Assembly (NCBI GenBank): GCA_031256035.1 | Contig: JAIRRJ010000023.1 | Coordinates: 1-62,949, forward strand | Length of the DNA: 62,949 nucleotides | DNA from: Treponema sp. | GTDB taxonomy: Bacteria > Spirochaetota > Spirochaetia > Treponematales > Breznakiellaceae | Reading direction: 5' to 3' | Shown: piece by piece, positions 1 to 62,949 of the stretch | How positions within the stretch are numbered: the first letter of the stretch is position 1 | Layout: each line of letters opens with the position of its first letter | Made by a program: the position numbers and the translations under genes | The notes under the pieces: model-generated | The model's input: the letters and a program-made list of their open reading frames with translations, nothing else | Told to the model about the DNA's origin: nothing | Database searches by the model: none

Positions 1-69
1 ACCGATAATTGGTTAATAGAACCGGAGTATAACAATGAAAAAGTTGTTTTCAAAATCTAAAAAGTGTTA

Positions 70-114
70 CCGATGTCATCGGACATAAACGTGTACGATG
101 TCATCGGGTCGTAC
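70..114. repeat. Nested palindromes upstream of first cassette gene
   Basis: A 13-bp palindrome CCGATGTCATCGG (70-82) is followed by a second copy of its core, CGATGTCATCGG (96-107). The second copy sits inside another inverted repeat, GTACGA (93-98) with TCGTAC (109-114). The result is two adjacent hairpins, or an operator with two half-sites. It lies about 90 bp before the start of the first gene. No function can be assigned; part of a divergent recombination site is possible. Confidence 0.45.
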
Positions 115-203
115 CGCTAGATTGATAAAAATATGTGATTGGTAGTATAGGTACTTGATTATATCTATGCATAGTGTATAATTATGAGGATAAGGAAGGA
201 ATT

Positions 204-744
204 ATGGAATACAAATTTAGCGGCACATTAACTTTGAAAGATTATATTCAGTGCTGTCAAATATTTAATAGAAAGAGGAATATATTTCTTGCTATATTTT
301 TATATATAGCATTTTTGCTTATTATTTTTGGTAGTTATGATTTTTCAGAACTAAAAGACTTTATAAGTGATAATCCTTTAAATATATTTTTTGTTATTTC
401 GCATAAAGAGTTTATTCCATATTTTATAGGAATTACTTTATTTATTATTATAGCATATTTTGTAATTCACCCAATATATTATATGCGACTTTATAAATCA
501 GATAAAATGATAAAAGCAGAACGTAGTTTTTGTATAACTGATGAATATATCAATGTGTACTGAATGTACAAGTTTAAAAATAACCAAAGAAAAAATAAAG
601 AAAATTATTTTTACAAAAGATACAATATATGTATTTACCGCAATAAACCATGTTTTAACCATAAAAAAACGTTATTTAGATGATACTAACGTTTTTAATG
701 AATTAAAAATATATATAAACGAAAAATACAATATTAAAAAATAG
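204..744 (+). pseudogene. YcxB-like membrane protein gene, split by a frameshift
   Basis: The first part (204-563) encodes an N-terminal segment with two hydrophobic helices (IFLAIFLYIAFLLIIFG and IGITLFIIIAYFVIHP) and ends at TGA 561-563 after FCITDEYINVY. The second part, open from 541 in the +1 frame to 744, continues as TECTSLKITKEKIKKI, then FTKDTIYVFTA and a basic tail. Joined, this is the layout of YcxB-like proteins: two membrane helices, then a soluble ITD...I..I..T.D..Y domain. One extra nucleotide near 553-560 explains the break. Start 204 (ATG) is preferred over GTG 174 because AAGGAAGGA (192-200) precedes it. The family assignment rests on pattern only. The gene lies in the first integron cassette; a sequencing error could also produce the break. 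Confidence 0.55.
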
Positions 745-764
745 TTAGTGTATGCCACCACTTC

Positions 765-953
765 GCCTAACAGGACGGTAACTGTAAAGAAGCTGCTACC
801 GCAGCAATTTTAAGAGCCAGTAGGCGGCTAGGCGCGTACTAAAGTACGACGAAAAACCGCAGCTGGGCTTGCGTCCGCGGCGCGAACGGCTGGATAAACC
901 CAGCCTCATTATATTGCAAGAAGAGGATTTTACTTGTGCCGGAACGTTATGTG
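765..953 (+). other. attC site A (integron recombination site)
   Basis: Left core GCCTAAC (765-771), right core GTTATGT (946-952) preceded by CCGGAAC. The interior is about 190 bp, long for an attC. It contains a perfect CGTACT-AA-AGTACG palindrome (836-849) and further inverted segments such as GCTGGG with CCCAGC. From about 820 onward it is nearly identical to site B. Its two cores do not match each other (GCCTAAC versus GTTATGT), as expected where two different cassettes meet. Confidence 0.7.
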
Positions 954-998
954 AAATGCCTAAAAAACTGAAAATTATGCTTTACAAAAAATAAATGG

Positions 999-1004
999 TA
1001 TAAT
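999..1004 (+). promoter_or_regulatory. -10 box TATAAT inside cassette 2
   Basis: A perfect TATAAT stands 28 bp before the start codon at 1032. The nearest -35-like hexamer, TTTACA (981-986), is only 12 bp upstream, so the -35 is not convincing. It suggests this cassette carries its own promoter rather than depending on an array promoter. Confidence 0.4.
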
Positions 1005-1031
1005 ATAGTATATTTAGGAGGATAAAAAGAT

Positions 1032-2144
1032 ATGTTTAAGCAAATATTAGGAATAGCCGTAATTATCTTTTTGCTTTTTTCATGTAAAAACAAAAAATCA
1101 GATATTGAAATAGTAGAACAACATGAATCTGCCTTAAATGATATTATGAATGAACCTGATATAATTCCTAATGTAATTTATGAATCATTTTCAGAAGACG
1201 CTTTTGATTTTTTTCAGGTAACTGAGTATGAGGAAGTTCCCAAAGAAATATATGACATATTATTTGGAATGGAAGAAAAATATTTAAATGGAAGATTCAC
1301 TGAAATATTGTTTATTCATAAAGTTAATTTTGGTGTTCCTGATGGTGATAATTATATTGTTTTATGGAAGGAACAAATAAGCTATGATCGTGGATACAGA
1401 AAAGAAATTTACCTCTATTCTATTTCCGATAAAATAGAAAAAAGATTTAGGCTGTTTACAGGCCTTCAAGATGAAGCACCTAGTTTTAATATTAGTATTA
1501 TGGAAAATATACCAGGAATACATATTGGTGATATTGGAGCTTCTGTTTTTGATTGTAATGGTGATGGAAAAGACAAATTGTTTTCTTATGGGTTTTACGG
1601 AAGGGGTAATTGGATTCATGTTTTTGGATATAACGAGGAGAAGGATGAGATTGTAGATTACTGTGATGAGTTTAGGGTTGTAATTATCGGCAATAACAGA
1701 GAATATACCCCTGTTGAATTCACATACTATAAAAAAAGGAATGGGTTTAAAGTTTTTAGTTTATTGAAAAGCAGTATGCCGCCTGTAAATCCAATTAATG
1801 ATTATTATGCTTATTACTTCTTTGCATGGAATCGTGAAACAAAACAATATGAGAATATTGGTGAATATCTGGTAGATGAAATAGGTAATGAATATGAAAA
1901 TAGATACAATATACATGATTATGACATTGAGCATTTTATAGCTAGAATTCATGTGGAGTCATTATCAAATATGGAAGCGTTGATTAATCTTGAAGAAATA
2001 ACTGCAAATCATGTAGGAGGCAGAAGTTTTCAAGCAACTATGATGGCTGAAAATGATGAATCTTATTATGGAAGCATATTTGATTTTGACTCTGAAGGTA
2101 AATATTTATATCGAATATGGGATGGTGGTTCTAAAAGTAGATAA
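1032..2144 (+). CDS. Hypothetical lipoprotein of an integron cassette
   Basis: 370 residues. The N-terminus is a lipoprotein signal, KQILGIAVIIFLLFSC, with Cys18 as the lipidation site, so the product should be membrane-anchored and exported. A strong ribosome-binding site (AGGAGGAT, 1016-1023) fixes the ATG at 1032. The middle has VFDCNGDGKDKLF, an FG-GAP or calcium-loop-like DxNGDGxD motif, followed by aromatic-rich beta-type sequence. I do not recognise the family. It is the first of two genes between attC sites A and B and is AT-rich, consistent with acquisition as a cassette. No enzymatic motif is visible. Confidence 0.7.
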   Translation: MFKQILGIAVIIFLLFSCKNKKSDIEIVEQHESALNDIMNEPDIIPNVIYESFSEDAFDFFQVTEYEEVPKEIYDILFGMEEKYLNGRFTEILFIHKVNFGVPDGDNYIVLWKEQISYDRGYRKEIYLYSISDKIEKRFRLFTGLQDEAPSFNISIMENIPGIHIGDIGASVFDCNGDGKDKLFSYGFYGRGNWIHVFGYNEEKDEIVDYCDEFRVVIIGNNREYTPVEFTYYKKRNGFKVFSLLKSSMPPVNPINDYYAYYFFAWNRETKQYENIGEYLVDEIGNEYENRYNIHDYDIEHFIARIHVESLSNMEALINLEEITANHVGGRSFQATMMAENDESYYGSIFDFDSEGKYLYRIWDGGSKSR

Positions 2145-2245
2145 CAATGATATTTAGGCACTGCGCCTAAGAAAACAAGTTGCAGTGCTACATTAAAGGT
2201 ATGTTTGGAGAGCAAAGCCAGGCGTATTTCCATTAGGAGGTATAT

Positions 2246-2908
2246 ATTAATAAGCGAAAAATAGTGCTGATTGGTGTAATTGTGATTGCCGCGATATTAG
2301 GTATAATGCTGGCATTTATGTATTTACTGTTAGCAGGTGCACCGAAAAGGCCTCGTGGAGATATAAGAATATTCAACGAAGAAATGGCAAAGCTCATTCC
2401 TGTTTTGCGAGAAGACACCCCGCTTATCATTGACCAGCTCGAAATCTTGAGGTTGGGTTTATCTGAAAAATCTCCAACCAATGGTGAAAACATTGTATAT
2501 ACGATATATTTCGGTGGGAGTGCATATATCACCGACGGCGTATATCATGTTGATGCTCCAGATGACTATCAACTTAAATATTCATATATAAGTGGTGGTT
2601 CTTTCCATTACAATTACAACTTTGCTGAAAATTATGATAAATTTTCAGTAGAAGAAATTGACGCTATAAATTATCTTTTTTTTAGCGACAAATTACAATT
2701 GAATGTTTCAGCTATTCATTTTTATCAGGATCATAGCCTATGGTATAATGTTGTATTTGCAAGAGAAGGCAGGTTTATGCTCAGCATAGATTATTTAGAT
2801 CCCTGTAACGATAATTCGTGGTTAGAAAATTCTCGGCATCGTGGTGATTATGTAGAGAAATTATGGAAAAATTATTGGATTGTGATGTGTTTTGTTGAAA
2901 AAAGTTAA
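2246..2908 (+). CDS. Hypothetical membrane-anchored protein, probable ATT start
   Basis: About 220 residues. The first canonical start in frame is GTG at 2264, but the only ribosome-binding site (TAGGAGG, 2234-2240) sits 5 nt before an in-frame ATT at 2246. From there the protein begins NKRKIVLIGVIVIAAILG, a proper positively charged start to a signal anchor; using GTG would remove the charged residues. ATT initiation is rare (known for infC), so a mutated ATG is equally likely. One N-terminal helix is followed by about 180 mostly beta-type, Tyr-rich residues outside the membrane. No family recognised. Second gene of cassette 2, closed by attC site B. Confidence 0.6.
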   Translation: MNKRKIVLIGVIVIAAILGIMLAFMYLLLAGAPKRPRGDIRIFNEEMAKLIPVLREDTPLIIDQLEILRLGLSEKSPTNGENIVYTIYFGGSAYITDGVYHVDAPDDYQLKYSYISGGSFHYNYNFAENYDKFSVEEIDAINYLFFSDKLQLNVSAIHFYQDHSLWYNVVFAREGRFMLSIDYLDPCNDNSWLENSRHRGDYVEKLWKNYWIVMCFVEKS

Positions 2909-2938
2909 TTACATGTTAGGTGTGGAGACGGCGGTACG

Positions 2939-3100
2939 GCATATAACAGGACGGTAACTGTACGCCGCTTTGAGGGCGGCTAGGCGCGTACTAAAGTACG
3001 ACGAAAAACCGCAGATGGGCTTATGTCCGCGGCGCGAACGGCTGGATAAACCCAGCCTCATTATATTGCAAGAAGAGGATTTTACTTGCGCCGGAACGTG
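2939..3100 (+). other. attC site B (integron recombination site)
   Basis: Left core GCATATAAC (2939-2947), followed by AGGACGGTAACTG as in the other sites; right arm CCGGAACG ends at 3099. The stretch from GGCGGCTAGGCGCG to the CCGGAACG end is almost the same as in site A. The right core is irregular: instead of GTTATGTG the sequence continues TGTTAAATTTG, so a canonical GTTAAAT lies 3 nt displaced. A 12-bp deletion relative to the start of the next cassette would explain this. Confidence 0.65.
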
Positions 3101-3214
3101 TTAAATTTGTTATCTACACCATTCTGCTGCTTTAAATTGTTCCCCTTTGTGCGGCGGACTTTAGTCCGATTTGTCTCCTGCCCCAAGCGTCACATACCAC
3201 CGGAACGTTATGTG
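3101..3214 (+). other. Gene-free segment ending in an attC right half-site
   Basis: About 106 bp between site B and a second right arm, CACATACCACCGGAACG plus GTTATGTG (3191-3214). That arm matches the right end of sites A and C, but no matching left arm (YAACAGGACGGTA) lies upstream, so it is a half-site. The interval holds a CGGACT-TTAGTCCG inverted repeat and no credible ORF. It is either a noncoding cassette or the scar of a deletion. The remaining 3215-3306 is the AT-rich leader of the next gene. Confidence 0.5.
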
Positions 3215-3306
3215 CCATTGGTTAAATTTGTTTAAAAAAATACTACTGTAAAAACATACTTGCAAAATATAGTATTTGGTATAAACTGGTTATTGGAGGT
3301 AATATT

Positions 3307-4485
3307 ATGCTGAAGTTTTTTCCACTGGCATTTTTTCTAATATTAACAGCTTGTGTAACATCACCAATTGACAAAACAGGCGTTTCCATAGAAGGAACAT
3401 GGATAGATTCTTATGGATGTGAATGGGTGTTTGCTGAAGGGGTTTTTAAGATTTTTGACGGTGAAGCTGCTATTATGGGAGGAACATACACCACAAACGG
3501 CCGTACAATAACTACCCAATTTGAGTTTAAATTTATTGATTTTCTGAATATTCCCGCGGGTATATATTCAAGGGATCAATTGCAGGAAGCTGCCGCAAAA
3601 GCATTATCAATAGATGATATTTGGCTTAAGTACGCCACTCCTATATACTCCACTATGGAGGAAGTTCAGGAATTTTTTAAAGAAAGGTTTGATAAAGATT
3701 TTGCAATAACGACAAATTACTATTCAATACGGGGCGATACACTATTCCTTGACTGGTATGATTGGCCGCTGCTGTCATTAACCTTAATCAGGCAAAATAT
3801 ACATTCAGAGCCTAAAACGGTATTTTTAGGACTTGGCCCGGATTTATTCGCCGTTGCGGAAAACAATACGGTAACGTTTTACGATGCATACCGGGGATAT
3901 AAGGGGGATATATTTGAAGAACACCCCTTTATCTTACCAAGCGGATATACAAGCATTGTGGGATTTGATATGTCGAATCTTGGCGTAATTGTCGGAAATA
4001 CGATGATATATTATTCCTTTACAAACGGGAAAGGCTGGAATGTAAACTCGTCCAGAAACTTCACCTTGCCTTCTGGCTATAAAAGCGTTGTGGGATTTAA
4101 CCGGAATACAATGGGCGTTGTTGTGGGCAACACCCTGATATATTATCGGTATATTGACTCATGGAAGGAAAGACTGAGCCGCGAGATGACATTGCCGAAT
4201 GGGTATGTAAGCATTATAGGGCTTTCTCCATTAAACCATGAAATAGAAGCAATAGGCGTGATTGTCGGCAATACGCTGAAACAATACGTTTTCTCTGACG
4301 GTCTTTGGCAGGAGGAAGAAAGAGCAAAATTTATTTTGCCGGCTGATTACAGCAGTGTAATAGGGCTTTATCTTGGAGGATTTGGCGTGATTGCGGGTAA
4401 CACGGTACAGCTTTACGAATATTGGGACGATGAAAAAGGGTTTGTAAAACACACTGAATTGCCTGAATTTACAATTGAATGGTAA
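3307..4485 (+). CDS. Hypothetical repeat lipoprotein of an integron cassette
   Basis: 392 residues. Signal MLKFFPLAFFLILTAC gives lipidation at Cys16. GGAGG (3295-3299) precedes the ATG. Residues about 25-170 form one domain (EGTWIDSYGCEWVF at its start), resembling small lipocalin-like lipoprotein domains. From about residue 175 there are five degenerate repeats of about 45 residues, each ending LPxGYxSxxGF....GVIVGNTxxYY. Such repeats suggest a propeller or solenoid, although the family is not recognised. The cassette starts at the core at 3207 and ends at attC site C, whose left core GCACATAAC is the exact complement of its own first bases, so the boundary is well supported. Confidence 0.7.
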   Translation: MLKFFPLAFFLILTACVTSPIDKTGVSIEGTWIDSYGCEWVFAEGVFKIFDGEAAIMGGTYTTNGRTITTQFEFKFIDFLNIPAGIYSRDQLQEAAAKALSIDDIWLKYATPIYSTMEEVQEFFKERFDKDFAITTNYYSIRGDTLFLDWYDWPLLSLTLIRQNIHSEPKTVFLGLGPDLFAVAENNTVTFYDAYRGYKGDIFEEHPFILPSGYTSIVGFDMSNLGVIVGNTMIYYSFTNGKGWNVNSSRNFTLPSGYKSVVGFNRNTMGVVVGNTLIYYRYIDSWKERLSREMTLPNGYVSIIGLSPLNHEIEAIGVIVGNTLKQYVFSDGLWQEEERAKFILPADYSSVIGLYLGGFGVIAGNTVQLYEYWDDEKGFVKHTELPEFTIEW

Positions 4486-4535
4486 AAACAAAAAAAGCAT
4501 TATTGGTGGTATCTGTGAAAAGAGCAGCGCAAACT

Positions 4536-4637
4536 GCACATAACAGGACGGTAACTGTAAAGAAGCTGCTACCAACGAAGGGTGTTTACACCCTTCATAA
4601 CCTGCCCAAACTGTAATATACCGCCGGAACGTTAGGC
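4536..4637 (+). other. attC site C (integron recombination site)
   Basis: Left core GCACATAAC (4536-4544), then AGGACGGTAACTG; right arm ATACCGCCGGAAC and right core GTTAGGC (4631-4637), a perfect GTTRRRY. The interior is shorter than in sites A and B and has a clean GAAGGGTG-TTTA-CACCCTTC hairpin. The inner arms CGGTA and TACCG pair, matching the L''/L' boxes of attC sites. At about 100 bp this is the most canonical site in the window. Confidence 0.75.
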
Positions 4638-4677
4638 GAAATAGTGGCTAAATTTTAATAAGTATATTAATAACCAA

Positions 4678-4705
4678 TTGACAAAGATGAAAAAAATGAT
4701 AAAAT
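4678..4705 (+). promoter_or_regulatory. Promoter with -10 abutting a start codon
   Basis: TTGACA (4678-4683), 16-bp spacer, TAAAAT (4700-4705). The ATG at 4713 begins 7 nt after the -10 box and no Shine-Dalgarno sequence precedes it, so the predicted transcript is leaderless. Confidence 0.55.
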
Positions 4706-4712
4706 ACCGTAT

Positions 4713-5429
4713 ATGAAGTGGAAAATATGGTTCTTGTTGTCATTTTTGATATTTACCTCTGCAAATTACGGAGCTGATGTGTATACTGTTCCTCTAAACT
4801 TTGGACGGGAAAATCTGCCAGTACAGTTTGAAAGATTGCATATAGAACCAAATGGTTTGTACATTAATCATTATGGCGATGGTTATTATGTGGTAACATT
4901 GTTCTTAGAATTAAGTGTAAAGGGAAATTGGCGTAAAACCAAAGTTGAATTAAAACATTATCATTGGACAAACAGGCAGGAAGTAAATTATCCACTTGTT
5001 TTTGAAAAATATCTTTTGGCTTTGGAAATTAACGAAGGTAATGTTAGCCTGACTGTAGAAAGGCTAGATTTCGACAAATTTTTTTATGCGTGGGATGTTG
5101 TTATAGAAAACTTGTCCATTTCCTTCCTCGCGCCTGTTCACGCAGATTATCCACGTCCGCCACCTGGTCCGCCACCTGGGGTTCTGCAGGATGAGAATCA
5201 AGATTCCGCTACGAGTTCAAATAGTTATAGAATCCGCTTAGCAACCCGTAGCAACAGCCAAGTATTTTCATTTTCTAAAGTTTACTTTTTGAGAAGCGAA
5301 AGCGAGTTAAGGGCTTCTAACGACCAGTGGTTTAAAACAGGTGAAAACGGTGAACTTGTGCTGGATTGGGAAGGCTATCGTATTACTATAGACAGGACAA
5401 TAAAAATCAAGGTTTCAAAGATACCATAA
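4713..5429 (+). CDS. Hypothetical exported protein of the last visible cassette
   Basis: 238 residues. A Sec-type signal, MKWKIWFLLSFLIFTSANYG, is followed by a mature domain rich in beta-type sequence. A proline-rich stretch (PRPPPGPPPG) near residue 150 separates two parts, so it may link two domains. No lipobox. The gene follows attC site C by 75 bp, and no closing site could be found after its stop. It has no ribosome-binding site; see the promoter at 4678. No family recognised. Confidence 0.65.
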   Translation: MKWKIWFLLSFLIFTSANYGADVYTVPLNFGRENLPVQFERLHIEPNGLYINHYGDGYYVVTLFLELSVKGNWRKTKVELKHYHWTNRQEVNYPLVFEKYLLALEINEGNVSLTVERLDFDKFFYAWDVVIENLSISFLAPVHADYPRPPPGPPPGVLQDENQDSATSSNSYRIRLATRSNSQVFSFSKVYFLRSESELRASNDQWFKTGENGELVLDWEGYRITIDRTIKIKVSKIP

Positions 5430-5477
5430 TGATAAGAAAAAAAGAGACGCCTTATATGTAAATGTATAAAGGAATAG

Positions 5478-5508
5478 TGGACAAATAAATCTGTTTGCGA
5501 TATATAAT
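5478..5508 (+). promoter_or_regulatory. Promoter for the CsgG/DUF1566 gene
   Basis: TGGACA (5478-5483) and TATATA (5501-5506), 17 bp apart, with TATAAT overlapping at 5503. A normal leader with AAGGAG (5514-5519) follows, in contrast to the leaderless promoters elsewhere in the window. Confidence 0.5.
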
Positions 5509-5527
5509 ATAACAAGGAGATATAATT

Positions 5528-6625
5528 ATGAAGAAAATATTAGTTTTGGCAATCATGGGAATTGTCTGCGTGTTGGCAGTATCGGCGCAGACAGCGGCAA
5601 GCCTGGATGCCGCAATCGACACGTCTTGCAAGGCAATCACCCAAAAGCTGGTGATGGCGCCAAAAGTGGCAGTGGTAAGTTTTGCCTCCACAGACCAGCT
5701 TTCCGCTTATGTACTGCAGCAAATGCGGAATACACTCGAAAAAAGCAAGGCGGCAACCTGGATACCCAAACAGGAAATTGAAAAAGCCTTGACTGCGGCG
5801 AGCCTAAAACCGTCAGCCGAATTGTCAGACGCGCAAGCCAGGGATATTGGCAGGAAGACAGGCGCGCTTTTTGTCGTGATAGGAACATTTGCAGAAGCGC
5901 GTCAAAATTATGCGTTCAAGACAAAGATGATCAATGTTGCAAGCGGAACTGTTGAAACTTCATCGGACATCGCAGTCAGTGAAACAGCGCAAATTGCAAA
6001 CCTGCTCGGCAAACCTGCGCCCGTGGAGACGCCAGCGGCTGCAGCAACCGCTAGCGGAACTGGCGGTGGAGGACAGGCAACACAAGCACAGGCGGCAGCT
6101 AATTACAAAATTGGCGATACTGGACCTGCTGGCGGGCTTATTTTTTATGACAAGGGAGACGGAATCGGCGGCTGGCGTTATCTGGAAGCAGCCCCTGCTG
6201 ATATTGGAAAAACAAATAGGGCAGTGACAGAAGATATTCGTTATACCGGTTTATATGATAGGGCTGTTGGAAGGGGTAAATCAAATACTCAGGGGATTAT
6301 GACAATAGCTGCAAACCGAGGCGGCGGCTTCGGCTGGGTGGCTCAGATTTGCGATACATATTCTTTGAATGGTTTTGACGACTGGTATCTTCCCTCACGT
6401 GATGAACTTAATTATATGTACGGTAATTTATATTTACGTGAACTTGGAAATTTTAAAAGTGAGTATTATTGGTCATCTACTGTTTCGACAAACACTTATT
6501 CCAGAAATGTTGATTTCAAAGTCGGGCGTTCTTTTTGGATTCAAAATTTTAATACTGGAAATCAAGTTGAATCGCCTAAGAATTTAACTGCATCTCCTAA
6601 TATCCGCCCTATACGGCAGTTTTAG
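5528..6625 (+). CDS. Exported CsgG/LpoB-like protein with C-terminal DUF1566 domain
   Basis: 365 residues. A signal peptide ending VCVLAVSAQ is followed by a domain (about 25-165) with KVAVVSFAS, a conserved IPKQEIEKAL and GALFVVIGTF. This is the pattern of the CsgG / LpoB / TolB-N fold used by outer-membrane and cell-wall accessory proteins. An Ala/Gly-rich linker (170-195) leads to a Lcl C-terminal / DUF1566 domain (GDTGPAGGLIFYDKG, GWRYLEAAP, DDWYLPSRDELNYMY, YYWSST, IRPIRQF). DUF1566 domains occur on surface proteins of many bacteria, including treponemes; the role here is unknown. GC-richer than the cassettes to its left, it probably marks the return to resident sequence. Confidence 0.75.
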   Translation: MKKILVLAIMGIVCVLAVSAQTAASLDAAIDTSCKAITQKLVMAPKVAVVSFASTDQLSAYVLQQMRNTLEKSKAATWIPKQEIEKALTAASLKPSAELSDAQARDIGRKTGALFVVIGTFAEARQNYAFKTKMINVASGTVETSSDIAVSETAQIANLLGKPAPVETPAAAATASGTGGGGQATQAQAAANYKIGDTGPAGGLIFYDKGDGIGGWRYLEAAPADIGKTNRAVTEDIRYTGLYDRAVGRGKSNTQGIMTIAANRGGGFGWVAQICDTYSLNGFDDWYLPSRDELNYMYGNLYLRELGNFKSEYYWSSTVSTNTYSRNVDFKVGRSFWIQNFNTGNQVESPKNLTASPNIRPIRQF

Positions 6626-6639
6626 GATAAACTCCAAAA

Positions 6640-6673
6640 GCCCTAAAGAGTGCCTAACGGTACTTTTTAGGGC
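6640..6673. terminator. Hairpin after the CsgG/DUF1566 gene
   Basis: Two 15-nt arms (6640-6654 and 6659-6673, beginning GCCCTAAA and ending TTTAGGGC) pair throughout, with two wobble positions and a 4-nt loop. It lies 15 bp after the stop codon. No run of T follows, so intrinsic termination is not certain; it may act as a 3' stabiliser. Confidence 0.5.
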
Positions 6674-6807
6674 AAACCCCGCCACATATAAAAATGTAGT
6701 CCCCCAAAAATGCTTGACAAAACCATAATATTTAGCTTTCATATTGTTATGAAAAAGGTAATTATTATTATACTAAATCACAACACTTGTCTTTAAAAGG
6801 AGTAAAT

Positions 6808-8901
6808 ATGAAAAAGCCTGTGATTAACAAAAGAGTTTTGTTATATGTAGTTATTTTCATCATCCTTATTTTTAACGCATGTAAAGACAAAAAGACCAAT
6901 ACTTTCCATGAGCTGGATTCTCATAATTCAAAAAAAGAAGAAAAGGTGGAATTTTCCGGTGTATTTGAAGAGGATTCCCATGAACCGGCTGCTGTTTTTC
7001 TGAGTGAACTTGATTGGGAAAGTGTCAATAATGACATGATCAATTCAAGAGGCGGTTTCCGGTGTGTTGCATATGGTGATAATAAGTGGGTTGCAGCCGG
7101 CGGTTCAATCGATATCTTTGGTTACAGAAAAATGGCATATTCCCATGACGGCGAGAACTGGATTGAGATCAATGTAAACAATATATTCGGCAAAATGATC
7201 ATGAGTATTGCCTATGGCAATGGCAGGTGGTTTGCGAGCAGTATGGACGGCAAAACGGCATATTCAACAGATGGTGAAAATTGGACAAGAATGGATATTG
7301 GTAGAATATTTGATTGGTACACACATGTTAATTTTGTCTATGGCGGGGACAAATGGATTGCGTATCAAACGGCTTACATGGGTAAGATGGCATATTCCTA
7401 TCAAACGGCTTACATGGGTAAGATGGCATATTCCTATGACGGCGAGAACTGGATTGAAGTTAATATCGACAAAAATACATTCAGATTTGGTATTAGTGGT
7501 ATCGCGTATGGTAACGGAAAATGGATAGCATTTGGCAGTGTTAGAACAGAACATAATCCTGATGATCCTTATAAAATAGCGTATTCGTTAGACGGTGAAA
7601 ACTGGACGGAAACAGATATTGAAATATTCTCCCATGGAAGCTGTTATATTTCCTGCATTGCCTTTGGCGATAATAAATGGATTGCTGCCATTGGTGGAAA
7701 CAAGAGGAAAATGTTATATTCCAATGACGGAGAGAATTGGATCGAGGCTAGTGCCAATATATTTAATCCTTATAACAATGATACCATCGATAATATTATT
7801 AGAGGTAATAACAGGTGGATTGGAATAGGATATGGGACAATGGTATATTCTACCGATGGCAAAAATTGGATAGCTGATGATAGTGTGCCCTTCGAAAGCA
7901 TTCACGCCATCGCCTATGGCGGCAATAAGTGGGTTATAGTCGGAGAAGATGAGCGTTCCGGCAGAATAGCATATGCCATTGATTATGGTTTGGAATACAC
8001 CCATGGGTCTTTCAGCTGGAAAGTAGATCAACACCGCGGTGCTATGATTACACGCTATAGTGGAAATGGCGGCGCAATTGCAATACCTGCAAAGATAGGC
8101 GGGATGGCGGTAACTTCCATTGGAAAAAATGCGTTTAAGGAAAAAAGACTAACCAGTGTTACAATACCTGACAGCGTCACCAGCATCGGGGAGAGAGCAT
8201 TTAGTGGCAATCAACTGACCAGTGTTACAATACCTGACAGCGTCACCAGCATCGGGGAGGGAGCATTTGGTAGCAACCAACTGACCAGCATTACCATCCC
8301 AAACAGGATTACTTCCATTGGGGATTATGTGTTTGATGACAACCGGCTGACCCATGTTACTATCCCAAACAGCGTTACTTCTATTGGGCTTGGCGCATTT
8401 AGAAGAAATAACCTAACCAGTGTTACCATCCCTGACAGCGTTACGAGTATCGGGCGTGAAGCTTTTCGTAATAACCAACTGACGAGTGTTACTATCCCTG
8501 ACAGCGTTACGAGTATCGGGTATGAAGCTTTTCATAAAAACCAATTGACCAGCGTTACCATCTCTGACAGCGTTACGAGTATCGGGCGTGCCGCTTTTAG
8601 TGAAAACCAACTGACGAGTGTTACCATCTCTGACAGCGTTACGAGTATCGGGATTTTCGCTTTTAGTGAAAACCAACTGACGAGTGTTACCATCCCTGAC
8701 AATGTTACGATCGAAGCGGGTGCGTTTGCTGATAACCGCCTTACCAGCATAACTATTGGGGCAAATGTGTCGTTTAAGTGGGAGCAGTGTATACTTGAGC
8801 ACAATGATGAAAGTTTCAACCTGGTGTATAATCTAGGCGGTAAACGCGCAGGAACATACACCCGTCCCAATGCTGAAAGTAGAAAGTGGACACGGAAGTA
8901 G
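6808..8901 (+). CDS. Lipoprotein: WxxxG/YSxDGENW repeats plus BspA-like leucine-rich repeats
   Basis: About 697 residues from ATG 6808, chosen because AAAAGGAG (6796-6803) precedes it. Lipoprotein signal ends FIILIFNAC. Residues about 70-400 carry six or seven units of roughly 45 residues with IAYGxxxWIA and YSxDGENWxE, typical of BNR/sialidase-like beta-propellers. Residues about 430-650 are nine 22-residue leucine-rich repeats of the LRR_5/BspA type ([18 protein letters not shown]). Such proteins bind host or partner-cell surfaces in Treponema and Tannerella; that role here is inference. A perfect 36-bp tandem duplication (7363-7434) doubles [13 protein letters not shown] single-domain paralogue lies at 9767. 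Confidence 0.82.
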
Positions 8902-8913
8902 AAGGGATAAAAA

Positions 8914-9717
8914 ATGACTAAAATTATGTCAGGAATTATAGTCATAGTTCTTTTACTCATCTCATGTGAAAATAAACAAAAATCCATTAATCATGATATT
9001 ACAGTTGAAGAAAACGGCATAAAAACCATTCATGTATTCGTAGCTCTTTGTGACAATAGATATCAAAACATTGCTCGTGTGCCGGCAACGCTTGGGAATG
9101 GTCAAAATCAGAATTCAAATCTGTATTGGGGTGCGCTTTACGGTATTCGCACTTATTTCAAAAAAAGTGAAGAATGGGAATTGCTGTCAACCCGGAAAAT
9201 GAACAAGGTCATACTTGAAAGACTAGTTTTCAAAAATACACAGGAAGATTACTATTTAATTGCCGATGCTTATAATGGAAAAAATATTAAACAATGTATA
9301 GAAGATTTCATGAACAGCAGTTATGGAAATCAAAAAGACGCCATACAGCTTGATGACAAAGTATTGGGCATCAACGGCAATGCTTCTCTTTTGGCATACA
9401 TTGGCCATAACGGATTAATGGATTTTCAATTATCCGGGACTTTAACAAACAGCGACAACAAAGAACGTGACGTGATCATATTGGCGTGTTTCAGCAAACG
9501 TTATTTTAGTCATCATCTGGAAGCGGCAAATGTAAACCCGCTGCTTTGGACCACAAATTTGATGGCTCCCGAAGCCTACACGCTGCATGATGCTCTAACC
9601 GGATATATAAACGGAGAAACGAATGAAGATATTCGCGAAAGAGCGGCGGCAGCTTACGCTCAATATCAGAAATGCAGCATAAATGCAGCAAAAGGTTTAT
9701 TGGTAACAGACTGGTAA
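8914..9717 (+). CDS. Lipoprotein, possible clan-CD (caspase-fold) cysteine peptidase
   Basis: 267 residues. Signal GIIVIVLLLISC gives lipidation at Cys20. The sequence begins HVFVALCDNRYQNI and later shows LAYIGHNGLMDF and DVIILACFSKRYF. These fit the hydrophobic-strand-His-(N)G and hydrophobic-strand-Ala-Cys blocks that carry the catalytic His and Cys in caspase/gingipain-fold (clan CD) peptidases. The spacing, about 45 residues, also fits. The family is otherwise not recognised. It lies 12 bp after the leucine-rich-repeat lipoprotein gene and 49 bp before its paralogue, so the three are probably co-transcribed. Confidence 0.55.
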   Translation: MTKIMSGIIVIVLLLISCENKQKSINHDITVEENGIKTIHVFVALCDNRYQNIARVPATLGNGQNQNSNLYWGALYGIRTYFKKSEEWELLSTRKMNKVILERLVFKNTQEDYYLIADAYNGKNIKQCIEDFMNSSYGNQKDAIQLDDKVLGINGNASLLAYIGHNGLMDFQLSGTLTNSDNKERDVIILACFSKRYFSHHLEAANVNPLLWTTNLMAPEAYTLHDALTGYINGETNEDIRERAAAAYAQYQKCSINAAKGLLVTDW

Positions 9718-9766
9718 GCATGAATGTATTTTGTGTACGCTGTAAGATATATTAAAAGGAGCAAAT

Positions 9767-10894
9767 ATGAAAAAGCCTGTGATTAACAAAAGAGTTTTGT
9801 TATATGTCGTCATTTTCATCATCCTTATATTTGACGCATGTAAAGAAAAAAAAACCAATGCTTTCCATGAGATGGATTCTCATGATTCAAAGAAAGAAGA
9901 GAAGAGGGAATTTTCCGGTGTATTTGAAGAGGATTCCCATGAACCGGCAGCTCTTTCCCTGGGTGATCTTGATTGGGTAAGTGTCAATGATGATATGATC
10001 AATTCAGAAGGCATTTTCACGTGTATTGCATATGGTGATAACAAGTGGATTGCGGTCGGCGGATACAGAAAAATGGCATATTCCAATGACGGAGAGAACT
10101 GGGTTGAAGTCAATGTCCGCAACATGTTTAAGAGAGCCTTCAATAACATTGCCTATGGTAATAACAGGTGGTTTGTGAGCAGTAGTGACGGCGAAACGGC
10201 ATATTCAACAGATGGTGAAAATTGGACAAGAATAGACCTTAGCAGCATATTTATTTGGGATGAGCCCATTTGTTTTGTCTATGGCGGTGATAAATGGATT
10301 GCGTATCAAACGGCATTCATGGGTAAGATGGCATATTCCAATGACGGAGAGAACTGGATTGAAGTCAATATCGATGAAGATATATTCAGATTTGGTATTA
10401 GTGGCATCGCGTATGGCGATGGAAAATGGATAGCATATGGTAATGATAGTACGGAACATCATCCCAATGAGCCTGACAGAATAGCGTATTCAACAGACGG
10501 TGAAAACTGGACGGAAATGTATAACAGCATATCCAATGATCACAGTAACCACAGTTATATTTCCTGTATTGCCTTTGGCGATAATAAATGGATTGCTGCC
10601 ATTGGTGGAAAGAAGAGGAAGATGTTATATTCCAATGACGGTGAGAACTGGGTCGAGGCTAGTGCCAATATATTTAATCCTAGTAACATTGATACCATCG
10701 ATAATATTATAAGAGGTAATAACAGGTGGATTGGAATAGGATATTGGACAATGGCATATTCTACCGATGGCAAAAATTGGATAGCTGATGATAGTGTGCC
10801 CTTCACATCCTACGCTGTCGCTTATGGCAGCAATAAGTGGGTTATAGTCGGAAGAGAAGAGCGTTCCGGCAGAATAGTATATGCCGAGGAGTAA
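9767..10894 (+). CDS. Paralogue lipoprotein with YSxDGENW repeats
   Basis: 375 residues. The first 60 residues are nearly the same as in the protein at 6808, including the signal FIILIFDAC and [16 protein letters not shown]. It has six YSxDGENW units, then ends at AYAEE without the leucine-rich-repeat tail. Only one YQTAFMGKMAYS unit is present, confirming that the two-copy version in the neighbour is a duplication. RBS AAAAGGAG (9754-9761) precedes the ATG. Likely a surface-anchored beta-propeller; ligand unknown. The pair arose by gene duplication with the peptidase-like gene trapped between. Confidence 0.78.
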   Translation: MKKPVINKRVLLYVVIFIILIFDACKEKKTNAFHEMDSHDSKKEEKREFSGVFEEDSHEPAALSLGDLDWVSVNDDMINSEGIFTCIAYGDNKWIAVGGYRKMAYSNDGENWVEVNVRNMFKRAFNNIAYGNNRWFVSSSDGETAYSTDGENWTRIDLSSIFIWDEPICFVYGGDKWIAYQTAFMGKMAYSNDGENWIEVNIDEDIFRFGISGIAYGDGKWIAYGNDSTEHHPNEPDRIAYSTDGENWTEMYNSISNDHSNHSYISCIAFGDNKWIAAIGGKKRKMLYSNDGENWVEASANIFNPSNIDTIDNIIRGNNRWIGIGYWTMAYSTDGKNWIADDSVPFTSYAVAYGSNKWVIVGREERSGRIVYAEE

Positions 10895-10999
10895 TGTATG
10901 AAACAAGCCCGAAGCATCTGACAGCGATATTATACTCAGTTATCCTGATGATTTCACCAAACTTGTTGAGCTGGGGGAAAAGAGATAGTAATTTGTCGA

Positions 11000-11028
11000 T
11001 TGCATGGTCTGCAAATTTCGTATACAAT
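11000..11028 (+). promoter_or_regulatory. Promoter for hprK, predicted leaderless
   Basis: TTGCAT (11000-11005), 17-bp spacer, TACAAT (11023-11028), then only AACGT before the ATG at 11034. No Shine-Dalgarno sequence precedes the start, so transcription should begin at or inside the start codon. The rest of the 10895-11033 gap shows no ORF. Confidence 0.55.
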
Positions 11029-11033
11029 AACGT

Positions 11034-12023
11034 ATGGCCGAGATGGCTTTTACGGTACTCGATCTTATCGATCTTGACCTTAAAGAGCATAATTCTCTCA
11101 ATCTCCACTGCATTGGGGGCAGAAAAGGGCTTGGCAGAGAAATAAATATCCCCGATCTTAACCGTCCCATGGGCGCAATAATGGGGTTTTTTGAAGATTT
11201 CGCTTTTAAGAGAATCCAGCTTTTTGGGCGCGGCGAGGCGGCCTATCTGCGCCAGCTTGAAAAAAAGGGCGAGACCGGAACCATAGAGGAAATGTTCAGC
11301 CATCCCATGCCCTGCTGCATTTTTTCACATAATTTCAGCCCTCATAAAGATTTTTTGGAAATAGCGGAAAAAACCCATTGCCCAATACTGCAGACCGAGC
11401 TGGGTTCAACGGATTTTTCTTCAAGAATAATGCGAATTCTTTCAAGAATATTTTCACTTCGCCAGAGTGTTCACGGCGTACTTGTTGAGGTTTACGGTCT
11501 GGGGATTTTAATACAGGGAGAATCCGGCGTAGGCAAAAGCGAGACTGCTCTGGAACTTATTCACCGCGGGCATCGTCTTGTGGCGGATGATGTTGTGGAA
11601 ATAAACTGCGTGGACGGAAACATACTGATGGGCGCAGGCGCAAACAAGATAATCGGACACCACATGGAAATCCGCGGCCCCGGAATAATAAACATTACCC
11701 ATCTTTTCGGAGTCAGGGCAATCAGGGACAGAAAAGAAATTCAGCTCGTAGTAAAACTTGAAGAGTGGGATTCCTCCAAAAACTACGACAGGCTTGGCGC
11801 GGAGGATCATACAATTGAACTCTTAGGAGTAAAAGTTCCAAAACTGACAATTCCGGTCAAGCCGGGCAGGAACATTCCCATCATCATCGAAACAGCAGCA
11901 ATGAATGAACGGCTTAAATCTATGGGCTACCATGCCGCCAGGGAATTTAACAAAAATATTCTGAAGTGGATAGAAAGCGAGAATACGCGCTCTGTGTTCT
12001 TCGGACAGAACGATATTATATGA
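11034..12023 (+). CDS. hprK: HPr kinase/phosphorylase
   Basis: 329 residues, normal length. The N-terminal domain (to about 130) is followed by a kinase domain with the Walker A loop GESGVGKSETAL (residues 162-173), a LVADDVV block, and the HprK signature EIRGPGIINI. The enzyme phosphorylates HPr on Ser46 and removes that phosphate, coupling carbon state to regulation. The HPr gene follows by 11 bp. No sugar permease or enzyme I gene is nearby, as in treponemes where the system is thought to be regulatory only. The start codon sits 5 nt after a -10 box. Confidence 0.95.
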   Translation: MAEMAFTVLDLIDLDLKEHNSLNLHCIGGRKGLGREINIPDLNRPMGAIMGFFEDFAFKRIQLFGRGEAAYLRQLEKKGETGTIEEMFSHPMPCCIFSHNFSPHKDFLEIAEKTHCPILQTELGSTDFSSRIMRILSRIFSLRQSVHGVLVEVYGLGILIQGESGVGKSETALELIHRGHRLVADDVVEINCVDGNILMGAGANKIIGHHMEIRGPGIINITHLFGVRAIRDRKEIQLVVKLEEWDSSKNYDRLGAEDHTIELLGVKVPKLTIPVKPGRNIPIIIETAAMNERLKSMGYHAAREFNKNILKWIESENTRSVFFGQNDII

Positions 12024-12033
12024 GGGACGGCGA

Positions 12034-12300
12034 ATGATAGAAAAAAAGATCATAGTTGTAAACAGGGCCGGTATTCATGCCCGCCCAGCGGCATTATTGG
12101 TTCAGACTACAAAGAATTTCAAATCGAATATATATTTTGACAAAGGAACAGACAGGATTAACGCAAAATCAATCATGGGTATTATTACGCTGGGAGCCGC
12201 CTACGGAACCGAAATAAATATCATCGCTGAGGGAGAAGATGAAGCGGCTGCGGTTGAGACCCTGGCAAGACTGTTTGAGTCAAAATTCGAAGAAGAGTAG
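12034..12300 (+). CDS. ptsH: Phosphocarrier protein HPr
   Basis: 88 residues, full length. RAGIHARPAA contains the phosphorylatable His15, and INAKSIMG contains Ser46, the HprK target. Both sites are intact, so it can be an HprK substrate and, if an enzyme I exists elsewhere, a phosphocarrier. Translationally close to hprK. The stop codon is directly followed by a perfect 14-bp hairpin. Confidence 0.96.
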   Translation: MIEKKIIVVNRAGIHARPAALLVQTTKNFKSNIYFDKGTDRINAKSIMGIITLGAAYGTEINIIAEGEDEAAAVETLARLFESKFEEE

Positions 12301-12412
12301 CCAATTCCAAAATTTGGTTAATTTTGGAATTGGCTATGCGGTTTTCAGGCTTACAGCCTAAAAACTGCTATTTATATAGGAAGCATTTACAAAACTGAAG
12401 TTTTGCAAATGC
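12301..12412. repeat. Three consecutive stem-loops between ptsH and the sensor kinase
   Basis: Hairpin 1: perfect 14-bp arms 12301-12314 and 12320-12333 with a 5-nt loop. Hairpin 2: 13-nt arms 12338-12350 and 12356-12368, two wobble pairs. Hairpin 3: 14-nt arms 12383-12396 and 12399-12412, one mismatch, 2-nt loop. None is followed by a run of T on the plus strand. Hairpin 3 ends just before the AGAGG ribosome-binding site of the next gene. They could partly terminate, protect the hprK-ptsH message, or modulate kinase translation. Confidence 0.7.
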
Positions 12413-12429
12413 AAAAAAAGAGGTCTCCC

Positions 12430-14163
12430 TTGAAAAACGGCAAAACCCGTCCTGAGTACTCGATCATCAATGTACGTGTTTTGATTCTTATTTATGTACT
12501 TCTTTGCGTTCTTACGATTCTTTTTTCCCGCATTTTTTTCATTGATACCCTGCGCGATGGTAATGTACCTGATAAATTAAGCCTGCTCGTTTTCTTTACC
12601 ACGCCGGCAGTTCTTTTTATCTTTCTGGGCATTTCGGTTTTTAATCTTGTTACGGATATTATAGCGCGCCGTCCCGGAAGCAAATTCATGGCGAGGCTGA
12701 TGGCTTATTTTACCGTCATAGTCATTTTGACTGCGGCGCCGGTAACTGTTATGACAGGAGCAGCGATAAATGAGTTGGTCCGCTTTTGGCACAACATTGA
12801 TACTGATTCCGCCACCAATGCTGCAAATGCTTTTGTGGTGGAAAATTACGCATTCCATGAAAGACGTTTTGACAGCATAATTAAACAAAATGATTTTTCC
12901 CGTCCGGCTGCAAATCTGCCGGAGTACATCGCGGCAGTGCAAATATTTAACAATACGGATGGTAAATGGGATGAAGATTCTTTCACCGGCGAAGCGCAGT
13001 TCAGACTGCAGGAACCGCCTTCTATGGTAAACGGAATGATAAAAAGAAATCCGCCTGATGATGCGGCAACCATACGTTATGTACAGCCGCTTTCGCAAAA
13101 CAAGTACGCTGTTATTAGTTACAATCTGGGAGAAGAATTTGACTGGGGCAGGGATGCCCTTGAAAATCAGGCCGCTCGTTTTAAAATAATTCATTCGGTT
13201 AGAAAAAATTTAAAGCCGCTTTTGATTTTCTATTATGGCGTTTTTTTCTTTCCCACCCTGCTGATGACGGTAATCATTGCCATTTCATTTATTCGAAGGG
13301 TTACCCGCCCCATAGTTGAGCTTACCGAGGCTACCCGCCATGTTGCCGAAGGAAACTTTTCCATTCAGATTTTAACCCGCCGAAACGATGAACTGGGACT
13401 TCTTATTCGTTCATTTAACGCTATGGTGCAGGATTTGGAAAAGTCCCGGGCTGCGCTGGTAAAGAGCGAAAAGATTTCAATATGGCAAAATATGGCGCAG
13501 CAGCTTGCCCATGAAATAAAAAATCCGCTTACCCCCATAAAACTTTCCGCGGAACGCATACTGCGGCGCTGGCGGAACGAACCTGAGCGCATCGGCGAAA
13601 TCCTGGAAAGTTCCATAATGGCGATAATTCAGGAAACTGAAGGGCTTTCTACCCTGCTTAATGAATTCCGTACCCTTTCCAAACCCATGGAGCCGTCCCA
13701 ATCATGGACAAACCTGAAAGAGACAGTGCATGAAGCGATCATTCCCTATTTTTCCTCGTACCCGAATGTGCAATTCAATATCGAACATATAGACAGCAGC
13801 ATATTGCTGAAAATCGACAAACACAGGCTTTCCCAGATTCTTACCAACTTGATCATTAATGCCATTGATGCCATGAACAGCTCAGGCTCCATAGAAATCA
13901 GGACAGACCTTGTCAAGAAACGGGAAATCAGTTATTCTAGATTAAGCGTTAAGGATTCCGGCAAAGGCATAAGCGAGCAGGACGGTCAGCTTATTTTTAC
14001 ACCTTATTTTACGACCAAGGGATCAGGCACCGGCCTTGGGCTTCCTATTGTTGAACGAATTATAAACGACCACGGCGGCGCAATCTGGTTTAATTCGGCG
14101 GAAGGTATGGGAACTACATTCTTTATCGATCTGCCGGCGGAAAAGACAGTAGAAGGTAATTAA
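12430..14163 (+). CDS. NtrY-type sensor histidine kinase
   Basis: About 577 residues from TTG 12430, chosen because AGAGG (12419-12423) fits it; upstream in-frame starts (12403, 12409) lie inside a hairpin. Two N-terminal membrane helices, an extracytoplasmic domain with a further helix near residue 270, a HAMP region (RRVTRPIVELTEATRHVAEG), then the H-box LAHEIKNPLTPIKLSAERI, which is the NtrY hallmark with the phospho-accepting His. Next come the N box NLIINAIDAM and the G boxes DSGKGIS and GTGLGLPIV. It should phosphorylate the overlapping sigma-54 regulator. Signal unknown. Confidence 0.88.
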   Translation: MKNGKTRPEYSIINVRVLILIYVLLCVLTILFSRIFFIDTLRDGNVPDKLSLLVFFTTPAVLFIFLGISVFNLVTDIIARRPGSKFMARLMAYFTVIVILTAAPVTVMTGAAINELVRFWHNIDTDSATNAANAFVVENYAFHERRFDSIIKQNDFSRPAANLPEYIAAVQIFNNTDGKWDEDSFTGEAQFRLQEPPSMVNGMIKRNPPDDAATIRYVQPLSQNKYAVISYNLGEEFDWGRDALENQAARFKIIHSVRKNLKPLLIFYYGVFFFPTLLMTVIIAISFIRRVTRPIVELTEATRHVAEGNFSIQILTRRNDELGLLIRSFNAMVQDLEKSRAALVKSEKISIWQNMAQQLAHEIKNPLTPIKLSAERILRRWRNEPERIGEILESSIMAIIQETEGLSTLLNEFRTLSKPMEPSQSWTNLKETVHEAIIPYFSSYPNVQFNIEHIDSSILLKIDKHRLSQILTNLIINAIDAMNSSGSIEIRTDLVKKREISYSRLSVKDSGKGISEQDGQLIFTPYFTTKGSGTGLGLPIVERIINDHGGAIWFNSAEGMGTTFFIDLPAEKTVEGN

Positions 14164-15539
14164 TGTCCGCTATTCTCATTATTGATGATGAGCCAGGTAT
14201 CAGGTTAACGCTTGCTTCGATTCTGGAAGATGAAAAGTACAAAGTATTTACCTCAGAAGACGCGGTTGCCGGTATAGAAATACTTAAGAATCAAACTGTG
14301 GATTTGGTTTTCCTTGATGTGCTCCTTCCAAAACTTGGCGGCATGGAAGCGCTGGAAAGAATACGAAAAGACAATCCGGGTTTGGAAATTGTGATGATTT
14401 CCGGTCACGCAAATATTGATATGGCGGTCCGCGCAGTCAAACTGGGCGCATTTGATTTTCTGGAAAAACCTCTTTCACTGGACAAGGTACTTACCGTCTG
14501 CCGAAACGCACTTACCATAAAAAAACTTCGTGAAGAAAATCAAAAACTGAAAAGAAATTCCGGTGCCGCCGGTGAAGAAATTATCGGTACAAGCGCCGCT
14601 ATCAGAAATATTCGTGAAACAGTTAAACAGGCGGCTGACAGCGATGCGCGCATATTGATTACCGGGGAAAACGGCGCGGGTAAAGAGGTAATCGCCAGAG
14701 CAATTCATCAGTTTTCGCGGCGTTCGGACAAGTCTTTTGTCGATGTCAATTGCGCCGCCATACCGGAAACGCTTATTGAAAGTGAGTTGTTCGGCCATGA
14801 AAGGGGGGCATTTACCGATGCTGTGTCCTCCCGGAAAGGCCGTTTTGAAATGGCTCACGGCGGAACGCTTTTCCTTGACGAAATAGGCGATATGTCGCTC
14901 GCTGCCCAGGCAAAGGTATTACGCGTTATTCAGGAACAGAAGATTGAGAGGCTTGGCGGAGAAAAAACCATAGAAACTGATGTACGCATTATTGCGGCAA
15001 CTAATCAAAATTTGGAAAAAGCCTGCGAAGAAGGCCGTTTCAGGCAGGATCTGTATTTCAGGTTGAATGTAATTCCTGTCCATGTCCCTCCTCTGCGGGA
15101 ACGTCCTGAGGACATCCCCCTATTACTCATTACTTTCCTTAAAATGCAAAAAAAAGAGTTCACACTGGAAGCCGATGCGCTGGAACTCCTTGCTTCCCAC
15201 GATTGGCCGGGAAATGTGCGGGAACTTAAAAATCTGTCGGAACGGATCGCCGTGATGCATCAAGGGAACGCAATTTCCGCCTCCGCGCTTCAAAATTTAC
15301 TCAATAAAAAGGTGAAAAACCGGCAAATTACGGAAAATACCCTGCCTGACGGAATATTGGAACGGAGTTTCAACGAAGCCAAAGACAGTTTTGAAAAATG
15401 TTATTTGGAGTTCCAACTTTATAAAAACAGTGGTATAATATCCAGAACAGCGGAGGCTATAGGTATTTATCCCAGTAACCTTCATGCAAAGCTAAGAAAA
15501 TATAATATAACTGCGGCAAATATTAAGGATGAAATATGA
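14163..15539 (+). CDS. NtrC/NtrX-family sigma-54-dependent response regulator
   Basis: 458 residues. Receiver domain with VDLVFLDVLLPKLGG (phospho-Asp), AAA+ domain with Walker A GENGAGKEV and Walker B GTLFLDEIGD, and a short C-terminal helix-turn-helix (TAEAIGIYPSNLHAKLRKY). The sigma-54 contact loop reads GAFTDA instead of the usual GAFTGA, which may alter or weaken contact with RpoN. Start ATG overlaps the kinase stop by one base (TAATG), indicating translational coupling. Target genes cannot be read from the window. Confidence 0.9.
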   Translation: MSAILIIDDEPGIRLTLASILEDEKYKVFTSEDAVAGIEILKNQTVDLVFLDVLLPKLGGMEALERIRKDNPGLEIVMISGHANIDMAVRAVKLGAFDFLEKPLSLDKVLTVCRNALTIKKLREENQKLKRNSGAAGEEIIGTSAAIRNIRETVKQAADSDARILITGENGAGKEVIARAIHQFSRRSDKSFVDVNCAAIPETLIESELFGHERGAFTDAVSSRKGRFEMAHGGTLFLDEIGDMSLAAQAKVLRVIQEQKIERLGGEKTIETDVRIIAATNQNLEKACEEGRFRQDLYFRLNVIPVHVPPLRERPEDIPLLLITFLKMQKKEFTLEADALELLASHDWPGNVRELKNLSERIAVMHQGNAISASALQNLLNKKVKNRQITENTLPDGILERSFNEAKDSFEKCYLEFQLYKNSGIISRTAEAIGIYPSNLHAKLRKYNITAANIKDEI

Positions 15540-16141
15540 AAGAATTGACTGAACGTCAAAAAGAAGTCCTTTCCTTCATCGCCGGATATGTCAACAATCA
15601 CTCTTATCCTCCCACCATCAGGGAAATTGCGGTTCATTTTTCAATATCGGTTAAAGGCGCGCATGATCACATAACAGCGCTGAAGCGGAAGAGATGTCTT
15701 AATTTTGCCGACAAACGCCCCCGGACAATGATGTTAACGCGCACGGGAAGCGAAGAAACCAGCGACTTGATGGAGATTCCCGTATTGGGATCTGTTGCCG
15801 CGGGCTTGCCCATTCTTGCGGAAGAAAATTTTGACGGAAATGTCGTAATGCACCGTTCGATGCTGAAAAAGAACAAAAAATATTTTGCCCTGAGAGTAAG
15901 GGGCGATTCCATGTCCGGCGCTGGAATTCTTGACGGCGATACGGCAATCATCGAAAAACAGAGTACAGTACACAACGGCGAAATTGCTGTTGCAGTTGTG
16001 GACGAAGCGGTTACTCTGAAACGTTTTTATCAGGAAAGTTCAAGAACAAGGCTTCAGGCGGAAAATCCCGCATATAAACCCATTTACAGCCGGGATGTAA
16101 GAATTCTTGGCCGCCTCTTCACGATAATCCGTTCTTATTGA
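15536..16141 (+). CDS. lexA: LexA repressor
   Basis: 201 residues. Winged-helix N-terminus (MKELTERQKEVLSFI...YPPTIREIA), cleavage site Ala89-Gly90 in SVAAGLP, catalytic Ser125 in GDSMSG and Lys162 in VTLKRFY. All residues needed for RecA-stimulated self-cleavage are present. The start overlaps the sigma-54 regulator stop (ATGA), so SOS control is embedded in a signalling operon. I saw no clear LexA operator next to it. Confidence 0.95.
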   Translation: MKELTERQKEVLSFIAGYVNNHSYPPTIREIAVHFSISVKGAHDHITALKRKRCLNFADKRPRTMMLTRTGSEETSDLMEIPVLGSVAAGLPILAEENFDGNVVMHRSMLKKNKKYFALRVRGDSMSGAGILDGDTAIIEKQSTVHNGEIAVAVVDEAVTLKRFYQESSRTRLQAENPAYKPIYSRDVRILGRLFTIIRSY

Positions 16142-16143
16142 CA

Positions 16144-17097
16144 ATGGGCGCGTATATTTTTCTCGGCCCGGAATTGGGAAAAAAACAGGACGCTGTCAAA
16201 GCTGTCAGAGAAAAACTGCCCGGCGCTGAAGAATCTGTTTTTTATTCCGGTGAAACTTCCGTAAGCGCAATAGCCGATACTTTACAGAATCATGCCCTGT
16301 TCGCGGAATCCCGGCTTGTCATTGTCAAAAACGCAGAGCTAATCAAACAAAAAGACGACATTGAGCTTCTGGCATCCTGCATAAAAAAAATGGAGGAAAA
16401 TACTTCCCTCATCCTGCTTTCGGATGAAATCAGGATTGCCGCCGGTCTTGACAATGCCGTTCCGGCGGCAAACCGGCAGGTTTTTTATGAACTTTTTGAA
16501 AGGGAAAAAGCCGAATGGCTGCGTTCTTTTTTCAGGCGTGAAGGTTTTAACATTGAAAAGGAAGGCATAGACACCATCCTTGAAATGGTGGAAAACAATA
16601 CAGAAGCCCTGAAGCGGGAATGTTCCCGCCTCATTTATTTTTTGTCCAAAGACCGGCCTGTGAAGGCTGAGGATATTGAAAAGTGGCTGTCCCACAACAG
16701 GGAAGAATCCGCCTTTACGCTTTTTTCCCGTATTGCCGCCGGAGACCTTTCCAAAGCTCTGGAATCCATTGCAGCCATGTTAGCTGCAAAAGAAAGCGCC
16801 CAAAGTGTCCTTGCCGGTCTTGCCTGGTGTTTCAGAAAACTCGGCGATTATCTTGCGCTGCTTGAAACAGGTGAAGTAAATAACTTTGAACTGAAAAAAA
16901 TCGGCCTTTCCGCACCCAAAGCCAGAGACGACTACGCCGCCGCAGCCCGCCGATATAACGCGGACAATGTGGAAGCCTGCCTTGCCCTGACCGCTGAATG
17001 TGACATCCTGCTCCGCTCTCCTGTAGCCGCCCTGGAAAGCCTGTTAATGGACCGCTATATTCTTGCAGTTGTGAAAACAGCGGCGCAAAGAAACTAA
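16144..17097 (+). CDS. holA: DNA polymerase III subunit delta
   Basis: About 317 residues, normal length. MGAYIFLGPELGKKQDAV starts the HolA N-domain; WLRSFFRREGFNIEKEG and the helical C-domain (SPVAALESLLMDRYILAV) fit the family. It opens the sliding clamp within the clamp loader. TTG 16138 is an alternative start overlapping the lexA stop. Its own stop overlaps by four bases the stop of the convergent kinase gene at 17094. Confidence 0.85.
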   Translation: MGAYIFLGPELGKKQDAVKAVREKLPGAEESVFYSGETSVSAIADTLQNHALFAESRLVIVKNAELIKQKDDIELLASCIKKMEENTSLILLSDEIRIAAGLDNAVPAANRQVFYELFEREKAEWLRSFFRREGFNIEKEGIDTILEMVENNTEALKRECSRLIYFLSKDRPVKAEDIEKWLSHNREESAFTLFSRIAAGDLSKALESIAAMLAAKESAQSVLAGLAWCFRKLGDYLALLETGEVNNFELKKIGLSAPKARDDYAAAARRYNADNVEACLALTAECDILLRSPVAALESLLMDRYILAVVKTAAQRN

Positions 17098-19733
17098 GCC
17101 TGCGATAGATATTCTTTTACAACGTTGGCAGCTTCTTCGAATTCGCTGTGCAGCAGATGCTCGGAAATAACATTCAAAAGTTCTTTCGTTTCCGCAGACC
17201 AGTTTTTTTTGTTTAGTTCGGTCATTATTTTTTTGACAGCTGCCTTGTCAAACGCCGCTATAGCCGCTTGTACCGCAAGCAATTTATTCAGTAAATATGA
17301 GCGTATCTCCTCAGCATCTTCATCCACCGCTTCGCCATCGCCTTCTTTTGAGCGAAACTTTTCGATCAGTTCATGCAGAGCGTTTATAAATGCCGGAAGT
17401 TCGGATAAAATCAGCTCAATGTTTACTTCCCGTCCAACCGCTTCCAGCTTCTGCGCATCTACGGACAATTTAAATTCGCCGATATTCGCAAGCGCGCTCT
17501 TCATCGCATGAGTATTGATGACAAACATGGATAAGTCATCAGCTCTGCGGCATTTATTTGCAAATATCATTTCCAGTACTTCTACCGCTCTTTCGGCATC
17601 CCGGATAAAAACTTTCGCTAATACCGGGTCTATACGCGGCTTGCTGCCGACAGAATGTTTTTTCTGACCGTCCTTAAGCCGGCGGGCTGCCACTATCACT
17701 TCCGGCGGCTGTTTGTCGCGTATCAACTTATTCAATATAACATTCAGTTGGCGTAAGTCTACCGGCTTGGATATAAAATCGTCAAATCCGTTAGCCACAA
17801 ACATTTCCGCCTGCCCTGTCAGCGCGTTAGCGGTCAACGCCACTATTGGCTGCGTATATCCCGTACTGCGTATGATTTTTGCCGCTTCTATGCCGTCCAT
17901 GTTGGGCATGAAGTGATCCATAAACACGATGTCGTACCTGCCGCCGTTGTTGATTTTGTTAATCGCCTCAAACCCGCTTATGGCAGTTTCAATTGACAGA
18001 CCGTAAGGAGACATCAGCCCCTTGGCTACATATAAATTAGTTTCCACATCGTCCACCACCAGTACGCTGCCATAAGGCATATAATCACGTACTATCTGAG
18101 GCGCTTTTTTCATCTGCGATATTTTTCCGAGACGGAATTGCCGGAGGTTTTCCGCCAAGTCCCTGCCCAACACGCCGGCATCAACCTTCCCCTGCGGCAA
18201 ACGCACGGTAAATACCGACCCCTTTTTAGGTTCACTCTCCACGTTTATCTTGCCGCCCATCATGTTGACGAGATGTTTAGTAATACTCATACCCAGACCT
18301 GTGCCTACGGTTGTGCGGTTGGCTTCTGTGTTAAAGCGGGTGTATTCATCGAACAGTTTTGACACCTGTTCCTCAGTCATGCCTTGGCCGGTATCACTCA
18401 CCCGGAAAACCAGAGTCATCGTTCCATCCTGTGCGGGAAACTGCGTTGCATTAGGCGCGGGAAACATCGTTGCATTAGGTTCTGCAGGTTCAGCAACAAT
18501 TGACAGTATTATTCTGCCCTCATCCGTATACTTGAATGCGTTGGACAGCAGATTGTTCAATATTTGCTTGATGCGCAGTTCATCGCCAAACAGCGTTGAT
18601 GGTATATTTTCGTCCAGTTCAAGGTTAAAATCTATCGGCTTAGAGTCAAATCGCATAACGTTCAAATGAACAATGTCGTTGATGAGGCTCGGGACATCGT
18701 AATTGACAGGTGATAATTCCAGCTTTCCCGCTTCTATTTTAGAGAGGTCCAATATGTCATTGATGATGCCGAGCAGCAGATAACCCGAATTGTAGATTCT
18801 CTCCAAAGCATCTTCAGTTTCAGGATGAAGATTTTCTTTCAGCAGTTGGATTTCGGTAATGCCCAAAATCGCGTTCATCGGCGTGCGTACTTCGTGGCTT
18901 ACCCGCGCAAGGAAGTCGGATTTTGCGCGGTTGGCAGCCTCCGCGTTTGTCTGCTTCATGTGCATAATTTCAATTTCCGTAATGTCCTGCACGATCTCAA
19001 TGTATCCTGATGTTTTGCCGTTCATATCTTTGAGTATTGCGACATCTACCTGATGGGAACGTTCCTTTTGTGTAAAAAATGTACGTTTCAAACCCCGTTT
19101 CGCGCAGGCTATGCCGCATTCGGGAGTATTGCAGATGTGAGCGTTCCAGTTGCTGCAGGGCTTGCCCATTATGTCAGCGCGTTTTGTTCCCAGGAATTCT
19201 TCAACGGCAGCATTTACAAATGTCCAGTTCATGTCCGCATCGGTAACGGTAACGGGAAGCGGTATGGCGTCAAGAATAGACTCGTACCAATGCGCCAGCA
19301 TTTCAACTTTTTTGCTTTGCTCCTCAACAGCCTTGGCCGCCCTTAAACCCTTTAATATATTTATCTGATTGCGAACCCTCAAGCGTACAACCGCAGGGCT
19401 GAAAGGTTTGGCAATATAGTCAGCCGCGCCCAAATCCAATCCCTTTTCCTCGCTGCCGGAATCTACAAGACCCGAAATAAAAATAACGGGGATTTCCTTT
19501 GTTTTTTCCATGCCTTGCAAAACTGAAAGCGCTTCATATCCATCCATGCCGGGCATGAGAATATCAAGCAGTATCACATCTGGCAAATGTTCCTTCGCAG
19601 CATCAATGCCGTCCTGCCCATCGCCTGCCGCGTACAGCTCATATTCCGATTCCAGTATTTTGGTCAGGGTAATAATGTTGGCTCTTTCGTCATCAATGAT
19701 GAGTACGGAATTTTTCTTTATGTTGTTCATCAT
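17094..19733 (-). CDS. Hybrid histidine kinase REC-PAS-HisKA-HATPase-REC-HPt
   Basis: 879 residues, no membrane segment. First receiver with DVILLDILMPGMDGYE; PAS domain about 145-260; H-box FLARVSHEVRTPMNAILG; ATPase boxes NNLLSNAFKYTDEG and GTGLGMSITKHLV; second receiver with DIVFMDHFMPNMDGIE; C-terminal HPt with NTHAMKSALANIGE. A receiver at the N-terminus means it can be driven by another kinase, so it fits downstream of the membrane kinase encoded next to it. Two 24-nt repeat copies insert NATMFPAPNATQFPA into the ATPase domain. Third gene of a tightly overlapping operon. Confidence 0.88.
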   Translation of the reverse strand: MMNNIKKNSVLIIDDERANIITLTKILESEYELYAAGDGQDGIDAAKEHLPDVILLDILMPGMDGYEALSVLQGMEKTKEIPVIFISGLVDSGSEEKGLDLGAADYIAKPFSPAVVRLRVRNQINILKGLRAAKAVEEQSKKVEMLAHWYESILDAIPLPVTVTDADMNWTFVNAAVEEFLGTKRADIMGKPCSNWNAHICNTPECGIACAKRGLKRTFFTQKERSHQVDVAILKDMNGKTSGYIEIVQDITEIEIMHMKQTNAEAANRAKSDFLARVSHEVRTPMNAILGITEIQLLKENLHPETEDALERIYNSGYLLLGIINDILDLSKIEAGKLELSPVNYDVPSLINDIVHLNVMRFDSKPIDFNLELDENIPSTLFGDELRIKQILNNLLSNAFKYTDEGRIILSIVAEPAEPNATMFPAPNATQFPAQDGTMTLVFRVSDTGQGMTEEQVSKLFDEYTRFNTEANRTTVGTGLGMSITKHLVNMMGGKINVESEPKKGSVFTVRLPQGKVDAGVLGRDLAENLRQFRLGKISQMKKAPQIVRDYMPYGSVLVVDDVETNLYVAKGLMSPYGLSIETAISGFEAINKINNGGRYDIVFMDHFMPNMDGIEAAKIIRSTGYTQPIVALTANALTGQAEMFVANGFDDFISKPVDLRQLNVILNKLIRDKQPPEVIVAARRLKDGQKKHSVGSKPRIDPVLAKVFIRDAERAVEVLEMIFANKCRRADDLSMFVINTHAMKSALANIGEFKLSVDAQKLEAVGREVNIELILSELPAFINALHELIEKFRSKEGDGEAVDEDAEEIRSYLLNKLLAVQAAIAAFDKAAVKKIMTELNKKNWSAETKELLNVISEHLLHSEFEEAANVVKEYLSQA
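18430..18477 (-). repeat. Two copies of the 24-nt ATKFPA coding repeat
   Basis: Units 18430-18453 and 18454-18477, in the coding sense AATGCAACG..., differ at a few positions and encode NATMFPAP and NATQFPAQ. They sit between two predicted beta-strands of the ATPase domain (after SIVAEPAEP, before DGTMTLVFRVSDTG), a place where kinases usually have a short loop. The same unit occurs at 22767-22838 and 47592-47615. Confidence 0.8.
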
Positions 19734-22700
19734 ACCATTTGCCCTTTTTTCAGTTCGGCTAAAGTTGCGGCCGCCTGCTTGAATTTCATATTTTCTATTT
19801 GTCGCGCAAGTTCCTCTGCGCCGGGAACTTTTAATACATCATCAAGTAATTCCATACACGCCGGTTTTCTGTTTACCAGCAAAGGTTCCAATTTATCAAA
19901 CAGTTCGATTATTTGTTCCTTGCTTAACGGATCTGCCGGTGCATTTGCTTCAGCAAGTAATGGAGCTAATTTATCAAGAACCATTTTTAACTCAGCTTCG
20001 AGAATGTCTAACTGTTCCGGCTCCAGACGATTTTCACCGTTTAAAAGCATACTCTCGGTAACAGCCGCAGCTTCCTGAAGCCGCTTTTCGCCTATTTGAC
20101 CGGCATTGCCTTTTAAAGTGTGCGCCAGCCTGTTCGCTGTTTTTATTTCTCCCTCTGCAACAGCTGCGGCAATTTCATTGATTTTTGTTTGATTACTTTT
20201 GACAAAGATAAGCTGCAGCTCTTTGAGCAATTTTTCATTGTCGGTATCGTCACGGCGTTTATCTACGGAAGAAGTACCCGTAACAGGGATATATTTCATC
20301 AGGCAAGCCCACAAAGTCTGTGATGTAAAAGGTTTGCCCAGCCAGTCGAACATACCGCTTGACCTGTAAAGCTCCAAATCATTGGACATAATATTTGCCG
20401 TTACTGCTACTATGGGTGTTTTTACCCCTAAACCGGCGATTTTTGAGGCAGCTTCCAAACCGTCCATGACGGGCATGTGGATATCCATAAGGATTAAGTC
20501 AAATGGTTTTTCATTGTTCTTTATGCGGTTTTCGATTACGGCAACCCCGTCTTCGCCGTTTCCGGCTACCACGGTTCTTAACCCTACTTTTGAAAGGTGT
20601 TCGCAAAGCACACGCTGATTCAAATGGTTATCCTCACAAACGAGAACCTCACCCGTGAAATTCGGTTTTTCAATGTTGCGGGACACTACGGTATGGAATG
20701 ATGTATTGGAAGTATAGTCTATGGTATCGAAAATAAGCTCATAACTAAATTTACTTCCTACGCCGGGTGCGCTTTCGACATGAAGCTCACCGCCCATCAT
20801 CTCAATGATTTTACAGGTGATGGGAAGTCCCAGCCCCGTGCCGCCGTATTTGCGCGTAATGCTTTCATCAGCCTGTACAAACGGCTGAAATATTTTTTCA
20901 ATTTGTTCTTTACTCATGCCTATGCCTGAATCTTTTACTTCAAAATGTGCCTTGACTTTATTTTCCCCGACTTTTTCAACAGATGCCAAAAGTTTAACCA
21001 TGCCGACATTTGTAAATTTTACGGCGTTGGAAAGCAGATTTATAAGCGCCTGACGCAGCCTTAACGGGTCTCCGAGCAGTTTTTTCCCAACCGAGGGTTC
21101 GGCATAACAGTACAGCGAAATTCCCTTTTCCACGGCCTTTGGCTGAATGATAGACTGGCAATGCGAGAAAATCTCATGAAGGTCAAACGGGATATGCTCT
21201 ATTTCCATTTTGCCGGCTTCAATTTTGGAAATATCAAGAATATCATTGATAAGTGCCAGCAGCCACTTGGCGCTTTGTGAAATATTGTCCAAATATTCTT
21301 TTGTCCTGCCGGAGATTTCTTTGTCATCAAGCGCAAGTTCCGAAAACCCTATTATGCTGTTCATGGGCGTCCGTATTTCATGACTCATATTCGCGAGAAA
21401 GCTAGTTTTACTTCTGTTGGCGGCTTCTGCGGTGTTACGCGCAGCTTCCAATATCCGTTCCGCCTCTTTGTATTTCGTTATGTCGTGCGATATGCCTAAA
21501 ACTCCGATTATTGAACCATTCACCACAAGCGGCGCTTTCAATGTTGAGTGAAGCGGATTATCACCTCTGTTGTTCGGCACATATTCTTCATTTGTCATTA
21601 TCCGGTTTTCATTAATAATTTTCTGATCCCCGTCTCTGAATACTGCCGCTATTTCTTCAGGAACCCCAAGACCTTCCCGGTCATCTTTTCCAATTAAATC
21701 TTCCCTGCGCAAACCATGATGCTGCAAAAGACTTTTGTTGCATTGTATATACTGAAAGTTTAAGTCTTTGATAAAAACATGATCAGGGATGGAATCAAGC
21801 AGCGTGGTTAGTATGACTGTTTGTTGTTGCAGATTGACGTCTGCTTTGTTTTTTGCCGCGTTTATCCGCAGCAGAATCGCGCTGACTATTAGCGCCAGCA
21901 CAGTGCCCAGTACGATGAGGATAAAAGCCATATTTCTGGTTGTTTGATAATATTTGTCTTCGGGTGTTATAATGCCCATGTACCAGCCGTATTTGATTTG
22001 CCGGAAAAAGACAACAACCTCTTCACCCTGATAATTTTTTACCCTACGTTCGGAAATACGTGTTCCCCGTTCCAGCTCGTCCATGAGGTTTAAAACACCG
22101 ATGTTCACATCATGCAGCGTTTTTCCTATTTGTGTTTGATCGGGATGGGCAATTGCCACCAGCCCCTTGTTCAACAGTATCCCATAACCGCCTTCGGCAA
22201 GCCGCATGTCAAGAACCAATCGGCTCAATCTGTCAAGATTTATGTCAATACACAGAACACCCAGAGGACGGCCTGCGTCATCAAAAATGCGGCGTGCAAA
22301 TGTAATGATTATACTGCCTGATAACATATCCACGAAAGGATCGGTAACCGTTACAGCGCCATCTGCCGCAACAGCCGCTTTATACCACGGACGATCCTGC
22401 GGCACATAAGTGTCAGGCGGCTGCCAGCCATGACCGGATATGAATTTATCCGCGAACACTTCAAAAAAACCATTGGCGCCGTGAAAACCGGATACATTGT
22501 CTCTGGTGCCTAGCAAATAACCGGTTACGTGTTGTATATATGCCGTTACCCTGTCCACGCTGTCGCCCTGCAAAATCATGTGGCGGACAGTTTCCGATAA
22601 GCCGCCCAGGAATGTTTCCGGCTCAAGAAGATTGGCCTCTATTTCCGCCTCTGTATGGGAAAGCGCGTCCTCCGCATTTTTCACCATGTTTTTGTATTCA

Positions 22701-22855
22701 AGATCGCTCACGAATAAATAGCTTAAAACAATCATCAACGCAAACGCCAGAAAAACAACCAGTACCTGCGCGGGAAACTTCGTTGCATTAAGCGCGGGGA
22801 ACTTTGTTGCACTTTGCGCGGGGAACTTCGTTGCATTAGGCGCGGGAGAACTCAT
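19730..22855 (-). CDS. Membrane hybrid histidine kinase dCache-PAS-HisKA-HATPase-REC-HPt
   Basis: 1041 residues. It begins with three tandem eight-residue units (NATKFPAQ, SATKFPAL, NATKFPAQ) before the first membrane helix (VLVVFLAFALMIVLSYLFV). A dCache sensor fills about 55-300 (GANGFFEVFADKFISG, DRPWYKAA, VDMLSGSIIITFAR), followed by a second helix, a PAS domain (LDSIPDHVFIKDLNFQYI), the H-box FLANMSHEIRTPMNSIIG, ATPase boxes, a receiver (DLILMDIHMPVMDG) and an HPt (RLAHTLKGNAGQIGE). It should sense a small extracellular ligand and feed a phosphorelay. Overlaps both neighbours by four bases. Confidence 0.9.
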   Translation of the reverse strand: MSSPAPNATKFPAQSATKFPALNATKFPAQVLVVFLAFALMIVLSYLFVSDLEYKNMVKNAEDALSHTEAEIEANLLEPETFLGGLSETVRHMILQGDSVDRVTAYIQHVTGYLLGTRDNVSGFHGANGFFEVFADKFISGHGWQPPDTYVPQDRPWYKAAVAADGAVTVTDPFVDMLSGSIIITFARRIFDDAGRPLGVLCIDINLDRLSRLVLDMRLAEGGYGILLNKGLVAIAHPDQTQIGKTLHDVNIGVLNLMDELERGTRISERRVKNYQGEEVVVFFRQIKYGWYMGIITPEDKYYQTTRNMAFILIVLGTVLALIVSAILLRINAAKNKADVNLQQQTVILTTLLDSIPDHVFIKDLNFQYIQCNKSLLQHHGLRREDLIGKDDREGLGVPEEIAAVFRDGDQKIINENRIMTNEEYVPNNRGDNPLHSTLKAPLVVNGSIIGVLGISHDITKYKEAERILEAARNTAEAANRSKTSFLANMSHEIRTPMNSIIGFSELALDDKEISGRTKEYLDNISQSAKWLLALINDILDISKIEAGKMEIEHIPFDLHEIFSHCQSIIQPKAVEKGISLYCYAEPSVGKKLLGDPLRLRQALINLLSNAVKFTNVGMVKLLASVEKVGENKVKAHFEVKDSGIGMSKEQIEKIFQPFVQADESITRKYGGTGLGLPITCKIIEMMGGELHVESAPGVGSKFSYELIFDTIDYTSNTSFHTVVSRNIEKPNFTGEVLVCEDNHLNQRVLCEHLSKVGLRTVVAGNGEDGVAVIENRIKNNEKPFDLILMDIHMPVMDGLEAASKIAGLGVKTPIVAVTANIMSNDLELYRSSGMFDWLGKPFTSQTLWACLMKYIPVTGTSSVDKRRDDTDNEKLLKELQLIFVKSNQTKINEIAAAVAEGEIKTANRLAHTLKGNAGQIGEKRLQEAAAVTESMLLNGENRLEPEQLDILEAELKMVLDKLAPLLAEANAPADPLSKEQIIELFDKLEPLLVNRKPACMELLDDVLKVPGAEELARQIENMKFKQAAATLAELKKGQMV
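22767..22849 (-). repeat. Three and a half copies of the 24-nt ATKFPA coding repeat
   Basis: Exact 24-nt period: 22767-22790, 22791-22814, 22815-22838, and a partial fourth copy running into the start codon. Copies 1 and 3 differ by one or two bases. The kinase start codon lies within the repeat remnant, so the expansion has replaced or extended the N-terminus ahead of the first membrane helix. Confidence 0.85.
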
Positions 22856-23877
22856 TTCTGTTCTGCCTTTACCGACCTAAACAAATCATTTACATCATTA
22901 AACACTTCAGCAATTTTAGGATCATACTGTGTACCGGCACATTCCATAATGATTTTCACAGCTTCTTCATGCGTGAGCGCTTTCTTGTACGGCCGCTCAG
23001 ATACAAGTGCGTCGTATACGTCCACTATCGCCATTATGCGCCCCTGTAGCGGTATCTCAGTTCCCTTATGTCCGCGGGGATAACCCCTGCCGTCCCAACG
23101 CTCGTGATGATAACCGGCAAACAGCTTTGCGTTCCATAAAAACTCGCTCTCGCCGGTACGCGCTACGATTTCATCAATTATCCGCTCTCCCTGTATCGCG
23201 TGAGTTTTCATAATTTCGTATTCGTCATCGGTCAGCTTGCCGGGTTTGTTCATAATTAAATCGGTTATTGAGATTTTACCAAGGTCGTGCATACGCGCCG
23301 ATGATATTATCTTTTCTGCGTCCCAACCGCGCATTTCATCCAAATACACGCCCCGCTCTTCCATCGCCTTCATCAGTATTTTGATATATAACGAAGTGCG
23401 TTCAATATGCCCGCCCGTCCCTTCGTCCCGGTTTTCCACCATATCCGCAAGAACGGACACAATACTGTTTTGCAGGCGGTTGAGCTGGGTTGTCCGCTCG
23501 CGGATTATTTCGTCAATGTCCAGATGTGTTTTGATACGGTTAAGCAGCACGGACGCGGAAAAAGGTTTCGCGACAAAATCAACAGCGCCAAGTTCAAAGC
23601 CGTGCGCTTCAACTGCCACATCGGTCCGGCCGGTCAAGAACATGACAGGAATATCCGACATTGTATCTTTGGACTTAAGCCGCCTGAGCGCCTCAAAACC
23701 GTCCATCTCCGGCATTTCTATATCAAGCAATATCAGGTCGGGGACAACCCTTTCCAGCAATGCAAACATCTTTGCTGCGGATGGCATTGTCATTACGCGA
23801 TAATGATCTTCCAGCGCAGTCTCTGCCATTGACAGATTTGTGTCGCTGTCGTCAACAACAAATATAGTTTTTAGCAT
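22852..23877 (-). CDS. Response regulator with HD-GYP domain (probable c-di-GMP phosphodiesterase)
   Basis: 341 residues. Receiver (LILLDIEMPEMDGFE, phospho-Asp; VDFVAKPFS) followed by an HD-GYP domain: the metal-binding SSARMHDLGKISI, HERWDGRGYPRG with the GYP triad, and MAIVDVYDALVSERPYKKA. HD-GYP domains hydrolyse cyclic di-GMP. First gene of the operon with the two hybrid kinases, so they are the likely phosphate source. The 4-base overlap with the next gene (ATGA type) supports coupling. Confidence 0.9.
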   Translation of the reverse strand: MLKTIFVVDDSDTNLSMAETALEDHYRVMTMPSAAKMFALLERVVPDLILLDIEMPEMDGFEALRRLKSKDTMSDIPVMFLTGRTDVAVEAHGFELGAVDFVAKPFSASVLLNRIKTHLDIDEIIRERTTQLNRLQNSIVSVLADMVENRDEGTGGHIERTSLYIKILMKAMEERGVYLDEMRGWDAEKIISSARMHDLGKISITDLIMNKPGKLTDDEYEIMKTHAIQGERIIDEIVARTGESEFLWNAKLFAGYHHERWDGRGYPRGHKGTEIPLQGRIMAIVDVYDALVSERPYKKALTHEEAVKIIMECAGTQYDPKIAEVFNDVNDLFRSVKAEQK

Positions 23878-23932
23878 ATGCCGCCGCCCTCAAACTACGG
23901 AATATTGTTTTTTCTCACCTGCTAAATAAAAA

Positions 23933-24016
23933 AGTAGTGAATGGCAGTAGGTTCAGTGTCCGGACTATCGGGATACCCCGGTAATCCGAACAAAAAACAA
24001 ACCACTATCCACTACT
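23933..24016. repeat. Palindromic element between nifJ and the HD-GYP gene
   Basis: Outer arms AGTAGTGA...(23933) and CCACTACT (24009-24016) pair imperfectly. The core (23957-23972 with 23976-23992) pairs over 16 positions with a few wobbles around a 3-nt loop. It lies downstream of nifJ and upstream of the HD-GYP gene. No run of T follows in either direction, so it is not a standard terminator. A small mobile palindrome (MITE-like) is possible. Confidence 0.5.
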
Positions 24017-24034
24017 AACTAATCACTTCTTTTT

Positions 24035-27000
24035 TTAGAACGGTCTTTCCGACAGATACTTGTACTCTTTCCACACCCGCTCGGCTTGCGCCTTGGCTTT
24101 GGCAAGCAGGGCATCGGCGCGGTTGGGGTCAGCCGCTTTCAGGCTCTTGAAGCGCACTTCCTTGTACATGAAATCTTCAAGCGCCGTGGTCGCCTCTTTG
24201 GAGTCAAGCTGGAAGGGATTCTTGCCCTGATCTTTAAGCCGCGGGTCATAGCGGTACAGGGGCCACAGGCCGCTGGAAACCACCGCCTTGCCCTGATCGA
24301 GACCCTTGCTCATGTCGATGCCGTGGTTAATACAATGCGAGTAGGCGATGATAATCGAGGGGCCGTCGTAGGACTCAGCTTCACGGAATGCTTTGATCGT
24401 CTGCGCCATGTCCGCACCCAGCGAGATTTTGGCGACATACACATAGCCGTACGCCATTGCCATCGCACCCAAATCTTTTTTGACAATTTCTTTTCCCGCG
24501 GCGGCAAACTTGGCTATTGCGCCGACCGGCGTAGACTTGGACATCTGTCCGCCGGTGTTGGAATAAACTTCGGTGTCCAGCACGAGAATGTTCACATTTT
24601 TGCCCGATGCGATAACATGATCGAGGCCGCCGTAACCGATGTCGTAGGCAAAACCGTCTCCGCCGAATACCCACACCGACCGCTTGATAAAGTAGTCGGC
24701 AAGTGAAAGCAACAGTTTCGCCGTGGGCTTGCTGTCGTTTTTGAGAGCAGCTTTCAGCGCATCAACATTTTTCCGCTGTTCATCAATGGCGGCGTCATCA
24801 GCTTGGGTGTTGGCAAGCAGCTTGTCGATGATGCCGGCGGCGATGCCTTCGCTCTTTGCCTGCGCGCCCATTTCACGGGCGTGGATCGCCAGCTTGTCGC
24901 TCGTGAGCCTGAAGCCCATACCGAATTCGGCGGCGTCTTCAAAGAGGCTGTTCGACCACACCGGGCCGCGCCCGATGGCGTTCTGGCAGTAGGGAGTAGT
25001 GGGCAGGTTGCCGCCGTAAATCGAAGTACAGCCGGTGGCGTTGGCGATAAGCGCGCGGTCGCCGAAAAGCTGTGACATCAGTTTCACATACGGAGTTTCA
25101 CCGCAGCCGCCGCACGCCCCGGAGAATTCAAACAAGGGACGTTTGTAGGCAAGGGCTTTCGCCGTTTTCAGTTCACCTTCCGCCGGAGTTTCGGGAAGAC
25201 TCAGGAAGAAATCCCACACCGCAACCTGCTCTTTGTGGAATTCATGATCATCGGAATAGGATTTCCATGAGAGGGCGCAGGGCTTGCTCGCATCTTTTTT
25301 GTTTTCGCCGGTCATGGGGCATCGATTGAAACAAACGCCGCATTCGTAGCAGTCTTCGGCGGCAATAACCAGCGTGGCTTTTTGTCCGTCCACCGCTTTG
25401 GGTTTGATCGCCGTAGTCTGGAAACCCTTGGGGGCTTTCGCGGCATCGGCATCGCTGACATTCTTCATGCGGATACAGGCATGGGGGCAAACCACGGAGC
25501 AGTTACCGCACTGGATGCATACATCGGGATTCCAGACCGGCACCCGCTCGGCAACCGAGCGTTTTTCGTACTGGCTGGTTGCGGTTGGGAAGGTTCCGTC
25601 TTCTGGGATTTTGCTCACCGGCAGGGTGTCGCCTTCCTGAATCGACATGGTTCCCAAAGTCTCTTTGATCCAATTGTCTTTGGCGGTAGCGAAGGGTTTC
25701 TTCATGCGCATATTCCCTTCGGCCTTACCGGGGTACTTCACCTCTTCCATCGCGTTCAGCGCAGCGTCCACGGTCTTGTAGTTCTTTTCAACAATGTCCT
25801 TGCCCTTTTTGCCGTAAGAGTGTTCGATATGCTCCTTCATGAGCTTGACCGCTTTGGCTTCGTCAAGTACGCCTGAAATTTTGAAATAGGCAGCCTGCAT
25901 GACCGTGTTGATACGGTTACCCATGCCGGTTTCCCGCGCAATGTGCGCCGCGTCAATGACAAAGAACTTTACCTTCTTGTCAATGATCCGCTGCTGGGCT
26001 TCCACAGGGAGTTCCTTCCATACATCAGCCGCTTTGAAGGGGCTGTTGAGGAGGAAGGTGCCGCCGTCCTTGATCTTCGCCAACATGTCGTAGGTTTCCA
26101 TGTAGGAAAATTTATGACAGGCGAGGAAATCCGCTTTGGTAATGAGGTAGGGGCGGCGTATTCTGCCTTTGCCGAAGCGCAGGTGCGAAACAGTAAAGCC
26201 GCCTGATTTTTTGGAGTCGTAGGAGAAATACGCCTGAGCGTTGAGATCAGGCCTCGCCTCGCTGATGATCTTGATTGAGTTCTTATTCGCGCCGACCGTG
26301 CCGTCAGAACCGAGTCCGTAGAACAGCGCTTCGTTCATGCCCTCTTCGGCAAGGACAAAGTGCTCATCGTACTCAAGGCTCTTGCCCTGCACATCGTCTT
26401 TGATGCCAACGATGAACTGGGCAATTTTTCTGCCGGAAAGATTGTCGAATACCGACTTGACCATCGCTGGGGTAAATTCTTTTGAACCGAGACCGTAGCG
26501 CCCGCCCAGTACCAGCGGATATTCTTTGAAGGGCGCTTCTTTGGCAAACATCATCTCGCCGATGGCGGTGCGTACATCTTCGTAGAGCGGCTCGCCCAGA
26601 GAACCCGGTTCCTTGGTGCGGTCGAGCACGGCGATTGACTTAACCGAAGCTGGCAGCGCTTTAACAAAAAGCTTCGCGTCAAAGGGGCGGAACAGGCGCA
26701 CTTTCACCATGCCGACTTTTTCGCCCTTGCTTACCATGTAGTCGATAGTTTCTTCGCAAGTTTCCGCGCCGGAACCCATGATGATGATTACTTTCTCAGC
26801 ATCTTTCGCGCCGTGGTAATCAAACGCGTGATAGGCTCTTCCGGTGATTTTCGCGTATTTATCCATCTCCGCCTGCACGATACCGGCGACTTTATCGTAA
26901 TACTGGTTCACCCCTTCGCGTCCCTGGAAATAGGTATCCGGGTTTTGCGCCGTACCCCTAATGCTGGGTTTTTCGGGCGTAAGGCCGCGCAGACGGTGGG

Positions 27001-27607
27001 CAGCTACCAGATCGCTGTCGATCATCTGGCGCATCACTTCGTAGGAGATTTCATCAATATTCTGCAGCTCATGGCTGGTGCGGAAACCGTCAAAAAAGTG
27101 CAGGAAAGGAACGCGGGAACGCAGGGTGGAAGCGTGGGAAATGAGCGCGAGGTCCATGACTTCCTGGACGCTGTTGGAAGCGAGCATCGCCCAGCCGGTT
27201 TGGCGGCATGCCATCACGTCCTGATGGTCGCCGAAAATCGAAAGGCTCGAAGTGGCAAGCGCGCGGGCGGAAACGTGGAATACCGTGGAAGTGAGTTCCC
27301 CGGCAATTTTGTACATGTTAGGAATCATCAGGAGCAAACCCTGTGATGCGGTAAAGGTGGTGGAAAGGCCGCCGGTAGTCAAAGCCCCGTGTACCGCCGC
27401 CGCCGCGCCCGCCTCAGACTGCATTTCAACGACCGTGGGGATGGTTCCCCACAGGTTCTTGCGCCCCTGAGCGGAAAATTCATCGGAAAATTCGCCCATC
27501 GGGCTGGAAGGGGTAATCGGATAAATCGCGATTACTTCGCTCAGCGCATGCGCCACGTGTGCCGCCGCGTTATTACCGTCGATCATTACAATGTTCTTTT
27601 CAGCCAT
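24035..27607 (-). CDS. nifJ: Pyruvate:ferredoxin (flavodoxin) oxidoreductase, single-chain
   Basis: 1190 residues, full length. In order: the N-terminal domain with IAIYPITPSSPMGEF, gamma and delta domains, a ferredoxin domain with CIQCGNCSVVCP and CYECGVCFNRCP for two [4Fe-4S] clusters, a C-terminal thiamine-diphosphate domain with GACGGCGETPY and ATGCTSIYGGNLPTTPY, GGDGFAYDIGYGG and LDTEVYSNTGGQMSKSTP. It oxidises pyruvate to acetyl-CoA and CO2 and reduces ferredoxin or flavodoxin, the central anaerobic reaction. GAGGAA precedes the ATG. Stands alone with its own flanking gaps. Confidence 0.97.
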   Translation of the reverse strand: MAEKNIVMIDGNNAAAHVAHALSEVIAIYPITPSSPMGEFSDEFSAQGRKNLWGTIPTVVEMQSEAGAAAAVHGALTTGGLSTTFTASQGLLLMIPNMYKIAGELTSTVFHVSARALATSSLSIFGDHQDVMACRQTGWAMLASNSVQEVMDLALISHASTLRSRVPFLHFFDGFRTSHELQNIDEISYEVMRQMIDSDLVAAHRLRGLTPEKPSIRGTAQNPDTYFQGREGVNQYYDKVAGIVQAEMDKYAKITGRAYHAFDYHGAKDAEKVIIIMGSGAETCEETIDYMVSKGEKVGMVKVRLFRPFDAKLFVKALPASVKSIAVLDRTKEPGSLGEPLYEDVRTAIGEMMFAKEAPFKEYPLVLGGRYGLGSKEFTPAMVKSVFDNLSGRKIAQFIVGIKDDVQGKSLEYDEHFVLAEEGMNEALFYGLGSDGTVGANKNSIKIISEARPDLNAQAYFSYDSKKSGGFTVSHLRFGKGRIRRPYLITKADFLACHKFSYMETYDMLAKIKDGGTFLLNSPFKAADVWKELPVEAQQRIIDKKVKFFVIDAAHIARETGMGNRINTVMQAAYFKISGVLDEAKAVKLMKEHIEHSYGKKGKDIVEKNYKTVDAALNAMEEVKYPGKAEGNMRMKKPFATAKDNWIKETLGTMSIQEGDTLPVSKIPEDGTFPTATSQYEKRSVAERVPVWNPDVCIQCGNCSVVCPHACIRMKNVSDADAAKAPKGFQTTAIKPKAVDGQKATLVIAAEDCYECGVCFNRCPMTGENKKDASKPCALSWKSYSDDHEFHKEQVAVWDFFLSLPETPAEGELKTAKALAYKRPLFEFSGACGGCGETPYVKLMSQLFGDRALIANATGCTSIYGGNLPTTPYCQNAIGRGPVWSNSLFEDAAEFGMGFRLTSDKLAIHAREMGAQAKSEGIAAGIIDKLLANTQADDAAIDEQRKNVDALKAALKNDSKPTAKLLLSLADYFIKRSVWVFGGDGFAYDIGYGGLDHVIASGKNVNILVLDTEVYSNTGGQMSKSTPVGAIAKFAAAGKEIVKKDLGAMAMAYGYVYVAKISLGADMAQTIKAFREAESYDGPSIIIAYSHCINHGIDMSKGLDQGKAVVSSGLWPLYRYDPRLKDQGKNPFQLDSKEATTALEDFMYKEVRFKSLKAADPNRADALLAKAKAQAERVWKEYKYLSERPF

Positions 27608-27740
27608 ATTTTTCCTCGATTATATAGATAGGATGGGTCATTTTACCCTGTTTTGGGGAATTATTCAAGCAAGAGGACGTTTAATTCCATTATTTACGAT
27701 ACTTTGAAGAATACTAATATACGATTTTCGTAGAAAACAC

Positions 27741-27768
27741 TTGACTTTTACCTTAAATCTATTAAAAT
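27741..27768 (+). promoter_or_regulatory. Promoter for the AAA/DUF4143 ATPase gene
   Basis: TTGACT (27741-27746), 16-bp spacer, TAAAAT (27763-27768), 28 bp before the start codon. The rest of the 27608-27796 gap holds the nifJ leader on the minus strand. Confidence 0.55.
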
Positions 27769-27796
27769 CATAGAAAATGACAAAATGGAGGCCGCC

Positions 27797-29050
27797 ATGC
27801 CCGAAAATAAAGAAATTTTCCGCCCTGATTACTTTGCCGATCTTGAACGGCACAGGGTCGCCCCTGACCTAATAAAAATGGTTACGGGGGTTAGGCGGTG
27901 CGGAAAATCCACAATACTGAAAATGTACCAGGATAAACTTCGTTCTGAGGGGATAAAAGACGATCAAATACAGAGCATTGGTTTGGAGGATTTTGAAAAC
28001 AAGCCGCTTCTGGACGGCGCGAAACTGCACGAGTTCGTAACAGCGCACATTAAAAAGGACACAATGAACTATGTATTTCTTGATGAAGTACAGCTTGTTT
28101 CCGAATTCGGTGAAGTGATAAATAGTCTGCGCCTGCGGGAAAATATCGACCTGTATGTAACCGGGTCAAATTCTTCGCTGCTGCCGGGGAGGCTGCCTAA
28201 AATACTTGGTGGGCGTTATGTACAGATACACATGTTTCCGCTGTCGTTTAAGGAATATAATAGCGCCTGCTCTTCCGGCAGTAATTCTGTTGACACCGTA
28301 TTCCAGCACTATCTTGAATACAGTTCGTTTCCTGAGGCTCTTGTCTATTGGAATACTGCCGGTGTGACGGACAAGCAGGGTGTGCGTGAATATCTCTCGC
28401 ATATCTACGAAAGCATCATAATGCGGGATGTTATGCAGCGCGATGATGTAAAGGAGCTTCCACAGCTTACTCGAGTCGTCAATTTTCTTTTCAGTAACAT
28501 TGGAAGCGAAACCTCAATCAACAACATGGTGGGCGTTATAAACAATGAATTCAAATTAAAGCCCAACGATAAAAAGCTGTACGCGCCAATATTGGAAAAA
28601 TACCTTGAGGCGCTGGTTGACAGCTTCGTATTCTACAAAGCGGACAAGCAGCACATAAGCAGCAAGGAACTGCTGCGGACAAACTCCAAATACTATGCCG
28701 TTGACGCCGGCCTTCGTTACTACCTGCTCGGCGGCACTTCAAAGACAGATGCGGGGCATCTGCTTGAAAATGTTGTGTATCTGGAACTGATGCGGCGCGG
28801 TTACAAGATAAAAGTCGGCAAGATAGATAACAAAGAAATAGATTTTGTCGCTCAAAAACCCGGCGGTCAAATTGAGTACTACCAGATCGCCCAGAGCGTT
28901 ATGGACGAAAACACCCTTGCGCGTGAACTTGATCCCCTGCAGATGATAAAAGACAATTACCCCAAATTTCTGCTGACAAGAGACTACGACCGTAACAATT
29001 ACATGGGCATCCAGCACATAAACGTGCTGGATTGGCTGCTTGAAAAATGA
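27797..29050 (+). CDS. AAA-family ATPase with DUF4143 domain
   Basis: About 417 residues from ATG 27797 (GGAGG at 27787-27791 fits this start better than ATG 27785). Walker A GVRRCGKST, Walker B YVFLDEVQLV, sensor VTGSNSSLL, then a DUF4143 domain with a C-terminal nuclease-like fold region (ENVVYLELMRRGYKIKVG, EIDFVAQK). This family (AAA_14/DUF4143) is common, often in several copies per genome, with no settled function. A paralogue is encoded at 47346. The EIDFVA motif resembles the restriction-endonuclease-like core. Confidence 0.85.
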   Translation: MPENKEIFRPDYFADLERHRVAPDLIKMVTGVRRCGKSTILKMYQDKLRSEGIKDDQIQSIGLEDFENKPLLDGAKLHEFVTAHIKKDTMNYVFLDEVQLVSEFGEVINSLRLRENIDLYVTGSNSSLLPGRLPKILGGRYVQIHMFPLSFKEYNSACSSGSNSVDTVFQHYLEYSSFPEALVYWNTAGVTDKQGVREYLSHIYESIIMRDVMQRDDVKELPQLTRVVNFLFSNIGSETSINNMVGVINNEFKLKPNDKKLYAPILEKYLEALVDSFVFYKADKQHISSKELLRTNSKYYAVDAGLRYYLLGGTSKTDAGHLLENVVYLELMRRGYKIKVGKIDNKEIDFVAQKPGGQIEYYQIAQSVMDENTLARELDPLQMIKDNYPKFLLTRDYDRNNYMGIQHINVLDWLLEK

Positions 29051-29104
29051 TACATATCCCGGACACCTCTATTCATAAATCAAAATAAATACTATGCTTT
29101 ATCA

Positions 29105-29791
29105 ATGAAATACAGAAATTGGTTTGTTTTGATCATTCTGCTTGCGGCGCAGGTTTTTGGGAGTTGTAAAGACAAAAGCGCAAGCCCGTCCGCCGGGGGA
29201 GATAACCTTGGTAAAGATGCGTCTTACGCTTTGGGTATGAACATCGGCGCAAGCTTGGCTTACGATAATCTTGTTCCTGATTATGACGAGTTTATTAAGG
29301 GGATTAAGGATCGTCTTACCGGCGGAAAGATGCGGTTTAACGAAAATGAAGCAATGTTAATATTTCAGGAAGCGTATTATGCAATGATGGAGAAAAAAGG
29401 AGCCGAACTAATGCAGAAAGGGATAGAATTCCTTGCTGAAAACAGCAAGAAACCCAGGGTGAATATAACCGCTACCGGTTTGCAGTATGAAGTTATCAGG
29501 GAAAGCATGGGGGAAAAACCATCAGCTTCTGATATGGTACGTGTGCATTACGAGGGCAGGTTGATTGACGGCACGGTTTTTGACAGTTCTTATGATCATG
29601 GAAGCCCTGTAGAATTTCCGCTTGACAGGGTTATCGCCGGCTGGACAGAGGGATTACAGCTAATGAGCGTGGGCAGTAAATTTAAATTTTACATTCCTTA
29701 TGAACTGGGCTACGGCGCAGGCGAAGCTGGCCCCATACCTCCGTATTCAACGTTGATCTTTGAAGTTGAGCTTCTTGATATAATCAGATAG
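29105..29791 (+). CDS. FKBP-type peptidyl-prolyl isomerase lipoprotein
   Basis: 228 residues. Lipoprotein signal ends AAQVFGSC. FKBP N-terminal dimerisation-type region (DASYALGMNIGASLAYD...) and an FKBP domain (VRVHYEGRLIDGTVFDSS, GWTEGLQLMSVGSKFKFYIP, IPPYSTLIFEVELLDI) with the substrate-pocket aromatics. FkpA/Mip-like: a folding catalyst for exported proteins at the cell envelope. Only 9 bp before a second FKBP gene. No Shine-Dalgarno sequence is seen; a -10-like TATGCT (29092-29097) lies close to the ATG. Confidence 0.9.
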   Translation: MKYRNWFVLIILLAAQVFGSCKDKSASPSAGGDNLGKDASYALGMNIGASLAYDNLVPDYDEFIKGIKDRLTGGKMRFNENEAMLIFQEAYYAMMEKKGAELMQKGIEFLAENSKKPRVNITATGLQYEVIRESMGEKPSASDMVRVHYEGRLIDGTVFDSSYDHGSPVEFPLDRVIAGWTEGLQLMSVGSKFKFYIPYELGYGAGEAGPIPPYSTLIFEVELLDIIR

Positions 29792-29800
29792 GAGTAGAAA

Positions 29801-30532
29801 ATGAAAAAGCTGTTGTTCTTTGTGTGCCTGATTGTGTCTGTACTGGCTCTGCATGCCAGAGCCATTCAGGAGGATTATAAAAATGCCGAGGAGAAAGCCC
29901 GCGTGAGCTATGCTTTCGGCATGGTAATCGGTTCTGACCTGCTTCCGACAGGCATGGAAATTAACTATGCTGCTTTTGCAGACGGGTTAAAAGCTGTTTT
30001 TGAAGGCGCTGAGACCCAATTCAGCGAACAGGAAGCTTTGGAGATTGTCGAAACTGCCATTCAGAATTCCATTGATAAAAGAGCCGAGGTAAACCGCAGA
30101 ACAGAAGAAGAATTTCTTGCGAAAAACAGGGAACGTCTCGAAGTACACACTACGCCCAGCGGCTTGCAATATGAGATTATTCTTGAAACAACCGGAGAAA
30201 AACCAGGCGCCCATTCGGTGGTCAGGGTGCATTATGAAGGCAGCTTCACAGACGGAAAATTATTCGACAGTTCAGGCACGGCAGGCGGCAATGGCGTATC
30301 AATTCCGCTGGACAGAGTGATTCCCGGCTGGACTGAGGGAATAATGAAGATGAGTGTGGGAAGCAAATACAAGTTGTTCATCCCCTCAGGACTTGCGTAC
30401 GGCAAAGAGGGTATTCAATCAATGATCCCTCCCTATTCTACATTGATCTTTACCGTGGAGTTACTCGAAATAACCAATCCTGAAAATTATGAAGATGACT
30501 ATGAATTCAATTTTGAGGATGAGGAATTCTGA
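29801..30532 (+). CDS. FKBP-type peptidyl-prolyl isomerase, periplasmic
   Basis: 243 residues. Cleavable signal ending LALHARA, with no lipobox, so soluble and periplasmic, unlike its lipoprotein neighbour. FKBP_N region about 30-110 and FKBP_C about 120-225 (VRVHYEGSFTDGKLFDSS, GWTEGIMKMSVGSKYKLFIP, IPPYSTLIFTVELLEI). An acidic tail ends DEEF. GGAGTAG precedes the start. Its 3' end overlaps the convergent phoR gene by 26 bp, so the acidic tail is encoded opposite the kinase C-terminus. Confidence 0.9.
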   Translation: MKKLLFFVCLIVSVLALHARAIQEDYKNAEEKARVSYAFGMVIGSDLLPTGMEINYAAFADGLKAVFEGAETQFSEQEALEIVETAIQNSIDKRAEVNRRTEEEFLAKNRERLEVHTTPSGLQYEIILETTGEKPGAHSVVRVHYEGSFTDGKLFDSSGTAGGNGVSIPLDRVIPGWTEGIMKMSVGSKYKLFIPSGLAYGKEGIQSMIPPYSTLIFTVELLEITNPENYEDDYEFNFEDEEF

Positions 30533-32321
30533 TCCTGAATACTGAGCCTTCGCCGGCATGGCTTTCCACTTCGGCCTTCCCCCCGTGCAGCAATGCAATG
30601 TGCCGGACAATGGAAAGCCCAAGGCCGGTCCCCCCGGCTTCGCGGCTTCTGGCGCGGTCTACACGGTAAAAACGCTCAAAGATACGTTCCAGATGTTCCG
30701 ATGAAATTCCCATCCCCTTGTCCAGCACTTCCAGTGTTAGTTCTTCGTTTTCTATTCTGGCATTGACCCAGATTTTGGATTTTTGGGACGAATATTTTAT
30801 GCCGTTGTCTATCAGGTTGATCATAGCCTGAATAATTAATGAACCGTAGAGTTTTGCTTCCAGGTCTTCAGGACAATTGATTGTGATTTCAGTCTGTTTC
30901 CTTTTTGCCTGTAATTCCACCAAAGACACAGCTTCGGCAAGGAGGGAGAAAAGTTTTTGTTTTTTTGAGTTATGAATATTGCTGCCATCGTTTTCCAATC
31001 CCGCAAGTACCAGAAGGTCATTGGTAAGATTCTCCATGTTGTCAACATTTTTACGGATAATTTCCATGTAGTGAAAAATCTTTTCTTTGGCCTCGCTGTC
31101 ATCGAACCTTTGATTCGCATCTGCCAGAGAATCAAGCACAGTTTCCGAAAACCCCTTGATAAGCTGGATGGGCGTGCGCAGTTCGTGGGATACGTTGGCG
31201 ACAAAATCCTTGCGTATTCTTTCCAGTTTAACAAGGCGCGTAATCTCCTGCAAAACGAGGACAACGCCATTGTTTAAGCCTACAGGCTGTGATGCACCTA
31301 ACGGTGCGGCGAAAACCTGGAAATACTGTTCCGCGCCGGTGTGAAAGGTCAACTCAATTTCCAGCGGCTTGCCGCCGGTGAGCGCTTTTTTCGCCGCCTC
31401 TTCCAGTTCTGTGGAATGGGTTGCTTCAAGCAGAGAAAGTGAATGAATGTCCCTTTGTCCAAGGTTAAAAAGTTCCCTTGCGCGGGGATTCACCAAATGC
31501 AAAACAAGATTTGAATCCATGGCAAACACCGCTTCGGACATACCGTTAAGAATCGCTTCAAGGCGGCAGCCTTCGGCCCTTGCCTGTTCAAACCGGTAAT
31601 TAAGCTCTCCTGTTATTGCCCGCAAAGCTTTTTCCAGCCCGGTAAAATCCACAACATCGTCTTCCATCGCGTCGGGATCGGATAGCAATGATGCTCCTGT
31701 TTGGGCGATTTTTACAAGCCTGCTGAATGAAATTGAGAGGGAACGGGAGAACGCGAAAATTGCGCAAAAAGCGGCGGCGGCCAAAATAAATGCGAAAATA
31801 AAGAACGGCAAAATGATTGATGAAACCCGCACCCCAAAACCCGGAATAGCAAATGAAAGCCTGAACACGCCAATCGTTTTATTTTCCTTGTCAAAAACAG
31901 GCAGCGCACAGTAAATCCGTTCAGTCCCCGTGCTGATGGAATAACGCCGTATACTTCCTTCCCTGCCTTCCAGAGCGGATGTTATTTCTTCACGGTCGAT
32001 ATGGTTTACATGACCTCCCGCAACATGGGAATCCCACAGCACATTACCGGCGGGATCAATCAGGGTAAGGCGGTATGCTCCGGCGGCGCTGACCGGCAAT
32101 GAAATGTCCGGGGCAGGTGCGTTTTTGTTTGTTGTAAAAATCTCAGTTATGCGATCTTCTCCTATTGCCGCCATCAGGGTTTTCGCGGTGTTGCTTAATC
32201 CAACAGCTTTTATTTCATAGTACAGGGAATTCATGAACGCAAACGCCAATATTACAAGAACTACGGAAAAGCCAAACACGGCAAAACTCAAATTGAGCAT
32301 GGTTTTTTTGAATACTGTCAT
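30507..32321 (-). CDS. phoR: Phosphate-regulon sensor histidine kinase PhoR
   Basis: 604 residues. N-terminal membrane helix, an extracytoplasmic segment, a second helix near 170-195, a PAS domain (EAILNGMSEAVFAMDSNL), H-box FVANVSHELRTPIQLIKGFSE, N box INLIDNGIKYSS, and GTGLGLSIVRHIA. It is the last gene of pstSCAB-phoU-phoB-phoR and follows phoB by 6 bp, which supports PhoR identity. It should activate PhoB when phosphate is scarce and be silenced through PhoU and Pst. Confidence 0.9.
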   Translation of the reverse strand: MTVFKKTMLNLSFAVFGFSVVLVILAFAFMNSLYYEIKAVGLSNTAKTLMAAIGEDRITEIFTTNKNAPAPDISLPVSAAGAYRLTLIDPAGNVLWDSHVAGGHVNHIDREEITSALEGREGSIRRYSISTGTERIYCALPVFDKENKTIGVFRLSFAIPGFGVRVSSIILPFFIFAFILAAAAFCAIFAFSRSLSISFSRLVKIAQTGASLLSDPDAMEDDVVDFTGLEKALRAITGELNYRFEQARAEGCRLEAILNGMSEAVFAMDSNLVLHLVNPRARELFNLGQRDIHSLSLLEATHSTELEEAAKKALTGGKPLEIELTFHTGAEQYFQVFAAPLGASQPVGLNNGVVLVLQEITRLVKLERIRKDFVANVSHELRTPIQLIKGFSETVLDSLADANQRFDDSEAKEKIFHYMEIIRKNVDNMENLTNDLLVLAGLENDGSNIHNSKKQKLFSLLAEAVSLVELQAKRKQTEITINCPEDLEAKLYGSLIIQAMINLIDNGIKYSSQKSKIWVNARIENEELTLEVLDKGMGISSEHLERIFERFYRVDRARSREAGGTGLGLSIVRHIALLHGGKAEVESHAGEGSVFRIRIPHPQN

Positions 32322-32327
32322 AATTAT

Positions 32328-33065
32328 TTACTCCGCCACGGGCGGGAACCTTCGCCCTTTGGGCTCGGCGTCAGATACCCTGAAACGATAGCCAACGCCC
32401 CGGATGGTTTCAATCATATCCCCCGCTTTTTCCAGTTTTTTTCGCAGACCGAGTATCTGCACATCAACGGAACGATCAGTAACGGGATAATCCGGTCCCC
32501 TGATCGCGGCGATTATCTGGTTACGCGAAAATACAATCTCCGGGTTAGACAAAAAATGCTTGAGCAGCGCGAATTCGGTGGCAAAGAGATCAAGCGGCTT
32601 ACCGCAGTAAAAAGCTTCGTGGCGGGCGGCGTCAAGTTTGAGTTCTCCCTGCTGCCAACTGGTAACTTCCGCGCCGGAGCCGCTTTCTTCCTGCCGCCTT
32701 AAACCTGCCCGTACCCGCGCGATCAGTACCTTGGGGCTGTAGGGTTTTACAACATAATCATCGGCGCCCAATTCCAGGCCGGTAACAATATCCACCTCTT
32801 CGCCCCTTGCCGTGGTCATTATTACCGGCACATTGCGGCATTGGTCAATTTCTTTTATTTTTTTTAAGACTTTAAGGCCGTCCATGCCCGGCAGCATAAT
32901 ATCCAAAAGTATGCAATTAACCTTTTTGGTTTTTAGTATTTTAAGCCCATCTTCGCCGTTTTTTGCCTGCAGGAGTTTCCAGCCTTCTCTGGACATGGAG
33001 ACGGACAGCAATTCCTGAATTTCGGGATCGTCTTCGATAATGAGAACGATTGCTTTACTACTCAT
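32328..33065 (-). CDS. phoB: Phosphate-regulon response regulator PhoB/PhoP
   Basis: 245 residues. Receiver (IEDDPEIQELLSV, CILLDIMLPGMDGL, GADDYVVKPYSP) and an OmpR/PhoB winged helix (RNQIIAAIRGPDYPVTDRSVDVQILGLRKKLE, IETIRGVGYRF). Overlaps phoU by 8 bases. Expected to bind the TTAACA-type boxes at 37491-37529 upstream of pstS; those resemble Bacillus PhoP sites more than enteric PhoB sites. Confidence 0.92.
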   Translation of the reverse strand: MSSKAIVLIIEDDPEIQELLSVSMSREGWKLLQAKNGEDGLKILKTKKVNCILLDIMLPGMDGLKVLKKIKEIDQCRNVPVIMTTARGEEVDIVTGLELGADDYVVKPYSPKVLIARVRAGLRRQEESGSGAEVTSWQQGELKLDAARHEAFYCGKPLDLFATEFALLKHFLSNPEIVFSRNQIIAAIRGPDYPVTDRSVDVQILGLRKKLEKAGDMIETIRGVGYRFRVSDAEPKGRRFPPVAE

Positions 33066-33723
33066 TCAACTCCTCATGCCTGCCGTCTGTCATGTAAATA
33101 ATTGCTTCGCATATATTTGTGATGTGATCCCCCAGGCGTTCCAGTTGATTTGAGGTGTGGAGAATCTGAAGCGCGCCTTTTACAAGATCGGGATGCTTTT
33201 TCATCAACTTCAAAATCTCTTCTGTGAGCGCCTTGTGCTCCTCGTCAATCTTGGTGTCCATGGCGGCAGCTTCACGCGCCGCCTGCGCGTCATGCGTCAG
33301 ATAAGCGGAAATGGCGGCGCGCAGCATTTCCTTTCCGGTTTCAGCCATCCGCTCCAGATGTTCCTGTGCCCTGAAAGGAGAATCTCCCGCCTTGGAAAGT
33401 TTAATCGCAGCCCTTGCAAGGTGTACGGCATGATCCCCAATCCGTTCAATGCTGCTCGTCAGCTTGAAGATCGATACCAGTTCGCGCAGGTCGCGGGCTA
33501 CAGGCTGCTGGGTGGCGATTACAATGGCGGCCTCATCTTCGATCTTTAGCTGCATGGCGTCCACTACCGCGTCATCGGCGCGCACTTCCTTTGCAAGTTC
33601 CGCGTTGTTGGCGCGCAGGGCGGCGAGAGCCTTGCCGATATTTTCTTCTACTCTGGTCGCCATAGCCAGAATATCATGCCGCAGCCTGTTTAACTCTTCC
33701 AAAAAAATCATTCGTGTGTTCAT
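33058..33723 (-). CDS. phoU: Phosphate signalling regulator PhoU
   Basis: 221 residues, two PhoU helical repeats. The motifs VVDAMQLKIEDEAAIVIATQQPVARDL (read in parts) and ERIGDHAVHLARAA, then ERLGDHITNICEAIIYM, carry the conserved ExxxD metal-binding positions. It links the Pst transporter to PhoR and damps phosphate signalling. Lies between pstB (2-bp gap) and phoB. Confidence 0.94.
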   Translation of the reverse strand: MNTRMIFLEELNRLRHDILAMATRVEENIGKALAALRANNAELAKEVRADDAVVDAMQLKIEDEAAIVIATQQPVARDLRELVSIFKLTSSIERIGDHAVHLARAAIKLSKAGDSPFRAQEHLERMAETGKEMLRAAISAYLTHDAQAAREAAAMDTKIDEEHKALTEEILKLMKKHPDLVKGALQILHTSNQLERLGDHITNICEAIIYMTDGRHEELNE

Positions 33724-33725
33724 AA

Positions 33726-34487
33726 TTAACCAAACCTTCCTGAAATATAATCCTCGGTACGTTTGTCCTTCGGATTCGTGAATACTTCCTTTGTATCATT
33801 ATACTCGATTAAATCCCCAAGCAGGAAAAACGCCGTCCTGTTACTGACCCGCGCCGCCTGATGCATCGCATGGGTTACAATTATTATACTGAATTCTTTT
33901 TTAAGTTCGCCGATTAATTCTTCAATTCGGCCTGTCGCGATGGGATCAAGGGCGCTTGTGGGTTCGTCCATTAAAATGATTTCCGGCTCCATGGCTATTG
34001 TCCGCGCAATGCACAGACGCTGCTGCTGACCGCCGGAAAGCGCCTGAGCGGGTCTTTTCAGCCTGTCCTTGACTTCGTCCCAAATGGCCGCCTTTTTAAG
34101 CGATATTTCCACAATGTCTGCAAGCTGCCGCTTGTCCCTTAATCCCTGCATCCGCTTGCCGTAGGCGACATTGTCAAACACGGTCATGTTAAACGGGTTT
34201 GGCTTTTGGAACACCATGCCCACGCGGCTGCGAAGTTCGGTAATATCAATTGAACTTTTGATGTCTTCGCCGTCAAGCAGGACTTCTCCTGTTGTGCGGC
34301 ATGAGGGGATGAGGTCGTTCATGCGGTTTAACACCCGGATAAACGTTGACTTGCCGCAGCCGGAAGGTCCGATAAGGGCGGCTACATCCTGTTTTTTCAG
34401 GGAAAAATTGATATTCTTCAAAGCCTGAAAATCTCCGTAAAAAAGATCGAGGCTGCGGACATCCAGCTTATTGTTTTCGTTGTTCAT
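33726..34487 (-). CDS. pstB: Phosphate ABC transporter ATP-binding protein PstB
   Basis: 253 residues. Walker [10 protein letters not shown], signature [13 protein letters not shown], Walker [15 protein letters not shown]-loop VTHAMHQA. PstB-specific [12 protein letters not shown] is present. Energises high-affinity phosphate uptake through PstA and PstC. Start overlaps the pstA stop by four bases. Confidence 0.96.
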
Positions 34488-35335
34488 AATGTTTCTCCGA
34501 GTTTTTTTCTGAAATTGGCGGTAATTATTTTTGTGGTGGTGTTGATAATTACAACCAGAATCACCAGCACCGCGGCGGTGGCAAATGCGATGCCGAAATC
34601 TTCGGGGCGGATTGCTTCGTTGGTTAGGTAATACAGGTGAATGGTAAGGGTTCTGCCGGATTCAAAAATGGTGCGCGGCATATTTTTGGTAAGACCGACC
34701 GTGAGCAGCACCGGCGCGGACTCACCCACGACACGGCCAATAGCAAGTATCACCGAGGTTACAATCCCCGGAAGCGCGGAAGGCAGCACTACGTGGACAA
34801 TGGTTTGGAACTTTGTTGCGCCTAACGCAAGTGAGCCTTCGCGGAAAGTATCCGGTATGGATTTCAGAGATTCTTCCGTAGTGCGGATAATCACGGGCAG
34901 GATCATTATGCTTAAAGTGAAAGCGCCGGCTATTATGGATTGTCCGAAATTCAGTAATCTGCAAAACATCAAAAGTCCAAAAAGCCCGTAAATGATCGAC
35001 GGGATACCCGCGAGGGTTTCGATTGCCAACCGCAGAATTCTGATAAGTGAAGAATTTCCTGAGTATTCATTAAGGAAGATCGCGCTGGCAATGCCCACAG
35101 GCAGGGCAACCGCAATGGAAACAAGAACCACATAAAGTGTCGTTACAATCATCGGGAGAATACCGTTTTCCTTGCCGATTATAAATGAAAAATTGAGGTA
35201 TCCCGCCTGCGATTTGAAAATGTACGCCAAAATATACAATAGGGTAATAAGAACACCTGTCATGACGACAGCCATAAGCCCGAACATCAGGCTGTCAAGG
35301 ATTTTCCTTTTTTTCAGGTTAAAACTTTGTTTCAT
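34484..35335 (-). CDS. pstA: Phosphate ABC transporter permease PstA
   Basis: 283 residues, six predicted membrane helices and the permease EAA-loop region [33 protein letters not shown] and [11 protein letters not shown] are PstA-typical. Forms the channel with PstC. Separated from pstC by 61 bp with a hairpin, the widest gap in the operon. Confidence 0.95.
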
Positions 35336-35348
35336 TCTAACCCCAATA

Positions 35349-35372
35349 TAGCGCAGACAAAAGTCTGCGCTA
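35349..35372. repeat. Intercistronic hairpin between pstC and pstA
   Basis: Perfect 10-bp arms TAGCGCAGAC and GTCTGCGCTA around AAAA. A second, AT-rich inverted repeat (AATGAAAA with TTTTCATT) follows toward the pstC stop. There is no run of T in the direction of transcription, so the hairpins more likely adjust mRNA stability or the pstC:pstA ratio than terminate. Confidence 0.55.
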
Positions 35373-35396
35373 TTAAATCGAAAATGAAAAGTATTT

Positions 35397-36584
35397 TCAT
35401 TCCACTTCCATTCTGCGGCGGAACCACAAAATCATGCTGTTGAGGATCAGTATGATCGTAAAGAGCGTTACGCCGATTGAAAAAAGCATCTCGCTGTGTC
35501 TGCCCGATGCATAGCCCATCTCCATAGCGATTGTGGAGGTTAATGTTCTCACGCTTGCAAGAGGATTAACTGTTAGCTGAGGAGAATTTCCCGCTACAAG
35601 AATTACCGCCATGGTTTCGCCAACCGCTCGGGAAATACCGAGGATTACTCCCGCAATAACTCCCGAACTTGCGTGGGGCAGCACCACCCTCCATGATGTC
35701 TGCATCTTACTCGCGCCGAGGGAAAGGCTCGCCTCCCGCACCGCAAGCGGGACTGCACGCAGGGATGTTTCGGCAATGGTGATCACTGTTGGCAGTATCA
35801 TCAGCGCAAGCACGATTATTGCCGATAGCAGGGTGTTGCCGGACGGCACTTTGAAAATACTTTTGACTAGCGGCACAATTACCATGAGTCCGAAAAAGCC
35901 GTACACCACCGAAGGAATTCCGGCAAGCAGTTCAACTCCCGCGCGCATAATTGACGCCGGTTTTGGTGCAAGGAATTCCGCCATGAAGAGTGCGCAAAGC
36001 AGGGCAATGGGGACGCCAAGCAAAATTGCCCCGAAACTCGCTATCAGAGTTCCGGCGATCATCGGGAAAATCCCGAAAACCTTGTCCCTGCTTGGGCGCC
36101 ATTCAAGGCCGGCAAGGAATTTCCCCAGGCCGTACGGCGGCTCCGGCAGGATGATGTGGATTCGTTTTTCAAGCGCAGAGATAGCAGCCGGCCAGCTTAC
36201 CGTATGCACATAACTTTCGGGATAGGTGATTTTTATTTCTCCGCTGGGCGCCAGCTTTAGTTTTTTTTGCGGGTCTTTTTCATTGTTATCAACCCAAATG
36301 TCCAGCGTTTCTTCGCCATCTGCAGCTGGGAAACGAATTGAAATCAACTCGGCATTTTTCGGAATATCAATGAAGGTAGAATGATCCTGATAAAGTACGC
36401 CGTTGACCGTAAGCGTATCAATCCGCTGTGCAACCAGCCGGATACCGGAAGCGGTGGAAACAATGAACGGCATCGTTCCCTGGGCAAAAACAAACAGCAG
36501 GATGGCGCCCAATGCCAGTACGGAAAAGAGCGCCACGATGCTGAACAGATGTTTAAAAAAAACATCCGTAAACTTTCGATTCAT
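35397..36584 (-). CDS. pstC: Phosphate ABC transporter permease PstC
   Basis: 395 residues. N-terminal helix, then an extracytoplasmic insert of about 120 residues (35-160), longer than in short PstC proteins, then the permease core with FLAPKPASIMRAGVELLAGIPSVVYGFFGL and LGASKMQTSWRVVLPHASSG. Partner of PstA. The insert is seen in some PstC proteins and has no assigned role here. 18 bp after pstS. Confidence 0.93.
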   Translation of the reverse strand: MNRKFTDVFFKHLFSIVALFSVLALGAILLFVFAQGTMPFIVSTASGIRLVAQRIDTLTVNGVLYQDHSTFIDIPKNAELISIRFPAADGEETLDIWVDNNEKDPQKKLKLAPSGEIKITYPESYVHTVSWPAAISALEKRIHIILPEPPYGLGKFLAGLEWRPSRDKVFGIFPMIAGTLIASFGAILLGVPIALLCALFMAEFLAPKPASIMRAGVELLAGIPSVVYGFFGLMVIVPLVKSIFKVPSGNTLLSAIIVLALMILPTVITIAETSLRAVPLAVREASLSLGASKMQTSWRVVLPHASSGVIAGVILGISRAVGETMAVILVAGNSPQLTVNPLASVRTLTSTIAMEMGYASGRHSEMLFSIGVTLFTIILILNSMILWFRRRMEVE

Positions 36585-36602
36585 CGAATCTATTCTACAG
36601 TT

Positions 36603-37445
36603 TTACTTGGGTGGAAGGACATAGCTTTTCTTTACAATGTCCGCTCCTGCTGTTCCAAGTATCCACGCGATAAAAGCCGAGCTTTCCGGGTGAGGGCTGC
36701 TTCCGGTAAGCACGATAAAGGGACGCGCGATCTTGTATGACATATTCGCCACATTGCCGCCGGTTGCGGCAACTCCGCCCACCGCGATGGCTTTGATTGT
36801 TTCATCCACTGAACCGAGGGAGATATAACCGATAGCGTCAGCGTTCTGCGCGATGGCGGCTTTGATTGCGCCGGTACTGGTGAATTCATTTGCACCCGCG
36901 AGCAGCTTGCCCTGGAAACCGACCAGCTCTTCAAAAGCGCCGCGTGTGCCGGAACCTTCCTCGCGGCTGATTACCGCGATCTTCCCGCGCTTGGCTCCGC
37001 CTGAAACCTGGCTCCAATCGGTAATCGTTCCGGTGTAGATGTTCCGTATCTGTTCAATGGTAAGGTCGCCTGCCGGATTGTCTTTGTTTACGATAACAGC
37101 GATCCCGTCAATGGCGATGATGATTTCTTTCAATCCTGTACCCTGCTCTGCGGGGGTAAGCTCGCGGCTGGACATACCGATCTGGTAGAGCGAACCGGCA
37201 TTCTTGATCCCGTCACCCGAACCGGTTCCGTTGATATTAACCTTGATGTGGGGCTTTGCCTTCTGGTATTCAGCGGCAAGCTGCTCCATCAGCGGCGTTA
37301 CCGAAGTGGAACCGCCGACTTCGATTGTGTAAGGCGCAGTGGATGGTGCGGCACTTGCGCTTGAACCTGTATCCTTATTGCCGCCAGCGAAAGCGCCGGT
37401 CAGGACAAGAACACCCATTAAAACAGCGATAATCTTAATCTTCAT
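36603..37445 (-). CDS. pstS: Phosphate-binding protein PstS
   Basis: 280 residues from the ATG at 37445, chosen because AGGAG precedes it (an upstream in-frame start at 37484 adds an unlikely leader). Signal peptide MKIKIIAVLMGVLVLTGAFA without a lipobox cysteine. The mature protein has GGSTSVTPLMEQLAAEY, NGTGSGDGIKNA and SREEGSGTRGAFEELV, the phosphate-binding loops of the PBP-like fold. First gene of the pst-pho operon. Confidence 0.95.
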   Translation of the reverse strand: MKIKIIAVLMGVLVLTGAFAGGNKDTGSSASAAPSTAPYTIEVGGSTSVTPLMEQLAAEYQKAKPHIKVNINGTGSGDGIKNAGSLYQIGMSSRELTPAEQGTGLKEIIIAIDGIAVIVNKDNPAGDLTIEQIRNIYTGTITDWSQVSGGAKRGKIAVISREEGSGTRGAFEELVGFQGKLLAGANEFTSTGAIKAAIAQNADAIGYISLGSVDETIKAIAVGGVAATGGNVANMSYKIARPFIVLTGSSPHPESSAFIAWILGTAGADIVKKSYVLPPK

Positions 37446-37490
37446 AATTTGCTCCTTTGAATTAACATTAAGCAAAACGTACAAAGGGTT

Positions 37491-37529
37491 TGTTAAGAGG
37501 CTGTAAACTGATTGTTAAAATTTGGTTAA
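37491..37529 (-). promoter_or_regulatory. Pho box: four TTAACA-type repeats at 11-bp period
   Basis: On the minus strand, reading toward pstS: TTAACC (37529-37524), TTAACA (37518-37513), TTTACA (37507-37502), TTAACA (37496-37491). Start-to-start spacing is exactly 11 bp, the TT(A/T)ACA-N5 pattern bound by PhoP-type regulators in Bacillus. It ends about 46 bp before the pstS start, so the last copy can stand in for a -35 region. The divergent gene at 37583 could also be affected. Confidence 0.82.
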
Positions 37530-37548
37530 AAATTGAATGACTTAAAAT

Positions 37549-37577
37549 TGTCAAAAAGCAAATAATGCGGTATATTA
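37549..37577 (+). promoter_or_regulatory. Promoter with -10 abutting the start of the exported-protein gene
   Basis: TTGTCA (37549-37554), 17-bp spacer, TATATT (37572-37577), then ACTGA and ATG at 37583. No Shine-Dalgarno sequence, so the transcript should be leaderless. It lies 20 bp from the Pho box, so phosphate control is possible. Confidence 0.55.
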
Positions 37578-37582
37578 CTGAT

Positions 37583-38254
37583 ATGAACAAGTTTTTGTTA
37601 TTCATTATCCTTGGCGCAATGGGGCTTCCCTTATTTGCGCAGGTTGATATTTTCAGGCTTGCCCCCGGAGCGGAAGAACAGCTTGCCGGTTTGCTTAATA
37701 AACCCGCGATGGTAAAACCGGCGGTTGCGGCACCGCTGGGGAAAAACAGGTTTACCCTGGAAACGGACGCCCATGTTTTTACGGATCAGGTAAGCGTTAT
37801 CCAGGTTGCGGAAGCGCTGTTTGATTTGGCAAGTTACCCCAAAAACTTTGACGGTAAACTGGGCAAGGTTTTAACCAGAATTATAAGCCGCGGGGAAAAT
37901 GAACTGACTGTTGAATACACTCCGATTTCCGTAATCTCCCTTGGCATTCAAATCAAAACGCCCTATCTTTCTACCGTAAAAATCCTTGAATATAGCGACA
38001 AAAGGTTCTGCATGGAGTTCAGGCAACTGCCTCAGGACACCGAATCCAACAAGAAAATTAAAAATCTTTATGCGCCGCGGTATGCGCAGGAAGTAACTAT
38101 AAACGGCAAGGTATACACCTACATCAGAATATACGGCATGGAAGATGTGGACGCCAGTATTCTGCCGGGTGCAAGAGGCACGCTGGAAAGAAACGCAGGG
38201 CCGACAAATATTGAGGCGCTGCTTTTGCTCATTGAAGCGGCAAAGAAATACTAA
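37583..38254 (+). CDS. Hypothetical exported protein divergent from pstS
   Basis: 223 residues from ATG 37583, where a signal peptide MNKFLLFIILGAMGLPLFAQ begins (ATG 37565 would add six residues and break the signal). The mature part has FTDQVSVIQVAEALFDLASYPKNFDGKLG and beta-strand-rich sequence, loosely like an SRPBCC/START-type lipid-binding fold. That is a guess from pattern. Ends 2 bp before the convergent rmuC stop. Confidence 0.65.
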   Translation: MNKFLLFIILGAMGLPLFAQVDIFRLAPGAEEQLAGLLNKPAMVKPAVAAPLGKNRFTLETDAHVFTDQVSVIQVAEALFDLASYPKNFDGKLGKVLTRIISRGENELTVEYTPISVISLGIQIKTPYLSTVKILEYSDKRFCMEFRQLPQDTESNKKIKNLYAPRYAQEVTINGKVYTYIRIYGMEDVDASILPGARGTLERNAGPTNIEALLLLIEAAKKY

Positions 38255-38256
38255 AC

Positions 38257-39576
38257 TTATTCATCGTCCTGTTCATTGGCAATGTCGATATTGCCGATTA
38301 ACGCGGTTGATTCGGAAACTGGTAATTCCTCAACAGATTTTAATTTTCTTTCTATTGTCCGGGACTTGGTTTCTACATTGTCAATTTCATTGGTAGCCGC
38401 AACTAGTTTTTTCTTTGTATTTGCCAAAGCTTCTCCGAAATTGCGGAAACCGGTTTTCACCGCGCCGAGAGTTTTCCATACTTCGCTTGAACGCTTTTCA
38501 ATCGCCAGTGTCTGGAAACCCATTTGCAGGCTGTTCAACAGAGCGGCAAAATTTGTGGGACCGACAATGGTGATCTTGTACTCTCTGCGCAACGTTTCAC
38601 ATAACGATGTTCTTTTGATTATTTCAGCAAACAACCCCTCTGTCGGAACGAACATTAGCGCGAAATCTGTGGTTCGCGGAGGATTTATATATTTTTCGCA
38701 TATTCTCTTCGCTTCTTTTTTTATGGTACTTTCGAAATCTTTTGAAATTGAGGCAATTTCCTCTTTTGAAAGATTTTCATACGCGTTGATCAGCCTCTGG
38801 TAGTCTTCGATTGGATATTTTGAATCAACGGGAAGAAGGAGGGCTTCATTTACATCGTTTTTATTCGGAAGTTTAATTGCATAGTCTACCCGCTCCGAAG
38901 AATTTTCCTTGACGACAACCTGCTTTTCAAATTGTTCATTGGACAGCATTTGTTCGAGTATTGCCCCCAACTGGCTTTCGCCGAATTGCCCGCGCTGGCT
39001 GACATTTGTTATTACCTTTTTCAGATCGCCAACGCCGGTGGCAAGCGCCTGCATTTCACCGAGGCCTTTTTGCACCGATTCAAGCTGGGAGTTGACCATC
39101 TGAAAAGATTCATTCAGCCGCTTTTCAAGCGTATTGTGCAATTTTTCATCGACTGTCAGGCGCATCTTTTCCAGTTTTTCACCGTTTTCTCTTTGAATAT
39201 CCGCTAGTTTTCTTTCAACTGTTTCTCTGTTTCTTTCCAGACTGTCCTTGGTGTCCCTGCCAAGAGCCTCAATTCTTGATGACGATTTTTCTTCAAATGA
39301 TTTCAAAGACGCGGCAAGTTCTTCCCGCACAGATCGCAGCGACAAGGATAATTCCTCCCGCGATTCTTTCGCGGATTTATTTGTTTCTTCCCTGTTTCTG
39401 CCGAATTCATCGCGTATACTGGATTCATTTTTGTCGAGCCTTTGATCATACTCCGTTAATTTTCGCACAACATGATCCTGCGGATTCTGCCGGTTTTTCA
39501 AAAGAAGTATCATTATCAAAATGAATTGAATGACAACAACAGCTAAAATTATGAACTGAATAAATCCGTATTCCAT
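38257..39576 (-). CDS. rmuC: DNA recombination protein RmuC
   Basis: 439 residues. One N-terminal membrane helix (FIILAVVVIQFILIMILLL), a coiled-coil region about 35-170, then the RmuC core (RGQFGESQLGAILEQML, YAIKLPNKNDVNEALLLPVDSKYP, GLFAEIIKR, VGPTNFAALLNSLQMGFQTLAIE), which has an endonuclease-like fold. In E. coli it limits DNA inversions between repeats. 20 bp after tyrS, probably co-transcribed. Confidence 0.92.
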   Translation of the reverse strand: MEYGFIQFIILAVVVIQFILIMILLLKNRQNPQDHVVRKLTEYDQRLDKNESSIRDEFGRNREETNKSAKESREELSLSLRSVREELAASLKSFEEKSSSRIEALGRDTKDSLERNRETVERKLADIQRENGEKLEKMRLTVDEKLHNTLEKRLNESFQMVNSQLESVQKGLGEMQALATGVGDLKKVITNVSQRGQFGESQLGAILEQMLSNEQFEKQVVVKENSSERVDYAIKLPNKNDVNEALLLPVDSKYPIEDYQRLINAYENLSKEEIASISKDFESTIKKEAKRICEKYINPPRTTDFALMFVPTEGLFAEIIKRTSLCETLRREYKITIVGPTNFAALLNSLQMGFQTLAIEKRSSEVWKTLGAVKTGFRNFGEALANTKKKLVAATNEIDNVETKSRTIERKLKSVEELPVSESTALIGNIDIANEQDDE

Positions 39577-39596
39577 TTACAACCAGCCTGTATGTG

Positions 39597-40838
39597 TTAT
39601 TTCGCTATTACCAGCATGTACCGCTTTTTACCGGCGCGCAGGATTAACTCCCCTTCCGCGTTGAGGCGCTCCGCTGTAACAAGGGCGGCTGCATCTCCGA
39701 TTGCCGCTAGTTCTCCGCCGCTGTTTGACACAAACGCCCCGCCCTGTTCGACAAGGCGGCGGCCTTCGCTTTTGCTGGGCGCTAACCCCGCATCGCAGAA
39801 TAAATCCACCACATTGTAACCGGCTTCAAAACGTGAACGCGCAAGTTCCGCCCTGGGCATGGCTGATTTGTCGCCGCCGCCACCGAAAGCTGCAATCGCG
39901 CCGGCAAGAGCCTTGTCCGCTTCGGCTTTGCCGTGAATCAAAGCGGTAACTTCCCAAGCGAGGCGTTCCTTTGCATCATTGGGATTCTTGCCCGGCGCGC
40001 ATAGCGCATCACACTCTTCAACAGGCAAAAAAGTAAACAAGAGCAGGAAACGGCGGATGTCCGCATCCTGGACATTGCGCCAGTACTGAAAAAATTCGTA
40101 AGGAGTAGTAATCGCCGGATCAAGGAAAAGCGCCCCCTTTAAGGTTTTTCCCATTTTGCCGCCGTCCGCAGTGCTTATGAGGGGGAAGGTCAGGGCGAAG
40201 ACTTCGGTCCTTTCGACCCGGCGGATGAGGTCAACCCCGGCAACAATATTTCCCCACTGATCATCCCCGCCGATTTGCAGGCGGCAGCCGAAACGGCGGT
40301 ACAGTTCAAGAAAGTCGTAACTCTGAAGGAGCTGATAGTTAAATTCGATAAACGAAAGACCCGTCTCCATACGCATTTTGTAAGCTTCAAAACTCAGCAT
40401 CCGGTTCACGGAAAAGTGGCTGCCGATTTCGCGCAAAAAGTCTATGTAATTGAGATTGGCAAGCCAATCCTTGTTGTTGGCTGTTATTTTTCTGTCAGTG
40501 TCAAAGCCAATGAAACGATCAAGCTGAGCTTTAATTGATTCTACGTTTTTATCCAATTCATCGTAACTAAGGATTTTACGTGATTCTGTTCTTCCCGAAG
40601 GATCGCCGATTCTTGCTGTCCCGCCTCCCATGAGCGCAATTCCCCTGTGTCCCGCGTTTGTAAGATGGCGGTACGCAAAAAAGGGAACCATGTGCCCAAT
40701 ATGGGCGCTTGACCCGGTTGGATCGATGCCAATATAAAAAGTAACAGGCCCTTCACTCATCAAATGGGAAAGTCTCTCGACATCGCTGCATTGGGCAAAA
40801 AATCCCCGTGTTTTTAAGTTTTCTATTGCTGGGTGCAT
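39597..40838 (-). CDS. tyrS: Tyrosyl-tRNA synthetase
   Basis: 413 residues. HIGH-type motif SSAHIGHMVPF, the Tyr-specific YQLLQSYDF and GGDDQWGNIVAG, KMSKS-type loop GGKMGKTLKGA, and a C-terminal S4 RNA-binding domain (KSEGRRLVEQGGAFVSN). Charges tRNA-Tyr. No T-box leader is seen upstream. Confidence 0.95.
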   Translation of the reverse strand: MHPAIENLKTRGFFAQCSDVERLSHLMSEGPVTFYIGIDPTGSSAHIGHMVPFFAYRHLTNAGHRGIALMGGGTARIGDPSGRTESRKILSYDELDKNVESIKAQLDRFIGFDTDRKITANNKDWLANLNYIDFLREIGSHFSVNRMLSFEAYKMRMETGLSFIEFNYQLLQSYDFLELYRRFGCRLQIGGDDQWGNIVAGVDLIRRVERTEVFALTFPLISTADGGKMGKTLKGALFLDPAITTPYEFFQYWRNVQDADIRRFLLLFTFLPVEECDALCAPGKNPNDAKERLAWEVTALIHGKAEADKALAGAIAAFGGGGDKSAMPRAELARSRFEAGYNVVDLFCDAGLAPSKSEGRRLVEQGGAFVSNSGGELAAIGDAAALVTAERLNAEGELILRAGKKRYMLVIAK

Positions 40839-40897
40839 GGATTTATTGTATCGAATTTGCCCTGTTTAAGCCAAGCTGGTCTATGGAGCTTTTTTAC

Positions 40898-40927
40898 TTG
40901 ACAAAGAAAAATATTGGACTGTATTGT
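40898..40927 (+). promoter_or_regulatory. Promoter for the small exported protein gene
   Basis: TTGACA (40898-40903), 18-bp spacer, TATTGT (40922-40927). A conventional leader with GGAGG follows before ATG 40963. Confidence 0.5.
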
Positions 40928-40962
40928 GAATAAGGGTATTAATTTTTTTGGAGGTCATAATA

Positions 40963-41283
40963 ATGAAAAAAACATTTTTTTTCGCCGTGGTTCTGTTTCT
41001 CGCTTTCACCGCTGTGGTTTTTGCCAGCCGGACGGAGATAGACGAAGCTCTCAATTCATACGAAGCCATTGTGGTTGAGGCGGAGAATTTGGCTCAAATG
41101 CTGCTGGTCGATCCGGCCAACTTTTCCGCTCTGGATGAGAAAGCAACAGCCGCAGGAACAAAGATTACCGCGGTCGCAAATGAAAGGGAATGGATGATTC
41201 AGGATGCCAAACGTTCAGCGGCGCTTAGGCTCAGGTTTAACGCCGCAATGGCGACAGTGATACAAAAGTTGTTGAAATACTAA
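40963..41283 (+). CDS. Small exported helical protein
   Basis: 106 residues from ATG 40963, with TTGGAGG ahead. Signal peptide ends AFTAVVFA; the mature part of about 85 residues is predicted helical (RTEIDEALNSYEAIVVEAENLAQM, read in parts). No lipobox and no recognised family. Stands alone between tyrS and the convergent NlpC/P60-like gene. Confidence 0.65.
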   Translation: MKKTFFFAVVLFLAFTAVVFASRTEIDEALNSYEAIVVEAENLAQMLLVDPANFSALDEKATAAGTKITAVANEREWMIQDAKRSAALRLRFNAAMATVIQKLLKY

Positions 41284-41306
41284 GGCTCTGACAAGAGACT
41301 AAGGCT

Positions 41307-42416
41307 TTAATTTTTATTCAGTTTCTCTATTACAGGAACCAGTGTCCTTATGCGTACCACCCTGCCGCCTCCATATTCTCTGAAGGCGCGGTAACGTTCT
41401 CCGTCATCGGAAAAGGGGCTGTCTTTTTCACCTGGGAAGGGGGCGAAACGTTTTTGTGTCCAACGGAGGGATAGATCGCTTAAGGACAGCGCAGGTTTTG
41501 CCGGATCAAAATAAATGAAAGATTCGTGAGCGCCGCGTTCCTGCAAGGGCGCTTCGTCCGTGCATTGCAGATAACGGATTGTTCCTTTGGAAAAATCTAT
41601 TGACTGAATGATTGCCGAATGCGCCATGCCGCCGGAAGCTTCCCTGAAAAGAATAATGTCGGCGGGGCGCAGATTTCGGATTTCGTCATTAACTGCGATA
41701 ATCTGTGAACTCCTTGAATTAAAAAAAGAAGTGCCTACATACAGGGAAGGATCTCTCCCGCGCGGAACCCCCAAAACAGGGCTTAAAGTCATGCCAAGAT
41801 CGATTCCGCCCTGCTTGCCGATGTAGGAAAGAATGTGCCAAACAAAACCTGAACAGTCCATTCCCACACGCCCGATGCAATACAAATAATTGTAGACATC
41901 GCTTTCCAGCGCGCCCTTTCCCGTTGTCAGCACATAAGGTTTGTGGGGAAGCCCGCGGTAGGAGCCCGCCTTCATCCGCGCAATGTCAAAAAGATCTGCG
42001 GAAAAACTCCAGCTCTGCTGTGAAATGTCAAAAATAAAAACACGATCCCTCCCGGAAGAAAGGGAGCTTATATATTCTTCAAAAGCCGCAGAATTAAGGT
42101 GTTCTTCAATGACGGCCATGAGCATTCCGGGGCTTCCCTTGCCGCTTCCGAAAAAATCCCAACCGGTTTCAGTTAACATATCCCGTTCATGATTTTCCGC
42201 AAACGGCATCCTGATAGTCATCACCCTGCTGCCGATGATTCTCGTCCTGAAACAGAGCCTGTATGCTTCTTCAATGACCCGCTCTATTCCGTTTCCCCAG
42301 AGCCGTGCGGGATCGGAAAATGAAGACAAGTGATCGGTCTGCGCCGCACAAAACCGGGAGCCGGTCAGAAAGAAAAAACCAATGGCGGCTGACAATATTC
42401 CCAAACGGCTGACCAC
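41307..42416 (-). CDS. Exported NlpC/P60-like cysteine hydrolase
   Basis: 369 residues. Signal sequence IGFFFLTGSRFCAAQ. The second half has GRVGMDCSGFVWHIL, with a DCSGFV catalytic-Cys block, and LRPADIILFREASGGMAHSAIIQS, with the His block. These are NlpC/P60 (CHAP-like) features of peptidoglycan amidases or endopeptidases. 3 bp after nagB in the same direction, so it may act with nagA and nagB in wall turnover. The N-terminal 150 residues are unrecognised. Confidence 0.72.
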   Translation of the reverse strand: MVSRLGILSAAIGFFFLTGSRFCAAQTDHLSSFSDPARLWGNGIERVIEEAYRLCFRTRIIGSRVMTIRMPFAENHERDMLTETGWDFFGSGKGSPGMLMAVIEEHLNSAAFEEYISSLSSGRDRVFIFDISQQSWSFSADLFDIARMKAGSYRGLPHKPYVLTTGKGALESDVYNYLYCIGRVGMDCSGFVWHILSYIGKQGGIDLGMTLSPVLGVPRGRDPSLYVGTSFFNSRSSQIIAVNDEIRNLRPADIILFREASGGMAHSAIIQSIDFSKGTIRYLQCTDEAPLQERGAHESFIYFDPAKPALSLSDLSLRWTQKRFAPFPGEKDSPFSDDGERYRAFREYGGGRVVRIRTLVPVIEKLNKN

Positions 42417-42419
42417 TAT

Positions 42420-43217
42420 TTACACTCCGCTTTCAATTGCGTCTTTCTCAATATCCTTGAAATAACGAACAGTCCCCACTTTCAGCTCTTCTGTGGCGTC
42501 TTCATCACAGACTATTACCGCCTTAGGGTGCATTTGCAGGCATGACAAAGTCCACATATGGTTAACGCCATCTTCAACCACAGCTTTCAAGGCGCGTGCC
42601 TTGCCACGTCCGCTGACGATGATTACAACTTCGCGGGCGGACATTACAGTCCCCACTCCCACGGTTAAAGCGGCGCTTGGCACCTTTGAAGGATCTCCGC
42701 CGAAAAAACGCGCGTTGGCGGCTTTGGTTTCACTGGTGAGGGTTTTAATCCTTGTCCGCGAATTGAGAGAAGAGCCGGGTTCATTAAAAGCGATGTGGCC
42801 GTCGCTGCCCATGCCGCCCAGAAAAAGTTCAATCCCGCCTTCGGCTGCGATAGCTTCTTCGTAGAGCCTACATTCTTTTTCCGTGTCCTTTGCCATACCG
42901 TCAAGAATGTGAATATGTTTTGGATCTATATCAACATGGTTAAAAAGATTTTCCATCATAAAATAACGGTAACTTTGAGGATGATCCGCGGAAAGACCGA
43001 TGTATTCATCCATGTTGAATGTGCGCACATTGGCAAAGGAAAGTTTTTTTTCGCCGTTCATTCTGATGAATTCCCGGTATATTCCCAGCGGGCTTGATCC
43101 TGTCGGAAGCCCCAGTACAAAATGTTTGTCCCGTCCATGGGAATTGATTTTGTCCGCAATGTAACGGGCTGTCCAACGGCTCGCCCTTTCATGATCAGGG
43201 TGAATAATTAAACGCAT
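42420..43217 (-). CDS. nagB: Glucosamine-6-phosphate deaminase
   Basis: 265 residues. LGLPTGSSPLGIYRE, FNMDEYIGLSADHPQSYRYFM, GGMGSDGHIAFNEPGSSL and the late VSGRGKARAL match NagB. Converts glucosamine-6-phosphate to fructose-6-phosphate and ammonia. Its start overlaps nagA by 10 bases. Together they feed N-acetylglucosamine from chitin or wall recycling into glycolysis. Confidence 0.96.
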   Translation of the reverse strand: MRLIIHPDHERASRWTARYIADKINSHGRDKHFVLGLPTGSSPLGIYREFIRMNGEKKLSFANVRTFNMDEYIGLSADHPQSYRYFMMENLFNHVDIDPKHIHILDGMAKDTEKECRLYEEAIAAEGGIELFLGGMGSDGHIAFNEPGSSLNSRTRIKTLTSETKAANARFFGGDPSKVPSAALTVGVGTVMSAREVVIIVSGRGKARALKAVVEDGVNHMWTLSCLQMHPKAVIVCDEDATEELKVGTVRYFKDIEKDAIESGV

Positions 43218-44419
43218 TTTTGAAAATCCTCCTTCACTATTTTTCCGCCAATCATCACAAGGCGAATTTCAAAATTATGATCAAATACTGTTATGTCAGC
43301 AAACCGTCCGGGAATGATGGCGCCCTGATTATTGTAGCGCATAACCTGCGCCGGATTGAAAGATGCTGTTTTTACGGCGTCTTCCGGGCTGAAACCGCCT
43401 GAAACAAGATTTTGAATCCCTCGGATCATCGTCAGCCCTGAACCGGCGATAACATCATCAGACTTCCGGCGGAAGACGCCGCCCTCAAAATGCACTTCTT
43501 CGCCATTTGCGAAGAAGGGGCCTTCTTTCTGCTCTGTAGGTTTTAGCCCGTCTGTTACCAGCACAATCTTGTCGATGGGCTTGTCCCGCAAAAGCAGTTT
43601 AAGGACATCGGGGTGCACATGGAAACCGTCGGCAATAATTTCGCAGGACATTTCCGGGTGAATCAGTATCGCGCCGACTGCGTTAGGGTTCCGGTGATCC
43701 AGCCTTCTCATCGCGTTGAAAAGATGGGTGGAGTGAAGTATCCCGGTCTGCATACCTTCCACCATGTTTTCATAGTCAGCGTTTGTATGCCCTGCCTGCA
43801 GAATAATTCCCTTCTTGATGCAAAACAGAGACAGCTCCCTCATGTGTTTTAACTCAGGAGCCACGGTCATATTTACAATGCGCCCGGAAGCCGCATCCCA
43901 AAGCTTTTCCATAAATTGAAGGTCAACAGGCCGCACTGTTTCTTTTCTTTGCACCCCCAGCCGCTCTGTTGAAATAAACGGGCCTTCAAGATGCAGCCCC
44001 ATGATGCGGGCGCCCTCTTCCCTGCCCATCGCAAATACGATTTCCCGCACGGCCTGAAGCATATGTTCAGGTTCACTGGGGTACAAAGTGGGGTTAAAGG
44101 CCGTTACACCATGCCCGGCAAGCAGCCTGGACATGGCAAGAACCGATTCCGTTCCGGCAGGCGGCATAAAGCCCGCATCCTCAGTTCCGTAACCGCCGAT
44201 GCCGTGAACATGGGTATCAATAAAACCGGGAGCGATATATGCGCCACCTGCGTCTATCAAGCGGACATTGCTTTCAAAATGCCGCTGTTCAAAACGTTTT
44301 TGCGAAAAAACATCGGCAATACGGCCGTCTTCAACCAATACCGCACAGCGTTCCATGACGGCAAAACCTGAAAGAACAGTACCGTTGAAAATACAGACAT
44401 TGCGCGAAGAATTAACCAT
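43208..44419 (-). CDS. nagA: N-acetylglucosamine-6-phosphate deacetylase
   Basis: 403 residues. PGFIDTHVHGIGGYG (metal His), MGLHLEGPFIS, QAGHTNADYENM, HLFNAMRRLDHRNPNAVG, VTDGL and the C-terminal amidohydrolase tail GRFADITVFD are all present. Removes acetate from GlcNAc-6-phosphate, supplying nagB. ATG 44419 is the start of the nagA-nagB-NlpC operon and is divergent from the GH5-like gene. Confidence 0.95.
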   Translation of the reverse strand: MVNSSRNVCIFNGTVLSGFAVMERCAVLVEDGRIADVFSQKRFEQRHFESNVRLIDAGGAYIAPGFIDTHVHGIGGYGTEDAGFMPPAGTESVLAMSRLLAGHGVTAFNPTLYPSEPEHMLQAVREIVFAMGREEGARIMGLHLEGPFISTERLGVQRKETVRPVDLQFMEKLWDAASGRIVNMTVAPELKHMRELSLFCIKKGIILQAGHTNADYENMVEGMQTGILHSTHLFNAMRRLDHRNPNAVGAILIHPEMSCEIIADGFHVHPDVLKLLLRDKPIDKIVLVTDGLKPTEQKEGPFFANGEEVHFEGGVFRRKSDDVIAGSGLTMIRGIQNLVSGGFSPEDAVKTASFNPAQVMRYNNQGAIIPGRFADITVFDHNFEIRLVMIGGKIVKEDFQKCV

Positions 44420-44462
44420 AATAAAAGTATAGCAGATTTACAGATTATTTCAAAATTTGCAT

Positions 44463-44633
44463 TATAATCAACATACCCAGTTGCAGAGCAACGGGGGTAT
44501 GTTGTTCTGTGAAGTATGGATTGTATGCGGGTTTCATACCCCACATACTTGTATTTTAGCAGGTTTAAAATCGCCGCAGAGTGGCGGGGTATCAAACCCG
44601 CTTGCGGATGATCATGTTCGAGGAGGCTTGTGT
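44463..44633 (+). promoter_or_regulatory. Structured leader of the GH5-like gene
   Basis: A perfect TATAAT (44463-44468) is followed at once by two large stem-loops. Stem 1: CAACATACCC (44469-44478) with GGGTATGTTG (44495-44504), plus an inner GTTGC/GCAAC pairing. Stem 2: 16-nt arms 44527-44542 and 44586-44601 with a single mismatch. Both left arms contain ATACCC and both right arms contain GGGTAT, so arm 1 can also pair with the right arm of stem 2. GAGGAGG (44620-44626) and the start codon follow. This looks like an attenuator or sensor leader; family unknown. Confidence 0.55.
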
Positions 44634-45749
44634 ATGAAAAAAATAATCTATTGTGCGATGATATTGATAATGTGCGCTTTATTGCCATGCTGTGAGGACG
44701 ACGAGGTTGACTACGAAAATCGCCGTATAACCGTTAAAAATAACGAATTCATGGTTGAAGGGAAAAGAATTTGGATTAACGGTACAAATACACCGTGGGA
44801 TAAATGGAATGATTTCGGAGGAGGTTATAACGATAATTGGTGGAATGAACACTTCGCCAAACTGCACAAAGCCGGAATCAACGCTGTGCGGGTGTGGATT
44901 AACTGCAACAACGACAATGGCGCGATTGACATCGGCAGCAATGGTATGGTCAGCGGCGTTTCCGCCGCACATTGGAATGATTTGGATCTTTTCTTCAAAA
45001 CGGCTGAACGTAATAAAATATACATTATGGCAACTCTGTTGTCTTTTGATCATTTCAAGAATACCGGCTCACGGCCTGCCGCAGATAGATGGCGCGCCAT
45101 GCTGAAAAGCGATGCGGCGGCGAAATCATTTGTGGATAATTACACTGTACCCTTTGTAAAGCGGTACAAAGATAACCCTTGGCTTTGGAGCATTGACATC
45201 TGTAACGAGCCGGACTGGATTTTCGAAGAAAATGAATGCGGTAAAATTCAGTGGGAACGAATCTCATATTTCTTGGCACTGAATGCGGCGGCAATACATG
45301 AACACAGCAAAATACTGGTTACTGTCGGAATGAGTTTCCCGAAATACAATGCGGACGGCAGCGGATACGAAGGCAACAAAGTATCCGATGCTTTTCTTCA
45401 AAGCCTGTACAAAAACAACAAAGCATATCTGGATTTTTGGTCTCCGCATTATTACGATTGGGTCGGTGTGTGGTACAGCGTACCTTTTTACGTTAGCCCC
45501 TACGGATCAAAACCGGCCGGTTTTGGATTGGATGGTTCAAAACCCGCTATAATAGGTGAATGTTCGGCAAAAGGCTCAAAAGGCAACACCATCACTTCTG
45601 ATTATAAAAATGCGCATAAGAACGGATGGCAGGGTGTAATGCCATGGACTTCCAACGGCGTAGACGGCAACGGAAGCCTTAATGATATGTTACCTGCTGT
45701 AAAATATATGCTGGAACAGCATCGCGATATAATCTTCCCGCTGGATTAA
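44634..45749 (+). CDS. Lipoprotein glycoside hydrolase, GH5-like (endoglucanase/mannanase type)
   Basis: 371 residues from ATG 44634, 7 nt after GAGGAGG. Lipoprotein signal MILIMCALLPCC. The TIM-barrel domain begins VEGKRIWINGTNTPWDKWNDFGG; SIDICNEPDWIF carries the acid/base Glu of the NEP motif and PAIIGECSAKG the nucleophile Glu; WSPHYYDW is the substrate-side strand. Family GH5 or a close relative in clan GH-A. It should cut beta-glucan or mannan chains at the cell surface, fitting a plant-fibre-rich gut habitat (inference). Confidence 0.82.
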   Translation: MKKIIYCAMILIMCALLPCCEDDEVDYENRRITVKNNEFMVEGKRIWINGTNTPWDKWNDFGGGYNDNWWNEHFAKLHKAGINAVRVWINCNNDNGAIDIGSNGMVSGVSAAHWNDLDLFFKTAERNKIYIMATLLSFDHFKNTGSRPAADRWRAMLKSDAAAKSFVDNYTVPFVKRYKDNPWLWSIDICNEPDWIFEENECGKIQWERISYFLALNAAAIHEHSKILVTVGMSFPKYNADGSGYEGNKVSDAFLQSLYKNNKAYLDFWSPHYYDWVGVWYSVPFYVSPYGSKPAGFGLDGSKPAIIGECSAKGSKGNTITSDYKNAHKNGWQGVMPWTSNGVDGNGSLNDMLPAVKYMLEQHRDIIFPLD

Positions 45750-45784
45750 ATTTCGGAGGAGAACTTTTTTTACATGAAGCACTG

Positions 45785-46222
45785 TTACCGCTTGAGGACG
45801 GAAACAACCCTTTCCAATACTTTTTTTCTGTCCAGAGGTTTTACGATATAGCTCTTGGCTCCCATCAGGAGGCATTTTTTAACTACATCTTCTTTACCCA
45901 GGGCGCTGACCATTATCACATTGGCTTGCTTGTCAAATTCAAGAATTTTTTCCAACGCGGAAACACCATCCATTACCGGCATGGTAATGTCCAGGGTAAC
46001 CAGATCAATGTTTGGATGCTGGGCTTTGTATTTCTCTACCCCTTGTGCCCCGTCAGCGGCGGTGTCCGCTACATCAAAACCTTCGGAAGTAAAAATCTGA
46101 CCAAGCTGTTTTGCTATAAACATCGAATCATCAACGACAAGAACCCGGTACGGCACACCTTCCGGTTTTATCCCCTCAGCGGCTTTTTCATTGATATTGG
46201 GCATATCACTCTTTGCTATCAT
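45785..46222 (-). CDS. Single-domain CheY-like response regulator
   Basis: 145 residues. After a 20-residue N-terminal extension the receiver shows VLVVDDSMFIAKQL, LVTLDITMPVMDG (phospho-Asp), MVSALGKED and SYIVKPLDRKKV (Lys). All phosphorylation residues are present and there is no output domain. GAGGAG precedes the start. No chemotaxis genes adjoin it, so it may serve a kinase elsewhere. Its stop lies 35 bp from the convergent GH5-like gene. Confidence 0.88.
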   Translation of the reverse strand: MIAKSDMPNINEKAAEGIKPEGVPYRVLVVDDSMFIAKQLGQIFTSEGFDVADTAADGAQGVEKYKAQHPNIDLVTLDITMPVMDGVSALEKILEFDKQANVIMVSALGKEDVVKKCLLMGAKSYIVKPLDRKKVLERVVSVLKR

Positions 46223-46329
46223 CCGGTACGCTCCTCTTTGTTAAATATATGCTATAATTAAGTACAAGTCAAGCGCGCAAATGCCATATTGTCAAGCGCC
46301 CGGCAAGTGATTATTTCAGGGGATTCGGG

Positions 46330-47289
46330 GTGAGTGTACCTTTTTTATTGGCGCCAATGGCGGAATTAAGCCATAGGGCATTAAGGGAGCTGATAGAAGG
46401 TTTTGGAGGCTGCGAAGAGTATTTTACCGAAATGATCAGCGCCGGCGCACTTTTGGCAGGCGGCCCCTTTGAAAAATGGTATATTGACAACGGCCCCGCC
46501 CCGGAAAAGCTGGTTTTTCAGCTTGTAGGCGCGGATTCTGAACAAATTGCCCGTGCCGCAGCCTTTCTTGACCGGCTGGATTGCGCCGGAATTGACATAA
46601 ATATGGGCTGCAGCGCCCCAATAATCCGAAAAAAAGGCGCCGGCGCCGCATGGATGGCTTCAATAGACCGCGCTGGGGAGCTAATATCCAGCGTCAGACC
46701 GGCAGTAAAGCGCCGCCTCAGCGTAAAGCTGCGCATCGGTTTTAAGGACGATTTTGACTATTTGGTCAAATTCTGCCGCCGCCTGGAAGCCGAGGGGACA
46801 GAGCTGATCATCCTTCACCCCCGGACGGTCATGGAGAAGTTCAAACGCCTCGCCCGCTGGGATTATGTGGGCAGGCTAAAACAGGAACTGAAAATCCCCG
46901 TAGCCGGCAATGGGGACATAGCTTCCGCCGAAGACCTTTTACGCCGAGCCAACAGTTCCTGCGATGCCGTCATGGTCGGGCGGGCGGCAGTCCGCCAGCC
47001 CTGGATTTTTGCTGCTGCGCAAGCTCTGTCCCCAAAATCCACAAATCCCAGCTCTGTCCCCAAAGCTCTCAAAGCTCTGTCCCTTTTGGAAACCGGGCTG
47101 CGGTTTTTGGAGCTTTTGGCGCGTTACCAGCCGCCTGAATTTCACATTTCGCGGGCAAGGCGTTTTTTTGGCTTTTTCTGCGATAACCTAAAGTGGGGGA
47201 ACTATCTTAAAAATTTGATGAACCGCGAAGAAACCTTGTCCGGCATTGAGCGGGTATGGCGGGGGTATTTTGAAGAGCATGAAGAATAG
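46330..47289 (+). CDS. dus: tRNA-dihydrouridine synthase
   Basis: 319 residues, GTG start. VPFLLAPMAELSHRALREL is the FMN-barrel start; GIDINMGCSAPIIRKKGAGAAWM carries the catalytic Cys, although the usual GCP reads GCS; KLRIGF, LILHPRT and VAGNGDIAS follow. Reduces uridine to dihydrouridine in tRNA. Near the C-terminus, SPKSTNPSSVPKALKALS is encoded by three copies of GCTCTGTCCC(C) and looks like an inserted repeat. The stop lies in a terminator-like hairpin. Confidence 0.85.
   Translation: MSVPFLLAPMAELSHRALRELIEGFGGCEEYFTEMISAGALLAGGPFEKWYIDNGPAPEKLVFQLVGADSEQIARAAAFLDRLDCAGIDINMGCSAPIIRKKGAGAAWMASIDRAGELISSVRPAVKRRLSVKLRIGFKDDFDYLVKFCRRLEAEGTELIILHPRTVMEKFKRLARWDYVGRLKQELKIPVAGNGDIASAEDLLRRANSSCDAVMVGRAAVRQPWIFAAAQALSPKSTNPSSVPKALKALSLLETGLRFLELLARYQPPEFHISRARRFFGFFCDNLKWGNYLKNLMNREETLSGIERVWRGYFEEHEE
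47023..47083. repeat. Three copies of GCTCTGTCCC(C) inside dus
   Basis: Copies at 47023-47033, 47051-47061 and 47074-47083, separated by AAA-rich spacers. An inverted copy (GGGGACAGAGC) lies at 46794-46804, but it encodes an ordinary part of the enzyme and may be chance. The reading frame stays open through the three direct copies. Confidence 0.65.
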
Positions 47290-47320
47290 TTTCTTGTATA
47301 CGAGAAACTATTGCATTTTT
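47286..47320 (+). terminator. Probable dus terminator
   Basis: Perfect 9-bp arms ATAGTTTCT (47286-47294) and AGAAACTAT (47303-47311), followed by TGCATTTTT. The dus stop codon lies inside the left arm. The T stretch overlaps the promoter of the next gene. Confidence 0.55.
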
Positions 47321-47339
47321 AGCTGGTTTTTGCTAGTAT
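47311..47339 (+). promoter_or_regulatory. Promoter abutting the second AAA/DUF4143 gene
   Basis: TTGCAT (47311-47316), 17-bp spacer, TAGTAT (47334-47339), then six bases and ATG 47346. No Shine-Dalgarno sequence; predicted leaderless. Confidence 0.6.
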
Positions 47340-47345
47340 ATAAGA

Positions 47346-48605
47346 ATGATCAGTCGGGAAATATACATAGAAAAAGTCCGCATTTTCATTGATAAACCGG
47401 TAGTAAAGGTCATTACCGGCATGAGGCGGAGCGGAAAAAGCGTCATCCTTAAACTTCTGCGGGAAGAATTACTACAGCGAAATATTCCGCCGGAACGGAT
47501 TCTCTACCTTAATTTTGAGTCTCTGGAGACAGCCTACCTGCAGAACGCGGACGCTCTTCATGATTTTGTGTTAAATATCACCCGGCAGCATTTTGCAACG
47601 AAGTTACCCGCGCAAACAGGACGGTTTTACATCATGCTGGACGAAATACAGCTTATAGACAGGTGGGAAAGGGCTATTGCCTCTTTCAGGGTGGATTTGG
47701 ACTGTGATATTTACATTACAGGATCAAACAGCAGCCTTTTATCCGCTGATGCCGCCACGCTGCTGGCAGGACGTTATGTTGAAATCAGAATTCATCCTCT
47801 TTCCTTTGCCGAACACCTTGTTTTTACCGCCGCGATGGATGAAGACGCCGGAAAAGACCTGAACCGCCAATTTGCCGATTATCTCCGCTGCGGCGGCCTG
47901 CCGGGTATCCACGAGATGAATATCAACACTGACGCTGTTATTCCCTATTTACTGGATGTTTATAACTCGGTGCTGCTGAAAGATGTAATAAGCCGCCGTA
48001 AAATCCGTGACACAGAACTGCTGGAACGGACTATTTGTTTTTTGATGGACAATATAGGAAATATTTTTTCTGCAAAACGTATCTCCGATTTTCTCAAAAG
48101 CCAGAACCGCCGCCTGAGTACCGAGACGATCTACAATTATCTGGATGCGCTGGAATCCTCATTTCTAATCCGCAAAGTCAGCCGCTGGGATATTAAGGGC
48201 AAGCGTATTCTTGAAACGCATGAAAAATATTTCTTTGAAGACTTTGGGATCAAAAATGCCCTTTTGGGTTACAGCAAAGATTCAATATCCGGTCTTTTGG
48301 AAAATGTTGTGTTTCTTGAGTTACTCAGGCGGGGCTATGACATATATGTCGGTCAGGGGGCAGACTGCGAAATTGACTTCATCGCCCGCCGCCGTGATGA
48401 AACCGCTTATTTCCAGGTAACATATTTACTGGCTTCACCTGAAACCATAGAAAGAGAATTCTCTCCCCTGCTGGATATTCGGGATAATTTTCCCAAATAT
48501 GTGCTTTCCATGGATGAATTCGACTTTAGCCGGCAGGGTATTATTCACAGGAATATTCGGGATTGGCTGCTGGATAAGATGAGCATCGGGAATAGTTTCT
48601 CCTGA
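47346..48605 (+). CDS. AAA-family ATPase with DUF4143 domain (second copy)
   Basis: 419 residues. Walker A GMRRSGKSV, Walker B YIMLDEIQLI, sensor ITGSNSSLL, helical middle, DUF4143 with ENVVFLELLRRGYDIYVG and CEIDFIARR. Paralogue of the protein at 27797. Relative to that copy, residues about 83-90 (FATKLPAQ) are extra. They are encoded by one unit of the 24-nt repeat also found in the two histidine kinases. Function of the family is unsettled. Confidence 0.85.
   Translation: MISREIYIEKVRIFIDKPVVKVITGMRRSGKSVILKLLREELLQRNIPPERILYLNFESLETAYLQNADALHDFVLNITRQHFATKLPAQTGRFYIMLDEIQLIDRWERAIASFRVDLDCDIYITGSNSSLLSADAATLLAGRYVEIRIHPLSFAEHLVFTAAMDEDAGKDLNRQFADYLRCGGLPGIHEMNINTDAVIPYLLDVYNSVLLKDVISRRKIRDTELLERTICFLMDNIGNIFSAKRISDFLKSQNRRLSTETIYNYLDALESSFLIRKVSRWDIKGKRILETHEKYFFEDFGIKNALLGYSKDSISGLLENVVFLELLRRGYDIYVGQGADCEIDFIARRRDETAYFQVTYLLASPETIEREFSPLLDIRDNFPKYVLSMDEFDFSRQGIIHRNIRDWLLDKMSIGNSFS
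47592..47615 (+). repeat. Single in-frame copy of the 24-nt ATKFPA coding repeat
   Basis: Matches the kinase repeat unit at about 21 of 24 positions, is on the coding strand, and is in the same reading frame (FATKLPAQ). It lies just before the Walker B strand, where the paralogue at 27797 has a shorter loop. Confidence 0.7.
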
Positions 48606-48630
48606 CAAACCTAAATTCAAGGAGTATACT
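48602..48630 (+). promoter_or_regulatory. Promoter abutting the DUF3791 gene
   Basis: CTGACA (48602-48607), 17-bp spacer, TATACT (48625-48630), then GTATCC and ATG 48637. An AAGGAG lies upstream of the -10 and would not be in the transcript, so the message should be leaderless. Confidence 0.6.
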
Positions 48631-48636
48631 GTATCC

Positions 48637-48837
48637 ATGAGCCGACTTTCATTTAAGGCTTTTTGCATTGAATTGTATGCCGATCATAAGTCCATGCCAA
48701 GTAACGAAGTATACACCTTGTTTGAGAATAACGGCATAATCAAAATGCTCGATGAAGATTATGATATTTTGCACGGGCATGGCTTTGACTATGTACTGCA
48801 CGACATTGAACAAATAGTAGAGAACGGTGGTCTATGA
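48637..48837 (+). CDS. DUF3791 small protein, possible antitoxin partner
   Basis: 66 residues. LSFKAFCIELYADHKSMPSNEV...LFENNGI...YDILHGHGFDYVLHDIEQIV follows the DUF3791 pattern. Such genes are usually found directly before DUF3990 genes, as here, where they overlap by four bases. A toxin-antitoxin role is suspected from this pairing, not shown by the sequence. Confidence 0.72.
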   Translation: MSRLSFKAFCIELYADHKSMPSNEVYTLFENNGIIKMLDEDYDILHGHGFDYVLHDIEQIVENGGL

Positions 48838-49313
48838 TTCTATATCATGGCGGCACTGATATTATTGAAAAACCGGCAATTAAGCCACAGCCCGGAGGGC
48901 GCGATTTCGGCACAGGTTTTTATTGTACTGACATTCGCAGTCAGGCTGAAAAATGGGCAAAACGGCAGGGGCGGGTCAGGAAGCAGCCTGCCATCCTCAA
49001 TATATATGAATTCGATGATCAGGTAAAACGTCATTTGAATTGCATGATATTCAATGACTACTCAAAAGAATGGCTTGAGCTGGTTATCAACTGCCGTAAA
49101 AATCCTGATTACACACATGGTTTTGATATTGTGCACGGAAAAATTGCCAATGATGATGTCGGCGAAACAGTTCAGGCTGTTGTGGACGGTCTTATGCCGT
49201 TTGACTTCGCGCTGCAAAAACTAGTCTTTATGCCCTCAAACAATCAGTATTGTTTTTGTACGGAAAAATCTTTGGAAAACCTGGGATTTATTGAATCCCT
49301 AAAACCGGACTGA
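48834..49313 (+). CDS. DUF3990 protein, ADP-ribosyltransferase-like
   Basis: 159 residues. MILYHGGTDIIEKP and RDFGTGFYCTDIRSQAEKWAKR match DUF3990, which is grouped with ADP-ribosyltransferase folds: the YHG and GxGFY blocks correspond to NAD-binding positions. YDIVHGKIANDDV-type sequence (here FDIVHGKIANDDV) and FCTEKSLENLGF are further family marks. Middle gene of a three-gene unit; a modifying toxin is the favoured idea. Confidence 0.75.
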   Translation: MILYHGGTDIIEKPAIKPQPGGRDFGTGFYCTDIRSQAEKWAKRQGRVRKQPAILNIYEFDDQVKRHLNCMIFNDYSKEWLELVINCRKNPDYTHGFDIVHGKIANDDVGETVQAVVDGLMPFDFALQKLVFMPSNNQYCFCTEKSLENLGFIESLKPD

Positions 49314-49315
49314 TC

Positions 49316-49519
49316 ATGCCGCATGGAACAATTCGGGCAGCAACGCTCAAAACGATAATTCCGCTTGTAATGGAGCGGTTTAACTGCGGGGAAAATGACG
49401 CGCTCAAAATGTTTTACGAATCCCACATTGGCAAGTGCTATGCCGATGACAGCACAGGACTTTACGGGCAAAGCGCGGCGTATGTGTTTTCACTTTTCTG
49501 CGAAGAAATGGCACAGTAA
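49316..49519 (+). CDS. Small protein of the DUF3791-DUF3990 unit
   Basis: 67 residues, starting 2 nt after the DUF3990 stop, so almost surely co-translated. The sequence (MERFNCGENDALKMFYESH, STGLYGQSAAYVFSLF) resembles small proteins often found beside DUF3990 genes, but I cannot name the family. No ribosome-binding site beyond the upstream coding sequence. Stops 2 bp from the convergent XRE gene. Confidence 0.6.
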   Translation: MPHGTIRAATLKTIIPLVMERFNCGENDALKMFYESHIGKCYADDSTGLYGQSAAYVFSLFCEEMAQ

Positions 49520-49521
49520 AT

Positions 49522-49830
49522 TCACTGTGCGCTTATCTTATTGATAATACTGAGCCGCTGCTCTTCCGGCAGTTTTGACAGCAGATTTACCATTTCGTCA
49601 AATTCGCCCTTATGAGCGCCGGTTTCATCTATAAAGAAGCGATAAGGTTCAATATTCAGCGCATTTCCTATTTTTTCAATCAATTTTAATGATGGAAAAC
49701 GCCGCCCTATTTCAATTGCAGCAATATAATTTGGCGTTGTATTGCATATTTCAGCCAGTTTCATCTGTGAAATTCCCTTGGAAATTCTGACTTTTTTTAG
49801 ATTACGGACAAAAATGTGCTTTAAGCCCAT
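49522..49830 (-). CDS. XRE-family transcriptional regulator
   Basis: 102 residues. Helix-turn-helix VRISKGISQMKLAEICNTTPNYIAAIEIGRRFPSLKLIEKIG (read in parts), then a short C-terminal helix. Probably autoregulates through TTGNCAAT repeats upstream and may control the convergent DUF3990 unit only indirectly. TAGTAT ends 7 nt before the start codon on the minus strand, with no Shine-Dalgarno sequence, so it is another leaderless candidate. Confidence 0.82.
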   Translation of the reverse strand: MGLKHIFVRNLKKVRISKGISQMKLAEICNTTPNYIAAIEIGRRFPSLKLIEKIGNALNIEPYRFFIDETGAHKGEFDEMVNLLSKLPEEQRLSIINKISAQ

Positions 49831-49844
49831 ATTTTATATACTAA

Positions 49845-49901
49845 TTGCCAATATCCCATTGACTATTGCCAAATTGTCCATATATTCTTGACAATATGGT
49901 T
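49845..49901. promoter_or_regulatory. Repeated TTGNCAAT motifs between XRE and the barrel lipoprotein
   Basis: TTGCCAATAT, TTGCCAAATT and TTGACAATAT recur at roughly 20-bp intervals, and CCATAT...ATATGG forms an inverted repeat over the last copy. TTGACA there could also be a -35 for the plus-strand gene. Likely operator of the XRE protein; not provable here. Confidence 0.45.
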
Positions 49902-49936
49902 ATGTTAAGAAATAAGGATTTTTTAGGAGTTTTATA

Positions 49937-51762
49937 ATGATTAACAAAAGTATCTTCATCAGAATAGCAGTATTGGCGCTGTTGTTCGTGCTGGCTGGGT
50001 GTGCATCATTGCTGTCAATGTTGTCCCCGTCAAAGCTTACACTTATGAGGAAACAGAAGTTTCAAAGGAAATCTATGCGGCTGCCTCTGAATTGATGAGT
50101 TCGCAAAAAGACGGGATGGAAATAAATCCGTTTCTCTCAGGTTTGGGCAAAAAGTTTCGTGGTCTGAAGTGGGGATTACTTTATTATTCAGATGGGCAAC
50201 TTTTTTTTACCTATCAAGAAAAAACCTACTGTGTTTATTGCGAAGTTGAAATGCTGTCCCAAGATGAAATAGCTCCCGGCATAAGCATAAGCGGCGTCAG
50301 TAAGATGACCCCCATTGTGAAGAAAGTTACCTCCGTTATGGAAGCGATAAAAGTAGAGAAATCACCGCCTGCCGAAAGCTCCGCAGAGCCTGGTCAAAGC
50401 ACCGCAACGCCCGCTCCCGGCGGGGGTTCCGTTCCTGATCAGGACAGGCCGCGGCTGGCTATACTGCCTTTCCCGGGCGCTTCAGGCGGCGACAGTGAAT
50501 CCATCGCCCTTCTTTTTTCAATACAGGACGACCTGCGGAACGCGTTTACCATAGTGCCCCGCAACGATGCGGTGAACGCGGCTGTAAAAGAGCGGGGCTT
50601 CCAAACTTCGTTATATGTCGATTCGGGCGCCGTCTCGCGCATAGGGAAGATGGTTAACGCCGATTATGTGCTGTCCGGCTATGTGCGCCGCCAGGGGAAC
50701 AGCAACCTTTTAGTTTCGTTTATCATCAAGGTTGATACTTTTGAACTTACGGCGGGCGACTTCCGCCTGTACCGCAGCATCGAGGACATACCCGCCATGC
50801 TGCCGTCCATTGCCGGAAACATGGCGGCTATCGCGAAGCAGGATCGTTCAAAGATGCCAAGCCTGACGTTCGCGCCTTTCCGTTTTGAGCAAAGCCAGGC
50901 GGATGCGGAAGCGCTGGCTCAGTTGCTCCCCGTTGCGGTTGCCAACACGGGCAGGTTCGCCGTGCTGCCCAGCACGTCCCATGCCGGAGGTTTCCTTTCC
51001 GCCGAGGCGCTGAGCATGGGGGGCATGAATATGCTTGTCGTTCAAATCCGCAATTCGGAAAACGGCAGCCAGCTTGCCGGGGAAAGCCTTAACTACCGTT
51101 TAATTGATGACGGGATAGCCGCTATGCCGCAGCTTGCCGAGTCATTGGCTGGCAAGGCGCGCGTGCCTGTTGTGCAGGCTGCACCCGCTCCTGTGGCGCA
51201 GCCAACACCCGCGCCCACAACCGCAGCCCAGCCCGCTCCGGCAGCGGCAGAACCTGCCGTGGCTGAACCTGTTGCAGCCGCGCCGGCTCCTGTGCAGCCT
51301 GCTCCTCCGGCAGCCCCGAAGGAAAAACCTGATACCGATGCAAGCCGCCTGTGGGCTGTCGGCGCTTCTGTAGGCACATCCTTCTCCGCGCCGTGGTTTA
51401 TCGGCACAGTACAAGGAACCATAGCGCCAGTCAACAATCTGTTTCTGGAGATAGGCGTTGACTTTGGGCTTTTTACCGGATATGAGGATGAGGATGTCGA
51501 GTACTATTCATTGTACCCATTTGCCCACGTATGCTTTTACATGCCGTTTTCCGAAAAAATCGGCTTGTACGCGGGCGCTGGCGGCGGCTTTATGTACGCC
51601 GCCTACACATTCCCCGAAGGGGAAATAGACGACAGCACATTTGCCCTTGACGTTTGTGCCGGTGCCATCTTTCTGAATATGTGGAGCGTATCCTACACCC
51701 TGCGCACGAACTTTGAATCGGCAAACAATAAAGTAGCCGTTGGCTTTGTTTACCGGTTCTGA
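49937..51762 (+). pseudogene. Barrel lipoprotein with TolB/CsgG-like domain, 1-nt frameshift in the signal region
   Basis: The ATG at 49937 (AGGAG ahead) opens a lipoprotein signal, IFIRIAVLALLFVLAGC, in one frame. That frame stops about 50 codons later. The main ORF, in the neighbouring frame from about 49999, gives VKAYTYEETEVSKEIY..., a TolB/CsgG-like domain (PRLAILPFPGASGGDSESIALLFSIQDDL, read in parts), a Pro/Ala linker, and a C-terminal outer-membrane barrel ending FVYRF. Adding one C to CCCC at 50025-50028 joins the frames as LLSMLSPVKAYTY. Either a recent loss or a sequencing error. GTG 49999 would lack a signal. Confidence 0.75.
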
Positions 51763-51770
51763 AATGCAGG

Positions 51771-51879
51771 AATGTATGCGTAAATATTTTATTTGGGGTC
51801 CTGTCGGAGGTCAAAAGCACCTTGCAAGCAAGGCACTTTTACCTCCGCCACCCCTCAAGTAATTTATTGTGCATACATT
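51771..51879. repeat. 109-bp imperfect palindrome (MITE-like or large terminator)
   Basis: Outer arms AATGTATGC (51771-51779) and GCATACATT (51871-51879) are perfect. Middle arms GGGGT and ACCCC match. The core GGAGGT...CCTTGC pairs with GCAAGG...ACCTCC over about 19 positions with one bulge. It lies 8 bp after the barrel-protein stop and 40 bp before the next gene. No matching copy elsewhere in the window. Confidence 0.6.
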
Positions 51880-51919
51880 TCTGGATTAGCTAAAGATATA
51901 GAAAGGAAGGAGAAAAAAG

Positions 51920-52891
51920 ATGTACGGAAAAAAGATTGTTGTTTTAATTTCGTTGGCGTTACTGCTGTTGGGAACCTGCTCCCTGGGGACTAACATTGAT
52001 ACATTGCGGGGAATGTTGGGTTGGCAGGTTACTACCATTGCCCAAATCGATCATCCAATTGACGTAGCGGTTGACGGCAAAGGGAATGTTTATGTGACGA
52101 ATTTGTATAAGAATGAGCTTTTCATCTCGAAGATAACTCCTGGTGGAAAGACCGACATCTTTTATGATGGTTATTACACCAGCCTTGCGGTTGATAGCGC
52201 GGGGAACATCTATGTGGCGGAGTACAATTACGACTACTACAAATTCTGTATCTGGAAGATAAATCCTTATGGGGGCATCGACTTCTTTTACTATGATGAT
52301 AATTTTAAGCCCACCAGCATAGCGGTTGACAGCAAAGGGAACGTCTATGTGGCGGATACAGGCAACCACTGTATCAGAAAGATAACTCCTGATGGAACGG
52401 TCATCACTATTGCCGGGAATGGTACTGTGGGCTATGCCGATGGGAAGGCGAATGGCGTCAGGTTCGATAGCCCCTCCGACATCGCGATTGACGAATATGG
52501 TAACGTCTATGTGGCGGATACAGGCAACCACTGTATCAGAAAGATAACTCCTGATGGAACGGTCATCACTATTGCCGGGCATGGTTATGATTGGAACTAC
52601 ATCGACGGGAAGGCGGTTTCCGCCAGGTTCTATAGCCCCTCCGGCGTTGCGATTGACAGCAAAGAGAACGTCTATGTGGCGGATACAGGCAACCACTGTA
52701 TCAGAAAGATAACTCCTGATGGAATGGTCAGCACCATTGCCGGGGATACTACACCCGGTTTCGCCGACAGGCCGGGATATTCCGCCAGGTTCAATTCTCC
52801 CAATGGCGTTGCGGTTGACAACAATGGGAATGTCTATGTGGCGGATACGGAGAACAACCGTATCAGGAAGTTAAGCCCGCCTTTGAAGTAG
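51920..52891 (+). CDS. NHL-repeat beta-propeller lipoprotein
   Basis: 323 residues. Lipoprotein signal VLISLALLLLGTC. About six NHL repeats (GVAVDxxGNVYVADTGNHCIRKITPDG) make a propeller. Repeats 3 and 4 share an identical 78-nt block (52340 and 52502), and a third copy (52667) is close, a sign of recent internal duplication. AGGAAGGAG (51902-51910) precedes the ATG. Ligand unknown. Confidence 0.85.
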   Translation: MYGKKIVVLISLALLLLGTCSLGTNIDTLRGMLGWQVTTIAQIDHPIDVAVDGKGNVYVTNLYKNELFISKITPGGKTDIFYDGYYTSLAVDSAGNIYVAEYNYDYYKFCIWKINPYGGIDFFYYDDNFKPTSIAVDSKGNVYVADTGNHCIRKITPDGTVITIAGNGTVGYADGKANGVRFDSPSDIAIDEYGNVYVADTGNHCIRKITPDGTVITIAGHGYDWNYIDGKAVSARFYSPSGVAIDSKENVYVADTGNHCIRKITPDGMVSTIAGDTTPGFADRPGYSARFNSPNGVAVDNNGNVYVADTENNRIRKLSPPLK

Positions 52892-52988
52892 GGAATGGGG
52901 AGGATAGGGGATTGAGTGAATGGGAAGGAAGAGGGACGCCCCATTTTTCTTTGTGAACATCATAGGGATGATCAACAAGCAATTCGAA

Positions 52989-53399
52989 TCACAGCATCGG
53001 GGTATTAAATAACTCCGGCGCTTTTTCTCGCATGAAATTATTGATATCTTCTGCAAAATGTAAAGCTCTAACCATATCTTCTTCTATTATTTGCATTCCG
53101 CCGGGGTATCGGGGTTGCACTCCATATTCCGTTAAAATAATACACTTCTGTTTTATTTGCCCGAACTCCTGATTCTCAGCTTCACAGAGGGAAGCCAGTT
53201 TTGCCAGATCATGAATATAAGGCGGCTCCTGTCCTTTTGAAACAAGAAAGGCTTTAAGATATTTTTCGGTAAATTGCTGGCAGTGGAAGCACACGATTTC
53301 ATGTGGTATTGGCCACATTGTTTTTGCCGTATGTCTGGCAAGGGCCAAATCCTTATCAGCCAGTTCAATCCATTGTTTTACAATTTCTTCATGTTCCAT
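52989..53399 (-). CDS. HEPN-domain protein
   Basis: 136 residues. WIELADKDLALARH...CFHCQQFTEKYLKAFLVSKG and IHDLAKL fit HEPN proteins paired with nucleotidyltransferases. I do not see the R-x4-6-H RNase motif of toxic HEPN ribonucleases, so it may be a non-nuclease partner. Overlaps the upstream nucleotidyltransferase gene by 11 bases, suggesting a two-protein complex. The 97 bp to its right-hand neighbour NHL gene hold nothing recognised. Confidence 0.8.
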   Translation of the reverse strand: MEHEEIVKQWIELADKDLALARHTAKTMWPIPHEIVCFHCQQFTEKYLKAFLVSKGQEPPYIHDLAKLASLCEAENQEFGQIKQKCIILTEYGVQPRYPGGMQIIEEDMVRALHFAEDINNFMREKAPELFNTPML

Positions 53400-53715
53400 A
53401 AATCAGAATTCCTTCTCTGGCTACCTTACGTTCCAGAGTGGGGGCGGTTTTTCGTTCCAGATACCTGCTTTTTTTCATAACTAGCAGATCAAGCGGCATT
53501 GTTTGCTGTTCGCTTATGGCAAGACGTATTTTAATTGCCGCGTCTATGTCGCGTAGTTGCACATCGTCTTTTAGTATTACATATAAATCCAGATCGGAAT
53601 CCTTGCGTGGTTTTCCGTAGGCATAGGAGCCGAAAAGATAAATTTGCTCAACGGGAATGGCGTTGATTATGAGTTCTGTAAGTTTATCGAGTTCCCCCCG
53701 GACTGTTTCGTCCAT
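53389..53715 (-). CDS. MNT-type minimal nucleotidyltransferase
   Basis: About 108 residues from ATG 53715 (GTG 53748 also possible; neither has a clear ribosome-binding site). IYLFGSYAYGKPRKDSDLDLYV holds the GS...SDxDL catalytic motif; the third acidic residue is in PLDLLVMKK. MNT proteins of MNT-HEPN pairs can adenylylate and so neutralise their HEPN partner. First gene of the pair. Confidence 0.85.
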   Translation of the reverse strand: MDETVRGELDKLTELIINAIPVEQIYLFGSYAYGKPRKDSDLDLYVILKDDVQLRDIDAAIKIRLAISEQQTMPLDLLVMKKSRYLERKTAPTLERKVAREGILIYGT

Positions 53716-53796
53716 GTTTTGAGTATTGCACAATTTTGATAGAAACACAATTAAGGTAATTGATCGCCAAATTGGTTAACCTCAATCATCCCCTAT

Positions 53797-55041
53797 TCAC
53801 GGCATACTGTACAGTTCCAGATTTGCGTCCAGAAAATCCGTGAATGCCAAAAATTTTCCGTCAGGAGACACGGCAAGTCCTGTGGGCTGGTTGCGGCCCC
53901 AGATTTTTTCCACGACAGATAAATCTTCAGCGTTCAGCATGTAAACCGCGCCGAAGTCGGGGCCTGGTTTGGTGTAATCATCGGGGTTGTTCAGTCCGCG
54001 CGAAGAGGCAAAAATGTGCCGCCCGTCCGGGGTCATGACGATGGTGTTGATATTCGGTCCGATGCGCCGGGAACGCAATAGCGCGCCCGTGGTGGCGTTG
54101 AGTATGTTCACAGTACCCCGGTACATATCTGAAATGTAGAGCTTCCCGTCACGGTAAATAACGTGGCGCACTGCGCCTTCGCCATCGTAAAGCCGGTGGC
54201 GGGCTACCACCTTGTTCTGCGCCATATCTACCACGGCGATGACCGGCACATCGTAGATGGCGGTATAGAGCAGCGAGCCGTCAGGCGAAAACGCCATGCC
54301 GCGCGGAGTCCCTCCAACGGGAATGCGGCGCAATAGTTTTTTTGTATCGGAATCGAAAACGCTTAAGTTCTGGCTTACCCAGTTGGACACCACTGTAATG
54401 TCTCCTGCCGGATTTTGAACCACCACTTTGGAAAGTACGCCGCCTGTTGCCAGAGAATCCTTGTACTCCAGAGTATCAAGGTTAAAAATGTGAACCTTGT
54501 CTTCATACATATTGGAAACCCAAAGTTCCCGCCGTCTTGTGTCACACAGGGCTTCTACAAAACCAGTAGAGGTACTGCCGGGTACAGTGAGCCGTTTTTC
54601 AAAATTGAGCGCCTGCCCCGCAAAACGGAATACATCAATCCCCCGCTGTTCGAGTAACGGAACAAAAAGCCGCTGCCCGTCAGGTGAAAAATACACGCTC
54701 TTTGGCTGGATGCCGGTTGCAAATTCGCCTACCAGTTTTAAGGCGCCCTTTTCGTTTTCAAGCTTGATACCGACAAGGCCGTTTTTGACAGGAAGCGCGC
54801 CGCTGTTATACTCAAGGCTATGACAGCCGGCGGCGCTGAAACGCACAACGCCTGAGTCGATGCGGTAATTCCTGAAAGCCCCGGCTGTAGAAACCGGCTT
54901 CACAAGTTCGCCGTTAAGGAATACATTCAAATCCGCCGGCGCGGATTTCAGGGTGAATGACGTTTGCGCCTGCAGCGGGGCTGTCAGAATAATTCCGGCA
55001 AGACAGAAAGTGAAAATGTAACGGTGTGGGTTAATCATCAT
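53797..55041 (-). CDS. Exported YVTN/YncE-like beta-propeller protein (copy 2)
   Basis: 414 residues. Signal FCLAGIILTAPLQAQ, a PEGA-like beta domain (DLNVFLNGELVKPVSTAGAFRNYRI) at 30-110, then seven propeller units (YFSPDGQRLFVPLL, WVSNMYEDKVHIFNLDTL, AFSPDGSLLYTAIYDVPVIAVVDM, read in parts). Clearly a duplicate of the upstream gene, from signal to last repeat. Overlaps it by four bases. Likely periplasmic or surface partner of the divergent TonB-type receptor. Confidence 0.8.
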   Translation of the reverse strand: MMINPHRYIFTFCLAGIILTAPLQAQTSFTLKSAPADLNVFLNGELVKPVSTAGAFRNYRIDSGVVRFSAAGCHSLEYNSGALPVKNGLVGIKLENEKGALKLVGEFATGIQPKSVYFSPDGQRLFVPLLEQRGIDVFRFAGQALNFEKRLTVPGSTSTGFVEALCDTRRRELWVSNMYEDKVHIFNLDTLEYKDSLATGGVLSKVVVQNPAGDITVVSNWVSQNLSVFDSDTKKLLRRIPVGGTPRGMAFSPDGSLLYTAIYDVPVIAVVDMAQNKVVARHRLYDGEGAVRHVIYRDGKLYISDMYRGTVNILNATTGALLRSRRIGPNINTIVMTPDGRHIFASSRGLNNPDDYTKPGPDFGAVYMLNAEDLSVVEKIWGRNQPTGLAVSPDGKFLAFTDFLDANLELYSMP

Positions 55042-56321
55042 GGCGACAGCCTGTAAAATTCCAGATTTGCGTCAAGGAAATCCGTGAATACCAGAAACTT
55101 TCCGTCCGGGGATACGGCAAGGCCGGTGGGCTGGTTGCGTCCCCAGATTCTTTCTTTAAGGGACAAATCTTCCGTGTTCAGCATGTAAACCGCGCCCAGG
55201 TCAGGACCGGGTCTGGTGTAGTCAATGGGATTATTCGTCCCGCGGGAAGACGCGAAAATATACCGCCCATCCGGCGACATGACGATAGTGTTAATTTTTT
55301 CACCGACATACTTGGAAAGCAGAACGGCGCCTGTGGAGGCATCAAGGATAGTTATTGTACCTCTTGCCATGTCGGAAACATAGAGTTTTTCGTCCCTGTA
55401 AAGGACATGACGTGCGGCACCCTCGCCGGTATGATACCGGTAGCGGGTTATCACTTTGTTTTGTTCCATGTCAATAACGAAAATGACCGGCTCGTCATAA
55501 TTAGTAACAAAAAGCCGTGTGCCGTCAGGTGTAAACACCATGCCGCGCGGGGTCTGGTCTCTTCCAAAGGGAATTGTGTGCAGCAGTTTTTTTGTTTCTG
55601 CATCAATAAAGCCCACACTGCAGCTTACCCAGTTTGATACTACCACGGTTTTTCCATCAGGGCTTTGAACAATTACCTTGGGTAGTATGCCGCCGGTCGG
55701 CACGAATGTTTTATAGTCAAGAGTATCAAGATCATAAATGTGAACCCTGTCCTGAAACATATTGGAAACCCAGAGTTCCCGGCGTTTTTCATCGATCATG
55801 ATTTCCACAAAACCAACGGCTCTGCTGCCCGGCACCGTGAGCCGTTTTTCATAGGTGAGTACACAACCCGCTTTTGCCCAGGACATGGGAATTAAACGAA
55901 ATACATCAACCCCATGCTGATCAAGAAGCGGAACAAAAAGCCTCTTTCCGTCAGGCGAAAAGTAAGCGCTTTTGGGCTGGATTCCGGTGGAATGTTCGCT
56001 CAGTAATTCAAGGACGCCCTTTTCATTTTCAAGCTTGATCTCAACCAGACCTTTTTTGATCGGAAGAGCTTCGCCCTGATACTCCAGACTCCGGTAACCG
56101 GCTGCGGTGAAACGTACATTCCCAGTGCCTTCAATCCGGTAATTCCGAAAAGTTCCCTCAGTGGAAACCGGTTTGAGTAATTCACCATTAAAAAAAACAT
56201 TCAAATCAGGCGGTGCGGATTTGAGCTTGAATGATGTCTGCGCCTGTAACGGGGCTGCCAGCAGAATCCCGGCAAGACAGAAAGAGAAAAATAAAAAAGA
56301 ACTTCGCTTATAAATCAACAT
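55038..56321 (-). CDS. Exported YVTN/YncE-like beta-propeller protein (copy 1)
   Basis: 427 residues. Signal FSFCLAGILLAAPLQAQ, a PEGA-like domain (DLNVFFNGELLKPVSTEG), then propeller repeats (YFSPDGKRLFVPLLDQHGVDVF, SPDGRYIFASSRG). First gene of the tandem pair and divergent from the receptor gene with 29 bp between starts. TATACT ends 6 nt before its ATG on the minus strand, and no Shine-Dalgarno sequence is seen. Confidence 0.8.
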   Translation of the reverse strand: MLIYKRSSFLFFSFCLAGILLAAPLQAQTSFKLKSAPPDLNVFFNGELLKPVSTEGTFRNYRIEGTGNVRFTAAGYRSLEYQGEALPIKKGLVEIKLENEKGVLELLSEHSTGIQPKSAYFSPDGKRLFVPLLDQHGVDVFRLIPMSWAKAGCVLTYEKRLTVPGSRAVGFVEIMIDEKRRELWVSNMFQDRVHIYDLDTLDYKTFVPTGGILPKVIVQSPDGKTVVVSNWVSCSVGFIDAETKKLLHTIPFGRDQTPRGMVFTPDGTRLFVTNYDEPVIFVIDMEQNKVITRYRYHTGEGAARHVLYRDEKLYVSDMARGTITILDASTGAVLLSKYVGEKINTIVMSPDGRYIFASSRGTNNPIDYTRPGPDLGAVYMLNTEDLSLKERIWGRNQPTGLAVSPDGKFLVFTDFLDANLEFYRLSP

Positions 56322-56327
56322 AAAACC

Positions 56328-56333
56328 AGTATA
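56328..56333 (-). promoter_or_regulatory. -10 box in the 29-bp divergent gap
   Basis: TATACT on the minus strand, ending 6 nt before the propeller gene start. The gap is too short for two conventional promoters with ribosome-binding sites, so at least one of the two transcripts should be leaderless. TAATAT (56340-56345) is a candidate -10 for the plus-strand receptor. Confidence 0.5.
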
Positions 56334-56350
56334 TCACAATTAATATCAAT

Positions 56351-59029
56351 ATGCTATTCTATCTGCGCATGGTCTTTGCGCGTTTTTCGTTCATGTTTGC
56401 GCTTTTCTTACTCATTTCTGCGATTATTTTCGCCAGAGATATAGAAATATTTGTTGAAGATGAAGACCTTGCGATGCCCCTGGAAGGCGCGGTGATTGCT
56501 CTGCGGGGAGGTACGCAGTTTATCTGCGATGAAGACGGAATAGCGAGGGTTTCCCTGCCCGACGACAGACAGGCGGTGATAACGGTAAGTTATCCTGGTT
56601 ACGAATCTTTGCGGTTAACGATTCCTCCGGCGGGAAATATTGCCCCTGTACGTTTTACCGCGTCTCTCCGCCTTGGTGGCATTATGACAAGTCAGGAACT
56701 TGTGATTGAAGCTGCAAGACCGGAAACCAGCGAGACCAAAAGCGGACGAAGCGTGGCAATTTCCGAACGTGAACTTACGCGGACTGCCGAGATTGGAATT
56801 ATCGAAGATGTGATGAATTCGGTCAGGCTGCTGCCGGGAGTCGGCTATGCTGGGATGTTCAGCGCCATGCCGTCAATAAGGGGCGGAGATCCGGGCGACT
56901 TAATGGCTGCGCTGGACGGTTTCTACCTTGAGCGTCCCTATCACTGGCTTGGCAGCGTTTCAATTTTCGATCCAAAGATGGTGTCTTCCGCCCGGTTGAG
57001 TCACGGTGTTTTTTCCGCCCGCTACGGCCACACAATCTCCGGTTTGCTGGAAGTTACAACCAAATCGCCATCTTCCGTTGAAACTGAAATAGAAACTGCC
57101 ATTGGCACCAGCGCCGCCAGCCTCAACCTTTCTCTTCCTCTGTGGGGAAAAGGCGGCATCCTGTTTATGGGCAAGGTAACGTATTGGGACACGCTTGTTT
57201 GGGCGGCGCAGGGTCTAAGCCGTGTAGTTGACGATGAAAATCTTCAAATGATCAATGCGGTAACTACAGCGCCTTACATCAGAAGCGCCGCCTTGTCAAT
57301 GAATTACCGTATTACATCGGATATGGAATGGCGGCTTAACGGATTTTTCGGAAGCGACGGAGTTGGCGCAGATTTTCGCAACGAATATGACGATGAAGAA
57401 ATTCAGGGCATGATGGAAATAAAGGCTGATTACAATAACTATCAAGGTTTTCTCATCGCCGGTCTTAGCGCAAGCCCAATGTCAACGCTGGCGCTCAGGT
57501 TTTCGGGCGGCATCGGTTTTATCGAATTAGTAACCGAAGATTATGTTGATAACAATATTACCGCCCATTACAATGAGGATTTTGTAAAAAAATATCCTTC
57601 TCTGGGTTTGACTCCCAATGATACCTATAACGCCCCGAACGTTAACGTAACGCTGGATATGGAAAACACCATATTTAATACCCAATTACGCGCAGATGCG
57701 GATATTGATTTGGGGCGGGGCTTCATCGCAGCATTCGGGGTTCAGGAACTCTACTCATTGTGGAAGCAGAGGGAAGACATCGATCTTTTCCTGGAAATAC
57801 CGGTTCAGAGATTACCTCAGGAATACAAAAATAAATTAAAGTCATCGGGAAAATTTCCCATTCTTGAACTACCTGATGATGATTATGCCGCGCTTCTCCG
57901 GCCTTCGGGTTACAAAGGCGATGTAGAAAATCAGGGTTTTACCACTTCGGGTTATTCGCTTCTGGAATATGCAAGCCTCAATCAGCGTTTTGGCGCGGAA
58001 CTTGGACTGCGCGTGGATCACTTGTACTTCCATGGAAAGGATTTCAGCGTACAGACCATGCCGGCGTTTAATCCGCGCCTTAATATTGACTTCGGCATTC
58101 TTAAAAATCGCGGGAACATTGACTCCCTTACGGCAACAGCCGGTACCGGGTTATTTTCTTCTATGAATACGCTGATCAGTTTTATTGAAAAAAACGCCAG
58201 CCTTGAAGATTATGACATGAAACTTAACCGTTCATGGACTTCGGTGATAGGGTTCAAAATCGATTTTGTTCAAAAATACAGTTTCAACATTGAAGGCTAC
58301 TACAAATATGTTTTTGACCGCGCCTATATTACCGCCGATACAGTTTCGAGTAACGTTATCGAACCAACGTTTAATTTTGACGGTGTTGGCAATGTCTGGG
58401 GATTTGACCTGCAATTACAGAAACTGGAGTCGCGGTATTGGGACGGCTGGATTTCCTATACGTTTACCTGGGCAAAATATATGGATCCCTCAGGCGGCGG
58501 TCAGGGATTGAACATGGGCAGTACCGAAGGCGTGGGAGAATTTTGGTACTACCCGTCCTTTCATCGTTTCCACAACTGCAACATTGTGCTTAATTTTAAG
58601 CCGCTGCAGTGGTTCCACATTGCCGCCCGTTTCGGCTTTGCCAGCGGTCAGCCAAAGCGAAAGGTAAGCAATATTATTTACCCGTACCCTGTGCAGGTGA
58701 TCGACGAAAATGGCAAACCTCAGCTTGATGATAAAGGAGACCCGGTGATTATCCAAAAATACCGCCGTGATTCATGGTATGACGAAAACGAACGTGCAGA
58801 CTGGGCTTTGCCTCTGGATATAAAATTTTCATTTTTTCCGGCTAACCGGAAAGGCAGAACGGGAATGGAAATATATCTTGCCGGAGAAAACCTTATGTCG
58901 ATTTTTTATGTACCTTCGGGCAATACCACATTTAACTCATACACCGGCAAAGAAGATACCGGAGGCGGCGCGGGAAACTTCGATCTTCCGATACCGATGG
59001 TTTCTTTCGGATTCAAATGGAGATACTAG
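56351..59029 (+). CDS. TonB-dependent receptor-like outer-membrane protein
   Basis: 892 residues. Signal (FMFALFLLISAIIFA), a carboxypeptidase-regulatory-like domain (PLEGAVIALRGGTQFICDEDGIARVSLP, read in parts), a plug domain (EDVMNSVRLLPGVGYAGMFSAMPSIRGGDPGDLMAALDG, read in parts), then a long beta-barrel ending FGFKWRY with the C-terminal aromatic. No clear TonB box is seen. Outer-membrane transporter for a large ligand. ATG 56351 or 56369 may be the start. Pairs with the propeller genes; sits 4 bp before lysC. Confidence 0.85.
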   Translation: MLFYLRMVFARFSFMFALFLLISAIIFARDIEIFVEDEDLAMPLEGAVIALRGGTQFICDEDGIARVSLPDDRQAVITVSYPGYESLRLTIPPAGNIAPVRFTASLRLGGIMTSQELVIEAARPETSETKSGRSVAISERELTRTAEIGIIEDVMNSVRLLPGVGYAGMFSAMPSIRGGDPGDLMAALDGFYLERPYHWLGSVSIFDPKMVSSARLSHGVFSARYGHTISGLLEVTTKSPSSVETEIETAIGTSAASLNLSLPLWGKGGILFMGKVTYWDTLVWAAQGLSRVVDDENLQMINAVTTAPYIRSAALSMNYRITSDMEWRLNGFFGSDGVGADFRNEYDDEEIQGMMEIKADYNNYQGFLIAGLSASPMSTLALRFSGGIGFIELVTEDYVDNNITAHYNEDFVKKYPSLGLTPNDTYNAPNVNVTLDMENTIFNTQLRADADIDLGRGFIAAFGVQELYSLWKQREDIDLFLEIPVQRLPQEYKNKLKSSGKFPILELPDDDYAALLRPSGYKGDVENQGFTTSGYSLLEYASLNQRFGAELGLRVDHLYFHGKDFSVQTMPAFNPRLNIDFGILKNRGNIDSLTATAGTGLFSSMNTLISFIEKNASLEDYDMKLNRSWTSVIGFKIDFVQKYSFNIEGYYKYVFDRAYITADTVSSNVIEPTFNFDGVGNVWGFDLQLQKLESRYWDGWISYTFTWAKYMDPSGGGQGLNMGSTEGVGEFWYYPSFHRFHNCNIVLNFKPLQWFHIAARFGFASGQPKRKVSNIIYPYPVQVIDENGKPQLDDKGDPVIIQKYRRDSWYDENERADWALPLDIKFSFFPANRKGRTGMEIYLAGENLMSIFYVPSGNTTFNSYTGKEDTGGGAGNFDLPIPMVSFGFKWRY

Positions 59030-59033
59030 CGGC

Positions 59034-60410
59034 ATGATCGTAATGAAATTCGGTGGAAGTTCTGTCGCTGACGCGGCGCGGCTGCGACACATTGGCGGCA
59101 TAGTGCAGGCATACTCGGATAAAAAACCAGCGGTGGTGTTATCCGCCATGGGAGATACTACGGATCATCTTCTTGAAGCCGCAGACGCCGCCCTGCAAAA
59201 CGGAAAGACAGAAATTGAGCGCGTTGAAAAACTGCATCTGGCGGCTGTTAAAAACCTGAAACTGCGCGGGGAACTTCACTGCAAGATGCCCATTCACGAA
59301 GAGATAAAAAAACTATTAGATGAACTTTCGCGCCTGTTGTCCGGCATTGCCCTGATCAGGGAACTAACTCCGAGGACGAAGGATTATCTTGTATCTTTCG
59401 GAGAACGGCTTTCAGTGCGGATTGCGGCGGCATATTTCCGCTCCATTGGCATAAACGCTCGCGGCTTTGACGCATGGGAACTGGGGTTTGTTTCCAATTC
59501 CGATTTTGGCCACGCGGAACTCATCGAAAAAAGCTGGAAGATGATTCCTGAAAAAATCATGCCTCTCATTAAAACGGGCGTGCTGCCTGTAATTACCGGT
59601 TTCATCGCGCAGGATGAACGCGGCAATATCACGACACTTGGACGGGGCGGCTCTGATCTTTCCGCCACCATGATCGCCGCAGCATGTAAAGCAGATGAAG
59701 TTCAGGTGTGGAAAGATGTTGACGGCATACTGACCGCCGACCCGCGGATTGTAAAAAATGCGCGTCCTGTTCAAAACGTCAGTTATGAAGAAGCGTCTGA
59801 ACTTGCGTACTTCGGCGCGCAGGTGCTTCATCCAAGAGCCATGCTGCCCTGCATGAAAACAGGGACACCTGTGCTGGTGAAAAATTCATATACTCTCGAA
59901 GCACCCGGTACAAGGATAGGGTCTGAAAGTTTCACAACAACAAAAAACTGTGCATATGTATGCGCCATTACCGCCCGCCCCGGCGTAACGCTGGTGGACA
60001 TTGTTTCAACAAGGATGCTGGGTCAGTTCGGATTTCTCGCGGAAATTTTTTCCGCCTTTGCAAGAAAAAGCATTTCAGTGGATATGGTTGCCACAAGCGA
60101 AGTGTCGGTTTCTCTAACCCTGGACACCGCCTACGATCTTGGAGAACTGAAAAAAGAACTGTCCAAAATCGCCAGCGTGGAAATAAAAAAAGGGAAAGCA
60201 ATAATTTCGATTATCGGCGATGTCAGGCGTTCATCGGAAATTCTGGCAAGGACATTCAAAATATGCCAGCTCATCGGCGTGCCGGTACAAATGATTTCCC
60301 AGGGCGCAAGTAAGGTAAACATCAGTTTCATAGTGGACGACATTGAGGCGGAAGAAGTGATTAAATCCCTTCACATTGAATTTTTCGGAAAATTGGAGAG
60401 GTTATCATGA
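59034..60410 (+). CDS. lysC: Aspartate kinase
   Basis: 458 residues from ATG 59034. MIVMKFGGSSVADAARL is the kinase start; LGRGGSDLSATMIAAA and VWKDVDGILTADPRIV are catalytic, and two ACT domains (VDIVSTRMLGQFGFLAEIF; VQMISQGASKVNISFIV) end the protein, typical of lysine/threonine-inhibited enzymes. Catalyses the first step from aspartate toward diaminopimelate and lysine. The next two lysine genes follow, with an inserted segment at the junction. Confidence 0.96.
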   Translation: MIVMKFGGSSVADAARLRHIGGIVQAYSDKKPAVVLSAMGDTTDHLLEAADAALQNGKTEIERVEKLHLAAVKNLKLRGELHCKMPIHEEIKKLLDELSRLLSGIALIRELTPRTKDYLVSFGERLSVRIAAAYFRSIGINARGFDAWELGFVSNSDFGHAELIEKSWKMIPEKIMPLIKTGVLPVITGFIAQDERGNITTLGRGGSDLSATMIAAACKADEVQVWKDVDGILTADPRIVKNARPVQNVSYEEASELAYFGAQVLHPRAMLPCMKTGTPVLVKNSYTLEAPGTRIGSESFTTTKNCAYVCAITARPGVTLVDIVSTRMLGQFGFLAEIFSAFARKSISVDMVATSEVSVSLTLDTAYDLGELKKELSKIASVEIKKGKAIISIIGDVRRSSEILARTFKICQLIGVPVQMISQGASKVNISFIVDDIEAEEVIKSLHIEFFGKLERLS

Positions 60411-60500
60411 AACTTTGTTTCATGTTCGATTATATGCCGCTGTGTTGCTTCGTTGCTACGCAACGCGCAACGGCGCGGCGTAATTAGAGGTTATCATGAA
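60397..60500 (+). repeat. 15-bp direct repeat bounding an 89-bp insertion, with a 26-codon ORF
   Basis: AGAGGTTATCATGAA occurs at 60397-60411 and again at 60486-60500. Removing one repeat plus the interval gives an ATGA overlap of lysC stop and dapB start, the expected operon junction. Both copies keep the ribosome-binding site and an ATG. The first ATG (60407) now opens a 26-codon ORF to TAG 60485-60487, starting MKLCFMFDYMPLCC. The interval holds the palindromes CATGAAAC-GTTTCATG (60406-60424) and GTTGC/GCAAC repeats. Confidence 0.75.
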
Positions 60501-61272
60501 GATAGCGATTATCGGCTACGGCAAAATGGGGAAAATGGTAGAGCAGATTGCCCGCGCTCAGGGGCATACGATTTCTGTCATTGTAGACCCGTTTGCAACG
60601 GAAACGCCGCCGGAAGTGCCTTTATACAAAACCATCGCCGAAGCAGACCTTATTTCCGCCGATGCGGCAATTGAATTTACTCAGCCGTCTACAGCAGTGG
60701 CGAATCTTATCGCTCTTGCGGAAAGAAAAATTCCCACGGTAACGGGAACAACGGGCTGGCAGGAGCGAATGGGCGATGTTGCCATGGCAGTCGAAGCCGC
60801 GAAAAGCGCTCTGCTCTGGTCGTCCAATTTTTCAATCGGAGTGAATCTGTTTTATCGCATCGCCTGGTATGCGGCGGAACTGGCAAACGAATTTCCCGAA
60901 TATGACATCGGCGGCTTTGAGGCGCACCACAATAAAAAACTGGACAGTCCTTCGGGAACCGCAAAAACATTGGCGGAGGGAGTAATTTCCAAAATTGAGC
61001 GGAAGAAAAAGATTGTCTGGGAAACACTTGACCGCCGCCCCGAAGCGGACGAACTCCACTTTCCAAGCCTGCGGATGGGCGCAGTACCCGGCCAGCACAG
61101 CTTGTTTTTTGATTCCGCAGCGGATACTATCGAAATTACACACACTGCCCGCAGCCGCGAGGGCTTCGCCTCAGGCGCGGTACGCGCCGCACAGTGGCTG
61201 GCGGCGGAAAAGCGGCAGGGGATTTTCACTATTGATGAAATGCTAAAGGAAATTTTGAAGGGGAGATTATGA
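60496..61272 (+). CDS. dapB: 4-hydroxy-tetrahydrodipicolinate reductase
   Basis: 258 residues. KIAIIGYGKMGKMVEQIA is the NAD(P)-binding start; VTGTTGW, SSNFSIGVNLFYRIAWYAAE and FEAHHNKKLDSPSGTAKTLAE carry substrate-binding and catalytic residues. Second reduction step of the lysine pathway. The start has its own copy of the ribosome-binding site after the insertion at 60397. Overlaps dapA by four bases. Confidence 0.95.
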   Translation: MKIAIIGYGKMGKMVEQIARAQGHTISVIVDPFATETPPEVPLYKTIAEADLISADAAIEFTQPSTAVANLIALAERKIPTVTGTTGWQERMGDVAMAVEAAKSALLWSSNFSIGVNLFYRIAWYAAELANEFPEYDIGGFEAHHNKKLDSPSGTAKTLAEGVISKIERKKKIVWETLDRRPEADELHFPSLRMGAVPGQHSLFFDSAADTIEITHTARSREGFASGAVRAAQWLAAEKRQGIFTIDEMLKEILKGRL

Positions 61273-62174
61273 CACAGTTTCGCGGCGCTTTTACAGCGCT
61301 TGTTACGCCAATGAAAGACACGGGGGAAGCTGACTGCGATGGTTTCCGCAGGCTTATCGAGTTTCAGATAACGGAGGGAATAGATGGTATTGTCCCGCTT
61401 GGGACAACCGGAGAAAACCCCACCCTTGACGAAGATGAGGAAGACAAGCTCATTGAAACAGCGGTGAAAACGGCGGGGGGAAAAATCCCGGTCATTGTCG
61501 GAACCGGTTCCAATGACACCAAACACATGGTCATGTATACCGAGCGTGCAAAAAAAATGGGCGCGGATGCCGCGCTTGTGGTAACACCCTACTACAACAA
61601 ACCCAACGATGACGGACTTTTGCGGCACTTTGAAGCTGCCGCAAAAGTGGGCATTCCAATCATCGTTTATAACATTGCTTCCCGCACCGGCAGAAATATC
61701 CAAACGCCGCTGATGGAAAAAATTTCACGCATACCCGGCATAATCGGCGTAAAGGAATCTTCCGGCGACATAAACCAGATGGGAGATGTGATCCGCGATG
61801 TCGCAATGCCGCGCAAAGCCGAGGGCAAGGATTTTTGGGTGCTGTCAGGCGATGACTCTTTCACGCTGCCGCTTGCTGCGCTTGGCGGAGACGGCGTTAT
61901 CTCGGTCATTTCCAACCTGTTACCCACAAAAGTAAAAGCCATGACAAAAGCCGCCCTTGAGGGCAAATTTGACGAAGCGCGCAAAATCCATTATGAATTG
62001 ATTCCGTTTATGAAAGCTGCCTTTATCGAAACAAACCCCGTGCCAATCAAACAGGCTCTTGCCTGGGCAGGTCTTCCTGCCGGCCCCGCGCGGTTGCCGC
62101 TTGGAAAACTTTCCCCAGCCAGCGAGACGGTACTCAGAAAGGCGATGGTTGATTTGGGTATTTTGAAGAGTTAA
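61269..62174 (+). CDS. dapA: 4-hydroxy-tetrahydrodipicolinate synthase
   Basis: 301 residues. FRGAFTALVTPMKD, VPLGTTGENPTLDEDE, VVTPYYNKPNDDGLLRHFE (Tyr of the triad) and GIIGVKESSGDINQM with the Schiff-base Lys. Condenses aspartate semialdehyde with pyruvate. Overlaps the dapB stop (ATGA). A bidirectional terminator follows, and then the tRNA-Lys gene on the other strand, close in theme if not in regulation. Confidence 0.96.
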   Translation: MTQFRGAFTALVTPMKDTGEADCDGFRRLIEFQITEGIDGIVPLGTTGENPTLDEDEEDKLIETAVKTAGGKIPVIVGTGSNDTKHMVMYTERAKKMGADAALVVTPYYNKPNDDGLLRHFEAAAKVGIPIIVYNIASRTGRNIQTPLMEKISRIPGIIGVKESSGDINQMGDVIRDVAMPRKAEGKDFWVLSGDDSFTLPLAALGGDGVISVISNLLPTKVKAMTKAALEGKFDEARKIHYELIPFMKAAFIETNPVPIKQALAWAGLPAGPARLPLGKLSPASETVLRKAMVDLGILKS

Positions 62175-62204
62175 AGCGGCTTTTACTGCCAAATCCTGCA
62201 CAGC

Positions 62205-62244
62205 AAAAAAAAAACAGCCCCGCCTGTTGCGGTACTGTTTTTTT
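62205..62244. terminator. Bidirectional terminator between dapA and tRNA-Lys
   Basis: A-tract 62205-62214, stem ACAG (62214-62217) and CCGC (62220-62223) pairing with GCGG (62229-62232) and CTGT (62235-62238), T-tract 62238-62244. U-runs exist in both directions, so it can end dapA and the tRNA transcript. Confidence 0.75.
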
Positions 62245-62249
62245 CAGAT

Positions 62250-62322
62250 TGAGCCGTGCAGGATTTGAACCTCCGACCACCGCCTTAAAAGGGCGATGCT
62301 CTACCGACTGAGCTAACGGCCC
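62250..62322 (-). tRNA. tRNA-Lys (anticodon TTT)
   Basis: 73 nt without an encoded CCA. Acceptor GGGCCGT pairs with ACGGCTC (one G-T). D arm AGCTC...GAGC, anticodon stem around CTTTTAA with anticodon TTT reading AAA/AAG, T arm GGAGGTTCAAATCC. All standard. Confidence 0.95.
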
Positions 62323-62376
62323 AAGACTCTTGCAAGAGCCTTTATACAGACATATAACAGAAAAAAATAATAAAAA

Positions 62377-62697
62377 TCAAGTGGGTTTGCGGTTTTTAAG
62401 CTCAATTTCTTTTTTTTCTATTGTTTCCCTGATTATTGCAAGTTCTTGCAGGATGGCTTTTATTTCCGGCGTATCGCGGTCAATGCTTGATTGATCGCGC
62501 TCGACAAATGCAACATAGGCTTCGTTTCCCATGCGGCCAAGGAGCTTTTGAGCCTGCCCGTCAAGCTGTTTGATTTCCAGCATCAGTATGCCCCGTTCAC
62601 CCAAATCCTGAGCCTTCGCTCCGGCTTTCGCGGCAAATTCTTTGGACACAGCCCATCCCTGATCAAGCAGGTCTTTCATCCTATCACTGAACGACAT
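62377..62697 (-). CDS. Small helical coiled-coil protein
   Basis: 106 residues, no signal and no membrane segment. Helical throughout (LMLEIKQLDGQAQKLLGRMGNEAYVAFVE, read in parts; AILQELAIIRETIEKKEIELK). GGAGG precedes the ATG. Similar small proteins occur in spirochaetes; function unknown. 61 bp before the tail of the phosphatase gene, reading away from it. Confidence 0.7.
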   Translation of the reverse strand: MSFSDRMKDLLDQGWAVSKEFAAKAGAKAQDLGERGILMLEIKQLDGQAQKLLGRMGNEAYVAFVERDQSSIDRDTPEIKAILQELAIIRETIEKKEIELKNRKPT

Positions 62698-62758
62698 AAT
62701 TTCCTCCTTACAAATACATTATCAAGAATATCCGATTTTGCCAAATCAATGAAGACAC

Positions 62759-62949
62759 CTATTTTCGTTTTATGCCCAGGATAGTTATGTCATCATACTG
62801 CTCATCTTCCTTTACATGAGTATAATATAAATAAGCGTCATTTTCAGGAAAATCGCGCGTATGTGAACAATAATGTCCGTACTGCAGGAAGTGTTTTTTT
62901 AAGAATTCATCAATTTTCCTGTCTACAAGGACACGGGAATTATCACCTG
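62759..62949 (-). CDS. C-terminal end of a PP2C/SpoIIE-type serine phosphatase (partial)
   Basis: About 62 codons are visible, cut off at the right edge of the window. The reading frame ends EDEQYDDITILGIKRK and then TAG. DDIT(I/L)L-hydrophobic is the terminal motif of SpoIIE/RsbU-type PP2C phosphatases, with the last metal-binding Asp. Domains upstream cannot be seen. Confidence 0.65.
   Translation of the reverse strand, partial: GDNSRVLVDRKIDEFLKKHFLQYGHYCSHTRDFPENDAYLYYTHVKEDEQYDDITILGIKRK

Follow-up and report, generated by a model that had tools for sequence, protein, structure and literature searches.

A putative patchless integron class traced from an eroded array tail in a Treponema relative

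The DNA analysed here, a window of 62,949 nucleotides, very likely carries what erosion has left of the end of a larger chromosomal integron. Its host is a Treponema relative, probably from termite guts, and the integron would be run by a tyrosine recombinase without the IntI patch (the I2 helix region); the activity of this enzyme is read from sequence. Our best reading is that such systems form a separate, patchless class of integrons, which a survey that relies on the IntI domain would not list as complete.

Decayed sites and cassettes in the window

The left-end motif AACAGGACGGTAACTG stands at 769, 2945 and 4542, and the three sites do share the left ends that a preliminary description had ascribed to them. 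Genome-wide, the motif gives 14 matches when two mismatches are allowed; 10 are exact, including the three of the window, compared to 3 matches for the reversed pattern over the whole genome and about 0.002 exact copies expected by chance according to our estimate. Using an attC-type model built from genus sites, site B (2938..3214, plus strand as for all features below) is matched over 2941-3213 with 41.4 bits and site C (4535..4638), about 100 bp long with reduced interior arms, over 4538-4637 with 27 bits. Site A (762..952; R'' AAC at 769-771, crossover GTT at 946-948) is matched weakly, over the 51 nt of 765-815 (19.1 bits, E 0.035). Rfam at gathering scores reports a tRNA in the window and nothing else.

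The right end of site B had been misplaced. The site has two such ends: the one assigned to it near 3090-3099 (CCGGAACGTG) is broken, and the outer CCGGAACGTT at 3200-3209 is intact, which extends the site from the supposed 160 bp to about 270 bp. The near-identical middle of A and B is real, with 125 nt (823..947 and 2975-3099) sharing 97% identity. These two sites had been presented as oversized attC sites; both lack, by eye, an L' arm complementary to AGGACGGTAACTG, and their folds stay near shuffle level (A: z -1.48, 16/200 shuffles as good; B: z -1.06, 29/200), as does that of C (z -1.46, 23/200), whereas an intact site elsewhere in the genome, on a different contig, reaches z -6.47 with 0/200. 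The long interiors of A and B are two decayed copies and not an intact architecture. We also considered the interior as an inserted element, which we rejected because complete copies are confined to the window; the 39 genus genomes otherwise hold only shorter and weaker pieces.

The cassette that ends at A has left gene remains at 174..744, two overlapping open reading frames in different frames, of which the one at 174-563 has no Pfam family. The first window cassette (947..3207) contains two genes with a decayed R''-like end, about TTTAGGCACTGCGCCTAAG, between them (2157..2176, by eye); its own ends match poorly by eye, and it is probably a fusion of two cassettes. Its genes encode 370 aa with a lipoprotein-like N-terminus (1032..2144) and 214 aa with a hydrophobic N-terminus (2264..2908). 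The second cassette (3208..4631) carries a gene of 392 aa, again lipoprotein-like at its N-terminus (3307..4485), and none of the three proteins has a Pfam match. The two ends of this cassette pair with each other at 9/12 positions beyond GTT/AAC (GTTATGTGC at 3207, GCACATAAC ending at 4544), which confirms the pairing noticed earlier. A further cassette start, GTTAGGCGAAATAGTGGC (4631..4648), is 89% complementary to the end at 754-771; past it the genus-built model finds no site in the window, and an exported-looking protein of 238 aa follows at 4713..5429.

Intact sites, cassette ends and arrays

Outside the window, the same genome (3.12 Mb) contains intact sites of about 170-190 nt whose folded form is a three-armed stem. 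Among 18 sites from three genomes, 53 pairs are found, 22 of them doubly compensated, with 77 double-changed cells where shuffles give 24.1 and slid controls 4-14. These 18 sites have the R''/R' and L''/L' arms and the covarying fold expected of attC; the three of the window fold poorly. The integron reading implied further copies, and besides the 14 motif matches sites are present in 30/39 genus genomes searched, and in 108/145 sampled genomes of the family, covering 44/56 genera.

Could such repeats simply be dispersed hairpins, for example MITE/REP-like elements or single-strand transposon ends? Long covarying hairpins would fit, as would the spread of sites over many contigs of the genus genomes, some as single copies. 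We do not take this spread as many separate array loci per genome, because contigs break at site repeats; contig C103 has sites near both ends, facing each other, and in each of three finished genomes a main array is accompanied by one or two extra clusters or lone sites. We regard the hairpin explanation as highly improbable, since the ends are cassette-specific and complementary within the same segment, the main arrays of finished genomes are one-stranded, and the first cognate start lies near the recombinase in 9/9 genomes run.

The specificity of the ends can be quantified. Over 60 cognate pairs the mean match is 10.12/12 against 6.27, with 0/5000 permutations as good; two pairs (L340 and L341) are mismatched. 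In the profile of 53 of these pairs, complementarity reaches about 17 nt past GTT, and position 8 is an A that stays unpaired in 53/53. By comparison, 48 control pairs taken from arrays of canonical IntI in this order match at positions 1-5 past GTT only, and the limit of about 8 bp for R box complementarity in IntI-type cassettes does not hold for the patchless ones. At one locus (L105) just 2/7 cassettes have the position-8 mismatch, their ends being otherwise complementary. Convincing ends were not recovered by the cognate-end finder at L076, L083, L066, L099 and L109, nor at L347 in the intervals used there, and it failed for 2/3 pairs of L118 and 1/4 of L091. One cassette of 1,278 bp is present twice, 99.8% identical and bordered at GTT, which implies fairly recent mobility.

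The sites also have a place relative to a recombinase gene. On contig C33 of the window's own genome, a tyrosine recombinase gene is followed by an attI-like site and then by one of the sites. In two finished genomes the recombinase has an array next to it, of 10 sites in one and 40 in the other, with all sites of the array on the same strand. In G064 the gene ends at 2032385 and sites begin at 2033219; in G234 the 40 sites, all on one strand, start 1.9 kb downstream. By cognate match, an attI was located in 9/9 genomes run, with the first cassette start 143-1168 bp past the gene. Counted over mostly 1.5-kb flanks and with some genomes entered twice, 17/52 patchless loci have a site in the flank (35/52 have none within the flank examined), versus 0/30 canonical IntI loci and 0/3 Xer loci. 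The site near the recombinase of G009 and G011 is on the opposite strand, and the match in G079 extends over part of the recombinase protein only. With these copies, the recombinase near one of them, the complementary ends and the array context, the claim of integron-type sites in a spirochaete is supported.

A different view would see relic arrays of the CALIN type, the remains of a lost integron with a Xer-like neighbour next to them by chance. The decayed window sites agree with this, and so do the many family genomes with sites and no recombinase match (63/108 at E<=1e-50; conversely, 8/53 recombinase-bearing genomes have no site), although draft fragmentation may separate the two, nearly all these genomes being many-contig drafts. 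Still, adjacency is repeated across genera, distantly related recombinases of other phyla have the end signature next to them as well, the 99.8% identical copy has GTT borders, and the own genome, G000, has two more Xer-like genes on contig C77. With these two at hand, the site-adjacent recombinase is probably unneeded for dimer resolution. Altogether we consider relic arrays an improbable explanation.

The recombinase and the absent patch

All six catalytic residues (R, K, H, R, H, Y) are complete in 44/45 termite-clade sequences, the last histidine being a tyrosine in the remaining one. The spacing between the KDR and HxLRH motifs is 58-65 residues in the 45 patchless sequences versus exactly 100 in 30/30 canonical IntI of the same order. 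The recombinase scores 205 with the IntI profile TIGR02249, below its cut-off of 265, and it lacks the additional domain (patch, I2 helix) specific to IntI. The intI gene sought earlier is therefore not what stands beside the site copy: a recombinase does, but without the patch that defines IntI. The family has an SPLD-type C-terminus and an N-terminal extension. As for the extension, a HARP domain was considered and dismissed, the matches for 2/10 pieces being weak and not significant (E 0.09 and 0.13).

Xer enzymes of dif/dimer resolution are not known to run cassette arrays. In the predicted fold of the recombinase, the best match is to such a XerA/XerC-like enzyme (PDB 5hxy); this one and 4a8e align with its sequence in one unbroken stretch, the patch being absent there too, and the C-terminus and N-terminal extension set the present family apart. 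VchIntI (PDB 2a3v, bound to VCR attC) is the second-best entry by modelled fold, with an alike catalytic fold; its sequence aligns on both sides of the patch, and chain residues 180-249 have no counterpart in the recombinase.

A true IntI might instead have been missed in the drafts, leaving an ordinary integron with the adjacent recombinase as a bystander. This would agree with the cassette layout, the G|TT crossover and the type of cargo, all as in canonical integrons, and with the frequency of IntI in the order (55/194 genomes over the cut-off). In two order samples of 194 run with the same settings and taken as identical genomes, as the listed handles agree, IntI was matched in 63 and the patchless recombinase in 37; they overlap in one genome (G078) versus 12 expected if kinship is ignored. 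No canonical IntI at E<=1e-40 is found in the genus members of the order sample (11 listed, the own genome included), the sites are missing from the five family genomes that have IntI, and the finished G064 and G079 have sites and no IntI match. Together with cassette ends unlike those of canonical arrays and an attI near the patchless gene, this makes a missed IntI unlikely, and we hold to the patchless enzyme.

How could an enzyme without a patch recognise its sites? One attC strand would fold into a stem, which in intact clade sites carries three arms. The recombinase would cut the folded site at G|TT and join it to attI, the core site near the recombinase gene; circular cassettes would thus enter at the array head via attI, and recombination between attC sites would excise and reshuffle them. 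In the circle, the cassette ends could pair over about 20 bp with the fixed A.C mismatch. We propose that the long arm and the mismatch replace the I2 helix and the extrahelical bases of IntI: they would label the strand and the folded site and make circles the preferred donors. Messier and Roy found the additional domain to be required for activity, as cited in the relevant parts of PMC9668308 and PMC7790495, which speaks against patchless attC recombination unless another feature substitutes.

Known systems, reach and cargo

The integrons of Treponema denticola, T. vincentii, T. succinifaciens and T. brennaborense, as described in part of PMC3607928, resemble the present ones: the integrase gene points toward the array with attI between, cassettes run in the same direction, and core sites are AAC/GTT. 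Their integrases are canonical IntI and not patchless, and their attC sites measure 63-132 bp versus about 170-190 nt with three arms. For termite-gut Treponema, the same study reports no integrons in the sections concerned (Wu et al. 2013), a published absence that would be overturned if G064 and G079 are the presumed species. Smyshlyaev et al. (2021, PMC8138268) describe an integron-like subgroup of tyrosine recombinases; in the passages bearing on it, patchless members are tied to no arrays, sites or cassettes, and the insertion is termed essential for integron function. In the terms given for IntegronFinder 2.0 (PMC9024848), the window tail alone would count as a CALIN, attC without IntI, provided that the sites in it were detected; unlike a CALIN, it has a dedicated recombinase on another contig.

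PMC7790495, where it treats the subject, regards the I2 helix as the innovation that enabled integrons and names missing intermediates as a limitation. If true, a patchless enzyme with attC arrays would supply the comparison that has been missing and would make the origin of integrons testable. Surveys described in PMC9668308 identify the integrase by its IntI-specific domain, so that patchless systems would appear at most as attC without integrase, and the reach of integrons in Bacteroidota, spirochaetes and other phyla would be underestimated.

Among distant loci, the end signature occurs in 19/71 versus 2/71 in reversed sequence, beside related recombinases in Bacteroidota and further phyla. 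It is a stricter test than a generic repeat scan, which found right-sized repeats at 24/71 loci, some resembling protein repeats. We lean slightly towards a separate and widespread cassette-capture lineage, with clear arrays in Spirochaetota and Bacteroidota. In Uhrbacteria, Ignavibacteriota and perhaps others (single matches, e.g. Nitrospirota), it would be represented by related recombinases that have the end signature next to them. The folded sites of this lineage would be recognised without an I2 helix, via the long end stem and the invariant A.C mismatch, and the lineage would be either the stock that gave rise to IntI integrons or an independent solution.

The proposal of an exported-protein cassette pool fared less well. 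In the window, 4/5 reading frames tested do look exported, but across the pool a simple heuristic for frames of at least 120 aa gives 17/41 in cassettes versus 24/80 outside arrays (Fisher p 0.23; cassettes mostly from G234, background mostly from the own genome), and an enrichment is not supported. Of 53 cassettes, 49 have a reading frame of at least 50 aa, and the longest lies on the cassette strand in 48/49. The cargo comprises GNAT, PIN, PemK, HicB, Fic and NUDIX proteins, types that are familiar from integrons.

Attachment sites in the window and its genome

Three attC-like sites had been proposed near the start of the window, and a sequence search places their left-end motif, AACAGGACGGTAACTG, at 769 (site A), 2945 (site B) and 4542 (site C). 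The right-end GTT of CCGGAAC-GTT lies at 946, 3207 and 4631; for site B, the right end named in the preliminary description, CCGGAACGTG, turned out to be broken, and the intact one is found about 110 bp beyond it. The near-identical interior described for sites A and B holds true, with 125 nt in common at 97%, and the complementary cassette ends are borne out for the second cassette (3208-4631). The first (947-3207) contains two genes and a decayed R'' arm near 2157-2176, and by eye looks like a fusion. Past 4637 the site model yields no further site in the window at E<=1, and five tested open reading frames have no Pfam match at 0.01. The window starts at the first base of its contig, C6. Its three sites have folds that barely beat shuffles, and an intact one elsewhere in the genome (G000), on contig C69, reaches a z of -6.47; the window is a decayed tail.

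More copies of the left-end motif, as anticipated earlier, do occur in the genome: 14 matches with at most two mismatches, ten of them exact, versus three for the backwards motif. When each was inspected, site-like sequence, some of it cut or decayed, was seen to start at all ten exact copies and at two of the three with one mismatch; none begins at the copies on contigs C30 (one mismatch) and C8 (two mismatches). Since several copies lie at contig ends, the array of this genome has probably been split up in the assembly. On contig C103, sites close to either end (C103:412-3341, plus strand, locus L023; C103:25115-25129, minus strand) point towards one another over an interval of ~22 kb.

Within the window, the end of the cassette preceding site A (754-771) is complementary to the start after site C (4631-4648) over 18 nt at 89%. 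Because a nearly identical end pair, GTTAGGCGAAATGGTGGC, is found in another genome (G008, contig C137, locus L197), popular cassette-end types may be common to different species. Further along, 6787-8901 encodes a 704-aa protein with many copies of one repeat, which we take to resemble BspA-type leucine-rich repeats.

Covariation of cassette ends and site structure

Over 60 consecutive site pairs, both ends of the same cassette (cognate ends) agree at 10.12 of the 12 positions that lie past GTT/AAC, compared with 6.27 for non-cognate ends, a result equalled in 0 of 5000 permutations within genomes. Loci L340 (1/12) and L341 (0/12) are exceptions. A position profile was derived from 53 of these pairs, leaving out the seven from loci L338, L340, L341, L350, L351 and the window. 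At positions 1-7 and 9-14, the fraction of cognate ends that match is 0.83-1.00, falling to 0.57 by position 17; position 8 pairs in none of the 53, with A at the cassette start in every case and C (50) or A (3) opposite. Non-cognate match at positions 10-17 is 0.25-0.30, that is, these positions vary freely between cassettes, and therefore the start and end of a given cassette evolve in step. In canonical arrays from three genomes of this order, by contrast, 48 pairs match at positions 1-5 only.

For the site itself, 18 sites of three genomes (G000, G008, G023), selected as complete and of usual length, were aligned over 197 columns. RNAalifold predicts 53 base pairs, of which 22 show double compensatory changes; they form an outer stem that contains a bulged A, followed by three arms. 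Covariation exceeds that of 500/500 shuffles and of every slid version of the alignment. The slid versions are the better control because relatedness of the sequences inflates the shuffle test; they hold 4-14 double-changed cells versus 77, a comparison in which the structure is also favoured by having come from the alignment tested. Several sites of G023 (L200:3987; L202:2898 and 990, minus strand; L203:3721) have an unusual left flank like TTTTTCTGCAACCTC and no cassette-specific R''; they may form a class of their own, made up of single sites that were inserted.

A tyrosine recombinase and its relation to IntI

Contig C33 of G000 presents, in order, uvrA (by eye), a recombinase, a cassette start, the first cassette and a site running off the contig. 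The recombinase has 387 aa counted from a conserved MEVVY start, the open frame being longer, and scores below the curated cut-offs for both integron integrase (205 vs 265) and XerA (213 vs 220). Across 148 distinct aligned sequences, KDR and HxLRH are separated by 58-65 residues in 45 sequences of its termite clade, 55-62 in 69 distant relatives, and exactly 100 in 30/30 canonical IntI of the order. Active-site residues are conserved except in one sequence each of the clade and the distant relatives. The AlphaFold model, modest in quality (pLDDT 74.5, pTM 0.43), has XerA and IntI4 as best fold matches and, in residues 292-310, no helix of at least four residues. Members of the clade carry an extra N-terminal stretch of some 100 aa (L022, about 2100-2431, minus strand) with a W...W.P-like pattern by eye, which they share with the order's canonical IntI and with relatives in Bacteroidota; two pieces of it match HARP weakly and not significantly.

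Could the IntI-specific patch have been lost recently? A tree was built from 89 of the 148 aligned sequences, comprising 45 distant relatives, 18 IntI, the clade's first 22 members and every small-group member. In it, the clade and other patchless sequences lie on one side of a branch (100/99) and IntI on another (100/100); deeper branching order has moderate support only. The tree speaks against a recent loss, although long branches weaken this argument and leave us unsure of it.

By its sequences, the system seems to operate as an integron does. It falls outside the IntI integrons, since a test for their defining domain showed it to be absent; IntegronFinder, as outlined in PMC9668308, identifies IntI by an IntI-specific-domain profile together with PF00589. 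Literature searches confined to open-licence papers, judged by titles and abstract openings, turned up none recognisable as a description of this system. Two 194-genome samples of the order, run at the same settings, were taken as the same genomes because the listed handles agree: IntI occurs in 63, the patchless recombinase in 37 and both in one (G078), where 12 would be expected, uncorrected for shared ancestry. In G078, canonical IntI is on contig C33 and the patchless recombinase on C11.

At least one site is present in 30/39 genomes of the genus (E<=1e-4), and sites occur in 108/145 genomes drawn from the family Breznakiellaceae, covering 44/56 genera (E<=1e-5). Complicating the picture, 63 of those 108 site-bearing genomes lack a recombinase match at E<=1e-50, and a site is missing from 8 of the 53 genomes that have the recombinase; nearly all are drafts. 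The nearest GenBank-named relatives by recombinase are MAGs labelled Treponema, Spirochaetes or Spirochaetaceae, whose isolate codes presumably denote termite samples.

Arrays beside the recombinase and their cargo

A site (E<=0.01) accompanies the recombinase at 17 of 52 loci, compared with 0/30 canonical IntI and 0/3 Xer loci; most of the 52 were covered with flanks of 1.5 kb, and some represent one genome twice. In finished G064 (4,059,867 bp), a recombinase ending at 2032385 is followed on its own strand by ten sites, from 2033219 to 2061612, with three additional ones near 484-488 kb. In G234 (4,646,109 bp), the recombinase (3519227-3520063) precedes 40 same-strand sites at about 3522.0-3559.7 kb (53 kb searched); further sites lie near 327-328 kb (two) and at 4184 kb (one). 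G079 (3,855,671 bp) has a partial-protein recombinase match with two sites downstream and three elsewhere. We take G064 and G079, unconfirmed, to be T. primitia ZAS-2 and T. azotonutricium ZAS-9. For these two species, Wu et al. 2013 (PMC3607928) report no integron traces; their search means were intI and attC sequences of T. denticola, together with an ab initio attC method whose use the text describes for two other species. In G079, three site regions (L340, L341, L342) have 1.8-3.3 kb in common at 96-99.7% identity, perhaps an insertion element adjoining the sites.

When the cognate start of each array's first site was sought past the recombinase gene, a single cognate GTT, taken as attI, was found 143-1168 bp away in 9/9 genomes run; its score was 11-16 of 17, and that of the runner-up 6-10. 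In several genomes the sequence ahead of it is, by eye, like ATTCGCATA-AAGGA-GTT, which mirrors a common cassette start in the manner of a recombinase core site whose two arms are inverted.

Arrays also lie downstream of the recombinase in order relatives G055 and G056. Beyond the order, at least one pair of cassette ends with the position-8 signature is found in 19/71 distant-relative loci (34 pairs) versus two loci (two pairs) in reversed sequence, and in none of five canonical stretches (100 kb); single-pair loci among the 19 may include chance matches. In Flavobacterium enshiense, six sites follow the gene, and 5/5 cassettes between them have cognate ends with position 8 unpaired. Further downstream arrays occur in Pollutibacter soli, a Flavobacteriaceae MAG and Mesohalobacter. 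Poor fits are L105 (mismatch in 2/7 cassettes), L118 (cognate ends in 1/3) and L091 (3/4).

In G064, one 1,278-bp cassette is present twice, ~25 kb apart and 99.8% identical; the sites ahead of the two have different interiors, and after the copy the sequence diverges just past GTT. The exported-protein cassette pool once suggested finds no backing, export-like N-termini not being enriched among cassette proteins. An open reading frame of at least 50 aa is present in 49/53 cassettes, the longest being on the cassette strand in 48. Among 48 cassette proteins, Pfam identifies 44 families, the first 25 of which include GNAT (three proteins), PIN (two), PemK/MazF, HicB, Fic, NUDIX, RibD_C and putAbiC.
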